This document shows, in pieces, positions 1-64,000 of a stretch of 64,000 nt of DNA. Source of the DNA: an uncultured Alphaproteobacteria bacterium (GTDB taxonomy: Bacteria; Pseudomonadota; Alphaproteobacteria; RF32; CAG-239); NCBI GenBank assembly GCA_944391715.1, contig CALXUP010000004.1, forward strand, positions 1 to 64,000. Direction: 5' to 3'. The notes under the pieces are model-generated. The model was not told where the DNA came from and searched no databases. It saw only the letters and a program-made list of their open reading frames with translations. A program made the position numbers and the translations under genes. Each line of letters begins with the position of its first letter. The stretch's first letter is position 1.

Positions 1-345
1 GTCTTGGCGGTGAGGAAAGCGGCAGCCGACGAACAAGCCTTAGACGAATTGAAAGCTCTGCCCGCAGAGGGCAAGCCCCGTGGCGCAGACCGATGCGTAT
101 CTCCGCCTACAAAAAAAAGCCCGTTTAAAAACGGACTTCCCTTTATTGGCGGAGAGAGTTGCTAAGCAAAAATGACCTTAAATGTCATTTTTGTCTGCAA
201 AACCAATGATGTCTTGGCGGTGAGGAAAGCGGCAGCCGACGAACAAGCCTTAGACGAATTGAAAGCTCTGCCCGCAGAGGGCAAGCCTCATGGCGCAGAC
301 CGATGCGTATCTCCGCCTACAAAAAAGCCCGTTTGAAAACGGACT
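1..345. repeat. Direct repeat pair (1-137 and 211-345) beside tRNA-Ser
   Basis: Two nearly identical copies of about 135 bp lie 210 bp apart and differ at only a few positions. Each starts with GTCTTGGCGGTGAGGAAAGC and ends in a hairpin that reads as a Rho-independent terminator on the minus strand. In copy B (211-345) that hairpin directly follows the 3' end of the intact tRNA-Ser. In copy A (1-137) the hairpin is followed by TGGCGGAGAG at 147-156, which equals the last ten bases of the same tRNA. Copy A therefore looks like a duplicated downstream flank with a truncated tRNA end. The spacer carries a 9-bp inverted repeat (168-176 with 184-192). No protein is encoded. Copy A may continue past the window edge. 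Confidence 0.85.
321..345 (-). terminator. Rho-independent terminator of tRNA-Ser
   Basis: On the minus strand the sequence GTCCGTTT-TC-AAACGGGC is followed by six T residues, eight bases after the tRNA CCA end. The same hairpin is present in the upstream repeat copy at 113-137. Confidence 0.8.
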
Positions 346-353
346 GTTATAAA

Positions 354-443
354 TGGCGGAGAGGCAGAGATTCGAACTCTGGGTGGGATCGCTCCCACGA
401 CGGTTTTCAAGACCGCTGCATTAAACCACTCTGCCACCTCTCC
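354..443 (-). tRNA. tRNA-Ser (anticodon UGA)
   Basis: The minus strand folds as a class II tRNA of 90 nt with an encoded CCA. The acceptor stem is GGAGAGG paired with CCTCTCC, the anticodon loop contains CTTGAAA (anticodon TGA), the long variable arm is GTGGGAGCGATCCCAC, and the T-arm is AGAGTTCGAATCTCT. The long variable arm and UGA anticodon identify serine. A terminator follows. Partial copies of this tRNA lie on both sides (147-156 and 562-600). Confidence 0.95.
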
Positions 444-561
444 ATTAACACTGACTTTATTTGGACGATTTGCCTCAACCGTAACAAAGCTGCGCTTTGC
501 CGACGATATTGGCTCCTTCGCTATGGTTGCTCGCTCAGTCGCCCATCTTGCTGCGCGGCGA

Positions 562-600
562 TTTCAAGACCGCTGCATTAAACCACTCTGCCACCTCTCC
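562..600 (-). pseudogene. 5'-half fragment of tRNA-Ser
   Basis: These 39 bases are identical to positions 405-443, the 5' half of the tRNA-Ser up to the anticodon loop. Identity stops within the anticodon loop, and the sequence then changes to unrelated DNA (444-560) that separates it from the intact gene. The fragment cannot form a tRNA. A break inside the anticodon loop is a typical crossover position for tyrosine-recombinase elements, so this is probably an old attachment-site remnant. The rest of 444-786 is AT-rich and shows no gene; TATAAT at 748-753 is a possible -10 box for the next gene. Confidence 0.8.
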
Positions 601-786
601 AAAGATGCTGTGATTTACGAAAATAGTATTTAACCGAAAGCGCCGGAAAGGTCAAGCACTTTTTTTTCATTTACCATGGCTTTTATAAATATTCCGAAAA
701 ATGTTATTTTAAATTGCAAAATTAATCTTTTTTCAAACATCATCATTTATAATTACTAAAAAGTAATGATTTATAGGGTTTTGATA

Positions 787-2076
787 ATGCATATGTCCAA
801 AAGGCTCCTGCTGTTGGCAGTTTTCTTTATGTTTGGCACATCGGCCTGCACGGCTTCGCTGATTGACGAGAATCAGCCGCCGAAGGAATACGTTGTCTGG
901 CTGGAAGATCTGAAAAAGGATATGATAAAACGCGGCATATCAAAATCCACGGTAAAAAAAGTCTTTGCCCAAAATTATTATCATCCGCAGCCGGAAGCCG
1001 TCAAAATCGACCGCAAACAGTTGGAATTTGCCTTAACGTCAACAGATTACATCAACCGCATTGTCAGCAAAAAGCGGGTTGAAATCGGGCAGAAACACTA
1101 TAAAGAGCTCAAGCCGCTGCTGTCTGAAATCGGGCAAAAGTACGGCGTACAGCCGGAATATCTGATGGCCTTTTGGGGAGCGGAAACAAGCTACGGAACA
1201 ATTTTCGGAAATTTTTCAACCATCGAAGTTCTTGTCAACTTGAGCTACGACAAACGCCGTTCTCAATTTTTCAGAGAACAGCTTTACCAGGCATTAAAGA
1301 TTGTTGATACTTATAATATCGACCATACCAAGATGATCGGTTCCTGGGCCGGCGCGATGGGACATTTTCAGTTTATGCCGTCAACATTCAACGCTTATGC
1401 CGTCGATTATAACGGCGACGGTGAAATTGACATCTGGCATTCTTTTGAAGATGCCGCCGCATCGGCCGCCAATTATTTGTCGCAAATGGGCTGGGATAAA
1501 AACACGCCTTGGGGAATGCGGGTAACATTGCCATGGAACTTTGATTTTTCCCAAACCGGCCGCAGTCAGAGCAAAACCATCGCTGAATGGCAGAAACTCG
1601 GCGTAAAGGACATCAATAAAAAAGCCCTGAAACTGCCAAAGGATATGAAAGCATCGGTAATTGTGCCGGAAGGACGTAAGGGTAATGCTTATTTGCTGTT
1701 GCCGAACTTTTTCCTGATTATGAAGTGGAATCGCTCGGAAAACTACGCTCTGGCAATCGGAACCCTGGCAGACTATTTCCGCACCGGAAAAACTTGGAAA
1801 AAACTAAAAGAAGACTCGTCCGTACGGCTAAAAACCGACGACATCATCAAAGTCCAGTCGTTTATAAACCGGCTCGGCTGGTTTTCGCTGGAAGAAGACG
1901 GTCAGCTTGGCAGCAAAACGCGCCACGCCGTCAAAGAAGTTCAAAAAAAGGCAAAACTCCCGGCCGACGGATATCCTGACAGCCGGCTGCTGCAAAAAAT
2001 TAACGATTATAACCGTAAAATCGGTTTTGAGGCCGATGTAAAACCTAAAACAGCCGGACAAAAATTACACAAGTAG
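787..2076 (+). CDS. Lytic murein transglycosylase, MltB family (lipoprotein)
   Basis: This enzyme should cleave the glycan backbone of peptidoglycan between MurNAc and GlcNAc, producing 1,6-anhydro ends. The start at 787 is preferred because TAGGG lies about nine bases upstream; an in-frame ATG at 766 would extend the protein by seven residues. The N-terminus is a lipoprotein signal ending in the lipobox GTSAC. The SLT_2/MltB catalytic domain follows, with the catalytic Glu in AFWGAETSYGT and the family segment GSWAGAMGHFQFMPSTF. A peptidoglycan-binding domain (VQSFINRLGWFS...DGQLGSKTRHAV) occupies the C-terminus, a common alphaproteobacterial arrangement. It sits next to rlpA and a PBP5-type carboxypeptidase, so the three form a cell-wall group. 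Confidence 0.93.
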   Translation: MHMSKRLLLLAVFFMFGTSACTASLIDENQPPKEYVVWLEDLKKDMIKRGISKSTVKKVFAQNYYHPQPEAVKIDRKQLEFALTSTDYINRIVSKKRVEIGQKHYKELKPLLSEIGQKYGVQPEYLMAFWGAETSYGTIFGNFSTIEVLVNLSYDKRRSQFFREQLYQALKIVDTYNIDHTKMIGSWAGAMGHFQFMPSTFNAYAVDYNGDGEIDIWHSFEDAAASAANYLSQMGWDKNTPWGMRVTLPWNFDFSQTGRSQSKTIAEWQKLGVKDINKKALKLPKDMKASVIVPEGRKGNAYLLLPNFFLIMKWNRSENYALAIGTLADYFRTGKTWKKLKEDSSVRLKTDDIIKVQSFINRLGWFSLEEDGQLGSKTRHAVKEVQKKAKLPADGYPDSRLLQKINDYNRKIGFEADVKPKTAGQKLHK

Positions 2077-2148
2077 TTTTTATCGGCTTTACGAAAAACA
2101 AAAAACAGGTTAAATTAGGCAAAATGTGAAGAGGACTAAGGAACAAGA

Positions 2149-3024
2149 ATGACTTTGAACAACAAAACATTATGCAGATCAATACTTTTTTGTGCGCTGA
2201 TATTGTTAAACGCCTGTGCAACAAGCGATGAAAGCCTGAATTTGTCGCAGGATATGGTGTTTAACACCAAAGGCAGCTCATATAAGGTGGGAAAACCCTA
2301 TAAAGTAATGGGGCAATGGTACACGCCTAAAGAAGATTTTGACTACAACGAGGTCGGAATCGCCTCTTGGTACGGAAAAGATTTTCATGCAAAATATACG
2401 GCAAATGGTGAAGTCTATGATATGAACAGCTTAACCGCCGCGCATAAGACTCTGCCTCTGCCGTCCATCGTCCGCGTTACAAATTTGGAAAACGGACGCT
2501 CGCTGGTTTTGCGCATTAACGACCGCGGCCCTTTTGTCAACGGACGGATTATTGACGTATCCAAACGCGGTGCCCAGCTCCTCGGCTTTCAAAATCAGGG
2601 AACAGCCAAAGTCCGGGTAGAGGTTCTGAAAGAAGAAAGCATGCGCCTGAAACAGGCTTTGTTAAATAAAGAAGATACCCAGATTGCCGTAAGAAACACG
2701 CCGTCGCCCGCGCCAACGGCTTATACTTCTGCCGGAGACAAGATACAGGCCGTCGGAGCCGAAGCCCAATACGCCAAGGCCGTTGCCACAGAAAAGAAAA
2801 AATACTTTGTCCAGGCCGGAGCTTTTTCCAATCAGGAGATTGCCGGCAGACTGAGCCGCCGCTTAAACAGCATCGGCAACACGTTTATGTCGCCGACCAC
2901 GGTTGACGGCTGGCGTTTTTACCGTGTCCGCCTGGGGCCGTACAATACGGAAAACGATGCAAAACTGGCCTTGGCAAAAGTTCAGGGCTATGGCGTTGCA
3001 GAGGCAACAATCATAAAAGACTAA
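2149..3024 (+). CDS. rlpA: Septal ring lytic transglycosylase RlpA family lipoprotein
   Basis: RlpA binds denuded glycan strands at the septum and in some species cleaves them. The signal peptide ends in LLNACA, a lipobox, so the mature protein is probably an outer-membrane lipoprotein. A double-psi beta-barrel domain (residues about 70-155) carries GIASWYG, the invariant LTAAHKTLPLPS and RINDRGPF. A SPOR domain, which recognises septal peptidoglycan, occupies the C-terminal 80 residues (KKYFVQAGAFSNQEIA...YRVRLGPY). AAGAGGACTAAGG lies upstream of the ATG. The rlpA - carboxypeptidase - tmk - holB order is classic for Alphaproteobacteria. Confidence 0.95.
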   Translation: MTLNNKTLCRSILFCALILLNACATSDESLNLSQDMVFNTKGSSYKVGKPYKVMGQWYTPKEDFDYNEVGIASWYGKDFHAKYTANGEVYDMNSLTAAHKTLPLPSIVRVTNLENGRSLVLRINDRGPFVNGRIIDVSKRGAQLLGFQNQGTAKVRVEVLKEESMRLKQALLNKEDTQIAVRNTPSPAPTAYTSAGDKIQAVGAEAQYAKAVATEKKKYFVQAGAFSNQEIAGRLSRRLNSIGNTFMSPTTVDGWRFYRVRLGPYNTENDAKLALAKVQGYGVAEATIIKD

Positions 3025-3043
3025 AATGAAGAAGGATTATAAG

Positions 3044-4198
3044 ATGTCATCCAAAAGCAGATTATATATTTCAACAATTATTTTCAGCGGAATGCTCTTT
3101 GGCGCCGTTTCTGCACAGGCTATCGAAACAAAAGCCAAAAACCTCATCCTGATAGACTATGAAACCGGTCAGACCTTAACGGCTAAAGATGCCCAGAGGA
3201 TGATACCGCCGGCCTCAATGAGCAAGTTGATGACAATTTATATGGTCTTTGAAAAAATAAAAGACGGCTCGCTCTCTCTGGACGACACTTTCACGGTGAG
3301 CGAAAACGCCTGGCGCAAAGGCGGAGCAGCCAGCGGAAGCTCTACCATGTTCCTTTCAATAGGAGAAAAAGTCCGGGTAGAAGACCTGATTAAAGGGATG
3401 ATTATCCAATCCGGCAACGACGCCTGCATTGTCGCGGCTGAAAATTTGGCCGGCAGTGAAGAAGACTTCGCAGAAGAAATGAACAAAAAAGCCCGCGCTT
3501 TGGGGCTGAACAACAGTTCCTTTGTCAATGCCACCGGATGGCCGCACCCTGATCAGCGTATGTCGGTTGAAGACTTGGCCAAGCTGGCCCGCCGTCTGAT
3601 TTCCGAATTTCCGGAATATTACCATATTTTCTCTGAGAAAAACTTTACGCATAACAACATCAAACAAGGCAACCGCAATCCGCTTTTATATTCAATGCCT
3701 TATGCCGACGGCCTGAAAACCGGACACACCGAAGAAGCCGGATTTTGCCTGGTCGGTTCGGCCAAGAAAGATAACCGCCGGTTAATCAGCGTAATGTCCG
3801 GATTAAAGAGCAATAAGGAACGCTCTGAAGAAGCCGAGAAAATTATGAACTGGGGTTTCCGGGAATTTGACAACTACACCATGCTGACCGCAGGACAAAA
3901 AATTGCCGATATTCCGGTCTGGTTCGGCAAGGACAACACTGTCGGCCTGGTTGTAGGGGAAAAAGTCCGCAATACACTGCAAAAAAGCAAAATAAACAAG
4001 GTCAAAATGACCGCAATTTATGACAAACCCGTCCAGGCGCCGATAAAGAAAGGCGACCGGCTGGGCGTTGTGAAAATAGAAATCCCCGGTCAGCCTCAGA
4101 CTGAAATTCCGCTGCTTGCCGATAAAGATGTCGAAAAGCTCGGGTTCTTTGGCAAAATCGCCGAAAACTTCAGATATATTCTGTTTGGGAAAAACTGA
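3044..4198 (+). CDS. D-alanyl-D-alanine carboxypeptidase (PBP5 type, peptidase S11)
   Basis: It removes the terminal D-Ala from peptidoglycan pentapeptides in the periplasm. All three active-site motifs of serine beta-lactamase-fold enzymes are present: SMSK (SxxK), SGN in QSGNDAC, and KTG in LKTGHTEEAG. A cleavable signal peptide ends near SAQA. The PBP5 C-terminal beta-rich domain follows (AIYDKPVQAPIKKGDRLG), and the end is amphipathic (FFGKIAENFRYILFG), as expected for membrane anchoring. The start at 3044 is chosen because AGAAGGA lies upstream of it; the in-frame ATG at 3026 has no ribosome site. The stop overlaps the tmk start by one base, indicating coupling. Confidence 0.95.
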   Translation: MSSKSRLYISTIIFSGMLFGAVSAQAIETKAKNLILIDYETGQTLTAKDAQRMIPPASMSKLMTIYMVFEKIKDGSLSLDDTFTVSENAWRKGGAASGSSTMFLSIGEKVRVEDLIKGMIIQSGNDACIVAAENLAGSEEDFAEEMNKKARALGLNNSSFVNATGWPHPDQRMSVEDLAKLARRLISEFPEYYHIFSEKNFTHNNIKQGNRNPLLYSMPYADGLKTGHTEEAGFCLVGSAKKDNRRLISVMSGLKSNKERSEEAEKIMNWGFREFDNYTMLTAGQKIADIPVWFGKDNTVGLVVGEKVRNTLQKSKINKVKMTAIYDKPVQAPIKKGDRLGVVKIEIPGQPQTEIPLLADKDVEKLGFFGKIAENFRYILFGKN

Positions 4199-4866
4199 TG
4201 AACGGCGGCAAAGGTCTTTTCATAACTTTTGAAGGCGGAGAAGGAACGGGAAAATCCACTCAGGTAAAGCTGTTGTCGCAAACCCTGACCGAAGCGGGAA
4301 TTGCCAACATAACGACAAAAGAGCCCGGCGGCACGGAAATCGGCCAGGAATTGCGTCAAATACTGGTAACCGGAGATAAAGACAAATGCGATGCCGTTGC
4401 CGAAGCTTTGCTTTATTATGCCGACCGCCGCATTCATCTGACCCGGAAAATCTGGCCGGCTTTGGAAAAGGGCTGCTGGGTTTTAAGCGACCGTTTTGCC
4501 GATTCGACCGTAGCTTACCAATATTACGGATACAACAAACGCATTTCGCAAGAAATGCTAAACGACTTGTACCGGATGGCCGTCGGCAGTTTTAAGCCGG
4601 ATATGACCATCCTTCTGGATATAGATCCCCGCATCGGCCTGGAACGTTCATTAAAAAAAGCGCAGGGAATGTCTGTAAAAGAAACCCGGCATGAAAGCCG
4701 CGGTATTGAATTTCATAACAATCTGAGGGCAGGGTATCTTGAAATGGCCGCCCGGGAGCCGGAACGTTTTGTTGTTCTGAATGCCGACAAAAGCATTGAA
4801 GACTTGCATAAAGATATCGTAAAAAATGTCAGCGAAAGGTTTGGGCTCAGTTTATGCCGGAAGTAG
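4198..4866 (+). CDS. tmk: Thymidylate kinase
   Basis: It phosphorylates dTMP to dTDP with ATP. The P-loop is GGEGTGKST near the N-terminus, followed by the TMP-binding KEPGGTEIGQELR and the DRFADSTVAYQYYG segment typical of TMPK. The length of 222 aa is normal. The ATG overlaps the upstream stop (TGATG), and the 3' end overlaps holB by 13 bases. Confidence 0.97.
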   Translation: MNGGKGLFITFEGGEGTGKSTQVKLLSQTLTEAGIANITTKEPGGTEIGQELRQILVTGDKDKCDAVAEALLYYADRRIHLTRKIWPALEKGCWVLSDRFADSTVAYQYYGYNKRISQEMLNDLYRMAVGSFKPDMTILLDIDPRIGLERSLKKAQGMSVKETRHESRGIEFHNNLRAGYLEMAAREPERFVVLNADKSIEDLHKDIVKNVSERFGLSLCRK

Positions 4867-5915
4867 GAGAAACATATATTACCCCGCGAACCAATCCCTT
4901 TTTGCTCGGGCATGAGGAAGCGGAGAAATTTCTGTTAGAAGCCTGGAAAAACAATTCCCTGCACAATTCCTGGCTCTTTTCGGGCATTGAAGGAATCGGC
5001 AAAGCCACGCTGGCCTACAAATTCGCCCGTTTTCTGCTGAGCGCTGACCAGACGAAAAAAGAACAGTATACTTCGCTGAACGTTACGCCCGATGATAAAG
5101 TCTTCAAGCTTGTTGCCAACAATTCTCACCCGGATTTAAAAATCATTGAACGGGATTATACCGATACAGACCGCAAAAAAATCCTGAAAGCCATCAAAGA
5201 CGGCGAACAGTTATCAGACGAGGAACTGCAGGGGCTGAAACGTTCTGCCTTTATCCGGGTGGATGATGTCCGAACAATCAACGAATTTCTGTCAAAACAT
5301 TCTTCTCAGGACGGTTGGCGGGTTGTTATTGTCGACAGCATTGATGATATGAATGCGTCCAGTGCCAATGCGATTTTAAAAATTCTGGAAGAACCGCCGC
5401 ACAAAACAGTTTTGATGCTGATAAGCCACAACCCGAACCGTCTGCTGCCGACCATAAAATCCCGCTGTGCAAAACTGAACCTAAAACCGCTGAGCGATGC
5501 CAATCTTGCGTCATTACTGCGCCGCTACCGTCCGGAAATGAAAGAAAACGAAATAAAAGAACTGACGGCAATTTGCTCCGGCAGCATCGGAAAAGCGCTG
5601 AATTACGCAGACAATAACGCTTTGGCCCGTTACCACGAACTGGAAAAACTCATTATGTCCGGCAATGCGTTCAAATTGTCCGAACTTCTGAATTTCTGCG
5701 ACCGTGCTGTTGCTGACGAAGACAGTTATGAGCTGGCTAAAAGTCTGCTGTTAAAAATCATCCGCAGCCTCATAACCGACCGGCCGGAGAAAATAGAAGA
5801 AATATCGGCCAGCTGGGACGAAACTTTAAAAACCTTCAACGAAACCGAGAGCCTGAATCTCGATAAAAAACAGGCATTAATAACCATTATAAGCAACTTA
5901 TGCAAGAGGATATAA
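4854..5915 (+). CDS. holB: DNA polymerase III subunit delta' (clamp loader)
   Basis: The delta' subunit of the clamp-loading complex belongs to the AAA+ clan. The Walker A-like segment is SGIEGIGKATLAYKFARFL. ILKILEEPPHKTVLMLIS and SHNPNRLLPTIKSRCAKLNLKPL match the sensor-1 and SRC regions of clamp-loader subunits. In most Alphaproteobacteria metG (methionyl-tRNA synthetase) follows holB; here tatD follows after one base, so metG is not in this operon. Confidence 0.93.
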   Translation: MPEVGETYITPRTNPFLLGHEEAEKFLLEAWKNNSLHNSWLFSGIEGIGKATLAYKFARFLLSADQTKKEQYTSLNVTPDDKVFKLVANNSHPDLKIIERDYTDTDRKKILKAIKDGEQLSDEELQGLKRSAFIRVDDVRTINEFLSKHSSQDGWRVVIVDSIDDMNASSANAILKILEEPPHKTVLMLISHNPNRLLPTIKSRCAKLNLKPLSDANLASLLRRYRPEMKENEIKELTAICSGSIGKALNYADNNALARYHELEKLIMSGNAFKLSELLNFCDRAVADEDSYELAKSLLLKIIRSLITDRPEKIEEISASWDETLKTFNETESLNLDKKQALITIISNLCKRI

Positions 5916-5916
5916 A

Positions 5917-6711
5917 ATGTTAATTGACAGTCACTGTCATCTTGATTTTAACGATTTTGAAGACGACTTTGAAGAAATTTTGGCCCGGGCAAGAGAAAAC
6001 GGCATAACCGCAATGCTTAACGCCGGCAACAATATCGGCGAACTGGAAAACCAGTTAAAAATCTCGGAAAGATATCCGTTTATTTATACCGCAGTCGGTG
6101 TTCATCCGCATAACGCCGCCGAATATCCGGAAATCAAAGCCGCAGATTTTATTGAAAAATCAGCACACAAAAAAGTTGTCGGCATCGGAGAATGCGGACT
6201 GGATTACTACTACGATTATTCACCCAAAAATATCCAGCAGAAGGTCTTTATTGAACAGATTAAAGCCGCTCAGCAGACCGGGCTGCCGCTGATTGTTCAT
6301 ACCAGAGATGCTGATGATGATACAATTTCAATTTTGGGAGATTATTATAAAAAAGAGCCGTTCAGCGGAGAAATCCATTGTTTTTCCACCTCTAAAAAAC
6401 TGGCTGACTTTGCTTTGTCCATCGGATTTTACATCTCGGCATCGGGCATCATAACGTTTAACCGCTCGGCCGATTTGAGGGATATTTTCAAAGAAATACC
6501 GACGGATCGCCTGCTGATAGAAACAGACTCTCCCTTTTTGGCGCCCATCCCGTTGCGTGGCCGCCGCAACGAACCGTCTTTCATTATTCATACGGCAGAA
6601 AAACTGGCTCAGTTAAAAGAACTGCCGTTTGACAAACTGGCTCAGATAACCTCGGACAATTTCTATCGTTTGTTCCGCAAAGCCAGCGACAAAGGGAGAT
6701 ATGAGTACTAA
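5917..6711 (+). CDS. tatD: TatD family metal-dependent DNase/hydrolase
   Basis: This is a TIM-barrel metallohydrolase of the amidohydrolase clan; characterised TatD proteins are 3'-5' exonucleases. Metal ligands are visible in DSHCHLDF (HxH), GIGECGLDYYYD (Glu), VHTRDA and IHCFS (His), and LLIETDSPFLAP (Asp). The length of 264 aa is normal. It starts one base after holB and overlaps the next gene by 11 bases, so it is clearly in the operon. Confidence 0.95.
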   Translation: MLIDSHCHLDFNDFEDDFEEILARARENGITAMLNAGNNIGELENQLKISERYPFIYTAVGVHPHNAAEYPEIKAADFIEKSAHKKVVGIGECGLDYYYDYSPKNIQQKVFIEQIKAAQQTGLPLIVHTRDADDDTISILGDYYKKEPFSGEIHCFSTSKKLADFALSIGFYISASGIITFNRSADLRDIFKEIPTDRLLIETDSPFLAPIPLRGRRNEPSFIIHTAEKLAQLKELPFDKLAQITSDNFYRLFRKASDKGRYEY

Positions 6712-7498
6712 AATGAGAAAGATAACTTTTCTGGGCAGCGGAGCTGCTCCGGGGGTTCCGTCGTTATGCTGCGGCTTTGGCGACTGCGATCCTACAAACC
6801 CCAAAAACATTCGTTCCCGCACGTCGACCTATATTGAATACGACGGCATAAAAATCCTGATAGATACGTCGCCGGATTTGCGGTGGCAGCTCATAAACAA
6901 TAATATCCGCCGTTTAGACGGCATATTATATACTCACGTCCATGCCGACCATCTTCACGGCATCGATGAACTGCGGGAAATCAACCGTCTGACCGGAGAA
7001 AGCCTGAATTACTATGCTACGGCCTTCAGCAACGCTCATATTGAAGAACGCTTTTCTTACCTGATTGCCCAAAAGCAAAAAAGCTGCGACGTTATCCGCC
7101 GGCCGAGCCTTATTTCCAATCTGATAACCCCGAATGAGCCTTTCTTTATCAAAGGACTGAAGATTACGCCGCTCAAGCTTTTAGGGCACAATATCGAAAG
7201 CGTGGGCTACGCCTTCAATGACGGCGAACTTGTATACGTTGCCGACTTCAAAAGCCTTGACGACAGTGTGTTTGATATGATAAAAAAGACGCCTGCTTTA
7301 TTGGTAATGCCGTTAACCACGCCTTTCGGCCAGCAGTTTCATGCCGGATTGGACGAAGTGCTGGAATACATTGCCCGGATAAAGCCGCAAAAAGCCGTTT
7401 TAAACCATATGGCTTCAGAATGCGATTATGATGCAATAAACAAAGCAACGCCGGAAAACGTTGAACCGGCCTATGATAATCTGAGTATCGAATTTTAA
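6701..7498 (+). CDS. MBL-fold metallohydrolase, PhnP-like
   Basis: A metallo-beta-lactamase-fold phosphodiesterase-like enzyme. The metal motif is HVHADHLHG (HxHxDH), followed by ADFKS and the terminal LNHMASEC. The N-terminal GSGAAPGVP...CCGFGDC and the DPTNPKN segment match the PhnP-like family that follows tatD in most Alphaproteobacteria. PhnP proper acts on cyclic phosphodiesters; the substrate here is not known. GGGAGA lies before both possible starts (6701 and 6713). Confidence 0.9.
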   Translation: MSTKMRKITFLGSGAAPGVPSLCCGFGDCDPTNPKNIRSRTSTYIEYDGIKILIDTSPDLRWQLINNNIRRLDGILYTHVHADHLHGIDELREINRLTGESLNYYATAFSNAHIEERFSYLIAQKQKSCDVIRRPSLISNLITPNEPFFIKGLKITPLKLLGHNIESVGYAFNDGELVYVADFKSLDDSVFDMIKKTPALLVMPLTTPFGQQFHAGLDEVLEYIARIKPQKAVLNHMASECDYDAINKATPENVEPAYDNLSIEF

Positions 7499-7517
7499 CA
7501 AAGAAAGGGCAAGAAAC

Positions 7518-8378
7518 ATGCTGTGCATTTACCATATTGCAGACCACGACGGAAAAGGAGCCGCCGGCATTGTCCGCAGCCAATATCCGGACGCCGAATT
7601 TTACGGCTTTAACCACGATATGGAAATTCCTTATGACAAAATCAAAGAACACGACCAGATTGTCATCTGTGACATTGCTTTGCCTGTCGAATATATGTTT
7701 GAGCTGAACCAAACCAAAGACCTGACCTGGATTGACCACCATATTTCAGTTATTAACGAATACGAGCGCCTGATGTCCGACGGCAAACACACGGCGATCA
7801 AAGGACTGCGCCGGGTCGGGACGGCGGCAATGGTCTTAACCTGGGAATACTTTTATCCCGGACAGCCTGTTCCCGAAGGGATAAAACTGCTCGGACTGAA
7901 TGACTTGTTTGACCTGAAAGACCCCCGCGTCCGTCCGTTTGAATACGCCATCCAGTCTTTAGGCGTCAACCGCCCGACAGATCCGATTTGGCAGCAGTTG
8001 ATTAACAACGAAATCGACATTGACGAAATGGTCAGAAAAGGAGAGGGCATATTATCCTGGATAAAAATCCGCAACTACCGCCTGGTTCGGACATTGGCCT
8101 TTGAAAGCCGTTATATGGGATATCGCTGCATCTGTGCCAATATGCCGCAGGGCTATTCCGAATTCTTTGATTCCGTCGATAATCTCAATGAATATGACAT
8201 AATGATTAATTTCTATATGGATAAAAACAACAAATGGAAGATGACCTTTTACTCCGAAAAAGAAATTGACGTTTCAAAAATTGCCGAGAGTTTTGGCGGA
8301 GGAGGGCATTTTCATGCCGCCGGCGCTTCCGGTCTGAACAAGCTTCCCGAATTTTTGTCCGCCGGTCTAAAAAAATAG
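7518..8378 (+). CDS. DHH/DHHA1 phosphoesterase
   Basis: A member of the DHH superfamily, which includes nanoRNases, c-di-AMP phosphodiesterases and pAp phosphatases. Motif I is ADHDGKGAAGIV, motif III is WIDHHISV, and the DHHA1 domain ends with FGGGGHFHAAGA. At 286 aa it is a stand-alone enzyme without a CBS or membrane domain. A short oligonucleotide substrate is plausible but cannot be read from sequence. AAGAAAGGGC supplies the ribosome site, 19 bases after the MBL gene. Confidence 0.88.
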   Translation: MLCIYHIADHDGKGAAGIVRSQYPDAEFYGFNHDMEIPYDKIKEHDQIVICDIALPVEYMFELNQTKDLTWIDHHISVINEYERLMSDGKHTAIKGLRRVGTAAMVLTWEYFYPGQPVPEGIKLLGLNDLFDLKDPRVRPFEYAIQSLGVNRPTDPIWQQLINNEIDIDEMVRKGEGILSWIKIRNYRLVRTLAFESRYMGYRCICANMPQGYSEFFDSVDNLNEYDIMINFYMDKNNKWKMTFYSEKEIDVSKIAESFGGGGHFHAAGASGLNKLPEFLSAGLKK

Positions 8379-8384
8379 TTTTAA

Positions 8385-8440
8385 TTGAAAAGCTCTGTTT
8401 TCTCCTTATATATGGCTTATCTGTCATTATAAGGAGAAAA
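8385..8440 (+). promoter_or_regulatory. Promoter with 13-bp inverted repeat covering the Shine-Dalgarno
   Basis: TTTTCTCCTTATA (8398-8410) and TATAAGGAGAAAA (8428-8440) form a perfect 13-bp inverted repeat with a 17-base loop. The right arm contains the AAGGAG ribosome site of the Fe-ADH gene. A possible promoter overlaps it: TTGAAA (8385-8390), 16 bases, TATATA (8407-8412). If that promoter is used, the left arm is not transcribed and the repeat would act as an operator; in readthrough transcripts it would form a hairpin that hides the ribosome site. Confidence 0.65.
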
Positions 8441-8444
8441 TTTT

Positions 8445-9605
8445 ATGCATTTTGAATATTATATGCCCACCCGGCTGATATTCGGCCGCGGCAGACTGAA
8501 AGAACTCTCCGAATTTTCTTTTCCCGGCAGCAAAGCCTTGATTATCATCACCCGGGGACAATCAATGCGCAGCCTTGGATACCTCGGTGCCGTTATTGAA
8601 GCCCTCAAACTGACCGGAGTATCTTCCGTTGTTTATGACCGCATAACGCCCAATCCGACAGATATAGAAGTGATGGAAGCCGTAGAACTGGCACGCAACG
8701 AAAAATGCGATATGATAATCGGGCTGGGCGGCGGCAGCGCGATTGATGCGGCCAAAGCAGCGGCATTGATGGTCAACAATCCCGGAACTTATTGGAATTA
8801 TGCCAAATTCGGCAAAGAGCCGGAAGAAAAAGTTCTACCCGTCATCACCATACCGACAACGGCCGGTACCGGTTCGGAAATCAACCCCTGGTGTATCATA
8901 ACCAATAACGAAACCAAAGAAAAGATTGCCTTTGGCACCCCGCAGTTATTTCCGTTGCTGGCGATCGTTGACCCGGAGCTGATGCTTTCCGTACCTCCGC
9001 ATCTGACGGCATATCAGGGAATGGAAGCATTCTTCCACGCCGTGGAAGGTTACATGTCCAATCTTGCTGAACCGGTAAGCAGCATATATGCGTTGGACGC
9101 CATCCGCCGTATATCGCATTTTTTGCCGGTTGCGGCTGCCGACGGCACCGACCTTCAGGCCCGGGAAGAAATGGCTCTGGCCGCCGTTCAGTCCGGAATT
9201 GTCGCGGGATTGTCCGGCTGCCGGGCAGAATATGCAATGGAACACGCTCTGTCAATTTACTATCCGCAACTTCCGCATGGTGCGGGACTGGTGGCAATCG
9301 CCGTTCCGTATTTTAGTTTTCTGCTGGAAAAAGAGCGGAAAAGGGTCGAAACTGCTTTTACCGATATGGCGCATGTTATGGGCTGGCCGGGAGAAAAACC
9401 GGAAGAATTCATTGACGCACTGAAAGTTCTTATCCGGGAAGTCGGAATGAGCGATTTACACTTATCGGACTGGGGAATTTCCGAAGCCGACGCCGAAATG
9501 CTTTCCGCCGGCTCTTTTGAAACGCTGGGTTTTCTTTATGATGCAAATCCGGAACAGCTTTCCCGTACCCAAACGGCCTGCATCATCCGCGGCCCGGTCA
9601 ACTGA
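8445..9605 (+). CDS. Iron-containing alcohol dehydrogenase (group III)
   Basis: NAD(P)H-dependent interconversion of alcohols and aldehydes or ketones, a common fermentative step. The nucleotide-binding GLGGGSAIDAAKA and TIPTTAGTGSE motifs are intact, and metal-ligand histidines are visible in QGMEAFFHAVEGY and LPHGAGLV. The length of 386 aa is typical. The substrate cannot be assigned. Its expression is probably controlled, given the inverted repeat directly upstream. The gene stands alone between the DHH gene and a separately promoted unit. Confidence 0.93.
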   Translation: MHFEYYMPTRLIFGRGRLKELSEFSFPGSKALIIITRGQSMRSLGYLGAVIEALKLTGVSSVVYDRITPNPTDIEVMEAVELARNEKCDMIIGLGGGSAIDAAKAAALMVNNPGTYWNYAKFGKEPEEKVLPVITIPTTAGTGSEINPWCIITNNETKEKIAFGTPQLFPLLAIVDPELMLSVPPHLTAYQGMEAFFHAVEGYMSNLAEPVSSIYALDAIRRISHFLPVAAADGTDLQAREEMALAAVQSGIVAGLSGCRAEYAMEHALSIYYPQLPHGAGLVAIAVPYFSFLLEKERKRVETAFTDMAHVMGWPGEKPEEFIDALKVLIREVGMSDLHLSDWGISEADAEMLSAGSFETLGFLYDANPEQLSRTQTACIIRGPVN

Positions 9606-9653
9606 GGAGAGAGCCCGTTTTCAAACTCCCGGCTCATAACCTGATTTTTTTGC

Positions 9654-9682
9654 TTGAGATATTTCGATTCCGGTAGTAAAAT
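9654..9682 (+). promoter_or_regulatory. Sigma-70-type promoter for the 9757-12055 unit
   Basis: TTGAGA (9654-9659), 17 bases, TAAAAT (9677-9682), placed in the gap between the Fe-ADH stop and the next gene. Confidence 0.5.
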
Positions 9683-9756
9683 CCCGCTGAAAGATAAGAG
9701 ACACCGGACCGCAGGCTTTTGCTGTCGGTTCCCAAGCAAAAACAAAGGTAACAGAG

Positions 9757-10605
9757 ATGAGAAAAAGAGATAACGACCGCATTGAACTGACAGGTTTCCC
9801 CAAATATCTGCATAAGTTTGTCAGAATCATAACCTTTCCGTTTCGCAAACCGGCAATTTTTATCCCGTTATTGATTCTGGCCTATCTCATCCCGACTTTT
9901 ATCGGTGCCAAACCGGCAGAAGTTCATTTATGGTACTGGCAAAAAATATCCGGGCTTTTCAGCTCGGTAAAAGATACGGTTCAGGATACGGGCAAAAACA
10001 TTATACCTGACGCCGTCAAAGACCTGGGCAAACAAACACTAAATACTTTCCGCGGCAAAGACGGAAATGCCGAAAAAGTCGTAAATCTTCCGGAAAACAG
10101 CCCTCAGGCCATCCGCCGTCAAATGTTTGAACGGGCGCAAAGCACAACCCCAAAAGCCGTAGATATTATGCAGCAACCCAACGATATCCAGGTAGCACAG
10201 ATTATTTCTCAGGAAGATTCTTCCGGCGCGGCAGAACCCAAACCCGCTGAAAAACCCGTTTTGCCGGAAAGCGCCAAAGAAAAAGCCAAAAAGAAACTTG
10301 ATCTGATTTATCTGGTTACACCGCAGGAATTTAGCGGAGAAGCTTTGGTACGCAACGCCAACGAGCTCATCATCGACGGCAACAATATTTTCTTGTTCGG
10401 CATATACGTTGACCCGTCTTCTCCCAAAGGCCTCGAGGCTAAAGCCTATCTTGAAAAACTCGTTCGGGGCACACCGGTCAAATGTATTGCCGAGGCTTAC
10501 ACAAAACAAGGCTATGCAACGGCTCTTTGCTTTGCCGGCGGCAAAAATCTGAACTATGAAATGGTTGACAGCGGCTATTCCAAAGACGTTGCCTTAGAAA
10601 GATAG
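9757..10605 (+). CDS. Membrane-anchored protein with degenerate nuclease (SNase-like) fold
   Basis: One membrane segment (FIPLLILAYLIPTFIGA, residues about 33-50) is followed by a low-complexity linker and a C-terminal domain of about 90 residues. The domain has the order of a staphylococcal-nuclease fold: ANELIIDGNNIFLFGIYV, then GLEAKAYLEKLVRGTPVKC, then KQGYATALCFAGGKNLNYEMVDSGYS. In true nucleases the corresponding strands carry Arg, Glu and Arg catalytic residues (RLLGIDAPE, DRYGR); these are replaced here, so catalysis is unlikely. TrkH starts four bases later, so the two are co-expressed. The SNase assignment is inference from pattern. Confidence 0.6.
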   Translation: MRKRDNDRIELTGFPKYLHKFVRIITFPFRKPAIFIPLLILAYLIPTFIGAKPAEVHLWYWQKISGLFSSVKDTVQDTGKNIIPDAVKDLGKQTLNTFRGKDGNAEKVVNLPENSPQAIRRQMFERAQSTTPKAVDIMQQPNDIQVAQIISQEDSSGAAEPKPAEKPVLPESAKEKAKKKLDLIYLVTPQEFSGEALVRNANELIIDGNNIFLFGIYVDPSSPKGLEAKAYLEKLVRGTPVKCIAEAYTKQGYATALCFAGGKNLNYEMVDSGYSKDVALER

Positions 10606-10609
10606 CAAT

Positions 10610-12055
10610 ATGTGGCAGCCGGTTTTTATGGTCAGCGGCTTTTTTATGAGCATTATGGGCTTGGCCATGCTCATCCCGGCCGGATTGGATATGTATGATA
10701 ACGGAACAAACTGGTCATACTTTCTCAATTCTTCCATTATCTCTTTGTTCTTAGGGCTTTCTCTGTATCTGGCCAATCATATGGAAATCAAAAAGCTCAG
10801 CCTTCAGCAGGGGTATCTGCTGACGGCCGGCAGTTGGATTAGCATAATCCTGATTTCGGCTCTTCCTTTTATTCAAACCGGCGTTTCTGCCAATTTTGCC
10901 GACGCATTGTTTGAATCGGCCTCCGGCCTGACCGGCACCGGTGCCACGATTTTTTCGGATTTGGAAAATCTGCCGCGTTCAATTCTGCTTTGGCGATCGC
11001 TGCTTTGCGGGCTCGGCGGAATAGGAATTGTCGTCTTTGCCATTGCCATCCTCCCGTTTCTGGGTATCGGCGGTATGCAGATATTTCAGCACGAAAGTTC
11101 CGATTTTAATGACAAACTGATGCCCAAATTAAGTTATCTGGCCAAAAGGATTATCTTCATTTATCTGCTTTTGGTCATCTGCTGCCTTTTGGCGTTAAAG
11201 TTCTCCGGAATGAACTGGTTTGACGCCCTTAACCATGCCTTAAGCACGGTTGCGACTTGTGGATTTTCCACCAAAGACGAATCTATTGCTTTCTATGACA
11301 GCGCCACCATAGATATTGTCATCACCTTATTTATGTTTTTAGGCTCTTTGCCGCTGACTTACTACTATGTCGTCATCATCAACAAAAATATTCATTCTTT
11401 TCGGACAGCCCAGGTTGTTTTTTACTTAAAACTGTTGTTTATTTACATCGGAGGAACCACAATCTGGCTCTGGCTAAGTGATTATTATCCAAACTTCTGG
11501 ACAGCTCTCCGTTTTGCCTCGTTCAATGTTGTATCCATCACAACCTCAACAGGTTATGCCTCTACAGACTACTTGCTCTGGGGCAATTTGAGCAGTGTTA
11601 TTTTTCTGATTTTTGCCTTGACAGGAGGATGTACAGGCTCAACAAGCGGCTCAATCAAAATTTTCCGCTGGCAGGTCGTGTTGGCCTTTGTCAAAAAACA
11701 TCTGATTTCCGCCGTTGAACCTAACCGGGTCGTTCCCGTTAAAATTGGCACCTTAACCAGCGACAACAAAATCGTATCTTCGGTATTTGTTTTTCTATCG
11801 GCTTACTTTTTCAGTATTATTATATTAACTTTTCTTCTGGCTCTGTTCGGACTCGACTTTGACACAGCTTTAAGCACCGTCATCGGATGCATTACCAACT
11901 CCGGCCCCGGAATTGAAAAAAGCATCGGCCCGGTCGGAAATTACAGCGGATTAGCCGAATGTCACAAATATATATTATCTTTTGCAATGCTCCTCGGACG
12001 TTTGGAAATTATGACCATCCTGGTAATTATGACCCGCAGTTTCTGGAAACAATAA
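10610..12055 (+). CDS. trkH: TrkH family K+ uptake protein
   Basis: The pore-forming subunit of the Trk potassium system. It is a 481-aa polytopic inner-membrane protein with the four P-loop filter segments SGLTGTGAT, STVATCGFS, SITTSTGYAS and GCITNSGPG. Trk systems use a cytosolic NAD-binding partner, TrkA; none is encoded in this window. Confidence 0.95.
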   Translation: MWQPVFMVSGFFMSIMGLAMLIPAGLDMYDNGTNWSYFLNSSIISLFLGLSLYLANHMEIKKLSLQQGYLLTAGSWISIILISALPFIQTGVSANFADALFESASGLTGTGATIFSDLENLPRSILLWRSLLCGLGGIGIVVFAIAILPFLGIGGMQIFQHESSDFNDKLMPKLSYLAKRIIFIYLLLVICCLLALKFSGMNWFDALNHALSTVATCGFSTKDESIAFYDSATIDIVITLFMFLGSLPLTYYYVVIINKNIHSFRTAQVVFYLKLLFIYIGGTTIWLWLSDYYPNFWTALRFASFNVVSITTSTGYASTDYLLWGNLSSVIFLIFALTGGCTGSTSGSIKIFRWQVVLAFVKKHLISAVEPNRVVPVKIGTLTSDNKIVSSVFVFLSAYFFSIIILTFLLALFGLDFDTALSTVIGCITNSGPGIEKSIGPVGNYSGLAECHKYILSFAMLLGRLEIMTILVIMTRSFWKQ

Positions 12056-12058
12056 AGT

Positions 12059-12110
12059 TTGACAAAACTATAACAATATGCTATCCCTCGTCTGAAAAAT
12101 AATTATTAAC
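12059..12110 (+). promoter_or_regulatory. Promoter and AATTATTAAC leader element
   Basis: TTGACA (12059-12064), 17 bases, TATCCC (12082-12087). The transcript leader contains AATTATTAAC (12101-12110), eight bases, then TTATAATTATGG with the gene's ATG. No Shine-Dalgarno sequence is present. The same arrangement with identical spacing precedes the gene at 21419. Confidence 0.6.
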
Positions 12111-12126
12111 TTAATATTTTATAATT

Positions 12127-13206
12127 ATGGAACAGACAAAAAATAAAGTACTATCCGAGTATCTGCAAAAGGTTGAAAGAGCCCAGTTATTTGTTTTAAA
12201 AACCAAAGATGCCGAAGCCATCGGTTTTTTATGCAAAAATGGCCAATTAAGCGATAAAGCTATCGAACACCTTTTCCATTTCGGAGAAAACAACGCCAAA
12301 GAACTTTTTATTGCAACAAATGAATGTTTGATACCCAAACAGCAGGTTGCGATCTGCCGTTTTGGTTCAATCTTTTTGATAAAAACGCTCATAGACAAAG
12401 TCGGACAACTTGCGCCGCCTGCCGAAAAAATATTGTTATTGCCGACCAAAACACCGGCATTGCATTATTATATCGTAGAAAAACGCAATAAACTGGCTAT
12501 TGAAAACAAATCACTGTTCTTTCAGAAAGCTGATGATTATCTTATCAAAGATTTCTTTAAAATTCAGGATAAGATAATAATTACCGAACACGACTACTGG
12601 ACAATTACCAAAAGAGGAATGGCCGATTTATTTTTGAAACATTTCGACAAATGTTATGCTACAAAAGAAGCCCTTTTGGCCGTTTTTGAAACAAACTTGG
12701 AAGAACTGCAATACAAAATCGAAAACTGCGGACGATTAACCGTCCAGTTTGATGTGGATTTTGTAAAGAAATACGGTTTCGACGGAGTGCAAAAACATCC
12801 GTTCCCGTTCATGAGCCATGAAGCAGAAAAAATACTCTACCAGCAGGACAAAGACATGTTCTGGGAATGCGCCCTGAAATACCAATGGCACGTCAGCAAC
12901 TCTTTTCAAAAAGAACTGCAACTGGATGAAAACAGGGAAGATACTTTCCGCACTTGGATGGAAAAAGGAAAAGTTTCGCTGCAAACATTAAACGATATAT
13001 TGCCAGACGCTGGAAACCTCATCTCCGTGTTTCTGGAAAAAAATCCGTTTATAACGGCTGACCATATCCAAACCATAATTCTCCGGGCATCACCTGCCGA
13101 TGCAAAGAAATGCTGGAAATTATATAAAGAACAGTACGGAACAAATATCCAGTGCAAAAACGCCTACAAAAAGCGATTTAATTTCTTTCAGCGCCTTTTC
13201 GGATAG
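12127..13206 (+). CDS. Protein of unknown function (359 aa)
   Basis: I do not recognise a family. The protein is soluble, helical in appearance and rich in Lys, Glu, Phe and aromatic residues, with no signal peptide or membrane segment. Short repeating units of about 30 residues (for example TKDAEAIGFLCKNGQLSDKAIEHLFHF and NAKELFIATNECL taken in pieces) suggest a helical-repeat fold, but this is impression only. It is transcribed alone, from its own promoter to a terminator at 13217. The start has no Shine-Dalgarno sequence (AATTATGG). Coding is supported by an uninterrupted 1.08-kb frame with no better competing frame. Confidence 0.75.
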   Translation: MEQTKNKVLSEYLQKVERAQLFVLKTKDAEAIGFLCKNGQLSDKAIEHLFHFGENNAKELFIATNECLIPKQQVAICRFGSIFLIKTLIDKVGQLAPPAEKILLLPTKTPALHYYIVEKRNKLAIENKSLFFQKADDYLIKDFFKIQDKIIITEHDYWTITKRGMADLFLKHFDKCYATKEALLAVFETNLEELQYKIENCGRLTVQFDVDFVKKYGFDGVQKHPFPFMSHEAEKILYQQDKDMFWECALKYQWHVSNSFQKELQLDENREDTFRTWMEKGKVSLQTLNDILPDAGNLISVFLEKNPFITADHIQTIILRASPADAKKCWKLYKEQYGTNIQCKNAYKKRFNFFQRLFG

Positions 13207-13216
13207 CATTGTAAAC

Positions 13217-13257
13217 AAATCCCTGAACCATTCATCTGGATCAGGGATTTCTTTTTT
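13217..13257 (+). terminator. Terminator after the 12127 gene
   Basis: AAATCCCTGA (13217-13226) pairs perfectly with TCAGGGATTT (13241-13250), followed by CTTTTTT. Confidence 0.85.
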
Positions 13258-13271
13258 CAAAAAAACAAGGA

Positions 13272-14417
13272 CTACTCGGCAAGCGATTCCGCCTGAATAT
13301 CCGGCAAAGCATCCGGTTCTTCCAATTCTATCAGTTGCTCTTCATCAACCATACCGTTTTCTTCAATTTCATCACCGGTAACCAGCGGAATCTCCTCGGC
13401 AATATCCGGGATTGCAGAAACATCTGCATCTTTCAACTCGTCCGGAGAAATCGGCTTGGCATTATTGAGCAGCTCCGGCAGCATAGACTCATGTTCCGGT
13501 GTGATGACCATATCTCCGCCATTATCTTCTGCCGGTACAGAGACCTCATTATCGACCTGCGGTTCGGCATCCTTCTTGATAACAATAAAGTCGCCCGGTA
13601 TATCATCTTCCGTTACCGGAGCAACCGCCGGTTTGGTTTCATATTTCGGAGTCTCCGCCGTTCCGTCCGGATTAATCTTAATCAAAGCCTGCGGAGCGTT
13701 TTCATCCGGCAAAGAAAGAGTTTCTTCCGTCGGCAGAGTTTCAGAAACAACGGATTTTTCAGCATTTTTAGCCTTCTGAAATTCCGCAATAGCCTTCTCG
13801 GCTTCTTCCTCAATGGATGGCAGGGTTTCAACAGCCTCGGCCGGATTTTCTATTGCGCTGCCGCCTTCAATAATTTTCTCTTCCATAGTGGTTTCGTTTT
13901 TATTTTCCGAAACCTGTTTGGATACCGGGGGCAGGGCAGATTTTTCATTTTCAACGCGGTTGTCCTGCTTTTTGGCAATATTATTCCGGATTCTCAATTC
14001 TTCATCTGACATCAGTTTGCTTTTGTCAATCTCCGTATTCAGACATTTCAGCAGCCAAACGTCATAAATCGGATGCGCAACGGCATTCAGCGCCGGAGAA
14101 GACGACATCATCCAGCCGCGAAAAATATTAACCGGATTTTCGCTCTGATAATTGTCAACCACATCAACATAAGCAAAGTTCTCGGGAGTTTCCTCCGGAG
14201 AACGCGTTTTGCAGGAGCGAACGACAATCGAAAACGTTCCGTATTCGGCATGCCCGTTTACCGGAACATCCACAATGGAAACCTTTCCCGTAATCTTGTC
14301 CATAGCCTGCAGGCGGGCAGTGTTCGTCGGAATTTCGCGGCTTTCGGCAATCCCGGCCAACAAAGACGAACACAAAGCCGTAAAAGCTAAAAGCTTATTA
14401 ATTTTCACCGCTGCCAT
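13272..14417 (-). CDS. DUF2155 protein with long acidic C-terminal extension
   Basis: After a signal peptide (LLAFTALCSSLLAGIAES) comes a DUF2155 domain of about 110 residues: NTARLQAMDKITGKV, GTFSIVVRSCKTRSPEETPE, and FRGWMMSSSPALNAVAHPIYDVWLLKC. The two Cys residues may form a disulfide. The usual DUF2155 protein is about 150 aa. This one carries about 230 extra residues, strongly acidic and rich in Glu, Pro, Ala and Val, probably disordered. Function of the domain is unknown. The gene overlaps the upstream MCE gene by 20 bases, and MCE followed by DUF2155 is a conserved alphaproteobacterial pair, hinting at an envelope lipid role. Confidence 0.85.
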   Translation of the reverse strand: MAAVKINKLLAFTALCSSLLAGIAESREIPTNTARLQAMDKITGKVSIVDVPVNGHAEYGTFSIVVRSCKTRSPEETPENFAYVDVVDNYQSENPVNIFRGWMMSSSPALNAVAHPIYDVWLLKCLNTEIDKSKLMSDEELRIRNNIAKKQDNRVENEKSALPPVSKQVSENKNETTMEEKIIEGGSAIENPAEAVETLPSIEEEAEKAIAEFQKAKNAEKSVVSETLPTEETLSLPDENAPQALIKINPDGTAETPKYETKPAVAPVTEDDIPGDFIVIKKDAEPQVDNEVSVPAEDNGGDMVITPEHESMLPELLNNAKPISPDELKDADVSAIPDIAEEIPLVTGDEIEENGMVDEEQLIELEEPDALPDIQAESLAE

Positions 14418-14859
14418 TATCCGTCACCATAAAAATGATTTCGCCGACCATATCTTCAAGCGTCTTAAAATCTTTTGTATTTCTGATGACATCGCCGTCT
14501 TTCAGGAAGACGTTTTCTTTACCCGGTTCAATTTTTACAAACTTGTCTCCGACCAAACCGTCGCCGACAATAACGGCCGTACTGTCAACCGGCAGCTCAA
14601 TATTGGAAGCCAGGCTCATTTTGACATCGGCAGAATAATCTTCATTGTCAAGCGTCTGTCCGATAACCGTTCCGACCTTGATGCCGTTGATTCTGACATC
14701 GGACCCAATGGTCAAACCGCCGACTTTAAGAAACTTTGCCGTAACGGTATACCCTTTAACAACTTGCAAATCAGAAACATTATATGCAAAATACAGAAAG
14801 AAAGCGGCCACCAGAACCACTACAATGCCCATTATTGTTTCTACAGGTTTCTTATTCAT
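14398..14859 (-). CDS. mlaD: MlaD-family MCE domain protein (second of two)
   Basis: Periplasmic, N-terminally anchored MCE-domain protein of the kind that forms hexameric rings and carries phospholipids between membranes. One membrane segment (IMGIVVVLVAAFFLYFAY) is followed by the MCE domain YTVTAKFLKVGGLTIGSDV, RINGIKVGTVIG and VGDGLVGDKFVKIEPG. At 153 aa it is the size of E. coli MlaD. The MlaE permease and MlaF ATPase genes are not nearby. The paralogue lies 26 bases upstream. Confidence 0.9.
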   Translation of the reverse strand: MNKKPVETIMGIVVVLVAAFFLYFAYNVSDLQVVKGYTVTAKFLKVGGLTIGSDVRINGIKVGTVIGQTLDNEDYSADVKMSLASNIELPVDSTAVIVGDGLVGDKFVKIEPGKENVFLKDGDVIRNTKDFKTLEDMVGEIIFMVTDNGSGEN

Positions 14860-14885
14860 AAATTAAAACTCCTTCAATAACACAA

Positions 14886-15368
14886 TTATTTTTTACGATT
14901 GGCTTTTCCGATGCTGACAATCCGGTCAAGCAGTTCCTCAATGACCATCGCATCCTGAGTATAAGAGAACTCGCCGCCTGCCGGAATATAGTCTTCCGAA
15001 CCGCCGGCCTCAATTTCAATATATTTCGGCCCCATAAGCCCGGAACTGACGATTGAGGCGCTGCTGTCATCCGGAATTTGGATTCCGTCTTTAATCTCCA
15101 AAGTCAATATGGCTTTAAAATTATCATCAAGCCGGGCATCGACAACGCGTCCGACGGTCATTCCGGCCAAACGCACGACATCGCCGACCAGCAGGCCGTC
15201 CGTACGGTTATACCGGGCCATAACCGAATAATATTTTCCGCCTTCGGCATGTTCAATATTCTTGCGGCCAAAAACAAACAACCCCGTTGCAATAATCAAA
15301 AACAAGGCCACCCATAAACCGGTCTTCAGGTTGCGGGCTTCCTCTTTAGAATAAACCTCTTCAGACAT
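14886..15368 (-). CDS. MlaD-family MCE domain protein (first of two)
   Basis: A second MCE protein with the same layout: short cytosolic tail, one membrane helix (GLWVALFLIIATGLFVF), then YSVMARYNRTDGLLVGDV, RLAGMTVGRVVDARL and IVSSGLMGPKYIEIEAGG. It is 160 aa and clearly related to the downstream gene, so the pair probably arose by tandem duplication. The two could form mixed rings. It is the first gene of a three-gene minus-strand unit ending with the DUF2155 gene. Confidence 0.9.
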   Translation of the reverse strand: MSEEVYSKEEARNLKTGLWVALFLIIATGLFVFGRKNIEHAEGGKYYSVMARYNRTDGLLVGDVVRLAGMTVGRVVDARLDDNFKAILTLEIKDGIQIPDDSSASIVSSGLMGPKYIEIEAGGSEDYIPAGGEFSYTQDAMVIEELLDRIVSIGKANRKK

Positions 15369-15526
15369 TTCAACTCCGATACGTTAGTTTTTTCATTTTG
15401 TATATATAAATAAAGTAAAATAACGATTTTGTCATCAACCTTTTTGAAAAAATGAAAAAAGTTGTTAAAATTTAAAATTAAATTGCTAATATAAAATGCA
15501 GAATAACAATTGAGGCAGATGCACAG

Positions 15527-16246
15527 ATGATAACAGTCAAGAATCTCAGCAAAGACTTTGGAGCCATAAAGGCTCTGCAAAACATCAATTTCACGATTTC
15601 CCCCGGCGATATTGTCGCACTTCTCGGTCCGAACGGCGCCGGGAAATCAACATTAATGAGGCTGCTGTCCGGTTATTTGGAACCCACGGGCGGAGAAATT
15701 GAGATATCCGGCCGGACATATGCCAGCCATCGCATGCAGATTCTGCCGGAAATCGGCTATGTTCCGGAAAGCGCTCCGTTATACGGCGAAATGACAGTTT
15801 TTGAATTTTTAAAATTTATGTCTGCCGTTCGTAACCTGCCGACCTCCCAAACGTCAACCCGGATAGCCGAAGTATCCGAACAATTTGAACTCTCCGGAGT
15901 CTTGAATCAAAAATGTGAAACCCTGTCCAAAGGTTTCAAACGCCGGGTTGCCATCGCCGGGGTTTTGACGGCTTCGCCGCGCATTCTGATTCTGGATGAA
16001 CCGACGGAAGGGCTGGATCCTAATCAAAAATACGGTATCAGAAACTTTTTTAAAGAATACGCCCGCAAAAATATCGTCATCATCTCCACACATATTATGG
16101 AAGAAGTAACCTCCTTGTCATCGCGCGTTCTTCTTCTGAATAAAGGAAAATTGATAAAAGACACCACGGCAGCGCACTTAAGCGAATTAAGCCCGGACAA
16201 CAACCTTGAAACCGCCTTTCGCAGCATTACCAACAAAGACAAATAG
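15527..16246 (+). CDS. ABC transporter ATP-binding protein, GldA-like
   Basis: One ABC ATPase domain: Walker A GPNGAGKST, Q-loop region, signature LSKGFKRRVAIAG (LSxGxxRR), Walker B ILILDEPTEGLDP and the switch His in IISTHIMEE. The ABC-2 subclass with LSKG-FKRR is the type that partners GldF/G-like membrane proteins. It begins a run of five tightly spaced genes: permease after 14 bases, GldG-like after 9 more, DUF4340 overlapping, kinase after 9. Gliding genes proper are Bacteroidota-specific; in Proteobacteria this cassette is of unknown cargo. Confidence 0.93.
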   Translation: MITVKNLSKDFGAIKALQNINFTISPGDIVALLGPNGAGKSTLMRLLSGYLEPTGGEIEISGRTYASHRMQILPEIGYVPESAPLYGEMTVFEFLKFMSAVRNLPTSQTSTRIAEVSEQFELSGVLNQKCETLSKGFKRRVAIAGVLTASPRILILDEPTEGLDPNQKYGIRNFFKEYARKNIVIISTHIMEEVTSLSSRVLLLNKGKLIKDTTAAHLSELSPDNNLETAFRSITNKDK

Positions 16247-16260
16247 AAACGGAGAAGAAA

Positions 16261-16992
16261 ATGCTCAAACAAACTTATCTGATTTTTCAAAAAGAATTCT
16301 GTTCTTTTTTCAGAACACGTCTGGCATACTTCATCTTGGGTATCTATCTGTTTCTGAGTATGTTTTGCACTTTCTATCTCGGACTGTATTTTGACGTTGT
16401 AAATGCCAACTTATTTTCGTTTTTCTATTTTCAGGTCAATATTCTGATGCTCCTGATTCCGGCGCTGACAATGAGGCTCTGGGCTGACGAATACAAAACC
16501 GGCAGCATTGAACTTCTGCTGACCCAGCCGTTGTCTTGCACAGCTCTCGTAATCGGAAAATTTCTGTCCGCCTGGGGCATTTGCCTGTTGCTGCTTGTCG
16601 GCACAATCCCGCTCTGGTTCTTCACATCACGATTTTTAACCACGGACAATCTGAACATCCTGGGTTCTTACTTCGGCTGTTTCTTAATCAGCGGCTGTAT
16701 GTGCGCCGTCGGCTGTATGGTTTCTGCCTTCAACAAAAGCCCGATAGTTGCCTATCTGGCAAGCGTCTTGCTGTTGATTCTGATTATCGTCGTCAATTAT
16801 AACTTTGTTTTCGATGCCCTGAACTTTCCCGGCAGCCTTATCATCCGCTTCACCCAGTCGCTGAATTTCTTTTATCATCAAAGTACGGTGCTAAACGGGC
16901 AGGTCGGGCTGGATAACATAATATATTACATATCAATAACGGTATTTGCCCTCTGGCTGAACCGGATTACAATCGAATACAAACGCGGTTAG
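16261..16992 (+). CDS. ABC-2 type permease, GldF-like
   Basis: Six hydrophobic segments and the ABC-2 feature ALTMRLWADEYKTGSIELLLTQPLS, of which MRLWADEYKTGSIELLL is the conserved family segment. The length of 243 aa matches the GldF family. It is predicted to be the membrane partner of the upstream ATPase and to work with the GldG-like and DUF4340 proteins in an inner-membrane complex. Confidence 0.9.
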   Translation: MLKQTYLIFQKEFCSFFRTRLAYFILGIYLFLSMFCTFYLGLYFDVVNANLFSFFYFQVNILMLLIPALTMRLWADEYKTGSIELLLTQPLSCTALVIGKFLSAWGICLLLLVGTIPLWFFTSRFLTTDNLNILGSYFGCFLISGCMCAVGCMVSAFNKSPIVAYLASVLLLILIIVVNYNFVFDALNFPGSLIIRFTQSLNFFYHQSTVLNGQVGLDNIIYYISITVFALWLNRITIEYKRG

Positions 16993-17001
16993 GAGGAAAA
17001 A

Positions 17002-18912
17002 ATGCAAAAATCAACCACTCAAAAACTGCAAAAAAGTCTGATTATCTGCCTTTTTTCGCTTTTGCTCCTGGCATCTTTTATTTTGATAAACACCACCTCC
17101 GGGGCATTATTTTCCGGTCGCCGCCTGGATCTGACATCCGACCGGCTGAATACGCTGAGCTCCCGCACGGAAGAAATCATTGCCGGCATCACCCATCCGG
17201 TTCATGTCAAAATATATCTTTCGTCGCAAATTTCCCGGCAAAACCCTGTTTTGGCTCAATATGCCCAAAACGTCATCCGATTGCTCAACCGCTACCGGGA
17301 CAAAAGCGGACATCTGATTAATCTGGAAATACTTGATCCGGAGCCATACAGCGGCATTGAAACCGAAGCCCGGGACGCCGGATTACAGGCCCTGCCGGCA
17401 GACGGAAACGAAAAACTTTATTTCGGCGCGGTTTTCAGCGACGATAAAGGACGCTCCTATACCATAGCGCAATTCACTCCCGAACGGTTCAGCTATCTGG
17501 AAAATGACCTCAGCCGGGCTTTTTCCCATATTACCATGCCGGAAAGAAAAATAATCGGAATCGCTTCGGATATGCCTTTGGCCGACCCGGGATTTATGCG
17601 GGCGGAAAAGGCCAAAAACTGGACTTTCATCAACCTGTTGGCAAAAGATTATAAAATCGTCCCGATTTCCACCAGCTCTGCCGAAATCCCGAACGTTGAC
17701 GTTTTAATGGTTGTCGCCACCGGAAAACTTCCGTCATTATTTATATATGCCGTCGATCAATACATTTTACGCGGCGGCCGCCTGATGCTGCTGGTTGACC
17801 CGGCTTCCGAAATCAAAAGACGCCTGTATCCCGGCATTCCTGACGAAGACCCGAACTTTGACGCGCTGCTGGACAACATCGGCCTTCATTATCTTTCCGC
17901 TCAGGTTATCGGAGACCGCGAACAAGCCGCAGAAGCTTATTTTGCCGTTTCTGAAAGCGCCGATGCCCAAAATCACAGCTATTATCCCTGGATAAAAATA
18001 AATGCCCGGCATATCAACCGGCAATCCCCGTTAACCGCCGGCTTTGATAATGTATTTGTAAAAAGTGCGGGGGCATTCAGCCTCAAAAACGGCGACGGTC
18101 ATACGGTAGAAAGCCTGCTTTCCACTTCGGAAAACGCTCTGGCAACCGCCGCCAATCTGGCCAAATTCGGAGACAAAGCCGATGTCTTGCGTTATATGGA
18201 TGAGAAAGGACAGGCTTATTCCGTTGCAGCTTTGTCCGAAGGCGAATATCACACGATTTTCGCCCGCAATCCGCTCGAAAACAGTGCCTATGCCCAACAG
18301 ATTCTGCCGTTTCTGACAACCTCGATAGCACCGGCGCAAATCATTGCCATTGCCGATTCGGATATCCTGGATACCAGGAACTGGGCTGATGGCGAGAACA
18401 TAAGCGATTTTGCCAAAGACGACTACAATCTGCGCCCGACGGCAAACAATTTCGACTTCATCCAGCGGGGAATAGATTTTCTGAGCGGCAATCCCGGCGC
18501 GCTGAACATTTCTGCTAAAAAATACACCGGAAGCCGGCAAACCATAGCGGAAATCTTTCATCAACAAGAAATGGACAAAAGAAAAGAAGATTACAACAAA
18601 ATCAGCTCCCGCCTAGAAGAAAACCAGCGAAAACTTGATACAATCAACATTATGCTGGAGAGTAACTCGGCTTTCGGAACCGCCAAAACGCTCGGAGAAA
18701 TCGATGCGCTCAAAAATGAAATCCTGAACGAAAAAAACGAGTTGAGAAAAATCGAATATCAGGCAAAATCAGAAGTAACCCGGAGAGAACAAGTCATTGC
18801 ATTGTCCAACACGCTGTTCATCCCGCTTTTCATTTTGCTGCTTGTAGCGACAGTCCATTTCAGGCTTTCCGCCCGCAGCCGCCGTCAGGCAAGGAGAATA
18901 ATCAATGAATAA
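17002..18912 (+). CDS. GldG-like ABC-associated protein
   Basis: N-terminal membrane helix (ICLFSLLLLASFILIN), then a large periplasmic GldG/ABC-transp_aux domain beginning with the family pattern RLDLTSDRLNTLSSRTEEI and HPVHVKIYLSS, and later QYILRGGRLMLLVDP. A coiled-coil region lies before the C-terminal membrane helix (LSNTLFIPLFILLLVATVHF). At 636 aa it is full length. It overlaps the DUF4340 gene by eight bases. Known only as the accessory protein of GldA/F-type ABC units; cargo unknown. Confidence 0.88.
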   Translation: MQKSTTQKLQKSLIICLFSLLLLASFILINTTSGALFSGRRLDLTSDRLNTLSSRTEEIIAGITHPVHVKIYLSSQISRQNPVLAQYAQNVIRLLNRYRDKSGHLINLEILDPEPYSGIETEARDAGLQALPADGNEKLYFGAVFSDDKGRSYTIAQFTPERFSYLENDLSRAFSHITMPERKIIGIASDMPLADPGFMRAEKAKNWTFINLLAKDYKIVPISTSSAEIPNVDVLMVVATGKLPSLFIYAVDQYILRGGRLMLLVDPASEIKRRLYPGIPDEDPNFDALLDNIGLHYLSAQVIGDREQAAEAYFAVSESADAQNHSYYPWIKINARHINRQSPLTAGFDNVFVKSAGAFSLKNGDGHTVESLLSTSENALATAANLAKFGDKADVLRYMDEKGQAYSVAALSEGEYHTIFARNPLENSAYAQQILPFLTTSIAPAQIIAIADSDILDTRNWADGENISDFAKDDYNLRPTANNFDFIQRGIDFLSGNPGALNISAKKYTGSRQTIAEIFHQQEMDKRKEDYNKISSRLEENQRKLDTINIMLESNSAFGTAKTLGEIDALKNEILNEKNELRKIEYQAKSEVTRREQVIALSNTLFIPLFILLLVATVHFRLSARSRRQARRIINE

Positions 18913-19888
18913 ACGCCATCTGCTTACCGCTTTTATCTTATTTCTCATTTCATCGGCCTTTGCAGCCTCCGCCTTTTGGTGGCTGAACAGCCGCCAGCCG
19001 GTTTCGCAAATCGGACAGTTGGTTTTTGCCAATGCCGTCAATTATGAAAAAAGCGTCGACCGGATCAGCATCACCACGACCAAAGACAGTTTCGAGCTGG
19101 TAATGCAGGACAACTACTGGCGCATCAACGGGGCAGAGGGCTATTTTGCCGGCTTGATGCTGGTCAACGACCTGCTGTCGGCAATGAACCGGTCGGTTTA
19201 TTACAGCAAACAATCGGCCACTCCGGAACTTTTAAAGCAATACGGCTTGGAAGTCACACAAAATGCCGATGATAAAAGCACAAATATCGCCGCCGTTAAA
19301 GTATATTCGGGAAAAGTCCTGCTCAATGAAATCAATCTCGGCAAAAAAAGCGAAAACGGCCTTTATACTTATGCATACGTTCCGGGCGGCAAAGACATCT
19401 GGCTGATTTCGGAAAACTTCACCCTGCCGCAATACCGGTATTCCTGGTATCAGCAGCCGCTGTTTTCCTACCCCGAACAAAGCATAAAAACCGTCGTATC
19501 GCTCAAAGACGGCAACAAATCGCTGCTGATGCGGCTGAACAACAAACAAGACTTTGTCAATAAAGACCTGAAAGCCGTAAATGTGTCTTTGTTTATGGAT
19601 GAATTCAAATACGTAATTTTTGAAGACGCCGTCCGGATTAAGGATTTTGACTTCAAACTCTACCCTCAATCACGCAAATTAAGAGTCGGCACTTTTTCCG
19701 GCCTGACGAACGAGCTGATAATCCATACGGACGGAAAAAAATACTGGCTGACGACAGAATTATCGGCCTCAAACCTTTCAACCGGCAAATTCAAGGATTA
19801 TATAGAGAGCTATAAGCTCCTCACTGCCGGCTGGATATTCGAACTTCCGGAGCTCAGTGGGAGAATCCTTTACAGCACCGAGTTTTAG
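18905..19888 (+). CDS. DUF4340 domain protein
   Basis: One N-terminal membrane helix (AFILFLISSAFAASAFWWL) and a periplasmic DUF4340 region recognised by the pattern DSFELVMQDNYWRING, followed by pairing of beta-rich repeats (VKVYSGKVLLNEINLGKKSENG). DUF4340 genes very commonly follow GldG-like genes, so this completes a standard four-gene cassette. No enzymatic motif is visible. Confidence 0.83.
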   Translation: MNKRHLLTAFILFLISSAFAASAFWWLNSRQPVSQIGQLVFANAVNYEKSVDRISITTTKDSFELVMQDNYWRINGAEGYFAGLMLVNDLLSAMNRSVYYSKQSATPELLKQYGLEVTQNADDKSTNIAAVKVYSGKVLLNEINLGKKSENGLYTYAYVPGGKDIWLISENFTLPQYRYSWYQQPLFSYPEQSIKTVVSLKDGNKSLLMRLNNKQDFVNKDLKAVNVSLFMDEFKYVIFEDAVRIKDFDFKLYPQSRKLRVGTFSGLTNELIIHTDGKKYWLTTELSASNLSTGKFKDYIESYKLLTAGWIFELPELSGRILYSTEF

Positions 19889-19897
19889 AAGGCCTTT

Positions 19898-21352
19898 ATG
19901 CAAAAAGAAAATGCCAGATATGAGTTTTTGTTAAATATTTCGACCAATGCTTTGCTGGAAACAGACCTGACCGGGCGGATTCTGCATATGAACGCTGCCG
20001 CGGAGTATTTTCTTGCACCCGATGCGTCAGGAAGCAACCTTGCCGCCTGGTTTGAAAAACACTCGCCCGATATCTTGTCAAAAATAGAAAAAGCCGTCCG
20101 GCTCAAGCTGCCGCAAAATCTTCAACTGACAACAAACGGCCGCAGCTGCAGTCTGTATTTCTACGGGCAGGGACACAACTGCTATATCTGCATTGAAGAT
20201 ATCACCGAACGCCGTCAACTGGCCATAAGTCTGGAACGCACCTCCCAACGCCTGGAATTTGCCGAAAAGACGGCGCATATCGGCTATTGGGAACTCGACT
20301 TCAAATATAAAAAAATCTATTGGTCCGGCGAAATGTTCCGCATTTTCGGGACCTCTGCCGCTGCGGCTTCGCCTAAAAGAAACCTCATCCGGGAACGGAT
20401 TTTAAAAGAAGATTTGCCCGTTTACAAAGAAAAGCTGCGTGAGCTTTTGCATACGGGACATCCGGTTGAAGGAAGAATTCGGATAAGAAAACTAAACGGC
20501 GGACTGAGATACTGTTATTTCAAAGCCGGCATTTTTGAAGATGAAAACCGCCGCAGGATTGCAGGCACATTTCAAGATCTGACTCCGCTCATCAAAACCC
20601 AGACTGCCCTGGAAAAGGCCAAAGAACTCGCTGAAAACATGAACCGGGGAAAATCGCTTTTTTTGGCACAAGCCAGCCACGACCTGCGGCAGCCGATGCA
20701 GGCTTTGTCAATGTTTATCAGCGCGTTGTCAGAAGAAAGACTGACCTCCCGGCAGAAAATGCTGTTAAATAAAATAGAGGCTTCGGCCGAAAACCTGAAA
20801 TCTTTGCTGGATAACCTTTTGGATTTGTCCAAAATGGAAGCCAACAACGATGTCGGGGATTTTCACGAATTCAACATGGCCGAACTTCTGAAAAAAATCT
20901 GCGGTGAATATCATGAAATTTGTCGGACAAAAGGCATAAATTTCCGCTGTATCAGACACAATGCCGTCATCTTCAGCGATACGGTAATATTGGAAAGACT
21001 GCTCAGAAATCTGTTAAGCAATGCGATCAAATATACCAAAAATAAAATAATATTAGGCAGCAAATGGCATAACGGTTATCTGAGAATTATGGTTATCGAT
21101 AACGGAATCGGCATCCCGGCAGAAGAGCGGGAGCAAATTTTTGACGAATTTTATCAAAGCAAAAAAATAAAAAACAATCGCAGCTACGGTTCGGGATTAG
21201 GGCTGGCTATAGTCAGAAAATCAGCCGAAATATTAGGGGTTTCGGTAAAATTAAATTCCACGCCGGGGCAGGGAAGCTGTTTCTGGTTTGATATTCCGGT
21301 GTTACGGCGCCTGCCGGAGATTAAACAAAAATATAGACAAAACAATACTTGA
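19898..21352 (+). CDS. PAS-domain sensor histidine kinase (cytosolic)
   Basis: Two PAS domains (about residues 5-120 and 125-230) precede a HisKA domain with the phospho-acceptor His in ASHDLRQPMQALSMF, then a HATPase_c domain with N-box LRNLLSNAIKYTKN, G1 IDNGIGIP and G2 YGSGLGLAIV. No membrane segment is visible, so the signal is probably intracellular. The HDLRQP form is typical of a group of kinases that control metabolism or biofilm in Proteobacteria. It lies nine bases after the DUF4340 gene and so seems coupled to the ABC cassette. No response regulator is encoded in the window, so the partner is elsewhere. Confidence 0.9.
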   Translation: MQKENARYEFLLNISTNALLETDLTGRILHMNAAAEYFLAPDASGSNLAAWFEKHSPDILSKIEKAVRLKLPQNLQLTTNGRSCSLYFYGQGHNCYICIEDITERRQLAISLERTSQRLEFAEKTAHIGYWELDFKYKKIYWSGEMFRIFGTSAAAASPKRNLIRERILKEDLPVYKEKLRELLHTGHPVEGRIRIRKLNGGLRYCYFKAGIFEDENRRRIAGTFQDLTPLIKTQTALEKAKELAENMNRGKSLFLAQASHDLRQPMQALSMFISALSEERLTSRQKMLLNKIEASAENLKSLLDNLLDLSKMEANNDVGDFHEFNMAELLKKICGEYHEICRTKGINFRCIRHNAVIFSDTVILERLLRNLLSNAIKYTKNKIILGSKWHNGYLRIMVIDNGIGIPAEEREQIFDEFYQSKKIKNNRSYGSGLGLAIVRKSAEILGVSVKLNSTPGQGSCFWFDIPVLRRLPEIKQKYRQNNT

Positions 21353-21402
21353 CCGAATGATTAAATTGTGATATAGTAAAAAACGTAAAAAGAATTATTA
21401 AC
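21349..21402 (+). promoter_or_regulatory. Promoter and AATTATTAAC leader element
   Basis: TTGACC (21349-21354, overlapping the kinase stop), 17 bases, TATAGT (21372-21377). The leader holds AATTATTAAC (21393-21402), eight bases, then TTATAATTATGG. No Shine-Dalgarno sequence precedes the ATG. Confidence 0.7.
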
Positions 21403-21418
21403 GCTAAAAATTATAATT

Positions 21419-21814
21419 ATGGACATTAAAACTAAAAAAGAAAAACTGGCTGCAATTCGTGAAGAACTCCAATATGGCATAGCTCCTATCGGTTATGTAA
21501 AAAATATCGGAAGTGTATTTTTCAGCTGTTATGGCGGGGCTTGTGTTTTACGCGATGTCGTCTATTACGGCTCCATCCGGCACGGCATTGAATTTGAGGT
21601 TCTGGCAATGGACTCCTCCTATTTCGTTGGCTCCAAAGCCCATGCCGAAGCGTTAAAAACTGCATTTGGCGGCAAAGCCTACGCAACGGAATATTGCCAT
21701 ATGGCATCAAATCCCCGAGAACTTTGGGCTTGGGAAGGACCGCTTCGCGATGACCAATTACATCGATATGCATCCCCGCTGGACTATGAAGAGGCGGTTG
21801 CAGCGTTATTCTAA
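21419..21814 (+). CDS. Protein of unknown function (131 aa)
   Basis: I do not recognise it. It is a compact soluble protein with several Tyr, Gly and Cys residues (VFFSCYGGACVLRDVVYYG) and no signal peptide. It has its own promoter, a leader without a Shine-Dalgarno sequence, and its own terminator, so it is a monocistronic gene. The next gene (22006) has a terminator of nearly the same design, which suggests the two loci are related in regulation or origin even though the proteins are not similar. Confidence 0.75.
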   Translation: MDIKTKKEKLAAIREELQYGIAPIGYVKNIGSVFFSCYGGACVLRDVVYYGSIRHGIEFEVLAMDSSYFVGSKAHAEALKTAFGGKAYATEYCHMASNPRELWAWEGPLRDDQLHRYASPLDYEEAVAALF

Positions 21815-21823
21815 AATTATAAA

Positions 21824-21856
21824 AAGGGTGGAAGAACAAATCTTCCGCTCTTTTTT
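21824..21856 (+). terminator. Terminator after the 21419 gene
   Basis: AGGGTGGAAGA pairs with TCTTCCGCTCT across the loop ACAAA, followed by a T run. Confidence 0.85.
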
Positions 21857-21880
21857 GTACAATTTTGACAAAACATATTA

Positions 21881-21984
21881 TTGACACAATAAACAAAATA
21901 TGATAGAAAAGAAATGTATTTAAAATTATTGTTTCATTATTAACTCAAAAGAGGGAACGGGACGTGTAAAAGGACACACCCTCT
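21881..21984 (+). promoter_or_regulatory. Promoter region and structured leader of the 22006 gene
   Basis: TTGACA at 21881-21886 is a good -35; the -10 is weak (TAGAAA at 21904). The leader contains CATTATTAAC (21935-21944), the element seen before other orphan genes, then a hairpin at 21950-21984 in which AGAGGG pairs with CCCTCT and an inner GTGT with ACAC. The ATG at 22006 lacks a clear ribosome site. Confidence 0.45.
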
Positions 21985-22005
21985 ATAAACAAACCCAGAA
22001 TAGTT

Positions 22006-22377
22006 ATGGCAAAAATAGAAGTAATTGCCGAAGACGTTCAAAAAGAAATAAAAGCGTTAGAGCTTTTCCGCTCAGGCTGGAGTAACGACATCAGAGAAGG
22101 CTGGAATTGCTCTCTCCCGGGTTCCAAGGAAATCATATTCGAATTATATGAAATTTCCGGAAGCATTATCCTGGCGCTACAATCTGTTCTGGAGGGCAGT
22201 TATCGCGACAAAATGGCTATGATAATGGTTCGGCAAAAGCTGGAAAAGCTTGTCAAATCAGAGACATTCAGCGATTTCAGCGCTATGACCGAGGCCGGAA
22301 TGTGCAACGTCATAACAAGCGGAACCAAACATCATATACGCGTGATGTTTGAGGATTTAGAAATCCTGACTGCTTAA
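22006..22377 (+). CDS. Protein of unknown function (123 aa)
   Basis: Not recognised. It is a small acidic, probably helical cytosolic protein (IEVIAEDVQKEIKALELF; RDKMAMIMVRQKLEKL) with no signal peptide. It is monocistronic, with a structured leader and a terminator at 22388. It is most likely lineage-specific. Confidence 0.72.
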   Translation: MAKIEVIAEDVQKEIKALELFRSGWSNDIREGWNCSLPGSKEIIFELYEISGSIILALQSVLEGSYRDKMAMIMVRQKLEKLVKSETFSDFSAMTEAGMCNVITSGTKHHIRVMFEDLEILTA

Positions 22378-22387
22378 AAAACGAACA

Positions 22388-22422
22388 AAAGAGTGCGGAG
22401 AACAAAACTCCCGCTCTTTTTT
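22388..22422 (+). terminator. Terminator after the 22006 gene
   Basis: AAGAGTGCGGAG pairs with CTCCCGCTCTT with one bulge, loop AACAAAA, followed by an eight-T run. It resembles the terminator at 21824. Confidence 0.85.
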
Positions 22423-22492
22423 TTATTATATTTATCCCCAAACTATCATATAAAGCATAATACCTGCAACTCGCCGCGCACCTGCCGTGCCA

Positions 22493-22700
22493 GTCATCAT
22501 CCTTCTCTCATCATTCCCGGCTATCTTTTCTCTTTTGTCATTCCCGAGTACATTATTTTTTCTAGTCATCCTTGTGCTCTCTTTTTTATAGTCATCCCCC
22601 GGCACTTTATTTTTTTATGTCATCCCCGGGCTTGACCCGGGGATCCAGATCAACTATATAACTTCTTCTTGTCATTGCCATGTCAAGCCCGAGAATGACA
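22493..22700. repeat. Cluster of GTCATYCCCG palindromic repeat units
   Basis: About six degenerate units begin GTCATCC or GTCATTCC at roughly 25-50 base intervals. The best one (22619-22648) contains the palindrome CCCCGGGCTTGACCCGGGG. The last (22671-22699) is bounded by GTCATT and AATGAC. Units of this kind are dispersed in many alphaproteobacterial genomes. A frame of 80 codons through the cluster is an artefact of the repeat. Confidence 0.75.
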
Positions 22701-22740
22701 ATATTTCAAAGCACAATACTCTTCACAAATCCCGTTATAG

Positions 22741-22860
22741 CAACGCGGGTCGCAGGGCACTGCATAAACCGACCGCAGCCGACGTTCGGCCCGCGAGTTA
22801 GTTTTTTTTGAAAAAAAAACTTACGAGCCAGACCGAACCCTGGAAGGGTGAGAATCCCGT
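22741..22860. other. GC-rich non-coding flank of tRNA-Lys with tRNA-like scrap
   Basis: No gene is seen. The stretch shares GCAGCCGACG with the repeat next to tRNA-Ser, has an A/T palindrome (GTTTTTTTTGAAAAAAAAAC), and includes CGAACCCTGGA at 22834-22844, equal to the T-arm segment of the adjacent tRNA-Lys. It may be a decayed tRNA copy, but an 11-base match is weak. Confidence 0.35.
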
Positions 22861-22872
22861 TAAAAGAACATA

Positions 22873-22899
22873 AAAAAACACCCTGCATAAACAGAGTGC
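22873..22899 (-). terminator. Terminator of tRNA-Lys
   Basis: On the minus strand CACTCTG-TTTATG-CAGGGTG is followed by seven T residues, 15 bases after the tRNA. Confidence 0.75.
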
Positions 22900-22913
22900 T
22901 TAGAACTAAAAAA

Positions 22914-22989
22914 TGGTACGCGCGCAGGGATTCGAACCCTGGACCCACTGATTAAGAGTCAGTTGCTCTACCAACTGAGCTACGCACGC
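22914..22989 (-). tRNA. tRNA-Lys (anticodon CUU)
   Basis: The 76-nt minus-strand sequence folds as a standard tRNA with encoded CCA. The acceptor is GCGTGCG with CGCGCGT, the D-arm is GCTCAGTTGGTAGAGC, the anticodon stem-loop is CTGACTCTTAATCAG (anticodon CTT), and the T-arm is CAGGGTTCGAATCCCTG. Confidence 0.95.
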
Positions 22990-23079
22990 ATTGCGGGGTG
23001 TCAACTTCTGACAACGAACGCAATATAAAACGGATAAATAATATTTGCAAGCAAAAATTTTCAAAATCCGCTAAAAAGA

Positions 23080-23532
23080 TTAATATTCTATTTTATCTTT
23101 TTTATTTTTCCATTTCTGCATAACGGCTTTAGCCTCCGGCAGATCCATTCTGACCAGTTTAACCGGATCATCTTCATAAAACACACGATCGCGAAATCCG
23201 ATATCCTCGGCATCATAACGATCGGCGGCATAATAAATTTCGGCAATATTTGCCCATTTGCAGGCATTCAGACACATAGGGCAGGGTTCGCAGGAGGTAT
23301 AAAGGATACAGCCGCTCAAGTCAAAACTTCCCAAATTTTTGCACGCATCTCTGATGGCCATCACCTCTCCGTGTGCTGTCGGATCATTGTCCAAAACCAC
23401 GCGATTATGCCCCTGACCGACAATTTTCCCCTCCTGATTAACAATAACGCAGCCAAACGGAGAGCTTCCGACATCCACCGAACTGTCACTAAGTTCAATC
23501 GCCCTGAGTAAATTCTCTTTATGATTTATCAT
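23080..23532 (-). CDS. Nucleoside deaminase, guanine-deaminase-like
   Basis: Zn-dependent cytidine-deaminase-fold enzyme. The HAE-type motif is HGEV (DPTAHGEVMAIR), and the second motif is CEPCPMCL, giving His and two Cys Zn ligands plus the catalytic Glu. The terminal region (YYAADRYDAEDIGFRDR) resembles the Bacillus GuaD group, which converts guanine to xanthine. tRNA adenosine deaminase TadA is a related alternative but usually has a different C-terminus. The gene is monocistronic; ribosome site AAAGAGGAAAG. Confidence 0.88.
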   Translation of the reverse strand: MINHKENLLRAIELSDSSVDVGSSPFGCVIVNQEGKIVGQGHNRVVLDNDPTAHGEVMAIRDACKNLGSFDLSGCILYTSCEPCPMCLNACKWANIAEIYYAADRYDAEDIGFRDRVFYEDDPVKLVRMDLPEAKAVMQKWKNKKDKIEY

Positions 23533-23577
23533 CTTTCCTCTTTTTCGATATTTTTGTACATTTTACTAAAATAATTG

Positions 23578-23606
23578 TTGACTAAAGACTTAAAATATTA
23601 TATAAG
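23578..23606 (+). promoter_or_regulatory. Strong sigma-70-type promoter
   Basis: TTGACT (23578-23583), exactly 17 bases, TATAAG (23601-23606). The predicted transcript begins near 23613 and carries GTTAACTCATTATTAATTC, the ATTATTAAY element also found before the orphan genes at 12127, 21419 and 35747. A 17-codon frame starts at 23639 and may be a leader peptide. Confidence 0.7.
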
Positions 23607-23612
23607 CTATCT

Positions 23613-23990
23613 GTTAACTCATTATTAATTCTACTACTATGCACAAAGAAAAACCGCAAAAAATTGAAAATTTTCATAAAAAAATAGTTTGAGCATCAAC
23701 AAAACTGCTGTGAAGCAGATTTGTCGAAACAGAAGTGCAGAATTTTATTTAATGTTCATAAAAATGTAAGTTTATGTTATTTTGTTTTCTGCAGACAACT
23801 TCTGACATTTCTATTTATAAAGAAGCTCGCTCGAGAGAGTAGGCTTCTTCATTTAAACAAGATAAAAGACTGAAAAAAATATTTTTTGGGGTGTGTTAGA
23901 CCAACGACAATATATACAAGTCTTACCTTGTCCTCTTGGTTTAACGTGATAACGTCTGCTTTCAAAAAAAAGCAGGCGTTTTCGCTTTTT
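23613..23990 (+). ncRNA. Candidate structured RNA or regulatory leader
   Basis: A promoter at 23578 and a Rho-independent terminator (AACGTCTGCTT with AAGCAGGCGTT, 23951 to about 23980, then T-rich) bound a region with no convincing protein gene. It contains several stems: CTGCT-GTGA-AGCAG; CAGAAG and GCAGAA pairing with TTCTGC and CTTCTG further on; AAGAAGC with GCTTCTT; and GTTAGACCAA with TTGGTTTAAC, enclosing GACAA with TTGTC. It lacks the conserved cores of RNase P RNA, tmRNA and SRP RNA. It is either a free small RNA of about 370 nt or a transcription-attenuating leader of the HD-domain gene, which begins 55 bases after the terminator. Confidence 0.5.
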
Positions 23991-24014
23991 AAACAGTTAT
24001 TAAACAAATTATGC

Positions 24015-24040
24015 TTTCCTTTTAACGTCAACAAAGGAAA
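24015..24040 (+). promoter_or_regulatory. Hairpin covering the ribosome site of the HD gene
   Basis: TTTCCTTT (24015-24022) and AAAGGAAA (24033-24040) form a perfect 8-bp stem with a 10-base loop. The right arm contains the AAAGGA ribosome site of the HD-domain gene. Confidence 0.5.
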
Positions 24041-24044
24041 AAGA

Positions 24045-24899
24045 ATGATAAAAAGATACAAAGACGAAGCCTTCTTGCGCAAATATTATGAAGACTGTCG
24101 CAAATATGTTGCCGGCTCTCAAGAACTGTGCTTTTATGCCGACGAAAAATTCCGCCATTCCATGCAGGTTGTCGGCGCAGGAAACTATTTATTAAAACAT
24201 GAAAAAACTTTTCAAAATTGGACCGAACAGGAAAAATACCTTGCCTGGCTGGGTTGTCTTTTTCATGATGTCGGCCGTTTCAGAGAAATCTGCAAACGCT
24301 ATGAAAACAAAGATCTGCACGGAGCAAACCTGCGCAAATACGACCACGGCGAATTCAGCTATGAAATATTGCAAACTTCCTCGCAATACCTCAACCCTTT
24401 GCTGCTTTTTCCCATCCGGCACCACGGACATCTGGACGCAGATTTTTTCGGAGAGGCCGGATATCTCGCTGCATCGCAAAAAGATAAAGAAACAATGAAA
24501 AACATTTTCTTTTTGATAAAAGATGCCGATAAAATAGCCAATTTTTATCTTTTTCGCCGTCATCCGGAATACTACGGTTCCTTAATTTGCGGAACTGAGA
24601 AAATGAGGTCGGCGGCCAGTCCGAAAGTTGTTGAAAGCCTGTCCCGCCAAGAACTTTGCCGCAATGCAGACATCGCCACGCCGCTTGATCAGATGCTCCG
24701 GATTTTGAGCTGGGTCTTTGACATTAAATTTAAACAATCCTTTGTTTTTCTAAAAAAACTCGGATGTATTGAAGATATGCTTCTCCGCATCCGGGAAAAT
24801 AATATTGATAATAAAACACAGGAAAAGATTGAAAAAGTTATCAAAAACTTTATAACTGAATCTATAAACGAAACTAACATCAGAGGAAATTCACTATGA
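24045..24899 (+). CDS. HD-domain phosphohydrolase
   Basis: A 284-aa cytosolic protein with an HD metal site: CLFHDVGRFRE (HD), HHGHLDADFF, and LIKDADKIANFYLFRR (distal Asp). HD proteins hydrolyse nucleotides or phosphodiesters; the substrate is not evident. The start at 24045 has AAAGGA upstream; an upstream in-frame ATG at 23886 would run through the terminator hairpin and is not used. The 3' end overlaps the AsmA-like gene by four bases. Expression seems to be controlled by the structured leader and the hairpin over the ribosome site. Confidence 0.85.
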   Translation: MIKRYKDEAFLRKYYEDCRKYVAGSQELCFYADEKFRHSMQVVGAGNYLLKHEKTFQNWTEQEKYLAWLGCLFHDVGRFREICKRYENKDLHGANLRKYDHGEFSYEILQTSSQYLNPLLLFPIRHHGHLDADFFGEAGYLAASQKDKETMKNIFFLIKDADKIANFYLFRRHPEYYGSLICGTEKMRSAASPKVVESLSRQELCRNADIATPLDQMLRILSWVFDIKFKQSFVFLKKLGCIEDMLLRIRENNIDNKTQEKIEKVIKNFITESINETNIRGNSL

Positions 24900-25672
24900 A
24901 AAAAAAATATATCGTCTTAGGTGTTCTGGTAGCGGCGGTTGCCGGTGCCTGGTACTTCACGCCTTCTTTGGAAAGCATTGTAAAAACGCTCGTTCATAAA
25001 TACGGTTCTCAGGTAACCGGTACGGACGTCAATCTCGAAGGTTTTGACCTTTCGCTCAAAAACGGCGAAGGTAAAATCAAAAAAATCACCGTTGCCAATC
25101 CTGAAGGATACAAAAAGCCCTATATTCTGAGCCTTGACGGTATTACGGTCAAAGTTGACCTCAAAAGCCTGACTTCGGATACGATCATCATAGAAAAAGT
25201 CCAAATTGATAAACCGGTTGTAACTTATGAAATGTTGTCTTTAACCCAAAACAACATCAAACAACTCCAAGAGAACATAAAACACTTTACCGATTCCGGA
25301 AAATCAGCTTCCGCCGATGCCAAAGAAGCTCAGCCGGCAGAAGAAACCAAAGAGGGCGGTAAAAAGGTTATCATTAAATCACTGACCGTCAATAACGGCG
25401 AGCTCCAGGCCGCAGCCAATATTGCCGGCAATAGCCCCGATATCTCAGTAAAACTGCCAACCATTCAAATGAATAACATCGGTGCCGCCAAAAACGGAGA
25501 CAGCATCACTCAAACCATCACAAAAATCTTTAACCAGATTTTAAGCACGGCTTCTGCTACTGCCGTCAGCAGCAACCTTTCCAACTTAAAAGATGTTGCA
25601 ACGGAAAATCTGAACAATGTCGTCGGCGGCGTTAAAGACCGTGTAAAAAGCATCGGCATTTTCGGCAAATAG
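24896..25672 (+). CDS. AsmA-like envelope protein
   Basis: N-terminal membrane helix (IVLGVLVAAVAGAWYF), then a beta-rich periplasmic segment with VNLEGFDLSLKNGEGKIKKI, VKVDLKSL and IIIEKVQIDKPVVTYE, patterns seen in AsmA/DUF748-type proteins. A charged, Ala/Glu-rich linker divides the protein. At 258 aa it is much smaller than true AsmA. The role is unknown; AsmA-like proteins are involved in outer-membrane lipid transport. It is coupled to the HD gene by an ATGA overlap. Confidence 0.65.
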   Translation: MKKKYIVLGVLVAAVAGAWYFTPSLESIVKTLVHKYGSQVTGTDVNLEGFDLSLKNGEGKIKKITVANPEGYKKPYILSLDGITVKVDLKSLTSDTIIIEKVQIDKPVVTYEMLSLTQNNIKQLQENIKHFTDSGKSASADAKEAQPAEETKEGGKKVIIKSLTVNNGELQAAANIAGNSPDISVKLPTIQMNNIGAAKNGDSITQTITKIFNQILSTASATAVSSNLSNLKDVATENLNNVVGGVKDRVKSIGIFGK

Positions 25673-25695
25673 TCCGTTATTTCCGAAAAATCGGC

Positions 25696-25726
25696 AAAGC
25701 CCTGCAAAAAGCGGGGCTTTTTTGTT
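25696..25726 (+). terminator. Terminator after the AsmA-like gene
   Basis: AAAGCCCTGC pairs with GCGGGGCTTT across AAAAA, followed by a T run. Confidence 0.9.
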
Positions 25727-25727
25727 G

Positions 25728-25756
25728 TTGACTAGCCAATATAAACTTGTTAAATT
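25728..25756 (+). promoter_or_regulatory. Promoter of the 25805 gene
   Basis: TTGACT (25728-25733), 17 bases, TAAATT (25751-25756), directly after the terminator. Confidence 0.5.
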
Positions 25757-25804
25757 ACGTCCAATATAAATACAATTATGTCTAACTTTATAATTTTTTT
25801 AATT

Positions 25805-26494
25805 ATGGATATAATAAATCTCAGTGAACAGGAAATTTACCGGCTTTTAGAAAACAGCAACTGCCGCCTGGTCGGAAAAGTATTGTTGCGCCGGCTAAAA
25901 TGTCAAAAGACCTACGAACTCTGGGAAAGCAAATTCGAAGAAGGAAAAGAGTATTTGTTATGGATCGGGCAATGCTACAACCCGAGAGGAAAAAGCAACG
26001 TTTTTTATCACTTTGTAGCATCTCCGCACCGCCACAGAGAAGATGATGCAATCTTCAACGTCGTCCCGCTGGAAACTTTCGGCGACTATCCTAAGGAAGA
26101 TGCGGATATGATGGTCGAAATTGACGGCGAAGAATACAAACTCATAAAAGACTTCAACGGTTTTGCCAAACTAATCCCCAAATGGACGCTGGACAGAACC
26201 AAAATGCAGGAATATATCCAAAAGGAGTTCGGAGAAGCCCCTTATCGGATATGCGCCCGTATTATGGGAACAAACATTGCTCCCAACGATATTTTCGTCG
26301 GTTGGGAAATTTTAACCCGCAGACAAAAATATTCAACGGTTGCTTATTATAATATTTTTGAAAGCAAACTGGTAAAAAATCTGGGAACACTGACTTACAT
26401 ACAGCCGATGGGCAGCAACCAGAAAGCATGTTTGATGGGCGGTTCGCAAATCAAATTCTGCAAAAACAAAATTCAAATCAAAATCGGCCGTTAA
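25805..26494 (+). CDS. Protein of unknown function (229 aa)
   Basis: Not recognised. It is a soluble mixed alpha/beta protein with many Lys, Tyr and Trp residues (YELWESKFEEGKEYLLWIG; FVGWEILTRRQKYS). Two starts are possible. The ATG at 25805 (AATTATGG) has the same AT-rich, Shine-Dalgarno-free context as the genes at 12127 and 21419 and is preferred; the ATG at 25778 would add nine residues. It is monocistronic, ending at a bidirectional terminator. Confidence 0.75.
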   Translation: MDIINLSEQEIYRLLENSNCRLVGKVLLRRLKCQKTYELWESKFEEGKEYLLWIGQCYNPRGKSNVFYHFVASPHRHREDDAIFNVVPLETFGDYPKEDADMMVEIDGEEYKLIKDFNGFAKLIPKWTLDRTKMQEYIQKEFGEAPYRICARIMGTNIAPNDIFVGWEILTRRQKYSTVAYYNIFESKLVKNLGTLTYIQPMGSNQKACLMGGSQIKFCKNKIQIKIGR

Positions 26495-26502
26495 CAATCA
26501 AT

Positions 26503-26529
26503 AAAAAAGAGCCTTTAAGGCTCTTTTTT
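26503..26529. terminator. Bidirectional terminator
   Basis: AAAAAAGAGCCT and AGGCTCTTTTTT form a symmetric hairpin between the convergent 25805 gene and dsbD. Confidence 0.9.
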
Positions 26530-26530
26530 A

Positions 26531-28147
26531 TTATTTTATATAATGTTCCAGCTGTTTATACGTCAACAACTGGGGCAATATCACATAACCGCTGTCTTTG
26601 CCGCTATAATATACATAAAGCGGCACACTGTTTCGCCCAAACGCAGCCAGCGCCTCCGTAATCTCCGGATCATCGTTCGTCCAGTCGGCCTTAAACAAAA
26701 GCATTTTTTTGCTTTGAGCCAGTTTTTCAAACTCCGGACTGTATAAAACCAGAGATTCGTTGGCCAGACAGGTAATACACCATTTGGCGGTAAAATCCAC
26801 AAAAACAGGATGCCCGTCCGCCACCAACTTTTCAACTTTTGCTTTATTATACGGTTCCCAAACCAAATTTCCGGCCGGCATATTCCGGACGGACAACTGA
26901 CTGTGCAAAACCCATATCAGCCAAAAACAGGTCAAAAGAACAGGAATGGCAAAGATTTTTTTCAAAACCGCCATCCACTTTCCCGGTCTGGGCAAAATTT
27001 TATGAACGGTTTTCGGGAAAAATCCGACCATAGCAAAGGGCAGGGCATAGCCGAGCGCCAACGCCGTAAATACCGGAAAATAAACATAAGTCGGCTGCGT
27101 CAGCGTATATCCGATGGCAATTCCCATAAACGGCGCCGTACACGGGCTGGCAATCAAAACTGCAAAAAATCCGGTCAAAAAGGCGCTGATTTTCTTTTTT
27201 GACGCCGGAACTCTGCCCAGCTTATCTGCAAACAACGGCGGCAAATGAATCCAATCCATAAGCAGCAGAAACACCACAATAAAAATGGCCAGCATAATAC
27301 CGACAAACAACGGCGACTGCAGTTGAAACCCCCAGCCGACTTGTTCACCCTGCAAACGCAACAACAATAAAATTCCGGCCGTAATACCGAAAGACAAAAC
27401 CACGCCGAATGTATATAATAAGGCCTCCTGCCGCATTTCTTTCGGTCTGATGCTTCCTTGCACAAGAGAAATGGCCTTGATTGTCAAAATCGGAAAGATA
27501 CAGGGCATAAAATTAAGAATAATGCCGCCGATAAAAGCCATAAACATAATCAATAAAAAATTATATGTCTGCGCATCCGCCGGAATATCTGAAGTTTTAA
27601 AGCTTCTGAGAGCGAGCTCCGTCTCATTTCTCCAGTCATTTCCAGGCAAAAGATTAATATCGGTAACAGCCAGACCGAGCGTTCTGACCATTTTCTCCGG
27701 CACACATTCTTCCCGACAGGCCAGCCAGTCGATTTCAACTTTCAGATTTTGAACATTTTCCGGTCGGTCAATCGGCACAATCGTTGCGCTGTAATAAGCC
27801 GTTGTATCATAGCCGTGCTGCAGGATTTTTCCTTTTTTAAAATCTTTCGGCATACTCCAGCGGACATTTTCCAGCCGGTATCCCTCCGGCAGCGTCCATT
27901 TCACTCTGGTCGGACGTCCGATATCACCCGGATTCTCGGCAAAAATATGCCAGCCGTTCCGCATGGTAAACTTGACTAAAACATCCAAAGCCTGACTTTC
28001 GTTAATCTCGTCCGTAGCCGTCATTACCTTGACGGCTACCTTGTCAGTCGTTCCCTCCACAACCAAAGCCCGGCTTTCGCGACAAAAGGCAAAAACCAGG
28101 CTTAAAGTAGCCAAAACTATGGCAAAAAACCTATTCATAAACAACAA
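26531..28147 (-). CDS. dsbD: Thiol:disulfide interchange protein DsbD family
   Basis: It carries electrons across the inner membrane from cytosolic thioredoxin to periplasmic thiol proteins. Three modules are visible. After a signal peptide, an N-terminal beta domain contains the Cys pair in DWLACREECVPEKM. A polytopic core of about eight helices has the redox Cys in FMPCIFP and ASPCTAPFMG. A C-terminal thioredoxin-like domain has WCITC. At 538 aa it is close to E. coli DsbD. It ends three bases before the phosphatidyltransferase stop is read on the same strand, so dsbD is the second gene of a pair. Confidence 0.93.
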   Translation of the reverse strand: MLFMNRFFAIVLATLSLVFAFCRESRALVVEGTTDKVAVKVMTATDEINESQALDVLVKFTMRNGWHIFAENPGDIGRPTRVKWTLPEGYRLENVRWSMPKDFKKGKILQHGYDTTAYYSATIVPIDRPENVQNLKVEIDWLACREECVPEKMVRTLGLAVTDINLLPGNDWRNETELALRSFKTSDIPADAQTYNFLLIMFMAFIGGIILNFMPCIFPILTIKAISLVQGSIRPKEMRQEALLYTFGVVLSFGITAGILLLLRLQGEQVGWGFQLQSPLFVGIMLAIFIVVFLLLMDWIHLPPLFADKLGRVPASKKKISAFLTGFFAVLIASPCTAPFMGIAIGYTLTQPTYVYFPVFTALALGYALPFAMVGFFPKTVHKILPRPGKWMAVLKKIFAIPVLLTCFWLIWVLHSQLSVRNMPAGNLVWEPYNKAKVEKLVADGHPVFVDFTAKWCITCLANESLVLYSPEFEKLAQSKKMLLFKADWTNDDPEITEALAAFGRNSVPLYVYYSGKDSGYVILPQLLTYKQLEHYIK

Positions 28148-28149
28148 CC

Positions 28150-28860
28150 TTATTGCTTACGGCGAGAAATGACAAAACTGTAATAAGCCGTAATCATAAT
28201 GCTCAGCGCTTTGATAAAGGACATAACGCCCAGAATAATCGCCAACGGCATAAACCAATACGGCAAAATACACATAACCAGCAGCACGATAAGCGTCTCA
28301 AAACCCTGCGCCAGCCCGCCGAGATAAAACGGAGACATCCCGAGCTTAATCTCCTGTGAGCTTTTGGTTTTGTATGCCACAACCGCATAAGCAAGCATCG
28401 AGCAGGCCGAAGCCGTAAATGCCAAAAGCAAAAAAGCAGCCGCAACGGCATTTTCCGCCGGATTGGCCAGCGCAAAACCAAAGATAACACCGGCATAAAA
28501 AATATAATCAAGTGTTGCGTCAAGAAAAACGCCGAAATCCGTTACCTGAGAATTCCGGGCAATTGCTCCGTCCAAAGCATCGCAAACCCGGTTAAGGATA
28601 ATGCACAAAATTGCGGTGGCATACATTTCCATCGCCAAAAAATTAATGGTGAAGATTCCGATAACAAAACCGATAAGCGACATCAGATTGGCAGAAATCC
28701 CCATTTTGGCTAATGCTTTCCCTGCATCGTTAAAGAACGAACGCGTCATCAGTCGCAAATTATTCATTACCTGACCGGCTTTTTTGGTCCCCTTGCGGAC
28801 TTTTTCTGCCGCCGGATGGTTATAAATATTATTAAATATTGATTTTATTTTCTGAAACAT
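28150..28860 (-). CDS. CDP-alcohol phosphatidyltransferase family protein
   Basis: Integral membrane enzyme that transfers a phosphatidyl group from CDP-diacylglycerol to an alcohol. The complete signature D-x2-DG-x2-AR-x8-G-x3-D-x3-D is present (CDALDGAIARN then DFGVFLDATLD). Six hydrophobic segments; 236 aa. The alcohol acceptor cannot be read; candidates are glycerol-3-phosphate, serine or inositol-phosphate. It is first in a two-gene unit with dsbD and divergent from apbE. Confidence 0.9.
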   Translation of the reverse strand: MFQKIKSIFNNIYNHPAAEKVRKGTKKAGQVMNNLRLMTRSFFNDAGKALAKMGISANLMSLIGFVIGIFTINFLAMEMYATAILCIILNRVCDALDGAIARNSQVTDFGVFLDATLDYIFYAGVIFGFALANPAENAVAAAFLLLAFTASACSMLAYAVVAYKTKSSQEIKLGMSPFYLGGLAQGFETLIVLLVMCILPYWFMPLAIILGVMSFIKALSIMITAYYSFVISRRKQ

Positions 28861-28957
28861 AGTATACTGCCTTCCAAGATTACCGATAATTATTACCCGT
28901 ATATGATAAACATTTTTTACAAAAAATAAAGGTATAAAGCAGGAGTGTTAAAAAATA

Positions 28958-29968
28958 ATGCGCATTTTAAAATATTTCTTTTTGGCAGCCGCCGCCATTG
29001 TATTAATCTACCTGATATTCTTCAGAGAAAACAGTTTTCAGGAAATCCGGGGCAAAGCTTTTAACACCAGCTACAGCATAAAAATAAAAACTCCGCACAA
29101 TAATGCCGCACTCAGCCGGAAAATCCAAACAGAGCTTGAAAAAGTCAACGAGCAGATGTCCGTGTTTGAACCAGGTTCAGAAATTAATATCATTAATGAA
29201 ACACCGGCCAAACAAACCGTCGAACTTTCCGACGAAATGAGCAATCTTCTGCAACAGTCTTACAGCATATACAAAATGAGCGGCGGCAGTTTTGATCCGA
29301 CTGTCGGCAAATTAATCGACCTTTGGGGATTCGGTACCAAAAAAACCATCGAATTTCCCAAAGACGACGAAATCAAAGCCGCATTAGAACAGACCGGTTT
29401 TAACAAAATCCACTTCAGCAGCGACTATAAAAACCTGAAAAAAGACGTCGGCGAGGTCAACATCAACCTGTCGGCCATTGCAAAAGGTTACGCTGTCGAC
29501 AAGATTGCCGAACTGCTGAAAAAAGAAGGCTACAAAGATTTTATTGTCGAAATCGGCGGAGAAGTTATTGCCGAAGGCGAAAAATCAGAACAGACCAAAG
29601 GCTGGAACGTCGGCATCAAATCGCCTGACAGCGAAGAAAACGCTGCTGTCGTTACCATGCATAACCTCAGTGTGGCAACCTCCGGAGATTATCGGAATTA
29701 CTTCTATTATAAAGACAAGCGCTATTCGCACACCATCATCCCGCAAACCGGATATCCGGTAGAACACAAACTGGCTTCCGTCAGCGTTTTTCACAAAAGC
29801 TGCATGATGGCCGACGGCCTGGCAACCGCTATTATGGTTATGGGAGAAGAAGACGGATTGAAATTTGCCAACCGCAACAACATCCCGGCTGTCTTTTTTG
29901 TCCGCACCGACAACAACGGCTATGAAATGCTTGTTTCGCAAAGCGCAGAAAAATTGTTGAAAAAATAA
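28958..29968 (+). CDS. apbE: FAD:protein FMN transferase ApbE
   Basis: It attaches FMN covalently to Thr residues of RnfG and RnfD. N-terminal membrane anchor (YFFLAAAAIVLIYLIFF), then ApbE family motifs GKAFNTSYSI, SGGSFDPTVGKLIDLWGFG, INLSAIAKGYAVDKIAELL, YKDFIVEIGGEV, and SHTIIPQTGYPV. CMMADGLATAIMVMGEEDG contains the metal-binding Asp region. Its place as first gene of the rnf operon fits this role: rseC starts on the last base of its stop codon. Confidence 0.95.
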   Translation: MRILKYFFLAAAAIVLIYLIFFRENSFQEIRGKAFNTSYSIKIKTPHNNAALSRKIQTELEKVNEQMSVFEPGSEINIINETPAKQTVELSDEMSNLLQQSYSIYKMSGGSFDPTVGKLIDLWGFGTKKTIEFPKDDEIKAALEQTGFNKIHFSSDYKNLKKDVGEVNINLSAIAKGYAVDKIAELLKKEGYKDFIVEIGGEVIAEGEKSEQTKGWNVGIKSPDSEENAAVVTMHNLSVATSGDYRNYFYYKDKRYSHTIIPQTGYPVEHKLASVSVFHKSCMMADGLATAIMVMGEEDGLKFANRNNIPAVFFVRTDNNGYEMLVSQSAEKLLKK

Positions 29969-30381
29969 TGCTTCCGATAAAACACAAGGCTCAAATCATC
30001 CGAACCGCCCCGCAGGAACTGACTTTGAAAATAGCCCGTCAGACAGCTTGCGGCACCTGTCCGGCCGCCGGACTGTGCGGAATGAAAGAAGACAAAGAAC
30101 AGATATTTTCCATCGCCGTTCCGGATTCCGGCAACTACCGCATCGGAGATTCTGTTATGGTGGAGTTAAATCCGCACCTCGGATGGCTGGCCGTCCTATT
30201 TTGCTACGGCCTGCCTTTGTTTTTAACGCTTTTCACTCTCTTCATCTGCGACTGTTTCGGTAAAAATGAAATATTTAGTGGTATTACTGCCATAATTATC
30301 TTGATTCCTTACTTTTTTCTCTTATTCTTAGGAAAGAAATATTTTAAGAAAAAATTTACTTTTATAGTAACCGAAAAATAA
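29968..30381 (+). CDS. rseC: RseC/SoxR-reducing system protein
   Basis: Small inner-membrane protein of the RseC/MucC family: an N-terminal domain with the Cys motif CGTCPAAGLCG, then two membrane helices (WLAVLFCYGLPLFLTLFTLFI and an Ile/Phe-rich second one). In E. coli RseC acts with Rsx (Rnf) in reducing SoxR. Here it overlaps apbE by one base and precedes rnfB by 34 bases, the position it has in Bacteroidota rnf operons. Confidence 0.9.
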   Translation: MLPIKHKAQIIRTAPQELTLKIARQTACGTCPAAGLCGMKEDKEQIFSIAVPDSGNYRIGDSVMVELNPHLGWLAVLFCYGLPLFLTLFTLFICDCFGKNEIFSGITAIIILIPYFFLLFLGKKYFKKKFTFIVTEK

Positions 30382-30415
30382 CTCCTTTTCTTTTAACTGT
30401 ATTTGAAACAACATT

Positions 30416-31255
30416 ATGGACAACCTTATATTAACCGATTTTCTGACTTTAACAGGTATAGCCTTTATTGCCGCCCTGATTCTGTATTTTGTTTCGCAAA
30501 AATTTCATACGGAAGAAGATTCGCGCATCCGGGAGGTCGAAGCCATGCTTCCCCAGGCCAATTGCGGCGCCTGCGGACGGGCAGGGTGTCATGACTTTGC
30601 CGTTGCCTGCACAAAATGCACCCCGCAGGGATTTGCCAAGCTGTATTGTCCCGTCGGTGGTGCCAAAGTTATGAACCGGATAGCCGAATATCTCGGAATG
30701 GCTGCTCCTTCCAGAGAAAAGACCGTTGCCGTGCTGCGCTGCAACGGCAGTTGTCAAAATGCTCCGGCAAAAGTTAACTATAACGGAATTCAATTTTGCC
30801 GGATTGCCCATAACATTTCAAGCGGCCAAAGCGGCTGTCCGGACGGCTGCCTGCGGCTGGGAGATTGCATAAAAGTCTGTAAATTCGGTGCATTAAGTCT
30901 GAACCCGCAAACCGGTCTTCCGCAAGTAGACGAAGAAAAATGCACGTCTTGCGGCGCTTGCGTAAACATCTGCCCGCGTAATTTGTTTGAAATCCGTCTT
31001 AAAGGCAAAAATAACAAACGCGTTTATGTGGCCTGCCGCAACCGCCAAAAAGGCGCATTGGCCCGCCAAAACTGCAAAGCGGCCTGCATCGGTTGTATGA
31101 AATGTGCAAAACTCTGCCCGGAAATCCGGATAGAAGACAACCTGTCTTACATTCCCGATACCGTAGACGCGGCTAAATACGGCAGACAATTGGCGCAAAC
31201 TTGCCCAACCGGTGCAATCACCTATATTGACGAGAAAGAAAAGCAAAATGACTAA
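30416..31255 (+). CDS. rnfB: Rnf complex subunit B (Fe-S electron carrier)
   Basis: It receives electrons from ferredoxin. N-terminal membrane helix, then the 4Fe-4S motif ANCGACGRAGCHDFA with a distal CPVGG, a region C-x-G-x-C-x7 (CNGSCQNAP), and several ferredoxin-type motifs including CTSCGACVNICP and CIGCMKCAKLCP. At 279 aa it is the long form found in Clostridia and Bacteroidota, not the short about 190-aa form of enterobacterial RsxB. No Shine-Dalgarno sequence is evident before the ATG (AACATTATGG). Confidence 0.95.
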   Translation: MDNLILTDFLTLTGIAFIAALILYFVSQKFHTEEDSRIREVEAMLPQANCGACGRAGCHDFAVACTKCTPQGFAKLYCPVGGAKVMNRIAEYLGMAAPSREKTVAVLRCNGSCQNAPAKVNYNGIQFCRIAHNISSGQSGCPDGCLRLGDCIKVCKFGALSLNPQTGLPQVDEEKCTSCGACVNICPRNLFEIRLKGKNNKRVYVACRNRQKGALARQNCKAACIGCMKCAKLCPEIRIEDNLSYIPDTVDAAKYGRQLAQTCPTGAITYIDEKEKQND

Positions 31256-32573
31256 AACCTTTCCGACAGGAGGGATTCACCCTCAAAAATACAAACTCGC
31301 TTCAGACATTGCCATTACGGATGCCGGCCTTCCGGAATATGTTTCCATTCCGGTCAAACAACACATCGGTGCACCGGCAAAAATCATTGTCTCACGGGGG
31401 GATAAGGTCAAGGTCGGAACGCTTCTGGCCGCCGCCGACGGAATTGTTTCGGCGCCGGTTCATTCTTCCGTATCCGGAGAAATCGTCAGAATTGACCGTC
31501 AGGAAGACAGCTCGGGATATTATGAGGATATGATTACCATAAAGGTCGAAGGAGATGAATATATTCGGGAAATCGACACATCCGGCAAACTCATCAAAAA
31601 CATCCCCGACAACCCGGAAGAAATTATGCAAAGCATACGAAATGCCGGCATTGTCGGCCTTGGCGGAGCAGGGTATCCCACCCCGATAAAAACGACCGTT
31701 CCGGAAGGACGCAAAGCCGAATACCTGATTGTCAACGGCATAGAATGCGAACCGTTTTTATGCGCGGACGACCGGCTGATGCAGGAAAAAGCGGAAGAAA
31801 TAATTATCGGGGCAAAAATCATCAACAAACTTCTGGGCATTCAAAAAGCCATCATTGCCATTGACGAAAACAAACCTCAAGCAATTGAAATTATGACCCG
31901 TTTGACCAAAAGCTATGTCGGTGTTAATGTCCGCACCTGTGAAAGCAAATATCCCCAGGGCAGCGAAAAACAGCTGATTACGGCAATTACCGGCCGGGAG
32001 GTTCCGATTGCCAAACGTCCGATAGACATTGGCTGCATTGTCCAAAACGTCGGCACGGTCTTTGCCGTTTATGAAGCCGTAATGAAGAAAAAACCGCTAT
32101 TCGAACGCATCATAACCGTCAGCGGGGATGCCGCCGAAAAATCGGCCAATTTCAGAGTACGTATCGGAACGCCGGCCGATTTTCTGATAAATAAAATTGG
32201 CGGACTGACGGAGAATACGGCAGAAGTCATTTTCGGAGGGCCTTTTATGGGCACATCCGTCGCCAATCTGCAGGCTCCCGTTACAAAACTAACCTCCGGC
32301 ATTTTGCTGCTTTCCGGCAAAATCGCTGCCAAAGAACCTGAAACCGCCTGTATTCGCTGCGGCAAATGCGTTGATGCCTGTCCCCAGGGACTAATGCCGT
32401 TTGAGATTGCCCGGCGCGCCCGTAATAACGACTTCTCTCAGCTTATGCAGCTCCACGCCCGGGATTGCATTGAATGCGGTTCTTGCGCTTATATCTGCCC
32501 GGCACGCATTCCTTTGTTGGATTATTGCAAAATCAGCAAAGCAGAAGCAAAAAAAATATTGAAAAAACAATAA
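31248..32573 (+). CDS. rnfC: Rnf complex subunit C (NADH-binding, Fe-S)
   Basis: The peripheral subunit that exchanges electrons with NAD. The N-terminal TFPTGGIHPQKYK is followed by a Complex I 51-kDa-like FMN/NADH region (GGAGYPTPIKT, LIVNGIECEPFL, YPQGSEKQL), a SLBB segment, and two C-terminal 4Fe-4S motifs, CIRCGKCVDACP and CIECGSCAYICP. The start at 31248 has AGAAAG upstream and overlaps rnfB by eight bases; 441 aa. Confidence 0.95.
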   Translation: MTKTFPTGGIHPQKYKLASDIAITDAGLPEYVSIPVKQHIGAPAKIIVSRGDKVKVGTLLAAADGIVSAPVHSSVSGEIVRIDRQEDSSGYYEDMITIKVEGDEYIREIDTSGKLIKNIPDNPEEIMQSIRNAGIVGLGGAGYPTPIKTTVPEGRKAEYLIVNGIECEPFLCADDRLMQEKAEEIIIGAKIINKLLGIQKAIIAIDENKPQAIEIMTRLTKSYVGVNVRTCESKYPQGSEKQLITAITGREVPIAKRPIDIGCIVQNVGTVFAVYEAVMKKKPLFERIITVSGDAAEKSANFRVRIGTPADFLINKIGGLTENTAEVIFGGPFMGTSVANLQAPVTKLTSGILLLSGKIAAKEPETACIRCGKCVDACPQGLMPFEIARRARNNDFSQLMQLHARDCIECGSCAYICPARIPLLDYCKISKAEAKKILKKQ

Positions 32574-32584
32574 GGTCAAGAACT

Positions 32585-33586
32585 ATGTTAAAAATATCTT
32601 CCGCTCCGCACATATCTTCGCCGGTCAATACCCGTTCATTAATGAAAGGCGTTATTATTGCATTAATGCCTGCAGTTTTGGCCTCTTTGCTGATTTTCGG
32701 TTTTGACGCCCTTAAGGTTCTGCTGACATCAGTAGCCGCCTGCGTTGCCTGCGAATATCTGATTTGCCGCTATCTGTTAAAAACAGCGCCGACCACCGGA
32801 GATTATTCCGCCGTTATCACAGGAATCTTGTTAGGGTTCAACCTTCCGTCCTCCATTCCGCTCTGGATGATTCTCATCGGAGCCTTTGTTGCAGTCGGCA
32901 TTGCCAAAATGGCATACGGAGGAATTGGAAAAAACCTGTTTAACCCGGCATTGGTCGGCCGTGTCTTTCTGTTCATATCTTTTCCGCAGCAAATGACAAC
33001 CTGGCCGCTGCCGCACCCCGGAAAATTTTTTGCAGCAGACGCCCAGACCGGTGCAACGACTTTGGGAATATTAAAACACCTGGACAGTGAAAGTTTAAGC
33101 AACACATTAACAAAATACAGTTATCAGATTGATAATATTCCAAATTATCTTGATATGTTTTTGGGCAATACCGGCGGCAGCCTGGGGGAGGTTTCTGCTT
33201 TGGCCCTCATTCTCGGACTTTTTTATATGCTCTATAAAAAAATAATCACCTGGCATATTCCGTTTTATTACCTGTCAACCGTCTTTATTTTAACATCGAT
33301 AATGTGGTTTTATAAAGAAACGCCTGAACTTGATCCGATAGCTCATATGCTGTCGGGCGGACTGCTTTTGGGTGCAATTTTTATGGCAACGGACTACGTT
33401 ACTTCGCCGATGACCGTTAAGGGAAAAACCATCTTTGCAATCGGCTGCGGCATATTGACCGTCGTCATCAGAATATTCAGTGCCTATCCCGAAGGCGTTT
33501 CCTTTGCCATTCTGATTATGAACGCTTTTGTCCCGCTGATTGACCGCTGGTGTATTCCCCGGGTCTATGGAACAGGGAGAAAATAG
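32585..33586 (+). CDS. rnfD: Rnf complex subunit D (flavinylated membrane subunit)
   Basis: Polytopic inner-membrane subunit, about nine helices, 333 aa. The FMN attachment segment ATDYVTSPMTVKG carries the Thr that ApbE flavinylates. Family segments GKNLFNPALVGRVFL and HMLSGGLLLGAIFMATD are present. The start at 32585 lies 11 bases after rnfC with AAGGTCAAG upstream; an upstream in-frame ATG inside rnfC is ignored. Confidence 0.95.
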   Translation: MLKISSAPHISSPVNTRSLMKGVIIALMPAVLASLLIFGFDALKVLLTSVAACVACEYLICRYLLKTAPTTGDYSAVITGILLGFNLPSSIPLWMILIGAFVAVGIAKMAYGGIGKNLFNPALVGRVFLFISFPQQMTTWPLPHPGKFFAADAQTGATTLGILKHLDSESLSNTLTKYSYQIDNIPNYLDMFLGNTGGSLGEVSALALILGLFYMLYKKIITWHIPFYYLSTVFILTSIMWFYKETPELDPIAHMLSGGLLLGAIFMATDYVTSPMTVKGKTIFAIGCGILTVVIRIFSAYPEGVSFAILIMNAFVPLIDRWCIPRVYGTGRK

Positions 33587-34162
33587 ATGAAAAAACCCGC
33601 CGATACACTGAAAAATATGATCCTGGCCATGGTTGTTACGGCCGGATTTTCCGCAATGATATTAAGCATCAGCCATATTATAACCGAAGAACCGATAAAA
33701 AAAGCGCAGGATGCAAAAAAATTAGAAGCCATTCAGGCCGTTTTGCCGCCGGAATACGACAACAATCCTTATCAGGACAGAATAACCATCTCCGGCAGCA
33801 ATATAGAACTTTATCCGGCCAGACAGGGCTCCAAAATCACATCCGTTGCACTCAAAACATACAGTGACAATGCTTTTGGCGGAAGATTGGAGCTGATTGT
33901 CGGATTTTTGCTGAACGGCACCATCACGGACTATAAAATCATCAGCCACAAAGAAACGCCCGGACTAGGCTCCAAAGTGGCCGAAGACAAGTTCGCCCGC
34001 CAGCTTAGAGGGTTCAATCTTGAAAAACAAAAACTCCGTGTCCGGCAGGATAACGGCGACATCGATGCTGTTACTTCCGCCACCATCAGTTCTCGTGCCG
34101 TTTTAGACGCAATCAACCGGGCCTATGACAGCTACAACAAATTCAGCACTCTGGGGAAATAA
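33587..34162 (+). CDS. rnfG: Rnf complex subunit G (flavinylated)
   Basis: Single N-terminal helix and a periplasmic FMN-binding domain. The flavinylation motif is DAVTSATISSRAV, where the family consensus is TGAT; Gly is Ser here but the acceptor Thr is kept. The segment SHKETPGLGSKV is a strong family mark. It starts directly after the rnfD stop; 191 aa. Confidence 0.93.
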   Translation: MKKPADTLKNMILAMVVTAGFSAMILSISHIITEEPIKKAQDAKKLEAIQAVLPPEYDNNPYQDRITISGSNIELYPARQGSKITSVALKTYSDNAFGGRLELIVGFLLNGTITDYKIISHKETPGLGSKVAEDKFARQLRGFNLEKQKLRVRQDNGDIDAVTSATISSRAVLDAINRAYDSYNKFSTLGK

Positions 34163-34165
34163 GAT

Positions 34166-34765
34166 ATGAATAACCAAAGCTACAAAAACCTGACCCGGGG
34201 CATTATCAAAGAAAACCCGACGTTTGTAATGCTCTTGGGAATGTGTCCGACCCTGGGCGTTACGACCTCGGCCGCCAACGGATTGGGAATGGGACTGGCA
34301 ACCTTATTTGTCCTCATTCTCTCTAATTTTGCCGTATCCGCCGTCAAAAGCCTTATCCCCGATATGGTACGCATTCCTTGTTATATTGTGATAATTGCCT
34401 CCTTTGTAACGGTCGTTGAAATGCTGATGGCGGCCTATCTTCCGGCATTACACGCCCGTTTGGGGATTTTCATTCCGCTAATCGTCGTAAACTGCATCAT
34501 TCTGGGCAGGGCAGAGGCTTTTGCCTCCAAAAACGGCATCTGGCAGTCGGTTTTGGACGCTGTCGGTATGGGAATAGGTTTCACCGGCGCATTAACTCTG
34601 TTGGGAACTGTCCGTGAAATTTTGGGAATGGGGTCGGTTTTCGGCTGGAAATTTGTTTCGGAAGAAACAGATACGATGATGCTGTTCATTATGCCGCCCG
34701 GTGCCTTTCTGGCCCTGGCCGGACTGATAATCATATTCAATAAAGTAACGGGAGCCGGCAAATGA
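34166..34765 (+). CDS. rnfE: Rnf complex subunit E
   Basis: Six-helix membrane subunit, 199 aa, homologous to RnfA. Family marks are ENPTFVMLLGMCPTLGVTT and NCIILGRAEAFA. It holds half of the intramembrane Fe-S site shared with RnfA (Cys in GMCPTLG and VNCIILG). Three bases separate it from rnfG, and it overlaps rnfA by four bases. Confidence 0.95.
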   Translation: MNNQSYKNLTRGIIKENPTFVMLLGMCPTLGVTTSAANGLGMGLATLFVLILSNFAVSAVKSLIPDMVRIPCYIVIIASFVTVVEMLMAAYLPALHARLGIFIPLIVVNCIILGRAEAFASKNGIWQSVLDAVGMGIGFTGALTLLGTVREILGMGSVFGWKFVSEETDTMMLFIMPPGAFLALAGLIIIFNKVTGAGK

Positions 34766-35337
34766 GTTATTTAATGATTTTTATCAGCGCTATTTTCGTA
34801 AACAACATTGTATTGTCGCAATTTCTGGGCATCTGCCCGTTTCTGGGCGTGTCCAAAAACAGTTCGACGGCTGCCGGAATGGGACTGGCGGTAATGTTTG
34901 TTATGACCTTGTCCACCATAGCAACCTATCTGGCTTATCATTCTCTGTTGGTGCCGTACCACCTGGAATTTATGATAACCGTCGTATTTATACTGATTAT
35001 TGCCTCCTTGGTTCAAATGGTTGAAATCATATTAAAAAAAGTCTCGCCGATACTTTATCAGGCTCTGGGAATATTTTTGCCTTTGATTACCACAAACTGC
35101 GCTGTTTTGGGTATTGCAATCCTCGCTGCGCAAAAAAATTATAACCTGATGCATTCCGTCTGCTTTGCTCTGGCAAATGCCATGGGCTTCACACTGGCTC
35201 TTCTCCTTTTTGCCGGCCTGCGCGAACGGATTAACACCGAAGCCCTGCCTCAGGCAATGCGGGGGACGCCGATTACATTGATTACGGCAGGTCTGTTATC
35301 CCTGGCCTTTATGGGATTTGCCGGAATAGGGAACTGA
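34762..35337 (+). CDS. rnfA: Rnf complex subunit A
   Basis: Six-helix membrane subunit, 191 aa, with NNIVLSQFLGICPFLGVSK and ITTNCAVLGIA, the two Cys segments that bind the intramembrane Fe-S cluster with RnfE. It is the last gene; the order B-C-D-G-E-A differs from the A-first order of Rhodobacter and E. coli. A strong terminator follows. Confidence 0.96.
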   Translation: MSYLMIFISAIFVNNIVLSQFLGICPFLGVSKNSSTAAGMGLAVMFVMTLSTIATYLAYHSLLVPYHLEFMITVVFILIIASLVQMVEIILKKVSPILYQALGIFLPLITTNCAVLGIAILAAQKNYNLMHSVCFALANAMGFTLALLLFAGLRERINTEALPQAMRGTPITLITAGLLSLAFMGFAGIGN

Positions 35338-35345
35338 AAACACAA

Positions 35346-35384
35346 AAAGAACCTGTTTCAATTTCTGAAACAGGCTCTTTTTTT
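35346..35384 (+). terminator. Terminator of the rnf operon
   Basis: AGAACCTGTTTCA pairs with TGAAACAGGCTCT, followed by seven T residues. Confidence 0.9.
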
Positions 35385-35390
35385 AGACTT

Positions 35391-35747
35391 TTAGCGGGAC
35401 ATCAAAGTAATCTGTTCCCTGTCTTTAATCTTAAACAACTGACAACAAGCGGGGATAAAAACAAAGAGGTGTTTTCCATAGCCCTTCAACCATTTTTCCA
35501 ACCCGGGTGTTTCCGAAAAATGATTCAACACGTACTCTTTCTCGACCAGACAGCCGAAGAAATAATAATGCATATAAGTCTTCGCAGTACCGTCTGGCAA
35601 AATGACCTTGCGTTCATTAACACAGCCGCAACTGGTTGCATCAGCTTTCGCTTTCGCAATTTGTTGCTCGAGTGTCATGTCTGACCAGCAAATTTGACCA
35701 TTTGAATTAATTAACCCACTTCTGTCCCACAATTCTTTCATTTTCAT
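35391..35747 (-). CDS. Protein of unknown function (118 aa)
   Basis: Not recognised. It contains a paired-Cys segment (ATSCGCVNERKV) and two further Cys clusters (FFGCLVEKE, PACCQLF), which could bind a metal, and it is moderately basic. It has its own promoter and a leader with ATTATTAAT and no Shine-Dalgarno sequence. It converges on the rnf terminator. Confidence 0.68.
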   Translation of the reverse strand: MKMKELWDRSGLINSNGQICWSDMTLEQQIAKAKADATSCGCVNERKVILPDGTAKTYMHYYFFGCLVEKEYVLNHFSETPGLEKWLKGYGKHLFVFIPACCQLFKIKDREQITLMSR

Positions 35748-35765
35748 GATACATTTTAATTATAA

Positions 35766-35819
35766 ATTAATAATAAAGTTAACTTTTTAAGATATACTAT
35801 ACCTCTAAACAAAAATCAA
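35766..35819 (-). promoter_or_regulatory. Promoter and ATTATTAAT leader element
   Basis: On the minus strand TTGATT (35819-35814), 17 bases, TATATC (35796-35791). The leader then reads GTTAACTTTATTATTAAT, ending at 35766, similar to the leader at 23611. Confidence 0.65.
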
Positions 35820-36505
35820 CACATTTCTTTCAATTTATGAATAATATCCCGAAACATATCATAAGTCAAAACGCCGGTATTTATATTATACCGGGAGGTA
35901 TGATACGAATTCAGCATCAAAAGATTATGTTTGTCCAGTTTATGCAAAGCCCCGTGTGCAAACTTAAAAGCCGTTTTTTTATACCCCAAAACGCCGAGCA
36001 GGGCATTATGCGCAACCGCTCCCAATGTCAGGATAATCTTCAAATTCGGCATAGCGCGGATTTCCTCAATCAGATAAGCGCCGCAATTTTTGACTTCTTC
36101 TCCCGTTACTTTATTTTGCGGCGGCACACAGCGCACCGAGTTGGTAATTCTCACGTTAATAAGCTCAAAACCGTCATCTTTTCGTTTTTGATACTCGCCT
36201 TTGGCAAAACCAAACTCCTTCAAAATCGGATAAAGCACATCCCCGGCATAATCATTTGTAAAAGGCCGTGCCGTCTGATTGGCGCCGTTAAGACCGGGAG
36301 CCAGCCCGATAATCAGAATCTCGGCATCCAAACTGCCGAAAGACGGAACCGGACCGTTATAATAAGTCGGAAACTTTTTTTCGTTTTCACGCCGAAAATC
36401 AATCAGCCGGCGGCATTTTTCACAACTCTTATCCGGACAAACAAACCCCATATCACTTAACTCCTCACCTGAAACACAATCAAAACATTCCATATACTTT
36501 AGCAT
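35816..36505 (-). CDS. Uracil-DNA glycosylase, family 5-like
   Basis: It removes uracil from DNA. Four Cys in two CxxC-like pairs near the N-terminus (MECFDCV, CPDKSCEKC) probably hold an Fe-S cluster. The catalytic region is GLAPGLNGANQTARPFTND, similar to the family 5 GLAPA-x4-N-R-TGRPFTGD form, and the terminal motif is NSYHTSRYNINTG. At 229 aa it is normal size. Family 4 is the main alternative, but its first motif is GEAPG. Confidence 0.88.
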   Translation of the reverse strand: MLKYMECFDCVSGEELSDMGFVCPDKSCEKCRRLIDFRRENEKKFPTYYNGPVPSFGSLDAEILIIGLAPGLNGANQTARPFTNDYAGDVLYPILKEFGFAKGEYQKRKDDGFELINVRITNSVRCVPPQNKVTGEEVKNCGAYLIEEIRAMPNLKIILTLGAVAHNALLGVLGYKKTAFKFAHGALHKLDKHNLLMLNSYHTSRYNINTGVLTYDMFRDIIHKLKEMC

Positions 36506-36679
36506 AATTTTTTTAACCTTAACCTCTTTAAATCTTTTTTTCCAGTACTAAATCATCTGCAACCAACGGCGTGTAGCCTGAAGACAAAAAAATATGCGCT
36601 GTTGCTTAACACAAGTATTACAACCGCCTTTTGATTGTAAGTGTATACTCAAAAACCTATTTAAATGGAGTTTATGAAT

Positions 36680-37237
36680 ATGAAGAAAACATTACTGTTA
36701 GCAGGAGTTGCTTGTCTTATTTCTTTCGGCGCTACCGCCAAAGAATTCAACCCGTACATCGGTTTGGATTACGCTTATTCTAAATTTGATTTGAAAAAAC
36801 AATTAAAGAGAGTTGACGACGGATATAATACGGGCGCAATCAACGCCGGTATCAGAGTCGGCGAATATGCCGGCCTTGAAGCCTTCTATCAACACGCCTG
36901 GGACAGAAAAACCCATGATGCCGACGGCACGGTAAAAAGCAAATTTTATGCCTACGGCTTAGATTTGATGGGTTATCTGCCGATTCCGGCTTGCAACGAA
37001 AAATTCAATCTGCTTGGCTCCGTAGGTCTTGGAAACTATAAATTCTCCGCAAAATACAGCGGCAATAACAAACCAAAATACAACAAAGACCGCATGGGCT
37101 ATCGTTTTGGTATCGGTGCACAATATCATCTGACTCAAAACTGGTCTGCCCGTGTTATGGGACGTTACACCTTCCTGGGCGCCCGTGATATTGATAACCT
37201 CGCTGAAGTAACAGCCGGTATCAGATACACCTTCTAA
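36680..37237 (+). CDS. Outer-membrane beta-barrel protein (OmpA/W-like)
   Basis: Signal peptide MKKTLLLAGVACLISFGATA, then alternating aromatic/hydrophobic strands ending with the C-terminal pattern EVTAGIRYTF, whose terminal Phe is the usual barrel-assembly signal. Likely an eight-strand barrel: 185 aa, segments FNPYIGLDYAYSKFDL and YRFGIGAQYHLTQNWSARV. The start at 36680 has GGAG nine bases upstream. It is monocistronic with a strong terminator. The role is unknown; such small barrels are common surface proteins in this group. Confidence 0.85.
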   Translation: MKKTLLLAGVACLISFGATAKEFNPYIGLDYAYSKFDLKKQLKRVDDGYNTGAINAGIRVGEYAGLEAFYQHAWDRKTHDADGTVKSKFYAYGLDLMGYLPIPACNEKFNLLGSVGLGNYKFSAKYSGNNKPKYNKDRMGYRFGIGAQYHLTQNWSARVMGRYTFLGARDIDNLAEVTAGIRYTF

Positions 37238-37258
37238 ACAAGACGTCATCATACACTG

Positions 37259-37294
37259 CAAAAAACCGTTCCTGCCCAACAGGGGCGGTTTTTT
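37259..37294 (+). terminator. Terminator after the barrel gene
   Basis: AAAAAACCG pairs with CGGTTTTTT; an inner CCTG pairs with CAGG. Confidence 0.88.
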
Positions 37295-37398
37295 AACAAA
37301 CAGCTGCAGAGCAGGGTACAAACAGAAAAAAATCGTTGCCCGCATATAACATAAATGCTAATTTTATGACAGTTTCTAACCATAAAATGAGGCAAAAA

Positions 37399-37755
37399 AT
37401 GAGTAATTCAAGATACTATTTTTGGGTTTTAGCAGCGGCAATCATCATCTTAGGTGTCGGTTTCACAATGAAAATCCCCGAAATTACCAATGTTTCCCAT
37501 GCTGTTGCAGCCCACGCATCCAATCCGTGGATATTAGTCGTCGCGGCCATCAGCGCCTTTTTGCTCGGAAATTTCCGCCACTATTGGATTGCCGTCATCG
37601 TAACCGGCCTGATTACGGCCGTATGTATCCACCTTTTTGTAAACAACGGCGCATTCAATACATTGGATACGTTCACTACCTTATACAGAACATTGGCTTT
37701 TATCTGCATTGTCTATCTGCTAAATCTGGTAAGGTTGATTTTCAGCCGGTTCTAA
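37399..37755 (+). CDS. Small membrane protein of unknown function
   Basis: 118 aa with four hydrophobic segments: FWVLAAAIIILGVGFTM, WILVVAAISAFLLG, YWIAVIVTGLITAVCIHLF and LAFICIVYLLNLVRLIF. Start 37399 has GAGG upstream; the longer frame from 37336 has no ribosome site. No family recognised. It is monocistronic. Confidence 0.78.
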   Translation: MSNSRYYFWVLAAAIIILGVGFTMKIPEITNVSHAVAAHASNPWILVVAAISAFLLGNFRHYWIAVIVTGLITAVCIHLFVNNGAFNTLDTFTTLYRTLAFICIVYLLNLVRLIFSRF

Positions 37756-37761
37756 CTTTTC

Positions 37762-37796
37762 AAACCCCTGCATCTCATAAAGAGCAGGGGTTTTTC
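37762..37796 (+). terminator. Terminator after the small membrane gene
   Basis: AAACCCCTGC pairs with GCAGGGGTTT, followed by TTC. Confidence 0.88.
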
Positions 37797-38589
37797 ATAT
37801 CCTAAAAATATCAGCCCGAACACATTATAAAAGCACATTTCTGAGAAATCTGCCTTTAACGACACAATAAAAGCAGCAGCAATCATAATAACCAAGCCCA
37901 AATTCCCAAGTCTAAAAAACAATATTTGAAATTTCACGCTAAAAATCAAAACATAAAAGAATCAAATAATAAAAAGACAATCACTCAAGAACAAACTCAA
38001 AAATTAAAATACGTTAACCTTTGACAAATTTTTAACCTATTGAAACTAAATAATAAAAGGGTGGCGCACTCATTTTAACCCAACATATTTTGTCGCATAA
38101 TATATATTATGAATACATAGAAACAAAAAAAGAAAAGATATTGTCAGAACAAAACATCTTTTATGTTTCGACACACATTTTACTATTTGGGCTCTCAGAA
38201 CGAGCTGAAGAAAATTTTCCGCATAAAAACACTTTTGCTTTGTAAAAAGACACCTCATAAAAAAGAAAACCCTTGAAAATATTTTCAAGGGAAAGAAGTT
38301 GAACGAATACAAGTTCCACAAAACAAAATCATCAGTTTCGCTAATTCTTTTTTCTACCCAAATCCTGTCTATCTGCTTTCGTTTTTAACTACTAACAAAT
38401 CGGGAAATAATCTTCTCACAAACAAAACTTTTTCAAGAATAAGCCTTGACGGACTGTTAAACCTCATATTTGATTTTGATAAATCATTTGCCTGACATGG
38501 AATTTCAAATAGTTTTTTATATAATATCTTAATAATCTTTTTGCATCTCTTTTATACAAAACGCTCGGATAAAAGTCAAATAAAATTTA
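37797..38589. other. Gene-poor AT-rich interval
   Basis: About 790 bases without a convincing gene. The 83-codon minus frame at 38070-38321 is Phe-rich with no ribosome site and is probably spurious. The only clear structure is the palindrome at 38270-38291. TTGACA occurs at 38021-38026 but has no good -10 partner. Confidence 0.6.
38260..38291 (-). terminator. Perfect 22-bp palindrome, probable minus-strand terminator
   Basis: CCCTTGAAAAT and its exact complement abut at 38270-38291. On the minus strand it is followed by TTTTCTTTTTT. It lies about 300 bases beyond the yejF stop, so it may end a long 3' leader of yejF or an unrecognised small RNA. Confidence 0.6.
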
Positions 38590-40152
38590 TCACATCGCCG
38601 CAGCAATCAACTCTTTAGTATATTCCTGCCTGGGATGATTAAATATCTCTTCACACTCACCCATTTCCACAATACGCCCGTCCCGCATTACTGCAATCTG
38701 ATCCGCAATCGCCCGAACCGCCGCCATATCATGAGAAATAAAGATATAAGAAATCTTTCTTTTTTCTTGAATTTCCTGAAGAAGTTTCATAACTTGCCGC
38801 TGAATTGTAACATCCAAAGCCGAAGTCGGCTCGTCCAAAATAACAATTTCCGGCTCCAAAACCAAAGCACGGGCAATGGCAATCCGTTGCCGCTGTCCGC
38901 CGGAAAACTCATGAGGATACTTTTCAGCCACATCCGCCCCCAGTCCAACCTCATATAACGCTTTGATAATACGTTTTTTTCTCTCGTCTTTTGATATTGT
39001 GGGAAAATGAACGTCCAGCCCCTCCCCCACGATATCTTCCACGTTCATTCTGGGATTCAGGGAATTATACGGATCCTGAAAAACAATCTGAACCGTTTTT
39101 CTAAACAACTGTTTCGAAACATTTCCCGCAACACCTTCCAGCAAAACCTGCCCTTTATAAGGAATAAGCCTGGCAAGAGCAAGCCCCAGCGTTGTCTTTC
39201 CTGAACCGGATTCTCCCACAATTCCCAGGGTTTTCCCTCGTTTCAGACTTAAAGAAATATCATTAACCGCTTTTAAGACTTCTTTCGGACGTCCCCAAAA
39301 ACTTTTCTTCAACACAAACTCAACCAAAATATTTTTGGCACTCAACACAGTCTCACATTTTTTAATATTATTATGATTTTTCAAAGAGAAAAAAGAATTT
39401 ATTAATTCTTTTGTATAATCCTCTCGAGGATAGAGAAACAAGTTCTCCGCCTTATTGGCCTCAATTATTTTTCCATCCTTCATCACACATATATAATCAG
39501 CAATTTTTTTAACCAGGCGCAAATCATGACTGATAAAAATTATCGCCATTCCCGTCTTTTCTTTCAAATCAAGCAACAAGTCAATAATCTGCTTTTGCAC
39601 TGTAACGTCAAGAGCGGTCGTCGGTTCGTCGGCAATTAATATTTCCGGATTATTAGCCATCGCCATTGCAATCATAACCCTTTGCCGCTGTCCGCCCGAA
39701 AGTTCGAACGGATAAGCCTCCATCCGCCGGCGGGCATTGCGGATACCGGTCATTTTCAAAAGCCTTAAAACTTCTCTTTTGGCCTGTTTTCCGTTAAAAC
39801 CACGATGCAAGACCAGCGTTTCGGCAATCTGCTTCTCAATTTTATGCAAAGGATTCAACGATGACATCGGTTCTTGAAAAATAAGCGCAATCTTATCACC
39901 TCTGACTTTCTGAATATCTTTTGTTGCCAAAAGGTTCTTGCCGTCAAAGAGAATTTCAGAACAAGCATCATATTTAAACTTTTCCGGAGAAAGCAAATTT
40001 AAGATTGATAAAGCGGTCAAAGACTTTCCGGAACCGGATTCTCCCACGATGCCGAGAATCTGCCCTTTTTCCAAAGACAAAGAGACTTTGTCAAGCAGCC
40101 TGCGACCGTCTGAAAGTCTCAATCCCAAATGTCTGATCTCTAACAAAGCCAT
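38590..40152 (-). CDS. yejF: Peptide ABC transporter, fused ATP-binding protein YejF type
   Basis: Two ABC ATPase domains in one 520-aa chain. Domain 1 has GESGSGKSL, LSGGQRQRVMIAMA and ILIADEPTTALDV. Domain 2 has GESGSGKTTLG, FSGGQRQRIAIARAL and IVILDEPTSALDV. Both are typical of Dpp/Opp-like importers. It overlaps yejE by one base. The peptide-binding YejA and permease YejB are missing here. Confidence 0.93.
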   Translation of the reverse strand: MALLEIRHLGLRLSDGRRLLDKVSLSLEKGQILGIVGESGSGKSLTALSILNLLSPEKFKYDACSEILFDGKNLLATKDIQKVRGDKIALIFQEPMSSLNPLHKIEKQIAETLVLHRGFNGKQAKREVLRLLKMTGIRNARRRMEAYPFELSGGQRQRVMIAMAMANNPEILIADEPTTALDVTVQKQIIDLLLDLKEKTGMAIIFISHDLRLVKKIADYICVMKDGKIIEANKAENLFLYPREDYTKELINSFFSLKNHNNIKKCETVLSAKNILVEFVLKKSFWGRPKEVLKAVNDISLSLKRGKTLGIVGESGSGKTTLGLALARLIPYKGQVLLEGVAGNVSKQLFRKTVQIVFQDPYNSLNPRMNVEDIVGEGLDVHFPTISKDERKKRIIKALYEVGLGADVAEKYPHEFSGGQRQRIAIARALVLEPEIVILDEPTSALDVTIQRQVMKLLQEIQEKRKISYIFISHDMAAVRAIADQIAVMRDGRIVEMGECEEIFNHPRQEYTKELIAAAM

Positions 40153-41204
40153 CAGCGGTTTTTCCTCGCATCAAAAGCGTCACGAACGCCCTCACCGATA
40201 AAAATAAGCAAAGTCAGCAGAACCGATAAAACCAAAAAGATAGAAATCCCGATCCAGGGCGCCTGCAAATTATCTTTTCCCTGCCGGACCAAATCCCCCA
40301 GTGACGGATAATCATACGGCAGTCCGAAACCCAGAAAATCCAATGCCGTCAAAGAAACAATCGCTCCGGACATAATAAACGGAACAAATGTAATTGTTGC
40401 AATAATGGCATTCGGCAGAATATGACGATACATAATTCGCCAATTGCTGACGCCGAGCGCTCTCGCTGCCTGCACAAACTCCAAATTACGCGCTCTTAGA
40501 AATTCCGCCCTGACCACACCGGTAAGGCTCATCCAGGAAAAAAAGATTAATATCGCCAAAAGGCTGAAAAAAGTCGGCGTAAAAATACTGGCAACAATAA
40601 TCAGCACAAAAAGCTGAGGCAAAGCCTCCCATATTTCCAAAACCCTTTGCATAAACAAGTCCGTCTTACCGCCGAAATATCCCTGCACGGCGCCGGCCGC
40701 TATCCCGATAACCGAAGAGCATACCGTCAACAAAAAGGCAAAAAACACCGAAAGCCTTATTCCATATAAAATTCTGGCCACAATATCCCTGCCCTCGTCA
40801 TCTGTCCCGAGCCAATGTTGCCGGGACGGGGCTGCCGGAGTCGGCGTATCAAGCTCATAATCAACGGTATTAAAAGAAAACGGCAACGGCGGCCATATCA
40901 TCCATCCGTTTTTCTCAATATTATCAATCAAATACCTGTCTTTATAATCGGCAGGTGTCGGAAAATCCCCACCAAAATCCGCATCGGTATAAGATTGCAG
41001 AACGGGGGAATAGAAACCATCATTATATTTAATAATCAGCGGGTTATCGTTACATATTAATTCAGAAAATAAAGACAAGCCAAAAATAACAAGAAAAAGC
41101 TTAAGAGAAATCACGGCCCGTCTGTTGCGCTGAAAAGCTTTTATCCTCCTCCGGTTTACAGGAGAAATTCTCACGGATAAAAAGCTTTTCAACTTCTGCA
41201 ACAC
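40152..41204 (-). CDS. yejE: Peptide ABC transporter permease YejE type
   Basis: Inner-membrane permease of the BPD type with the EAA-loop region ARALGVSNWRIMYRHILPNA, about six helices, and the large periplasmic insertion that marks YejE (IEKNGWMIWPPLPFSFNTVD; PSRQHWLGTDDEGRDI). The 350-aa gene starts with GTG at 41204, with AGGGG upstream. It lies 19 bases after the sulfatase-fold gene and may be co-transcribed with it. Confidence 0.92.
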   Translation of the reverse strand: MLQKLKSFLSVRISPVNRRRIKAFQRNRRAVISLKLFLVIFGLSLFSELICNDNPLIIKYNDGFYSPVLQSYTDADFGGDFPTPADYKDRYLIDNIEKNGWMIWPPLPFSFNTVDYELDTPTPAAPSRQHWLGTDDEGRDIVARILYGIRLSVFFAFLLTVCSSVIGIAAGAVQGYFGGKTDLFMQRVLEIWEALPQLFVLIIVASIFTPTFFSLLAILIFFSWMSLTGVVRAEFLRARNLEFVQAARALGVSNWRIMYRHILPNAIIATITFVPFIMSGAIVSLTALDFLGFGLPYDYPSLGDLVRQGKDNLQAPWIGISIFLVLSVLLTLLIFIGEGVRDAFDARKNR

Positions 41205-41223
41205 GAATATATGCCCCTACTTC

Positions 41224-43875
41224 CTACTCTGTTTTTTCCTGCCCTTTGCCGGCAGAAGGATCGGCTGTGTTTTTCTCTTGAACATCAGCGACCGCCTCAT
41301 TCTCCTCGGCACCCTTTTCTAAAGATGCCTGCTGTTGTGCAACCGGTTCGTCAAGCTGCATCAGAGTCCCGACATTTTTATTATCTATCGCAAGCCTGTC
41401 TGCATCTTTTTGCGGTACCGCTTTCATCTCCTCTGTTTCCGGCAAAATATCGCCGGGAATACCCAGTTCATCCCCCAATTCATCAAATTCGGAAACAGTT
41501 TCCGGAGACAAAATACGGCTGTCTTCCTCTTTTGGCTGTTCTTCAGGTTGTTCAGCCGCAGACGTCTCTGAAACTGCGTTTTCACTTTCCCCGGCTTTTT
41601 CATCCGGCATTATGGCAGCAGGCTCTTTTTCCGGCAAAGGCAATGTGCTTTCTTCGGAAACCGCGATGTTTTCCCCGGTTATCTGTTGTTCTTCCGCAGG
41701 TTCAGATTGAACAGAACCTTTTTCTTTGGGCTGTTCAACGTTGTTCTTTTGACGATTCTGCTCCGTTTTTTGTTCGATAGGAACAGATTTTTCTTTCGGA
41801 GAATCAACAGATTCTGAAGTTTTCTTCACGCTGCTGCCGTCGGCTTTAATCTCATTACCTTTAGCCTTGACCGGAGTCTTTGCTTTTTCAGCAGCTAAGC
41901 CGGCTTTTTTCACAACCGGTGCAGTTCCGGTTTTCGGCAATATGGCCTTAGGTTTACCGACAGTACCGGAAACTTTCTGAGCCTTCTTCCACTCTTGATA
42001 CCAGACCTTAAATTTCTCCGATGCACTGCTGATATCCTCTTTGGTAATTTTACGTTCATCCAATGCCTTAACCAGATTTTTATAAACCTCGGCATGAACG
42101 CCCAAAGCTTTTTCAGGATGGCACTCGCCTTTTTTAAACAGATACTTTTGCAAAATTTCGGGAGCCAGACAAATTTCTTTTTTAATGCCAAACCCCTGAC
42201 GCAAAGGATCTCTGATTGCCATAGACACGCTTTGTCTGTTTTGCAGATTCTCAGCCGCAACCGTCGTCACATTATCGTCAAGCCCGTTCAGTCCCTGAAT
42301 AATCAGAACAGTATTCTTTGCCTGACCGCTTTTGTGCAGTTTATCCATAAAGGCCTGCAAACTTCCGTAAGTACAAGCCAATTGGTCAAAATAAGCATCG
42401 CGCTTTTTGGTCAGAGGCGCCGGCTGCCCAAAGCTCAAATCGTCTTTGCGCGTCCAGAGATTAATCGGTTTTATCCGGCAAAATTCATCATAAACATACA
42501 TATCCGCCGGCAAATCCATATGAACAAAATAAGCGGCATCTTTTTTAGTCCCGGCGATGTCTGCGGCAACCCGGTCAAGAACTTTAAAAGAATCAACCAC
42601 ATAAAGCCGGTCATAAGACGTGCCGACAAAAGGCACGTTATCCACGTTCAAAAAAGCATCCAAAACCGAATACAATACGGAAGAACCTTTGACCAGTCCG
42701 GTGCTTTCCAACCACTCCCCGGCCAGAACTAAAGTCTTATCGGCCGTTGTCAACCGGCTGCCGGCAATATTAAGCGGAAAATTGTTTTTCTCAACACAAT
42801 GATTAGCTGCCGGCCCGTTATTCTTCAGACAAAGCTCAAGCCCCCTGGTCTGATAGGCGTTGATTTCATAGCCCGAACGGGATAAAACATCAAAAATTTT
42901 ATTGTCTTTCAAATAAGCCCTGTCCGAATTAACCCGGCTGAAATCCCAGTTTCCAAACGTCCACGGATTCTTCAGGACAAAAGTTTCCGGCTTTTTATTA
43001 CTGCCGGCATTTAACGTGCTTACCAGATTTTTAACGGCATCTTTATCGGCCACCATCGCATTGGTATACATGGTAAAATCGTTGTCGTTATAAAAGCCGA
43101 GCATTGCAGATAAAGCCTTTTGAGCCTTCGGATTATCTTTTGCCACCGATTGCAGATACGAATACGAGGCCAAATTCGGCATGGCAATATACACAAACTT
43201 TTTGCCTTTGCCGCGGGGCGCATCGGCCGGATTCTCATAAACAATGCGGAAATTGTGGTCTTTATTGCGCTCAATATAAGAATCAAAAACGATTCCGGCA
43301 AAAATCAGCAGCAAAATGCCGATAAAATAAGTTACGGTAGATTTCCGGGCCATCTTGCCGAAAACAAACATAACCAAGGCAACAAGCGCCGCCAATATAT
43401 AATGGGAATATTCGGCAAAATAGGAAGAGTCGTTTCCGGCATAAAGCTTTGCCCAGTCATACAAAACGGCTCCTTTGTCAAACAAGGCAAACTGGTTCAT
43501 CGTCGCCAGAAAGACTGCCGCAGCCACCGCCGCCAAAAACAGATTTTGTAAAAACTCCGAGAAAGAAAACAAAAAGACAAAAACAAAACAAAACGCCGTT
43601 ATTCCGGCCAAAATCATCAAAACTTCATCAACCGGCAACACCTGTGTGCCAAAGATACCCATACTTCCGGCACCGCAGAACAGCACAAAATTTATACCCA
43701 GCAGCAAAGAGGCAATAAGCGTTTTCTGCAGCAAATCCAGAAGATAAACCCAAAATTTGCGTCTTTTTTTAGGTTTCTGGATATTTTGTTTTTTGGCAGG
43801 AGCCTTAACCGGTTGCGGTTTGGGCTGAGGTTGGGGTTCAGGCCTTTGTTCGGAACTAATAATTACATCATCCAT
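41224..43875 (-). CDS. Membrane protein with degenerate sulfatase/phosphoethanolamine-transferase fold and acidic tail
   Basis: 883 aa in three parts. A Pro/Gln/Lys-rich cytosolic N-terminus is followed by about five membrane helices (residues 45-200). A periplasmic domain (about 220-600) has the order of alkaline-phosphatase-superfamily proteins: KFVYIAMPNLASYSYL, a VLSRSGYEINAYQTRG segment, YFVHMDLPADMYVYDE, and NTVLIIQGLNG. Active members have D-H-G in the last motif; here it is GLNG, and no nucleophile Thr/Ser is obvious. The last 270 residues are Glu/Pro/Ala/Lys-rich and probably disordered. An enzyme role is doubtful; it could be a scaffold or sensor. Confidence 0.6.
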   Translation of the reverse strand: MDDVIISSEQRPEPQPQPKPQPVKAPAKKQNIQKPKKRRKFWVYLLDLLQKTLIASLLLGINFVLFCGAGSMGIFGTQVLPVDEVLMILAGITAFCFVFVFLFSFSEFLQNLFLAAVAAAVFLATMNQFALFDKGAVLYDWAKLYAGNDSSYFAEYSHYILAALVALVMFVFGKMARKSTVTYFIGILLLIFAGIVFDSYIERNKDHNFRIVYENPADAPRGKGKKFVYIAMPNLASYSYLQSVAKDNPKAQKALSAMLGFYNDNDFTMYTNAMVADKDAVKNLVSTLNAGSNKKPETFVLKNPWTFGNWDFSRVNSDRAYLKDNKIFDVLSRSGYEINAYQTRGLELCLKNNGPAANHCVEKNNFPLNIAGSRLTTADKTLVLAGEWLESTGLVKGSSVLYSVLDAFLNVDNVPFVGTSYDRLYVVDSFKVLDRVAADIAGTKKDAAYFVHMDLPADMYVYDEFCRIKPINLWTRKDDLSFGQPAPLTKKRDAYFDQLACTYGSLQAFMDKLHKSGQAKNTVLIIQGLNGLDDNVTTVAAENLQNRQSVSMAIRDPLRQGFGIKKEICLAPEILQKYLFKKGECHPEKALGVHAEVYKNLVKALDERKITKEDISSASEKFKVWYQEWKKAQKVSGTVGKPKAILPKTGTAPVVKKAGLAAEKAKTPVKAKGNEIKADGSSVKKTSESVDSPKEKSVPIEQKTEQNRQKNNVEQPKEKGSVQSEPAEEQQITGENIAVSEESTLPLPEKEPAAIMPDEKAGESENAVSETSAAEQPEEQPKEEDSRILSPETVSEFDELGDELGIPGDILPETEEMKAVPQKDADRLAIDNKNVGTLMQLDEPVAQQQASLEKGAEENEAVADVQEKNTADPSAGKGQEKTE

Positions 43876-43949
43876 TTCTGTGACTTTCCCAAATTATTCA
43901 ACGTAAACGATTGGAAAATATAATAAACGATTTTGCTGATATTTAAAGC

Positions 43950-43986
43950 AAAAAACCTCAGGGCTTGCATAACTCCTGAGGTTTTT
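43950..43986 (-). terminator. Terminator of rpsD
   Basis: CCTCAGG and CCTGAGG form the stem; the minus strand continues with TTTTTT. Confidence 0.88.
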
Positions 43987-44005
43987 GATTTTCCGACCGG
44001 ATTGA

Positions 44006-44620
44006 CTATCTTGAGTAGAACTCGATAACCAAGTTCGGTTCCTGATGGCAGGCATAAGGAATATCGTCAAATTTCGGAACAAAAGTATATTTGGCAGTCA
44101 GTTTTTTGCTGTCAACTTCCAAATATCCCGGAAAATCACGGCTGGTCGATTCAACTGCGGCAATAACGATCGGCAGCTGTTTAGACTTTTCACGAACTTC
44201 AATAACGTCCCCAGCTTTAACCATATAAGAAGGAATGTTTACTTTTTTACCGTTAACCAGAATATGACCATGGTTAACAAACTGGCGGGCGGCAAAAATC
44301 GTCGGAACGAATTTGGCCTTGTAAACCAGGTTGTCCAAACGGGATTCCAAAATACCGACCAGATTTTCGGCGGCATCGCCGGTTCTGCGGACGGCTTCAA
44401 CATAATATTTGTGGAACTGTTTTTCAGAAACGTTACCGTAATAGGTTTTCAATTTCTGTTTGGCATAAAGCTGTTCACCGTAGTCAGTCTGTTTTTTTCT
44501 TCTCTGACCGTGCTGACCCGGAGCATATTCTCTTTTGGCAAAAGAGCTGTTCGGGTTGCCCCACAAACTGCTCAGATATGTACGTTCAACTTTTTTCTTT
44601 GCAGAAACAATACTTTTCAT
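44006..44620 (-). CDS. rpsD: 30S ribosomal protein S4
   Basis: 204 aa, the normal size. Marks are [19 protein letters not shown], the S4 RNA-binding domain [37 protein letters not shown], cited in part, and the C-terminal LVIEFYSR. S4 nucleates assembly of the 30S body. It stands alone with its own promoter and a 125-base leader, as in many Alphaproteobacteria. Confidence 0.98.
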
Positions 44621-44780
44621 AAATTTTTCCTTTTTTAATTCATTAACATTATTGTCCCGATAGTTTTACGCTGCGATAAACAATGCCCTGGGCTTTGTTT
44701 CCGCCCGCAAAACGGGGTTTATGTTCAACCCGCATTCTCGGAAGTGAGCGTAATTTACAACAAATAATCGGATATTTCAA
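44621..44780 (-). promoter_or_regulatory. rpsD promoter and structured leader
   Basis: On the minus strand TTGAAA (44780-44775), 17 bases, TAAATT (44757-44752). The leader of about 125 bases is GC-rich, unlike other leaders here, with CCCG-TTTTG-CGGG and a GCCCAGGGC segment. S4 often represses its own translation through a leader structure, so autoregulation is plausible. Confidence 0.55.
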
Positions 44781-44856
44781 GAAAAATATTCAAAAATATC
44801 TGGATTTTTCACACAAATAACCTAATATTAAGACAACAAAGGAGTTTCTTGCACAA

Positions 44857-46632
44857 ATGTCTTACAATCTGCTTTTTCAACGCGCATTAGCCCTGCACGA
44901 TGCCGGAGACCTTGCGGCCGCGGAGCAAATATACCGGCAAATTCTGGAAACCTCGCCCCGCCAGCCTGACGTACTGAACCTGCTGGGGCTCATTGCCCAG
45001 GAACGGGGGATAGAACAGGAAGCCGTAAATCTGTTTTATCAGGCCATCCGCTATGCGCCGGAAGAAAAAGCGTCTTATTATTTTAACTTGGGCGTTTCTC
45101 TGGCAAATTGGCATAAACCGTACGAAGCGGCCGAAGCTTTTCAAAAAGTCATCTCACTGGCTCCGGAAATCAAAGAAACATATCTGCACCTCGGAAACCT
45201 GTATCGGGATGAGGGAGAAGAAGAAAAAGCCCGCAGTTACTATGAACAGGCAATTATAAAAGATCCGCAGTATTACGAAGCAAAAGTCCGGCTTGCCCTG
45301 CTCGGCCGCGAAGAAGAAATCCTGCCGGCATTAGAAGCTCTTTCCCGTCAAAATCCGCAAGAACCTTTGGCTTTTTATCACCTGGCCGAAATCTTCCGCC
45401 GCCGGAAAGATTTTCAAAAAGCGGAAAATTATGCTCAAAAAGCCTTGCAGCTTGCGCCGCAAAATGCCGACATCAATCTTTTGCTCGGAGAAATCAGCCT
45501 GCAAAGCAGTCAAGAAGAACAAGCCCGGCAGTTTTTTTTCCGCACGCTTGAGCTGGCGCCGGACAATATTCCCGCCCTTGTCAACTGCGCGGGCTTTCTG
45601 GCAGAAACCAATCCGGAAAAAGCCGAAAAGCTCTATCTCAGGGTCATTGAACTGGATAAGAAAAATTTTGACGCCTATCTTAATTACGCCGTTTTGCTGC
45701 AAAAGCAAAAACGCCTTCCCGAGGCTTTGGAAACCTACCGCAGCGCTATTCTGATAAACCCGGAATCTGCCGAAGCCTCCAATAACCTCGGACTGATATT
45801 AAAAGATACCGGCGATTGCACTGAAGCGCTGGGCTTGCTGTTCAATGCCCTAAAGCATGCCCCGGAAAAAGAAGAAATATCGCTAAACATTATGGAAACC
45901 CTCGTTTCCTTTTACCGTTCGGGCAAAAGCGAAGATGCAAAAAAAATCGCTGCCAACTGGGCCGCCCAATACCCGGCCAATATCTACGCCCGGCATATCG
46001 ACGCCGTTTTTAAAGGAGAAAACATTGCGCTTGATAAAGTTTTTATTCAAAAGTTTTTTAACCGTTTCGCTGATACTTACGAGCTGGTTCTCCAGAATGT
46101 TGGTTACCAGCTTCCGCGAAACTTTAGAAGCCTTGCAGGAGATGTTAAAGGTACCATTGTGGATCTGGGGTGTGGTTCGGGGCTTATCGGAGAAGCTCTT
46201 AAAACGCCGCAAAACCAAATAATCGGCGTAGACCTTTCTCCCAAAATGCTTGCGCTGGCAGAGAAAAAAAACATTTATGCCGCTTTAATCGAAAGCGACA
46301 TTACGGATTATCTGCAAAACAAACTGCCCCCGGAAACGGCACTGATTGCCGCTGCCGATGTATTTTGCTATCTTGACAATCCGGAAGGAATCATCAGGCT
46401 CTGCACCCCGCACCGGCTGATATTCTCAATCGAAACTTCTGCCGAAACCCCGGACTTCAAACTCTCCGAAACCGGAAGATATAAACATAATCCTTTGTAT
46501 ATTAACAACATTTTAACCAAACACGGCTACACTTCAATAAAGCAGACGCCTTTAACGCTCAGAACCGAAAACGGCAAACCGGTTGAAGGAGTTGTTTTCA
46601 CCGCACAATCAAAGGAGGCCGGAAATGACTGA
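44857..46632 (+). CDS. TPR protein with C-terminal methyltransferase domain
   Basis: 591 aa. Residues 1-370 form about ten tetratricopeptide repeats (for example AEQIYRQILETSPRQPDVLNL; AAEAFQKVISLAPEIKETY). Residues 400-590 form a class I SAM-dependent methyltransferase with motif I IVDLGCGSGLIGEAL and acidic motif VDLSPKML. TPR-methyltransferase proteins of this kind are common in Alphaproteobacteria. The substrate is unknown. The 3' end overlaps the NUDIX gene by eight bases. Confidence 0.9.
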   Translation: MSYNLLFQRALALHDAGDLAAAEQIYRQILETSPRQPDVLNLLGLIAQERGIEQEAVNLFYQAIRYAPEEKASYYFNLGVSLANWHKPYEAAEAFQKVISLAPEIKETYLHLGNLYRDEGEEEKARSYYEQAIIKDPQYYEAKVRLALLGREEEILPALEALSRQNPQEPLAFYHLAEIFRRRKDFQKAENYAQKALQLAPQNADINLLLGEISLQSSQEEQARQFFFRTLELAPDNIPALVNCAGFLAETNPEKAEKLYLRVIELDKKNFDAYLNYAVLLQKQKRLPEALETYRSAILINPESAEASNNLGLILKDTGDCTEALGLLFNALKHAPEKEEISLNIMETLVSFYRSGKSEDAKKIAANWAAQYPANIYARHIDAVFKGENIALDKVFIQKFFNRFADTYELVLQNVGYQLPRNFRSLAGDVKGTIVDLGCGSGLIGEALKTPQNQIIGVDLSPKMLALAEKKNIYAALIESDITDYLQNKLPPETALIAAADVFCYLDNPEGIIRLCTPHRLIFSIETSAETPDFKLSETGRYKHNPLYINNILTKHGYTSIKQTPLTLRTENGKPVEGVVFTAQSKEAGND

Positions 46633-47266
46633 AATGCAAATAGACATTTATGACGAGATGATGAATCCTCTGGGAACGGCATCCATTCTTCAAGCTCATC
46701 AGGAAGGCTTATGGCATAAGTCTTTTCATTGCTGGATTGTCAAACGGGGAGCCAATCACGACCATAAAGTCTGGATTCAGCTCCGCAGCAAAGACAAATA
46801 CAACAGTCCGCAAAAGCTCGATGTTTCCGCCGCCGGACACCTCAGAGCCGGAGAAGAGCCCAAAGCCGGAATTCGTAAAGCCGAAGAAGAACTCGGCTTA
46901 AAAATCCCGCAGCAGGAAATCAACAAACTTTTTACCGCACGTCATATTACCACGCGGCGCAATTATAAAAACTACGAATTCAACCCGACCTATTTGTATG
47001 AAACCGACAAAGAACTGAGCGACCTGATATTGAAAAAAGACCAGGTTGACGGCATATTCGAAGCCGGGTTAAAAGACCTGCAAAACCTGTTCAACAAAAA
47101 GGTTTCAAAAATCTTCATCGGCGGACTGAAGGCTGATGACGAAGGCCGCTTGCAGCCGCATACCGGCTCGGTCGGCATCAATGACTTTGTCGCCCATGAT
47201 ATCAAATATTATCAAAAAGCCCTCAAAACGATTGAAAACTATTTTGAAGGAAAATCTCTTGCCTGA
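46625..47266 (+). CDS. NUDIX hydrolase
   Basis: 213 aa with the Nudix box GHLRAGEEPKAGIRKAEEELG; the usual Arg of the RE pair is Lys, but the Glu cluster is kept. The overall size and IDIYDEMMNPLGTA at the N-terminus resemble the IPP-isomerase-like/YfcD group. The substrate is unknown. The start at 46625 is set by a perfect ribosome site (AAAGGAGG). It overlaps both neighbours, so the three genes form one unit. Confidence 0.88.
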   Translation: MTEMQIDIYDEMMNPLGTASILQAHQEGLWHKSFHCWIVKRGANHDHKVWIQLRSKDKYNSPQKLDVSAAGHLRAGEEPKAGIRKAEEELGLKIPQQEINKLFTARHITTRRNYKNYEFNPTYLYETDKELSDLILKKDQVDGIFEAGLKDLQNLFNKKVSKIFIGGLKADDEGRLQPHTGSVGINDFVAHDIKYYQKALKTIENYFEGKSLA

Positions 47267-47690
47267 GATTCAGACACTAACCGCCGCCGATTATCCTGAA
47301 ATTCTGAATATATGGGAGGTTTCCGTCCGGGCCACGCATCATTTTCTAAAACCCGGAGAAATAGAATTTTACAAACCGCTGATATTAAAATATGCCCTGC
47401 CGGAACTGGTGCATTTGTTCGGCATCCGACAAAATAACAAGCTCTGTGGCTTTATCGGGTTGTCAGAACAAAAAATCGAAATGCTTTTTATCGCACCGGA
47501 ATATTTCTGCCGCGGTTTGGGCTCCCTGCTCCTCAATCATGCCGTAATGCTCGGTTACAAATTGGTTGACGTAAACGAAGAAAACCCCGAAGCGCTCAAA
47601 TTTTATCAGCGTCGGGGCTTTCATGTCATTTCACGGGATGAGCTTGACGACAACGGCAAACCCCACCCCATTCTGCATCTGAGTCTTTAG
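47259..47690 (+). CDS. GNAT family N-acetyltransferase
   Basis: 143 aa with the acetyl-CoA-binding segment FIAPEYFCRGLGSLLLNHAV (R/Q-x-x-G-x-G/A type) and YQRRGFHVI at the end. The start is TTG at 47259, supported by AAGGA seven bases upstream and by the overlap with the NUDIX stop; no ATG fits. The acceptor substrate cannot be assigned. The stop abuts that of pmbA on the other strand. Confidence 0.87.
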   Translation: MPEIQTLTAADYPEILNIWEVSVRATHHFLKPGEIEFYKPLILKYALPELVHLFGIRQNNKLCGFIGLSEQKIEMLFIAPEYFCRGLGSLLLNHAVMLGYKLVDVNEENPEALKFYQRRGFHVISRDELDDNGKPHPILHLSL

Positions 47691-49022
47691 CTACTTCCCG
47701 CCGATGGTCAAACCGTCAACCCAAACCGTCGGGGAACCGAAACCGGAAGTCCTGAACTCCAAGTCATCGGCAATCATTTTAATATCTTTCAGCAGCTGAT
47801 AATAATTTCCGGCAACGGTAAACTGCACCAGCGGCCGGGTAATTTTTCCGCCCTCAATCAGATACCCTCTGGCGCCGAACGAAAAATCACCCGACACCAT
47901 ATGAAAACCGGCATGAAGTCCGTTCAGACGGTCAATATAAACACCGTCTTTAACCTGTTCCAACAGCTCTTGTTTAGAAACATTTCCCGGTTGCAAATAC
48001 AAATTCATCGTCTCAACGGCACCGTTCCACCCGGCGCCGTTTCCGGTCGGAGCCACACCGTCTTTGTGTGCCGTTTTCAGACTGTGCAAATAAGTCTGCA
48101 AAACCCCGCCGGCAATAATATCTTTTTTGCGTGTCGGCACACCCTCCCCGTCAAACGACGTTGTGGCATACCCGCCCTTCAGCAACGAATCATCCGTTAT
48201 CGTCACAATCGGCGCGGCCACAAGCTGTCCGATTTTTCCGGCAAATTGCGATTTTTGTTTCTGAATGTTTAACGCCGAAGCAATACCTTCCAGAAAGGCC
48301 AAAATATCGGTAAAGCATTTATTTTCAAAAACAACTTCTGTCATACCGCTTTCCGGCTTTATGCCGTTCAGACGGCTGAGTGCATCTTCCGTTGCTTTTC
48401 CGGCAATAAAGGCGGCGTCAAAATCTTCCTCTTTGTCAAAGGCCACACCTTTATACCCCCATTCCTTACAATTGCCGTCTTCTGCCGTTACCATAACCGA
48501 ACAGCCGGCACTTTCATCTTCCCGACTAAGATCAAGTCCGAGTGAATTGCGCATAATCCGTCGGTTTTTGCCTTGAGAAAATACCACCTTTTGAACCTGC
48601 GTAATCCTTTTGTCGGCAGCATAAGCTCTTTTCTCGATCTCCTGCATAAAAGCAACCGGATTCAACGCCGACAGACGGCCGGGCAGCGGACGATACGATT
48701 CCGCCTTGACATATTCTCCTTTGCCGTCATAAAAAAAGTTTTCTTCCCCTTCCCCGATAAGCCGGGCATTTTCCATCGCCGACTTAACAATCTCCGGAAT
48801 TGTCGCTTCATCAAAATTTCCGCTACAGCAATAGCCGACTTTACCATCTTTCTTAACTGCCAAAGACAAGCTCTGGTCTTCCGTCGCCGATTGTTTCTCT
48901 ATTTTTCCTTCAAAAAGCTCCAGTCTTTGCCTGTCAGCATAAGCGTATTCAATCTGAAACTCATCCGCGCCGGATTTCTGCGCCTCGGCATAAACCGCAT
49001 CGACAAACTTCTGCACATTCAT
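47691..49022 (-). CDS. pmbA: TldE/PmbA family metalloprotease subunit
   Basis: 443 aa; partner of TldD. In E. coli the TldD/TldE heterodimer degrades unfolded peptides and matures microcin B17 and PQQ-type precursors. Family marks: EIEYAYADRQRLELFEGK, SLSLAVKKDGKVG, TSFDGEGVPTRKKDIIAGG and GARGYLIEGGKITRPLVQF. The start at 49022 overlaps the tldD stop by one base, with GGAGGG upstream. PmbA subunits lack the HExxxH site of TldD, as here. Confidence 0.95.
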   Translation of the reverse strand: MNVQKFVDAVYAEAQKSGADEFQIEYAYADRQRLELFEGKIEKQSATEDQSLSLAVKKDGKVGYCCSGNFDEATIPEIVKSAMENARLIGEGEENFFYDGKGEYVKAESYRPLPGRLSALNPVAFMQEIEKRAYAADKRITQVQKVVFSQGKNRRIMRNSLGLDLSREDESAGCSVMVTAEDGNCKEWGYKGVAFDKEEDFDAAFIAGKATEDALSRLNGIKPESGMTEVVFENKCFTDILAFLEGIASALNIQKQKSQFAGKIGQLVAAPIVTITDDSLLKGGYATTSFDGEGVPTRKKDIIAGGVLQTYLHSLKTAHKDGVAPTGNGAGWNGAVETMNLYLQPGNVSKQELLEQVKDGVYIDRLNGLHAGFHMVSGDFSFGARGYLIEGGKITRPLVQFTVAGNYYQLLKDIKMIADDLEFRTSGFGSPTVWVDGLTIGGK

Positions 49023-50407
49023 TATTTCTGCCCTCCGACCGTTAATTCTTTCACCCTGATTGTCGGCTGTCCGACTGTTGTCGGAATACTGCCGGAAATT
49101 GAGCCGCACATTCCGCAGGCATAAGCCATATTATTCCCGACCATATCAATATTCGGCAGAATATCCGCCCCATGTCCGACAAGTTTAGCACCTTTTACCT
49201 GTGTGCCGATTTTTCCGTTTTCAATCAAATAAGCCTCATCCACTGAAAAATTAAATTCTCCGGTCGTCGGATGAACCGATCCGCCGCCCATTTTTTTAGC
49301 ATAAAGACCGTGCGGAGTTGCGGCAATAATTTCTTCTTCGGTTGATTTTCCATTCAAAATAAGCGTATTGCTCATACGCGATGTCGGAATAAATTTATAA
49401 TTTTCCCGCCGCGACGCGCCGTTGGACGACATTCCCATCCGCCGTCCGCCAAACTTGTCCACCATATAATTTTTCAAAACGCCGTTTTCGATAAGCACCT
49501 TGCGCTGCGTCGGCGTTCCCTCATCGTCAATGTTAATTGACCCCCAGGCATTCGGTATCGTTGCATCGTCAACCGCCGTAACCAGCTCCGACGCTATTCT
49601 CTGCCCCAGTTTTCCGGAAAATTCGGAAGTCCCGGGCGCCACTGACGTTGCTTCCAGACTATGCCCGCAGGCTTCGTGAAAAATCACGCCGCCGAATTCA
49701 TTGCCGATAATCACCGGCATCACCCCGGTCGGACAATCTCCGGCATCCAATTTGTTAACTGCCCGCCGGACAACGTCTTCGGCAATTTCTTCCAGATTAT
49801 AAAGGTCAAAAATCTCCGCTCCGATTAACCCGCCGATATTGCTCTCACCGGCCTGCTCTGTCAGATTATCCCGGCCAACGACGGCGCTCATCACAATCCG
49901 CATCCGGTTTTGTTCGTCTTCCGCCCAGACGCCGTCCGAATTTGCCACCAGAATCTTGCGGCTCTTATAAGCCCCGCTGATATCCGTCCGTAAAACCAGA
50001 GAACTGGCTGCCGCCATATGCTCTGCCACACCGCAATAAATTTCGGCTTCCCGGCTGCGCTCTAATTCAAACGGAGATTTTCTGATTTTATGCTTGTCCT
50101 CAAACGCAACGTCAACCAGGTCAATAATTCTTTTTTCGCTTTTTCCGGCAATAGCCGCCGCAGCTTTATCCGCCGTTTTCAACAGGTTTTCCCTGTCAAG
50201 CAGATTAGTATAGGCATAAGTCTGAAACATTCCCTTAAAAACCCTGATACCGACGCCGCGCAGCAGATTCGTCCCCGCGCTTTCAACCTTTCCGTTCCCG
50301 ACCAGCAGATTCTTGGTCTTGCTGTCTTCGGCAAAAACTTCGGCAAAATCGCCGCCTGTCGACAAGGCTTCATCCAATATTTCCGCAACCAGTTTTTTAT
50401 CCAGCAT
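49022..50407 (-). CDS. tldD: TldD metalloprotease subunit
   Basis: 461 aa, with the zinc site HEACGHSLEA (HExxxH) and family marks GEFNFSVDEAYLIENGKIG and SINIDDEGTPTQRKVLIENG. The start at 50407 has AAAGGAGT upstream. TldD and PmbA subunits combine to make the active protease. No modified-peptide precursor gene is seen nearby, so the role is probably general proteolysis or maturation of a distant peptide. Confidence 0.96.
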   Translation of the reverse strand: MLDKKLVAEILDEALSTGGDFAEVFAEDSKTKNLLVGNGKVESAGTNLLRGVGIRVFKGMFQTYAYTNLLDRENLLKTADKAAAAIAGKSEKRIIDLVDVAFEDKHKIRKSPFELERSREAEIYCGVAEHMAAASSLVLRTDISGAYKSRKILVANSDGVWAEDEQNRMRIVMSAVVGRDNLTEQAGESNIGGLIGAEIFDLYNLEEIAEDVVRRAVNKLDAGDCPTGVMPVIIGNEFGGVIFHEACGHSLEATSVAPGTSEFSGKLGQRIASELVTAVDDATIPNAWGSINIDDEGTPTQRKVLIENGVLKNYMVDKFGGRRMGMSSNGASRRENYKFIPTSRMSNTLILNGKSTEEEIIAATPHGLYAKKMGGGSVHPTTGEFNFSVDEAYLIENGKIGTQVKGAKLVGHGADILPNIDMVGNNMAYACGMCGSISGSIPTTVGQPTIRVKELTVGGQK

Positions 50408-50470
50408 AAAAACACTCCTTTCACAATCGCAAAAGGAGTGTAACATACCTGTCATCCGATTTCTACAAAA

Positions 50471-51406
50471 TTATGCAGAAATATTTTTCAAAAAGTCCTT
50501 TATCTCATTACGGATAGTCTGGTGCAAAAGCATCCCGACATGGCCTTTTTCCGGCACAATGACCAGCTTGGAATTTTTCATCGCCTTGTGCAAACGATAA
50601 GCGCCTTTCAGCGGACAGACAAAATCCAGCCGGTTATGCACGATAAGCGTCGGAATCCATGAAATTTTCTTAATATTTTTCATCAGTTCGTCATCTTTAA
50701 GATAAAAGCGCTTATTGGCATAATTCATATAAATGCGGGCTGAAGCCACATTTTTCTCATCCGCCTCTTTGGGCGCAATTCTGGGATTCAAACTGCCCAA
50801 AAGCCGCTCATACGCTCCGTAATATGTCAGCGCCGCCTCCTGCTTTTCCTTTTCTCCGGAATTAATCAACCCGGCATAATAGCTGAGCAGCAAATCATTA
50901 TCCGGAACCTGTTCTTCAATCTGTTCCCAAATATCCGGATAAAAATTCTGCGTTCCCTCTTCTTCCCATTCGCGGCTCTCGTTATTGGCCAGAAAAATCT
51001 GAGAAAGCAAAAGCGCCTCAACTTTTTCGGGATAAGTTTCGGCAAATTTTAGCGCCAGCGTCGAGCCCCACGAACCGCCGCGGATAATCACCTTGTCTTT
51101 AACGCCGCAAGCATCAAGAATCCGCTTGGCATCGTCAACCAAATCCGCCGTCGTATTTTTGTTCCACTGTCCCTCCGGCTGGCTCATGCCGCAACCGCGC
51201 TGGTCAAACATAATCACCCGGTATTTGCGCAGATTAAAAAACTTGGCATGACGAGGCTTGCAAAAACCGCCCGGTCCGCCGTGAAAGATTAAAATCGTCT
51301 TACCCTTCTTATTGCCAAACTCCCGAAAAAACACGCGATGTCCGTCTTTTTCCGGCAGATATCCTTCATGAAAGGCTTTTGGCTCAAACCAACTTTTCCA
51401 AAACAT
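50471..51406 (-). CDS. pip: Proline iminopeptidase
   Basis: Alpha/beta hydrolase of peptidase family S33, which removes N-terminal proline. The oxyanion segment FHGGPGGFCKPRH, MFDQRGCGMSQP, the nucleophile elbow GGSWGSTLAL, the acid region HNRLDFVCP and final His in EKGHVGML are all present. At 311 aa it is normal size. Peptide transport genes (yejEF) and TldD in the same window fit a peptide-scavenging lifestyle. Confidence 0.93.
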   Translation of the reverse strand: MFWKSWFEPKAFHEGYLPEKDGHRVFFREFGNKKGKTILIFHGGPGGFCKPRHAKFFNLRKYRVIMFDQRGCGMSQPEGQWNKNTTADLVDDAKRILDACGVKDKVIIRGGSWGSTLALKFAETYPEKVEALLLSQIFLANNESREWEEEGTQNFYPDIWEQIEEQVPDNDLLLSYYAGLINSGEKEKQEAALTYYGAYERLLGSLNPRIAPKEADEKNVASARIYMNYANKRFYLKDDELMKNIKKISWIPTLIVHNRLDFVCPLKGAYRLHKAMKNSKLVIVPEKGHVGMLLHQTIRNEIKDFLKNISA

Positions 51407-51550
51407 TTCTTTTCCTCAATAAAAATTTTGCTTTTGTCATTAGAAACAAAAAAGCATAAAAAAGCAAATAACATTTTTACAATGAATATTTCAAAAGATT
51501 ACCATTTTTTTACAATTAGAAAGATAAAATTGCTCAAAGAGGCAAAAAAA

Positions 51551-52267
51551 ATGAAAAAAACATACAAAAACATCGTTGTTTTGACCGGCGCCGGTATTTC
51601 GGCAGAATCCGGGCTTGCAACTTTCCGCGCCGCCAACGGCTTATGGAACAATCATCCGGTGGAAGACGTTGCCACGGTCGAGGCTTTTGCCCGCAATCCG
51701 GCCTATGTGCATGAATTTTATAATGAACTGAAAACCGAATTGCAAAAGGCCCAGCCCAATCCGGCACACTTGGCATTAACCCGGCTTCAGGAAGAATACC
51801 CTGCCCCGGTCAGCATCATCACCCAGAATGTTGATACCCTGCACGAAAAGGCCGGCAGCAAAAACATTTACCACATTCATGGTCAAATCAACCAGGCAGT
51901 CTGTTTGAACTGCGGACAGGTCATGGAAAGCTGGGGCGATGTTGATACCGAAACAATCTGCCCGCATTGCGGTGTTCAGGGAATGATGAAACCGAATATT
52001 GTCTTCTTTGGCGAAAACCTGCTCTGCATGGACAAGGTCGACCGCCTGCTGGCTGAATGCGACTTATTTCTTTCCGTCGGCACTTCGGGCGTTGTATTCC
52101 CCGCCGCGGCTTTTGTGCAAATAGCCAAACTGCACGGCGCTGAAACCTACGAATTCAATTTGGAAGAAACATCCAACAATTTTTACTTTGACCACCATAT
52201 CTACGGCAAAGCCGGAGAAACGCTTCCGCCTTTTGTCAACAATTTGCTAAAAACCATCGGGGAATAA
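51551..52267 (+). CDS. cobB: Sir2 family NAD-dependent protein deacylase
   Basis: 238 aa. The NAD-binding GAGISAESGLATFR is followed by TQNVDTLHEKAG with the catalytic His in HIHGQ, a Zn site formed by CLNCG and CPHCG, and GTSGVVFPAA. Tyr and Arg residues that mark desuccinylases are not assigned. The start at 51551 has AGGC upstream; a longer frame from 51338 overlaps the pip gene and is rejected. Confidence 0.95.
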   Translation: MKKTYKNIVVLTGAGISAESGLATFRAANGLWNNHPVEDVATVEAFARNPAYVHEFYNELKTELQKAQPNPAHLALTRLQEEYPAPVSIITQNVDTLHEKAGSKNIYHIHGQINQAVCLNCGQVMESWGDVDTETICPHCGVQGMMKPNIVFFGENLLCMDKVDRLLAECDLFLSVGTSGVVFPAAAFVQIAKLHGAETYEFNLEETSNNFYFDHHIYGKAGETLPPFVNNLLKTIGE

Positions 52268-52269
52268 AA

Positions 52270-52308
52270 AAGCAGCCTGTTTACAAAAACAGGCTGCTCT
52301 TTTTTTTA
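52270..52308. terminator. Bidirectional terminator
   Basis: AGCAGCCTGTTT and AAACAGGCTGCT form the stem with T runs on both strands, serving the sirtuin gene and the 52306 operon. Confidence 0.92.
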
Positions 52309-52686
52309 ATCGATATACAAGACTTTATAAATATCATCCTGATTAAAATCATCGGTTATGTCAACACAACGTTTTACGGCTTTGTTTGTCTTTTTGGAAA
52401 CCAGTAGAAAACATTGCGTATCACGCACCGGAGCAGTATTGTAAAGCGGATGATGATAAGTATCCGTTACAATATAGCTGCCAATCGTCGCTCCGACCAG
52501 CCCTGCAAAAAAGCTGTCAAGTTCACTATGATGATGACCATGTCTTACATAAACCGGACGGGGATGATGAACCTCGACCACCGGCGGGCTGGGACGATGA
52601 TGTCCGCCCCAGCCGTGCCAAGGCCAGGCATAAGCAGTGGAAATTGAAAAGCCCAATATTGCTAAAACAGTCAAAAACTTTTTCAT
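52306..52686 (-). CDS. His-rich periplasmic protein
   Basis: 126 aa. Signal peptide ending near AYA, then a His/Pro/Trp-rich segment with HGWGGHHRPSPP, VHHPRP and RHGHHHSE, and a globular C-terminus with two Cys (TQCFLL, KRCVDI). The His clusters could bind Ni, Co, Cu or Zn. It is the last gene of the ECF sigma-factor operon, 20 bases after the Spy/CpxP-like gene, which makes a metal or envelope-stress role plausible. No family is recognised. Confidence 0.78.
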   Translation of the reverse strand: MKKFLTVLAILGFSISTAYAWPWHGWGGHHRPSPPVVEVHHPRPVYVRHGHHHSELDSFFAGLVGATIGSYIVTDTYHHPLYNTAPVRDTQCFLLVSKKTNKAVKRCVDITDDFNQDDIYKVLYID

Positions 52687-52706
52687 CTGCTGTCTGCCTT
52701 TTCTGA

Positions 52707-53213
52707 TTAATCTTCAGGCGTCGGTCTGGGCATATCGTCATCGGGAGCCGGAGGCGGCGGAAAATCTCCGATATGGTCAGGACGCGGACCGGGACGAGAG
52801 CCTTTATGCATTCTTCTGCCTCTGTTCTTATCAAATTTTTCTTTCATCTTCTTCCATTTTTCATGCCGCTCGGCCTTGATTTTTTCAAATTTTGTTTTTT
52901 GTTCCGCAGTCAGAATATCTTCAAATTCCTTCATATTTTCCTGACGCAGTTTATCCATCTTCTCCCGCAGATTTTTCATATCTTCCATCAGCGGTTTCAC
53001 CTGAGCGCGCCCTTCTTCATGAATCTTTTTGGCTTGTTCTCTCTGTTGTTCGGTCAAGCCCAGCTCATCTGCCAGTTTGTTTTCCATTTTCTCCATTCTT
53101 TGTTCATGACGCAAACCGTCTGCCGGCGGCATAGGCTTTTTCTCCTGAGCATATACATTGGCAGCACCAAGCATAACCGCTGCGGCACAAACTGAATACA
53201 ACCATTTTTTCAT
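52707..53213 (-). CDS. Spy/CpxP-like periplasmic sensor or chaperone
   Basis: 168 aa. Signal peptide ending AYA, then a highly charged helical region with LGLTEQQREQAKKIHEEG and DILTAEQKTKFEKIK, the two LTxxQ helices typical of the CpxP/Spy/heavy-metal-resistance (CnrX) group. A Pro-rich acidic tail (FPPPPAPDDDMP) follows. The start at 53213 is placed by AAGGAG seven bases upstream. It lies three bases after the sigma-factor gene, the place expected for a periplasmic sensor that controls the anti-sigma. Confidence 0.85.
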   Translation of the reverse strand: MKKWLYSVCAAAVMLGAANVYAQEKKPMPPADGLRHEQRMEKMENKLADELGLTEQQREQAKKIHEEGRAQVKPLMEDMKNLREKMDKLRQENMKEFEDILTAEQKTKFEKIKAERHEKWKKMKEKFDKNRGRRMHKGSRPGPRPDHIGDFPPPPAPDDDMPRPTPED

Positions 53214-53215
53214 AC

Positions 53216-53713
53216 TCATTCTCCTTTTAAACATTGTAATTTTTCACTAAGTATCTTCCTGGCATTATGCAGCCGGGACTTAATTGTTCCGACCGGTTCG
53301 CCGGTCTTTTTTGCAATCTGTTCGTAGCTCATTTCTTCAAATTCAAACCAAACCACGACCTGGCGAAGCTTTCTCGGCAACGAATCAACCGCTTTCAAAA
53401 TAATTTTCTGACGCTTTTTGGCATCAACAATCTCCTCGGGCATTGAAGCGCTGCTGCAGCATTTCTCCAAAACCTCTTCATCGCCGTCCTGCGTTGCATT
53501 CTGCCGATATTGCTTTGATTTGAAATAATCTCTGCAAACATTGGCCGTAAGGGTGGAAATCCATTGGACAAACTTCCCCTGCTCCTGATACTTGTCAAGA
53601 TTTTGCCATGTCTTGATATAAACTTCCTGTTCAATATCTTCATTGTTTGAACCGGTCAGCCTGCGAATAATTGCTCTGATACGGTTGCGGTTTTCCAATA
53701 TAATCTGTTTCAT
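53216..53713 (-). CDS. ECF sigma factor
   Basis: 165 aa: sigma region 2 (NNEDIEQEVYIKTWQNL, FVQWISTLTANVCRDYF) and region 4 (LPRKLRQVVVWFEFEEMSYEQIA, EPVGTIKSRLHNARKIL), no region 1 or 3, so group IV. The gene directly abuts a small membrane protein gene upstream and a CpxP-like gene downstream, the three parts of a CnrY-X-H-like system. An ECF-type promoter precedes the operon, so it is probably self-activated. Confidence 0.95.
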   Translation of the reverse strand: MKQIILENRNRIRAIIRRLTGSNNEDIEQEVYIKTWQNLDKYQEQGKFVQWISTLTANVCRDYFKSKQYRQNATQDGDEEVLEKCCSSASMPEEIVDAKKRQKIILKAVDSLPRKLRQVVVWFEFEEMSYEQIAKKTGEPVGTIKSRLHNARKILSEKLQCLKGE

Positions 53714-53971
53714 CTATCCAACCATCAACAAACCAAATTCATCAGTGGGCAATCCCAGTTCTTCAATCACGGATCCGGTTTCGGTCAAATAGATCTCTCG
53801 TCCCAGATCACCGAAATTATATTCGGTATAAACATAATCTCTGGGATACAAACCGCCGAACATCAAAACAAGCGCAAACACGCCCGCAAAAGCCTTAATC
53901 CGGTTATTCCGCCGTTTTCTGGCAAAATAAAGCGGTTTTGCTTCTTTCAACAATGCAGAAATATCATCCAT
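53714..53971 (-). CDS. Small membrane protein, candidate anti-sigma factor
   Basis: 85 aa. An N-terminal cytosolic helix (MDDISALLKEAKPLYFARKR) is followed by one membrane segment (AFAGVFALVLMFGGLYP) and a periplasmic tail of about 40 residues ending EFGLLMVG. No catalytic motif is seen. The size and topology match short membrane anti-sigmas such as CnrY. It is the first gene of the sigma operon, and its stop codon abuts the sigma start. The start at 53971 is fixed by TAAGGAGG upstream. Confidence 0.65.
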   Translation of the reverse strand: MDDISALLKEAKPLYFARKRRNNRIKAFAGVFALVLMFGGLYPRDYVYTEYNFGDLGREIYLTETGSVIEELGLPTDEFGLLMVG

Positions 53972-53992
53972 GTTTACCTCCTTACATAAGGT

Positions 53993-54020
53993 ATAACGAA
54001 CTATTTTTTTAAAAGGTTCA
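53993..54020 (-). promoter_or_regulatory. ECF-type promoter of the sigma operon
   Basis: On the minus strand TGAACC (54020-54015), 16 bases, CGTTAT (53998-53993). This matches the general ECF pattern GAAC-N16-17-CGT. It lies just before the ribosome site of the 53971 gene, so the leader is only about 15 bases. Confidence 0.65.
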
Positions 54021-54047
54021 AAAAAATATTTCCCCTCCGCAAACACC

Positions 54048-56309
54048 TCAAATCCGGCGGAAAATATTACCTTTGCGGCAGACCGGAACATCACGCCCGC
54101 TCATCACGCTGTCCCAAATGGCTTTAACTTCTGCCGGAGAATAGTCTTTATAACAAAAATCGGCACGATAAAAATCCGCTCTGACGGAAGCCGCTTCGGC
54201 AGCAGCACAAAACGGTTTCTCCGCAAACAGCATAATCTGACAGTTTTCTGACAAAGCCATATATTTTTCTCCGTTTTTCTGCAATTCCATCCATTTTTTT
54301 CCGCGCGGACAATTTTTGCAGTCATTATCTCTTATGCAGGCCGCACTGGTAAAAAGCGGCACATCCTGATACACGACCAGAACCACCGGCAAAGGCGAAA
54401 CTTGTGCCAACTCCTGCCAGTTCTGCAAAGTATCTTCAAGCGCCAGAGTTACCCTTCCGACGCCCATAGTCTTGGCTTCCTGAACGGCCTGACTGTTCAT
54501 GGCATAAAGCGGCGAATCAAAGCTCAAATCAATCCCGTGCCGGGGCAAAACCGACAAGCCCCAATAATTTCCAATTTCCCATTTTTTATACCCCTGCCCC
54601 AAAAGCCCGGCAATCAGCGGCTCAAATTGTTTCGGACGGCGGCATACGGCCGGCAGAGCCAGACGCACTTTGTTTTTGGGAAGTTTTTTCAAATCCGCCG
54701 GGTCAAAATCCGGTGACAATAAAATAACCAGCTCGTCAATCTCGCTAAAATCCAAAAGTCCGAGATTGGAAACCTTATCCGTTTTAATGATTTTTCCGCT
54801 CTTGCGCGGCAAAACCCTGGCCTCCGTCTCCGCTAACACACCTTGTTTTTCCGGCAAAACAATCTGTCCGTACAAAGCACGGCGCAAATCGTTCAACTGA
54901 GAAACCGGCACAAAAAGCCCGTTCGGATTTTCAACACTAATCCCGGCCAGTTCAAATGGTGTATCTCCCGTTTTTTCAAAAGCTTTTTTAACGGCCTCGG
55001 CAACCTTGCCGGAAACTTCTGCCGGAGGGAAATTTCCTTCAATCATTGCCTCAAAGCCTTCCGCCCGCGCCGTCAGTTTACCCGGCATTATTTCCACAGA
55101 AACATCAAGCAAATGCCGCGGTTTATATGCACCGGCTTTCGGATGTTCATACGGATAAGCACCTTTAACCGCCGTTGAAGAAGCCAGATAAACGTTATAT
55201 CCTTTTTTTAAGACCGGAGCCTTGGGCGGCAGATGAATTTCCACGGCCGTTCCGGCCTCTGCCTCAAAAACGTTTTTTCCGCCGACCCGTAAATTTTGCA
55301 AAGAAAAACCAAACGGCCTTTCCTCTCCCGGAACATCAATCTGAATACCGTCAAACCGGGAAATTTTATGTGTGGGAACAAGCATAAGTTTCCCATTCTG
55401 AACCGAGGCAATTTTACCAATGAAAAGCCCCCTGTGCCCGACGAAATTCCGGTCAATAACTTCTTTGTTTTTGCCATTAAAATGAAACTTACACCACGGG
55501 CGGGAAAAAATCTGCCGGATATGTTCCTCTTTCCGCACATCGGCGCCGTCTCCGTCCAGAATATGACGATAATAATCGGTAACGGCCGCCACATACAAAG
55601 CCGTTTTCTTGCGCCCTTCAATCTTCAAAGACGTTACCGGCATTTTTAAAACGTCTTCCTGCAAGGCCATATCTTTCATCGAAAAATAATGCCGCTCTCC
55701 GCTCTCTCCGGCAAATGCCGCCCGGCAGGGATACAAACATTTTCCGCGATTGGCGCTTTTGCCGCTCTCCATAGAGGAAAACAGACACAAACCGCTGTAA
55801 GAATAGCATAAGGCGCCATGAATAAAAGCCTCGGTTTCCAGTCCCGGAATAGCGGCAATCTCCTTAATTTCCGGCAAAGAAAGCTCACGTGCCACCACCA
55901 CGCGGGAAAAACCCAAGCGCTGCAGTGCCAAGGCCCCTTCTTTATTATGCACGGCCATCTGTGTACTGGCATGCATTTCCAGTTCCGGATACTGCTCCCG
56001 GATAATCCGCGCCGTTCCCAAATCCTGAATAATAACTGCATCTACCCGGCAGCGTGAACAGATGTCAAGCGTCTTAAGCAAATCCGAAAGCTCATTTTCC
56101 TGCACCAGCGTATTAACCGCGGCAAAAACTTTCCGCCCCAGATGATGAGCATAGCCGACAAAATCCCGTAAATTTTCTTCATTAAAATTTGCGGCCGTCG
56201 CCCGGGCCGAAAACTGCTGCAGCCCGAGATAAACCGCGTCGGCTCCGTAATACAGGGCGGCATACCCTGCTTCAATATCCCCGGCCGGTGCCAGAAGTTC
56301 TTTTTTCAT
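54048..56309 (-). CDS. U32 family peptidase, RlhA/YdcP-like
   Basis: 753 aa. N-terminal U32 domain with ELLAPAGDIEAGYAALYYG and the family signature GALCYSYSGLCLFSS followed by RGKCLYPCR, with Cys residues that bind an Fe-S cluster. A DUF3656-like middle (YNVYLASSTAVKGAYPYEHP) and a further C-terminal domain with CIRDNDCKNCPRGKKW. E. coli RlhA (YdcP), with this layout, hydroxylates 23S rRNA at C2501, so a similar rRNA-modifying role is likely, not proteolysis. Start 56309 with GAGGGGAA upstream. Confidence 0.88.
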   Translation of the reverse strand: MKKELLAPAGDIEAGYAALYYGADAVYLGLQQFSARATAANFNEENLRDFVGYAHHLGRKVFAAVNTLVQENELSDLLKTLDICSRCRVDAVIIQDLGTARIIREQYPELEMHASTQMAVHNKEGALALQRLGFSRVVVARELSLPEIKEIAAIPGLETEAFIHGALCYSYSGLCLFSSMESGKSANRGKCLYPCRAAFAGESGERHYFSMKDMALQEDVLKMPVTSLKIEGRKKTALYVAAVTDYYRHILDGDGADVRKEEHIRQIFSRPWCKFHFNGKNKEVIDRNFVGHRGLFIGKIASVQNGKLMLVPTHKISRFDGIQIDVPGEERPFGFSLQNLRVGGKNVFEAEAGTAVEIHLPPKAPVLKKGYNVYLASSTAVKGAYPYEHPKAGAYKPRHLLDVSVEIMPGKLTARAEGFEAMIEGNFPPAEVSGKVAEAVKKAFEKTGDTPFELAGISVENPNGLFVPVSQLNDLRRALYGQIVLPEKQGVLAETEARVLPRKSGKIIKTDKVSNLGLLDFSEIDELVILLSPDFDPADLKKLPKNKVRLALPAVCRRPKQFEPLIAGLLGQGYKKWEIGNYWGLSVLPRHGIDLSFDSPLYAMNSQAVQEAKTMGVGRVTLALEDTLQNWQELAQVSPLPVVLVVYQDVPLFTSAACIRDNDCKNCPRGKKWMELQKNGEKYMALSENCQIMLFAEKPFCAAAEAASVRADFYRADFCYKDYSPAEVKAIWDSVMSGRDVPVCRKGNIFRRI

Positions 56310-56399
56310 ATTCCCCTCAATCTTCTTTACTAACAATAGGTTAACTTCAAATTTTAAATTATTTACTAATAAAAAACAAAAAAGTTCCAAAGTTCATTT

Positions 56400-56427
56400 T
56401 TGATAAATTATAATAAAAATTTATAAG
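56400..56427 (+). promoter_or_regulatory. Promoter of the NlpE-like gene
   Basis: TTGATA (56400-56405), 16 bases, TATAAG (56422-56427). Confidence 0.5.
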
Positions 56428-56482
56428 TTTTTAACTAAAAAAAGCTATAAAGGAAACTATATTTTCCCCAAAGGAGCAAAAA

Positions 56483-56854
56483 ATGAAGAATATCGCCGTT
56501 ATTTTTACCGCCATCCTGCTCTGCAGCTGTTCTCCAGATAAAGAAATCTGCGGAACCTATCAGGGGACACTTCCGGCAGCCAGCGGCCCCGGAATAAAAA
56601 CCACTGTCACCTTTGACAAAGGGGGATTTTATACTGAAGAAATGATTTATATTGACGAAGACGACGGAACATTTTTAGAAACCGGAAACTACAAAATAAA
56701 CCGGGACATTGTCGAGCTTACCCCTGCCAACGGAGAAAAATCGTTCTACAAAATAGAAACCGGACAAATTCGCCGACTTGATGCCGAACAAAAAGAAATC
56801 ACCGGCACCATAGCCGACTTATACATTCTCAAACAAAGCCAATCCTGCAATTAG
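56483..56854 (+). CDS. NlpE-like lipoprotein lacking the CxxC motif
   Basis: 123 aa. Lipobox LLCSC (Cys is the probable lipidated residue). The mature part GTYQGTLPAASGPGIKTTVT follows the pattern of the NlpE N-terminal domain, in which LPCADCPGI carries a CxxC. Here both Cys are replaced (PAASGPG). NlpE senses surface contact and copper or redox stress and activates Cpx; loss of the Cys pair would remove the redox part. The stop codon overlaps that of the convergent gene by three bases. Confidence 0.75.
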   Translation: MKNIAVIFTAILLCSCSPDKEICGTYQGTLPAASGPGIKTTVTFDKGGFYTEEMIYIDEDDGTFLETGNYKINRDIVELTPANGEKSFYKIETGQIRRLDAEQKEITGTIADLYILKQSQSCN

Positions 56855-57597
56855 GCCTGATAATCGTCCAGCTTAAAGTTTTTCAGCTTAACTAAGTAGC
56901 GATATGCATTATAATCAACCTGCCCGCACTTTTGCTCATTCTTATAAAAATGTTCCAAAGTATAGCTGTTCTGGGCACTATAAACATCACCACCCGGAAT
57001 TTTTTTGCTGACATAATAGTCAAAGCTCTTGCTGTGATAATGGTTAAACTGAAAACTTATCTTCTTCGGCTGCTTATGCCACCGACAGAAAAAGCCGGCA
57101 TTCTCCGGACAAACTTTATTAAAGAATTTAAAACGGCAAAAATGCGAAATTCTGTATTCCTTAATACAATCTGCCCAGGAAGTATTTAAAAACATTGACG
57201 GAGAAATAAAATCAGAACAAACGACAAACTGCTCAATCACCGGCTTATGTTCATCATCGTTCAAACGCCCTGATGATGAAAAATCTCTGTAAAATCCAAG
57301 GGCACAGGGAAATTTTTCATAATTTTTCAACCAATCGCGCACATTGCTATATTCCACGGGAACGGCAAACTCGTCTAAATCCATAAAAGCAATCCAATTG
57401 CTTTCTTCTTGAAACCGTTTGATACAATCATTATATGCTGCCATCTGTCCGTGTTGATAAGGCCAGTCAATCAGAGTAACAATCCCTTTTTCAATATACG
57501 GCTTCAAAACCTTCTGATAATTATCGGAAGAAAAATTATTATAAAGATAAAAATGCTCAAATCCGACAATCAAATGAAAATCAAGCCATTCTTTCAT
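56851..57597 (-). CDS. GT92/DUF23-like glycosyltransferase, N-terminus displaced by frameshift
   Basis: 248 aa in frame, with MKEWLDFHLIVGFEHFYLYNN and the DxD-like AFMDLDEFAVP, then RWHKQPKKISF near the end. Family members usually begin with a strand and C-x-IFKNE-x-x-Y before KEWLDFH. That part is found upstream at 57657-57598 in another frame: MEKKKYYLSLCSIF, a stop, then NEGKY. The switch falls in a T6 run (57620-57615 on the minus strand). The gene is therefore broken, phase-variable, or mis-sequenced; without the first strand the nucleotide-binding fold is incomplete. Confidence 0.75.
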   Translation of the reverse strand: MKEWLDFHLIVGFEHFYLYNNFSSDNYQKVLKPYIEKGIVTLIDWPYQHGQMAAYNDCIKRFQEESNWIAFMDLDEFAVPVEYSNVRDWLKNYEKFPCALGFYRDFSSSGRLNDDEHKPVIEQFVVCSDFISPSMFLNTSWADCIKEYRISHFCRFKFFNKVCPENAGFFCRWHKQPKKISFQFNHYHSKSFDYYVSKKIPGGDVYSAQNSYTLEHFYKNEQKCGQVDYNAYRYLVKLKNFKLDDYQA

Positions 57598-57883
57598 ATA
57601 TTTGCCCTCATTTTAAAAAATAGAACACAAAGAAAGATAATACTTTTTCTTTTCCATTTTTCGGGCAGGTAACAGCCGGATAATACAATTATTAGCCAAT
57701 AAACGAAAATATTTACAAAACGCTGAAAGTTTTTTCATCAGTCATATCCTATCTGCTAATATCAAAAGATAGAAAAAAAAATACAAGACTCTCAAGAGAT
57801 AGTCAAACACTTCTTAATTTTTTAACACCTCGGCAACGAAACATTCACAACAAAGCAATTACAAAAATCTATACTGTTAATTG

Positions 57884-58819
57884 TTAGAAATGAAGAAAGA
57901 AAAATAATGTTAAACGCTTGCGAAAAGAAAAACCTTCCGTCCCGATAATCCCTGCCGTCATAAAATCTTTGATCTGCGGCAGCCATTTTGCTTTCAACCG
58001 CTGCTTTTTTTCTTTGTCTTTCAATTCAGAAACGGCCTTGGCCAATCCGTAAAAACGGCGGTTAACAATTTCGCTTTTTACAATTTTCCAATTTTCGGGC
58101 TCCCTCTCAAAAGCAACCTTAAACTGCTCAAATATCTGCATATGAACCCGAAGCTTATCAAAATTAAATTCTTTCCTGGTAATAGAACCGGTCGACATCA
58201 CATAATAATACAAAGTCAGCGGAACAAACACGCCCTTTGAAAATTTTCGGAATGCCAAAATATTAAAATACAAATCCTCCCCACAATTATAATTGGCAAA
58301 AACCAAACCGCGCAAACTGTCCCGGCGATAAAGCTTATTCCAAACGGTCGCCACAAATTTTCTGTGTTTCAGGCACATATTTTTCAAAGGATTTTCAAAA
58401 ACGTCAAGTTTCGGCATTTCATTATAAAAAGGCATTTCCGGCATAGCATCATCCCGCACGGCAACAAAAGCGCAACCGGCAAAATCGGCCTGCTCTTTCT
58501 CGCAAGCCCGATGCAAAAACGCCAAAAGCTGCGGATGAAGAACATCATCGGCATCGGCAAAATAAAGATATTTCCCCTTTGCCGCACGCATTCCTGCATT
58601 CCTTGCAAACCCCACGCCCTCATTCTCTTTATTAATCACCGTTATCCGTTTATCTTCCTTGGCCAAAGCGTTCATTATATCTGGAGTTTTGTCCAAGCTG
58701 CCGTCATTGACTAAAATAAGTTCAAAATCGCTAAACGATTGTTTCAAAATGCTTTTTACAGCATTTTCTAAATATTTTTCAGCATTATATGCCGGGACGA
58801 TAACCGAAATTTCAACCAT
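57884..58819 (-). CDS. Family 2 glycosyltransferase
   Basis: 311 aa. The GT-A fold begins with ISVIVPAYNAEKYL, then FELILVNDGSLDKTPDIM, GVGFARNAGM and the metal-binding YFADADDV (DxD). The start at 58819 is preferred because GGAG lies upstream; an ATG at 58831 would add four residues. It probably adds a sugar to lipopolysaccharide or another surface glycan, together with the gene at 56851. A 286-base gap to that gene holds nothing recognisable. Confidence 0.92.
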   Translation of the reverse strand: MVEISVIVPAYNAEKYLENAVKSILKQSFSDFELILVNDGSLDKTPDIMNALAKEDKRITVINKENEGVGFARNAGMRAAKGKYLYFADADDVLHPQLLAFLHRACEKEQADFAGCAFVAVRDDAMPEMPFYNEMPKLDVFENPLKNMCLKHRKFVATVWNKLYRRDSLRGLVFANYNCGEDLYFNILAFRKFSKGVFVPLTLYYYVMSTGSITRKEFNFDKLRVHMQIFEQFKVAFEREPENWKIVKSEIVNRRFYGLAKAVSELKDKEKKQRLKAKWLPQIKDFMTAGIIGTEGFSFRKRLTLFFFLHF

Positions 58820-58829
58820 ACTTGTCTCC

Positions 58830-58872
58830 ATTAATAATTATTAAGAGTAAAATGAAACAAGAATATGGTCAA
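58830..58872 (-). promoter_or_regulatory. Promoter with ATTATTAAT element
   Basis: On the minus strand TTGACC (58872-58867), 17 bases, TACTCT (58849-58844), then ATTATTAAT (58838-58830) just before the ribosome site. Confidence 0.55.
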
Positions 58873-58893
58873 TGCAATTATTGCTTTACCCAC

Positions 58894-58918
58894 AAAAAAA
58901 GCCCGCTTTTCGCGGGCA
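58894..58918 (-). terminator. Terminator of hisS
   Basis: GCCCGCG-AAAA-GCGGGC followed by seven T residues on the minus strand. Confidence 0.9.
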
Positions 58919-58934
58919 ATAAAAACATAGAACT

Positions 58935-60191
58935 TTATTTTTTCTGAAGCTCTTTCAATTCGGCAGCCTCGCCAAACGCAAAAGAATGGCTGTACCCGTT
59001 ATCTACCATGGCATCAAGCTGCTTGCCAAGCTTTTTGGAACGCTTGAGCATATTCACGGTCCAGCCGTCCGCCCGAAATTCCGCCGTCTTTTTCAAAACC
59101 TCAGAAAAATCGTCCGTATCGGAATAAATCAAAACCAGTTTTTTGCCTTCCGGCACCACAACCGATCCGCTTTCTTTCAAAATTTCGCAAATACGTTCAA
59201 ACCCGATAGAAAAACCGACAGCCGGAACAGTTTCGCCCAAAAACTTTCCAATCATCTTGTCATATCTTCCGCCGCCGGCAACCGAAGAACCAAACTTGGC
59301 GCTGACAATCTCAAATACCATCCCGGTATAATACCCCATACCGCGCACCAGAGATTTGTCATAAACAATGTCAAATTTTCCGCCGGATAAAGCTTTGATG
59401 GTTTCAATCACTTTTTTCAAATTTGCCGGTACCGACACGTCCGAACAGAATTTTTCAAGAGCCGCAAGGTCAGACAAATCATTGCCGCCAATAATCTCCA
59501 TAAACTTTTCAACCACAGCCGGAGTATATTCTTTTTCCAACAGCTCGGCTTTCACACCGTCCGGCCCGATTTTATCAAGCTTGTCAAAACTAATACAGAC
59601 GGACGGAACATCTTCATCGGCAAAACCGGCCGCTTTGATTAAATCCGTCAAAATCCGGCGATCGTTCACCCGGACGGTAAAATCATCAAACCCGATATTC
59701 AGCAAAGCCTGCGTTGTAACATAAATCAACTCGGCTTCCGCATTGCAGGAGGCATCCCCGATAATATCAATATCACATTGAAAAAACTCGCGCAGCCGCC
59801 CCTTTTGCGGCCGTTCGGCCCGAAAAACCTTGTCAACCTGAATACATTTGAAAGGCAGGGTCAGATTCTGCCGGTTATTGGCAAAATAGCGCGACAACGG
59901 CATGGTCAGGTCATAACGCAGCCCGCTGTCGACCAAATCGTCTTCCGTCAGATTTTCTTTTGTCAAATCAAGCTTCTGACCGCGCTTAAGGATTTTAAAA
60001 ATCATACTGAGGTTTTCACCGCCGTCGCTCTTGTTCAAACGTTCAATATCTTCCATTATCGGCGTATTAATCCGTTGAAAACCAAACTTTCTGTATGTAT
60101 CAAGAATAATCCCCTGAATATAATCCCGCAGCAAAACTTCTTTCGGCAGATAATCCCTGGTGCCTCTGACCGGCAATGCGCTAATTCCCAT
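58935..60191 (-). CDS. hisS: Histidyl-tRNA synthetase
   Basis: 418 aa class II synthetase. Motif 2 region is VFRAERPQKGRLREFFQCDID, of which FRAERPQKGRLREF is the core. Histidine-A-like segments are LVRGMGYYTGMVFEIV and GGGRYDKMIG; the anticodon-binding domain is C-terminal (LVLIYSDTDDFSEV). Start at 60191. A terminator follows. Confidence 0.97.
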   Translation of the reverse strand: MGISALPVRGTRDYLPKEVLLRDYIQGIILDTYRKFGFQRINTPIMEDIERLNKSDGGENLSMIFKILKRGQKLDLTKENLTEDDLVDSGLRYDLTMPLSRYFANNRQNLTLPFKCIQVDKVFRAERPQKGRLREFFQCDIDIIGDASCNAEAELIYVTTQALLNIGFDDFTVRVNDRRILTDLIKAAGFADEDVPSVCISFDKLDKIGPDGVKAELLEKEYTPAVVEKFMEIIGGNDLSDLAALEKFCSDVSVPANLKKVIETIKALSGGKFDIVYDKSLVRGMGYYTGMVFEIVSAKFGSSVAGGGRYDKMIGKFLGETVPAVGFSIGFERICEILKESGSVVVPEGKKLVLIYSDTDDFSEVLKKTAEFRADGWTVNMLKRSKKLGKQLDAMVDNGYSHSFAFGEAAELKELQKK

Positions 60192-60281
60192 AATTCCCTC
60201 ACTGTTATAAATCTTTTCAATTTTTTCTAAAACTATTACACTTTTTTCTAAAAATCAAATTAAAATTCTTACCCTCAAAAA

Positions 60282-60311
60282 TAAAGCGGAAACCTTTCAG
60301 TTCCCGCTTTC
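60282..60311 (-). terminator. Terminator of the 60338 gene
   Basis: AAAGCGGGAAC pairs with GTTTCCGCTTT on the minus strand, followed by ATTTTTG. Confidence 0.8.
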
Positions 60312-60337
60312 GGACTCTTCTGCCGCCTGGTCAAACA

Positions 60338-61885
60338 TTACAGGCTGTAACCGACGGCCCGTCTAAAAAAATTTCCGCCGGCTGCCATCCTCCTTGCTTT
60401 GTCTCTTTGTTGAATAACATCGCGGATAAGCATATTCTTCTTATTGGCAATTTGCTGCCATGTCAGATTTTTGGAAACAAAATCATAACCGTTCTGGGCA
60501 ACCTGTTCTCTGAGCTCGTCATTGTTCAAGAGCAAAGAGATTGCTTTAACCTGGCGCTGGCGGTCAACTTCCTGTGACGGGGCATAAAAACCGATAGCCT
60601 TGCTGAAGTCTTCGTTATCATTTCTGATATCTGCACAATGGGCATAATCATTAAAGCCGCTGCGTCCGACCACAACCGCCGTCTTGCAGCCCATAGCCTC
60701 AATCGGCACCATACCGAAAGCCTCATTCAGGCTGGACATAACGAAAATTGACGATGCATTGTAAACCTGAGCCATTTGTCCCTGGTTCAAAGAAGGCAGG
60801 AACACAACATTATCCATCACACCGGCCAACTCTTTTTTGCATTCTTCGGTAACCGGATTTCCTTTTTCGCCGCTGACCATATAAATCACGTTGCGGTCTT
60901 TGGAAATAATCTCTTTCATTGTTCTGGAAAGTTCAACAAACCCCTTATCCGGCACAACACGCCCCAGAGAGGAAACAACTTTTCTGCCGCTCAGATTAAT
61001 ATGGCGCTCATTGCCGTCAAGGTCACGGTATACAAAATCAGAAAGCAAAGCCTGTTTTGCCGCAGCATCCATCGGTTTAAACAGCATACTGTTGTATCCC
61101 GGCGGAATAACCGTTACTTTATTGGTATCAACCAGATAAGGTTCGGCCGCCAGACGACGCTCCTCGTCCGGAGAAGTGGCAATAATGATGTCCGCCTGCT
61201 CAAAACCATATTTCTCATGTTTGATACGGTCTTCAAAATTATGCCATTTCCAAACATCTTCCGAAATCTCGCCGTTTTGATACTTCGGCAGATTGCGTTC
61301 ATATTTTTTATGCCCGAGCGAATGACTTGTAACCAACATAACCGGACGTTTTCCGGTATCATGTTCAACCCGGTCGCACAACATGGCCGCCGCCAGCATC
61401 CCGTCGCGATAGTGCCCTTCAACAACGGCAATATCTTCATAAGTTCCTTCTTTTTTATAATAATCAACCAGATTATCCATCAGCTCGCCGAGCAAAGGAA
61501 CAATCTCTTCTTTCGGAACAAAGGCAAAATTTCCACCTGCCGGAACACGCAGAACATTACTTTTAGTCCGTCCCTGCAAACCGGCATCAACCTCATGCCA
61601 TTGTTTTTCAACGGTATAATTGATATCCGGCCCCAAATCTTTAAACGTACCGCCAAATTGAGGGCAAATTCTCGGATCAACTCTTCTGGTCACTAAATCA
61701 ACGTCATAATCTTTGTCATAAATGGAAGCCAGAGCCTTCACATAATAAACCTGTCCGCCGGTATCTTGTCCGGTAATAACTTTCTTGGAAACGACCTCAT
61801 TTGTCGGAAAACCCAACTCATCAAGCTTATAGGCAAAATCACCTTCAACCAGGCCGTGGGTTGAAAACATAACTTTTTTACTCAT
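60338..61885 (-). CDS. Family 4 glycosyltransferase, sucrose-phosphate-synthase-like
   Basis: 515 aa GT-B enzyme. The N-terminal DTGGQVYYVKALA is the mark of sucrose synthase and sucrose-phosphate synthase. The C-terminal half holds the GT4 motif NEAFGMVPIEAMG (E-x7-E) and SLGRVVPDKGF. It has no phosphatase domain. Sucrose or a related nonreducing disaccharide product is possible, as an osmoprotectant or reserve, but the acceptor cannot be read. It is a single gene with a strong promoter and a terminator. Confidence 0.85.
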   Translation of the reverse strand: MSKKVMFSTHGLVEGDFAYKLDELGFPTNEVVSKKVITGQDTGGQVYYVKALASIYDKDYDVDLVTRRVDPRICPQFGGTFKDLGPDINYTVEKQWHEVDAGLQGRTKSNVLRVPAGGNFAFVPKEEIVPLLGELMDNLVDYYKKEGTYEDIAVVEGHYRDGMLAAAMLCDRVEHDTGKRPVMLVTSHSLGHKKYERNLPKYQNGEISEDVWKWHNFEDRIKHEKYGFEQADIIIATSPDEERRLAAEPYLVDTNKVTVIPPGYNSMLFKPMDAAAKQALLSDFVYRDLDGNERHINLSGRKVVSSLGRVVPDKGFVELSRTMKEIISKDRNVIYMVSGEKGNPVTEECKKELAGVMDNVVFLPSLNQGQMAQVYNASSIFVMSSLNEAFGMVPIEAMGCKTAVVVGRSGFNDYAHCADIRNDNEDFSKAIGFYAPSQEVDRQRQVKAISLLLNNDELREQVAQNGYDFVSKNLTWQQIANKKNMLIRDVIQQRDKARRMAAGGNFFRRAVGYSL

Positions 61886-61926
61886 TTCTTCAAATTCCTA
61901 ATAATGAAAATTTTATTATGCCGTAC

Positions 61927-61955
61927 AAAATAATACGCCTTTTATTCCGAGTCAA
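61927..61955 (-). promoter_or_regulatory. Promoter of the 60338 glycosyltransferase
   Basis: On the minus strand TTGACT (61955-61950), 17 bases, TATTTT (61932-61927). An ATTATTAGG segment lies in the leader near the ribosome site. Confidence 0.65.
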
Positions 61956-62036
61956 GGCTAATAAAAGACTAAAAAGACATTTGTAGATAATTCTTTGAAA
62001 AGCGCGGTTTATATAGGGTTATGTAAAAAATGCGAC

Positions 62037-62073
62037 AAAAAAAGAATCCCCCGGGAACAGACCGGGAGATTCA
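62037..62073 (-). terminator. Terminator of hydG
   Basis: GAATCTCCCGG pairs with CCGGGGGATTC on the minus strand, followed by seven T residues. Confidence 0.88.
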
Positions 62074-62100
62074 ATAAGTTAATCAAAAAGAAACGGCCTT

Positions 62101-63519
62101 TTACAACCGAAAATCGCGTTGCCCGTTGACGATATTTCCCAAATTTGACTTAACCAGATTTCTGACTTTCTCATTTGGGATATTATTCATTTCAGTTGCA
62201 ATCAAAGCCTCACCGATACGTTTGGTTTCAGGCGAAGCATAGTCTTCCAGATACTCTTTCAGAGTCATTAATGCATTCGGCAGGCAACAGTTATGAATCT
62301 GCATATTCTTACACAAGGCCATAAAACGATCTCCGGTCCGCCCTTCGCGATAACAAGCCGTGCAAAAACTCGGCACATAGCCAATCTCCATCAACCAACG
62401 AACAACCTCGTCCAGCGTTCTTTTATCACTGACGTCAAATTGTTCCGACTTATTATCATCGGGTTCTTCTTCGGCATATCCGCCGACACTGGTTTTGGAA
62501 CCGCCGCTAATCTGAGAAATGCCGTAATGCAAAACTCTCTCCCGGCAGGCCTTACTCTCGCGGGTAGAAATAATCATTCCGGTATACGGCACGGAAATCC
62601 TGATACAAGCAACGATTTTGGCAAAAATATCATCATTAATACCATTGTCAAAAACGTTCGGATCAATATCATCGGCATGTTTAATCCGCGGCACGCTGAT
62701 TGTATGCGGCCCCACACCGTGAACGGCTTCCAGATGTTCGGCGTGCATCAAAAGAGCGGCAAACTCATAACGATACAATTCCAGCCCGAACAAAACCCCG
62801 AGCCCGACATCATCAATACCGCCTTCCATTGCCCGGTCCATCGCCTCGGTATGATAGGCATAATTATGTTTCGGCCCTTTCGGATGAAGCTTTTCATAGC
62901 TTTCTTTATGATAAGTTTCCTGAAAAAGGATATAAGTCCCGATGCCGGCCTCTTTCAACTTGCGGTAATTCTCAACCGTTGTCGCGGCAATATTAACATT
63001 CACCCGGCGGATTGCCCCGTTTTTATGCTTAATCGAATAAATCGTTTTGATACTTTCCAAAATATATTCAATCGGGTTATTGACCGGATCTTCGCCGGCT
63101 TCCAACGCCAGACGCTTATGCCCCATATCCTGCAGGGCAATCACCTCACGGGCAATTTCTTCCTGCGTCAGCTTTTTGCGGGCAATATGCTTGTTTTTGG
63201 CATGATAAGGACAATAGACACAGCCGTTGACGCAATAGTTGGACAGATACAGCGGTGCAAACATCACAATACGGTTGCCGTAATAGTCTTTTTTAATCTG
63301 CTCGGCCAACGCAAAAATCTCCTGATTTTTATCCTCCAGCTCACAGTCCAGCAGCAAAATGGCTTCCCTGTGGCTCAAGCCTTTGCGTTGACGGGCTTTT
63401 TCCAGAACCTGGTCAATCAACTCGCGGTTATTTTTGTTTTTGTCGGCAAACGCCAGTGTATCCAAGACTTCCTGATGGCAGATAAACTCTTCTGCCTTTA
63501 ACGATTTCGGATTATACAT
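62101..63519 (-). CDS. hydG: [FeFe]-hydrogenase maturase HydG (radical SAM)
   Basis: HydG cleaves tyrosine to make the CO and CN ligands of the hydrogenase H-cluster. The radical SAM cluster motif CVNGCVYC (C-x3-C-x2-C) lies at about residue 95. The C-terminal CTACYREGRTGDRFM carries the Cys pair for the second, dangler-iron cluster. At 472 aa and with LSNYCVNGCVYCPYHAKNK it matches HydG, not ThiH, which is shorter and lacks the extra C-terminal Cys. The gene lies 99 bases after the TM1266-type gene. HydE, HydF and hydrogenase genes must be elsewhere. Confidence 0.95.
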   Translation of the reverse strand: MYNPKSLKAEEFICHQEVLDTLAFADKNKNNRELIDQVLEKARQRKGLSHREAILLLDCELEDKNQEIFALAEQIKKDYYGNRIVMFAPLYLSNYCVNGCVYCPYHAKNKHIARKKLTQEEIAREVIALQDMGHKRLALEAGEDPVNNPIEYILESIKTIYSIKHKNGAIRRVNVNIAATTVENYRKLKEAGIGTYILFQETYHKESYEKLHPKGPKHNYAYHTEAMDRAMEGGIDDVGLGVLFGLELYRYEFAALLMHAEHLEAVHGVGPHTISVPRIKHADDIDPNVFDNGINDDIFAKIVACIRISVPYTGMIISTRESKACRERVLHYGISQISGGSKTSVGGYAEEEPDDNKSEQFDVSDKRTLDEVVRWLMEIGYVPSFCTACYREGRTGDRFMALCKNMQIHNCCLPNALMTLKEYLEDYASPETKRIGEALIATEMNNIPNEKVRNLVKSNLGNIVNGQRDFRL

Positions 63520-63618
63520 ATATAAGGCCTTTCTCTTTCGGGGCAGAATACTCTTTCCCGTTAGTTAAAATTCACAGCCGGACTATACAGATTAAAATAT
63601 AAAGTTGCAAGAAAGAAT

Positions 63619-63876
63619 TCAGTTTTCCGCACCGGCGGCTGAATAGAGCGTTTTGGCAGAAACACCGGACAACCGCCCTATTTTTCCGGCCATAGCGCTG
63701 ATAATATCTTGAGGTGCGTCAACGGCAATGCTGATAATGCTCAGCTTTCTTTCCCGATACGGAATGCCCATCCGCCCGATAATATATTCGGCATATTCAT
63801 GCAAAATCGCATTAAGCTTTTCCACGGCTTCCGGATTTTCAACAATAATCCCGACAATTGCCACTCTTGACGCCAT
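63619..63876 (-). CDS. TM1266-family [FeFe]-hydrogenase-associated protein
   Basis: 85 aa. The MASRVAIVGIIVENPEAVEKL segment and the pattern YIIGRMGIPYRERKLSIIS match the small ACT-like family annotated as iron-only hydrogenase system putative regulator. It accompanies hyd maturation genes in many anaerobes. The start at 63876 has GGGAGG upstream; an ATG 15 bases earlier is less likely. It may continue an operon whose other genes lie outside the window. Nothing is seen in 63877-64000. Confidence 0.9.
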   Translation of the reverse strand: MASRVAIVGIIVENPEAVEKLNAILHEYAEYIIGRMGIPYRERKLSIISIAVDAPQDIISAMAGKIGRLSGVSAKTLYSAAGAEN

Positions 63877-64000
63877 TTTTCCTCCCATCACACATTTTCT
63901 GTTATTATTGCAGAAAAAGAGATGATGTAAAGACGATTTTATTTAAGCCTCTCGGAAAATTTCAAAACAGGAACAGAAAACAATTTAACAACCCTTACCT

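Follow-up and report, generated by a model that had tools for sequence, protein, structure and literature searches.

The stretch of DNA analysed here (64,000 nucleotides, called the window below) is part of G000, a 1.55-Mb draft genome of an uncultured alphaproteobacterium, and one of its intergenic regions very probably encodes a folded RNA of about 380 bases, with start and stop signals of its own, that belongs to no known family. To its left, on the minus strand, lies a gene for a cytidine/deoxycytidylate-type deaminase (23080–23532; Pfam PF00383, E 1.2e-25), the divergent neighbour; to its right, on the plus strand, lies the gene for an HD-domain protein of 284 aa (24045–24896), recognised as such in a first-pass annotation and matched by Pfam PF01966 (E 1.7e-5). 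The structured non-coding RNA spans 23612–23990 on the plus strand, about 379 nt, with its start inferred from the -10 element. Its promoter (23578–23606, plus strand), which the annotation had called excellent, consists of TTGACT (23578–23583), a spacer of 17 bases and TATAAG (23601–23606), and is kept in three relatives as TTGACT or TTGACA followed by TATAAG or TATAAA; a consensus promoter scan missed it because that scan requires the -10 element to end in T. The Rho-independent terminator noted at the other end was also found by a terminator scan of the window: a stem of 12 pairs (23951–23980) runs into a T-rich tail (the whole at 23951–23990, plus strand), and the stem is common to four species. 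Between promoter and terminator, about 380 bases hold no credible gene and, as had been noted, several stems, here resolved into five helical domains. Judged by sequence, the RNA has both a promoter and a terminator of its own.

Full-length DNA matches to the locus came from only three of the 105 genomes searched, all from the same genus: G001 (83%), G006 (74%) and G005 (71%). Gene order is the same in all four species: deaminase (minus strand), RNA (plus), HD gene (plus) and an AsmA/DUF748-like gene (plus), with a tRNA-Lys gene (minus) upstream wherever the retrieved stretch extends that far. BLAST and HMM searches with the window RNA gave nothing significant outside this four-species clade. 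A separate observation concerns the HD protein, which shares 34–36% identity with its counterparts in G002 and G004, where the syntenic neighbours share 59–75%; this divergence within the genus may reflect unusually fast evolution or replacement of the gene.

The plus strand of 23611–23992 folds at -95.7 kcal/mol (z -5.0), a value reached by none of 100 dinucleotide shuffles, and the minus strand of the same stretch has a z of -3.1. A consensus fold was then computed on a four-species MAFFT alignment built without structure information, with column shuffles that preserve gap pattern and conservation class as the null: it reached -51.7 kcal/mol, where the shuffles averaged -13.0 (sd 3.6; z -10.8), and z was still -9.9 when the terminator was left out. 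The structure conservation index of this alignment is 0.55 (null maximum 0.29), and RNAalifold finds seven pairs in it that changed on both sides.

A second structure was obtained by manually fitting all four sequences to a single fold comprising P1–P5 and the terminator. A 5′ segment of about 41 nt is followed by P1, a long-range helix that encloses P2, P3 and P4, and then by P5 and the terminator. All helices are on the plus strand. P1 pairs 23653–23664 with 23881–23892 (41 of 48 pair cells canonical across the four species). P2 (23688–23728) is a hairpin with a GNRA loop (GUGA or GAGA), 51 of 56 cells canonical and double changes at four pairs; P3 (23730–23804) is a long hairpin with a conserved apical GUUCAUAA...GUUUAUGUUA, 68 of 76 cells canonical and double changes at three pairs; P4 (23820–23849; AAGAAGCU.../...GGCUUCUU) again has a GNRA loop, with 47 of 48 cells canonical and double changes at two pairs; and in the P5 hairpin (23895–23945; GUUAGACC...GGUUUAAC) all 52 cells are canonical, with double changes at three pairs. 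Altogether the fitted structure has 82 pairs, with 305 of 328 cells canonical (93%), and 13 pairs changed on both sides, distributed over ten helix segments in P1, P2, P3, P4 and P5. Examples are a C-G pair in P5 that is U-A in G005, an A-U pair in P4 that is G-C in G005, another P4 pair that goes from G-C to A-U in G006, and, in the outer part of P2, A-U replaced by C-G. Compensatory changes among relatives, which the first-pass annotation had proposed looking for, are present in nearly every helix by this count of 13 and at seven pairs by the MAFFT count. An alignment fitted by hand is biased towards its own structure, so more weight goes to the shuffle test, which used the unfitted alignment. 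A covariance model of P4–P5 (R3) matched strongly in the four species only; its weaker matches at the corresponding locus of other genera were no better than genome-wide noise.

The RNA does not correspond to a known family. None of the 4227 Rfam families reaches its gathering score at the locus, and permissive thresholds gave sub-threshold matches that are scattered, weak and chance-like. RNase P, alpha-tmRNA and 6S RNA were considered and rejected: each scores over its cut-off elsewhere in G000 and also in the three relatives, and none does so here, which agrees with the earlier remark that the locus lacks the cores of RNase P and tmRNA. A short frame within P5 that resembles a tmRNA tag (xNDN...) was likewise dropped because the frame is lost in G006. 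Phage and plasmid records contained no match to the RNA, so a mobile origin is not supported.

Two CtrA-type boxes of the form TTAA-N7-TTAA bear on how the locus may be controlled. The first (TTAA-CTCATTA-TTAA, 23614–23628) lies over the RNA start, and all four species have it; the second (TTAA-ACAGTTA-TTAA, 23989–24003) lies past the terminator, about 56 bases before the HD start, and is followed by a weak -10 element, TATGCT (24010–24015). The motif occurs six times in the window, two of them at the RNA locus, and is present in 0.9% of 100-base pieces drawn at random from the window. Right after the first box come 13 bases (23629–23641, TTCTACTACTATG) that are near-invariant in the four species and unpaired in the RNA model; neither box, frame nor stem accounts for their invariance. 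On the minus strand a candidate deaminase -10, TATAAT (23597–23602), overlaps the -10 of the RNA within ATTATATAA, which is invariant in the four species. Relative to the transcript predicted from this TATAAT (23602–23597), the 5′ base of the first box falls at about -38. In Caulobacter, full CtrA sites whose 5′ base lies near -35 are reported to bring about activation, and a CtrA site over the start region to bring about repression (PMC4287350; PMC11264516). The predicted box at 23614–23628 would thus be placed to activate the divergent deaminase gene.

The second box recurs well beyond the clade: TTAA-N7-TTAA stands at -51 to -67 in 18 of 24 HD loci of relatives, including loci of genus g8 that have no RNA. 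Because the box is found at RNA-less loci too, the HD gene is likely to have a promoter of its own past the terminator, and the HD family looks like a conserved, if so far predicted, CtrA target. CtrA orthologues (68–69% over 224 aa) were found in four of six genomes tested (G001, G005, G013 and G043). In the window's own genome and in G006 the query gave only paralogues at 34–36%, perhaps because both are incomplete drafts. The full-length matches at 69% show the Caulobacter CtrA query to be fit for purpose.

Taken together, these data fit an autonomous RNA gene better than an attenuator. The first-pass annotation had left the choice between a new small RNA and a riboswitch or attenuator acting on both transcription and translation. 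The former is well supported by synteny, compensatory changes, promoter, terminator and the lack of an Rfam family, and the latter is not well supported. The most serious competing explanation is nevertheless of this kind: the RNA would form the 5′ UTR of the HD/AsmA-like operon, with the terminator as an attenuator opened by a ligand, a protein or stress. Position speaks for it, as the RNA lies immediately upstream of, and co-directional with, the HD gene, the AsmA-like gene or both in each of the 16 loci measured. Where a genome lacks the RNA, moreover, the AsmA-like gene has a clear promoter (TTGCCA, 16 bases, a TAAAAT-like element) 71–98 bases from the end of tRNA-Lys, and in genomes with it the RNA's TTGACA lies 89–97 bases from tRNA-Lys; these distances would be consistent with the RNA having emerged between a pre-existing promoter and the gene behind it. 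Hardly any promoter was detected by a consensus scan of the stretch from terminator to gene, but this failure says little because HD genes without an RNA fail the scan too, and the CtrA-type box between terminator and HD gene, common to RNA-less relatives, speaks for a separate start of the operon.

Several parts expected of a regulatory leader are not conserved. Scans for leader and antiterminator pairings in the four species gave no shared pairing; the best partners of either terminator arm differ in place among the species, so no shared antiterminator was seen and no conserved pair of mutually exclusive structures such as an attenuator or riboswitch would have. The hairpin said to hide the HD ribosome site (CUUUCCUUU/AAAGGAAAG) does form in the window and in G001 and is absent in G006 and G005; a translational regulator would be expected to keep a hairpin over the Shine-Dalgarno sequence, and two of the four species have it. 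The 17-codon frame at 23639, suggested as a leader peptide, exists and has its ATG within a conserved stretch, but it has no Shine-Dalgarno sequence, and its length and sequence differ in relatives, which argues against attenuation by a leader peptide. We consider a cis-acting leader fairly unlikely.

Less probable again is that one transcript serves both roles, with termination releasing a stable RNA of about 380 nt while a small share of unregulated readthrough feeds the HD operon. A strong promoter and an intrinsic terminator in tandem with the operon would allow this, but the HD gene's own CtrA-type box past the terminator speaks against it. Finally, we regard it as highly improbable that the conservation merely reflects control at the DNA level (divergent promoters and CtrA sites) with a folded RNA that has no function of its own: the most conserved stretches, 23578–23641 and 23951–24017, do coincide with the promoters, CtrA-type boxes and terminator, but the compensatory changes extend across P1–P5, outside those elements.

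We thus hold, with moderate confidence, that 23612–23990 is an autonomous structured non-coding RNA gene, probably trans-acting, with CtrA-linked transcription. A sigma-70-type promoter of its own would transcribe the RNA and its own intrinsic terminator would end it, after which the RNA may work in trans by base-pairing or by binding a protein. CtrA bound at 23614–23628 would activate the divergent deaminase gene while covering the RNA start site; as CtrA would then cover that start, we propose that the RNA is produced at times of little active CtrA. Control of the HD/AsmA-like operon would be separate, through its own CtrA box past the terminator.

Folded stretches occupy the same locus in other genera (g2, g8, g9, g10 and g16) and in two less closely related species of the same genus as the window. 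They have a TTGAC[A/T] promoter, a length of 211–407 nt, fold z from -2.2 to -9.4, GNRA hairpins and a terminator, and they occur with or without an HD gene; in many other genomes of the family no RNA separates tRNA-Lys from the nearby AsmA-like gene. In g2, g9, g10 and g16 the 5′ part has an unpaired UUAUUCCGUUUAUU inside a helix. This type of motif, invariant and placed in the 5′ strand of a helix that covaries, marks strongly folded RNAs that lie beside tRNA-Lys and before the AsmA-like gene, at loci L093, L098, L099, L101, L117, L144 and L145 (g9), L088 (g10), L094, L095, L097 and L146 (g16) and L092 (g2). Rfam gave no match on L088, L092, L093, L095, L097, L098, L101 and L117. A covariance model of this 5′ hallmark from the other genera (R1) matched eleven family genomes strongly, always at this locus, and did not match the window; none of 385 genomes from the class matched at E 0.001, a negative that strict filters weaken, and no viral contig carried the 5′ motif.

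Comparison between the sequences of the window clade and those of the other genera is not significant, so the RNAs are positional equivalents whose homology is unproven. A GCTTTTTAAA trailer after the terminator appeared common to RNAs of several genera, but in the clade and in some g8 loci it lies within the CtrA-type box and is therefore weak evidence of homology. Tentatively, and with the balance of probability on the other side, the RNAs at this place in g1, g2, g8, g9, g10, g16 and the window clade could be one fast-evolving, family-wide RNA gene that keeps its position, promoter, GNRA hairpins and terminator although its sequence has diverged past recognition, with transcription in the window clade opposed to CtrA activity. 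If true, the cell-cycle circuit of these uncultured alphaproteobacteria with small genomes would have an RNA among its outputs.

Two further observations were made at related loci. At L094, L095 and L089 the tRNA-Lys 3′ end and terminator are directly repeated around some 190–300 bases before the AsmA-like gene, and these repeated tRNA-Lys ends resemble leftover attachment sites of an integrated element. A gene-free stretch adjoining tRNA-Pro at L026 (G003:C217, near position 836 on the minus strand) ends in a terminator with the window RNA's TTTCGCTTTTTAAA trailer, possibly another small RNA gene.

The locus adds a well-supported, undescribed structured RNA to poorly studied small-genome alphaproteobacteria. 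It also illustrates how RNAs of this kind evade sequence searches: similarity is gone within one genus while a folded RNA is still in place. Like RNase P, tmRNA and 6S RNA, it is a multi-helix RNA in the range of 150–400 nt, but all of these are found elsewhere in the genome. With attenuators and terminator-type riboswitches it shares a promoter, a folded leader and an intrinsic terminator before a co-directional operon; it differs from them in having no conserved antiterminator, an unconserved hairpin and a downstream gene with its own CtrA-type element. The nearest parallels are CcnA of Caulobacter (PMC8959179) and EcpR1 of Sinorhizobium (PMC4414408), likewise alphaproteobacterial non-coding RNA genes linked to the cell cycle; the window RNA has no Rfam match, and no sequence link to either was seen. 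The CcnA gene lies at the replication origin and is presumably activated by CtrA (PMC8959179). For the window RNA, by contrast, it is the RNA's own start that lies under the CtrA-type box, which predicts repression, and the box faces a divergent gene; this overlap makes a question directly testable: does CtrA turn the divergent gene on and the structured RNA off?
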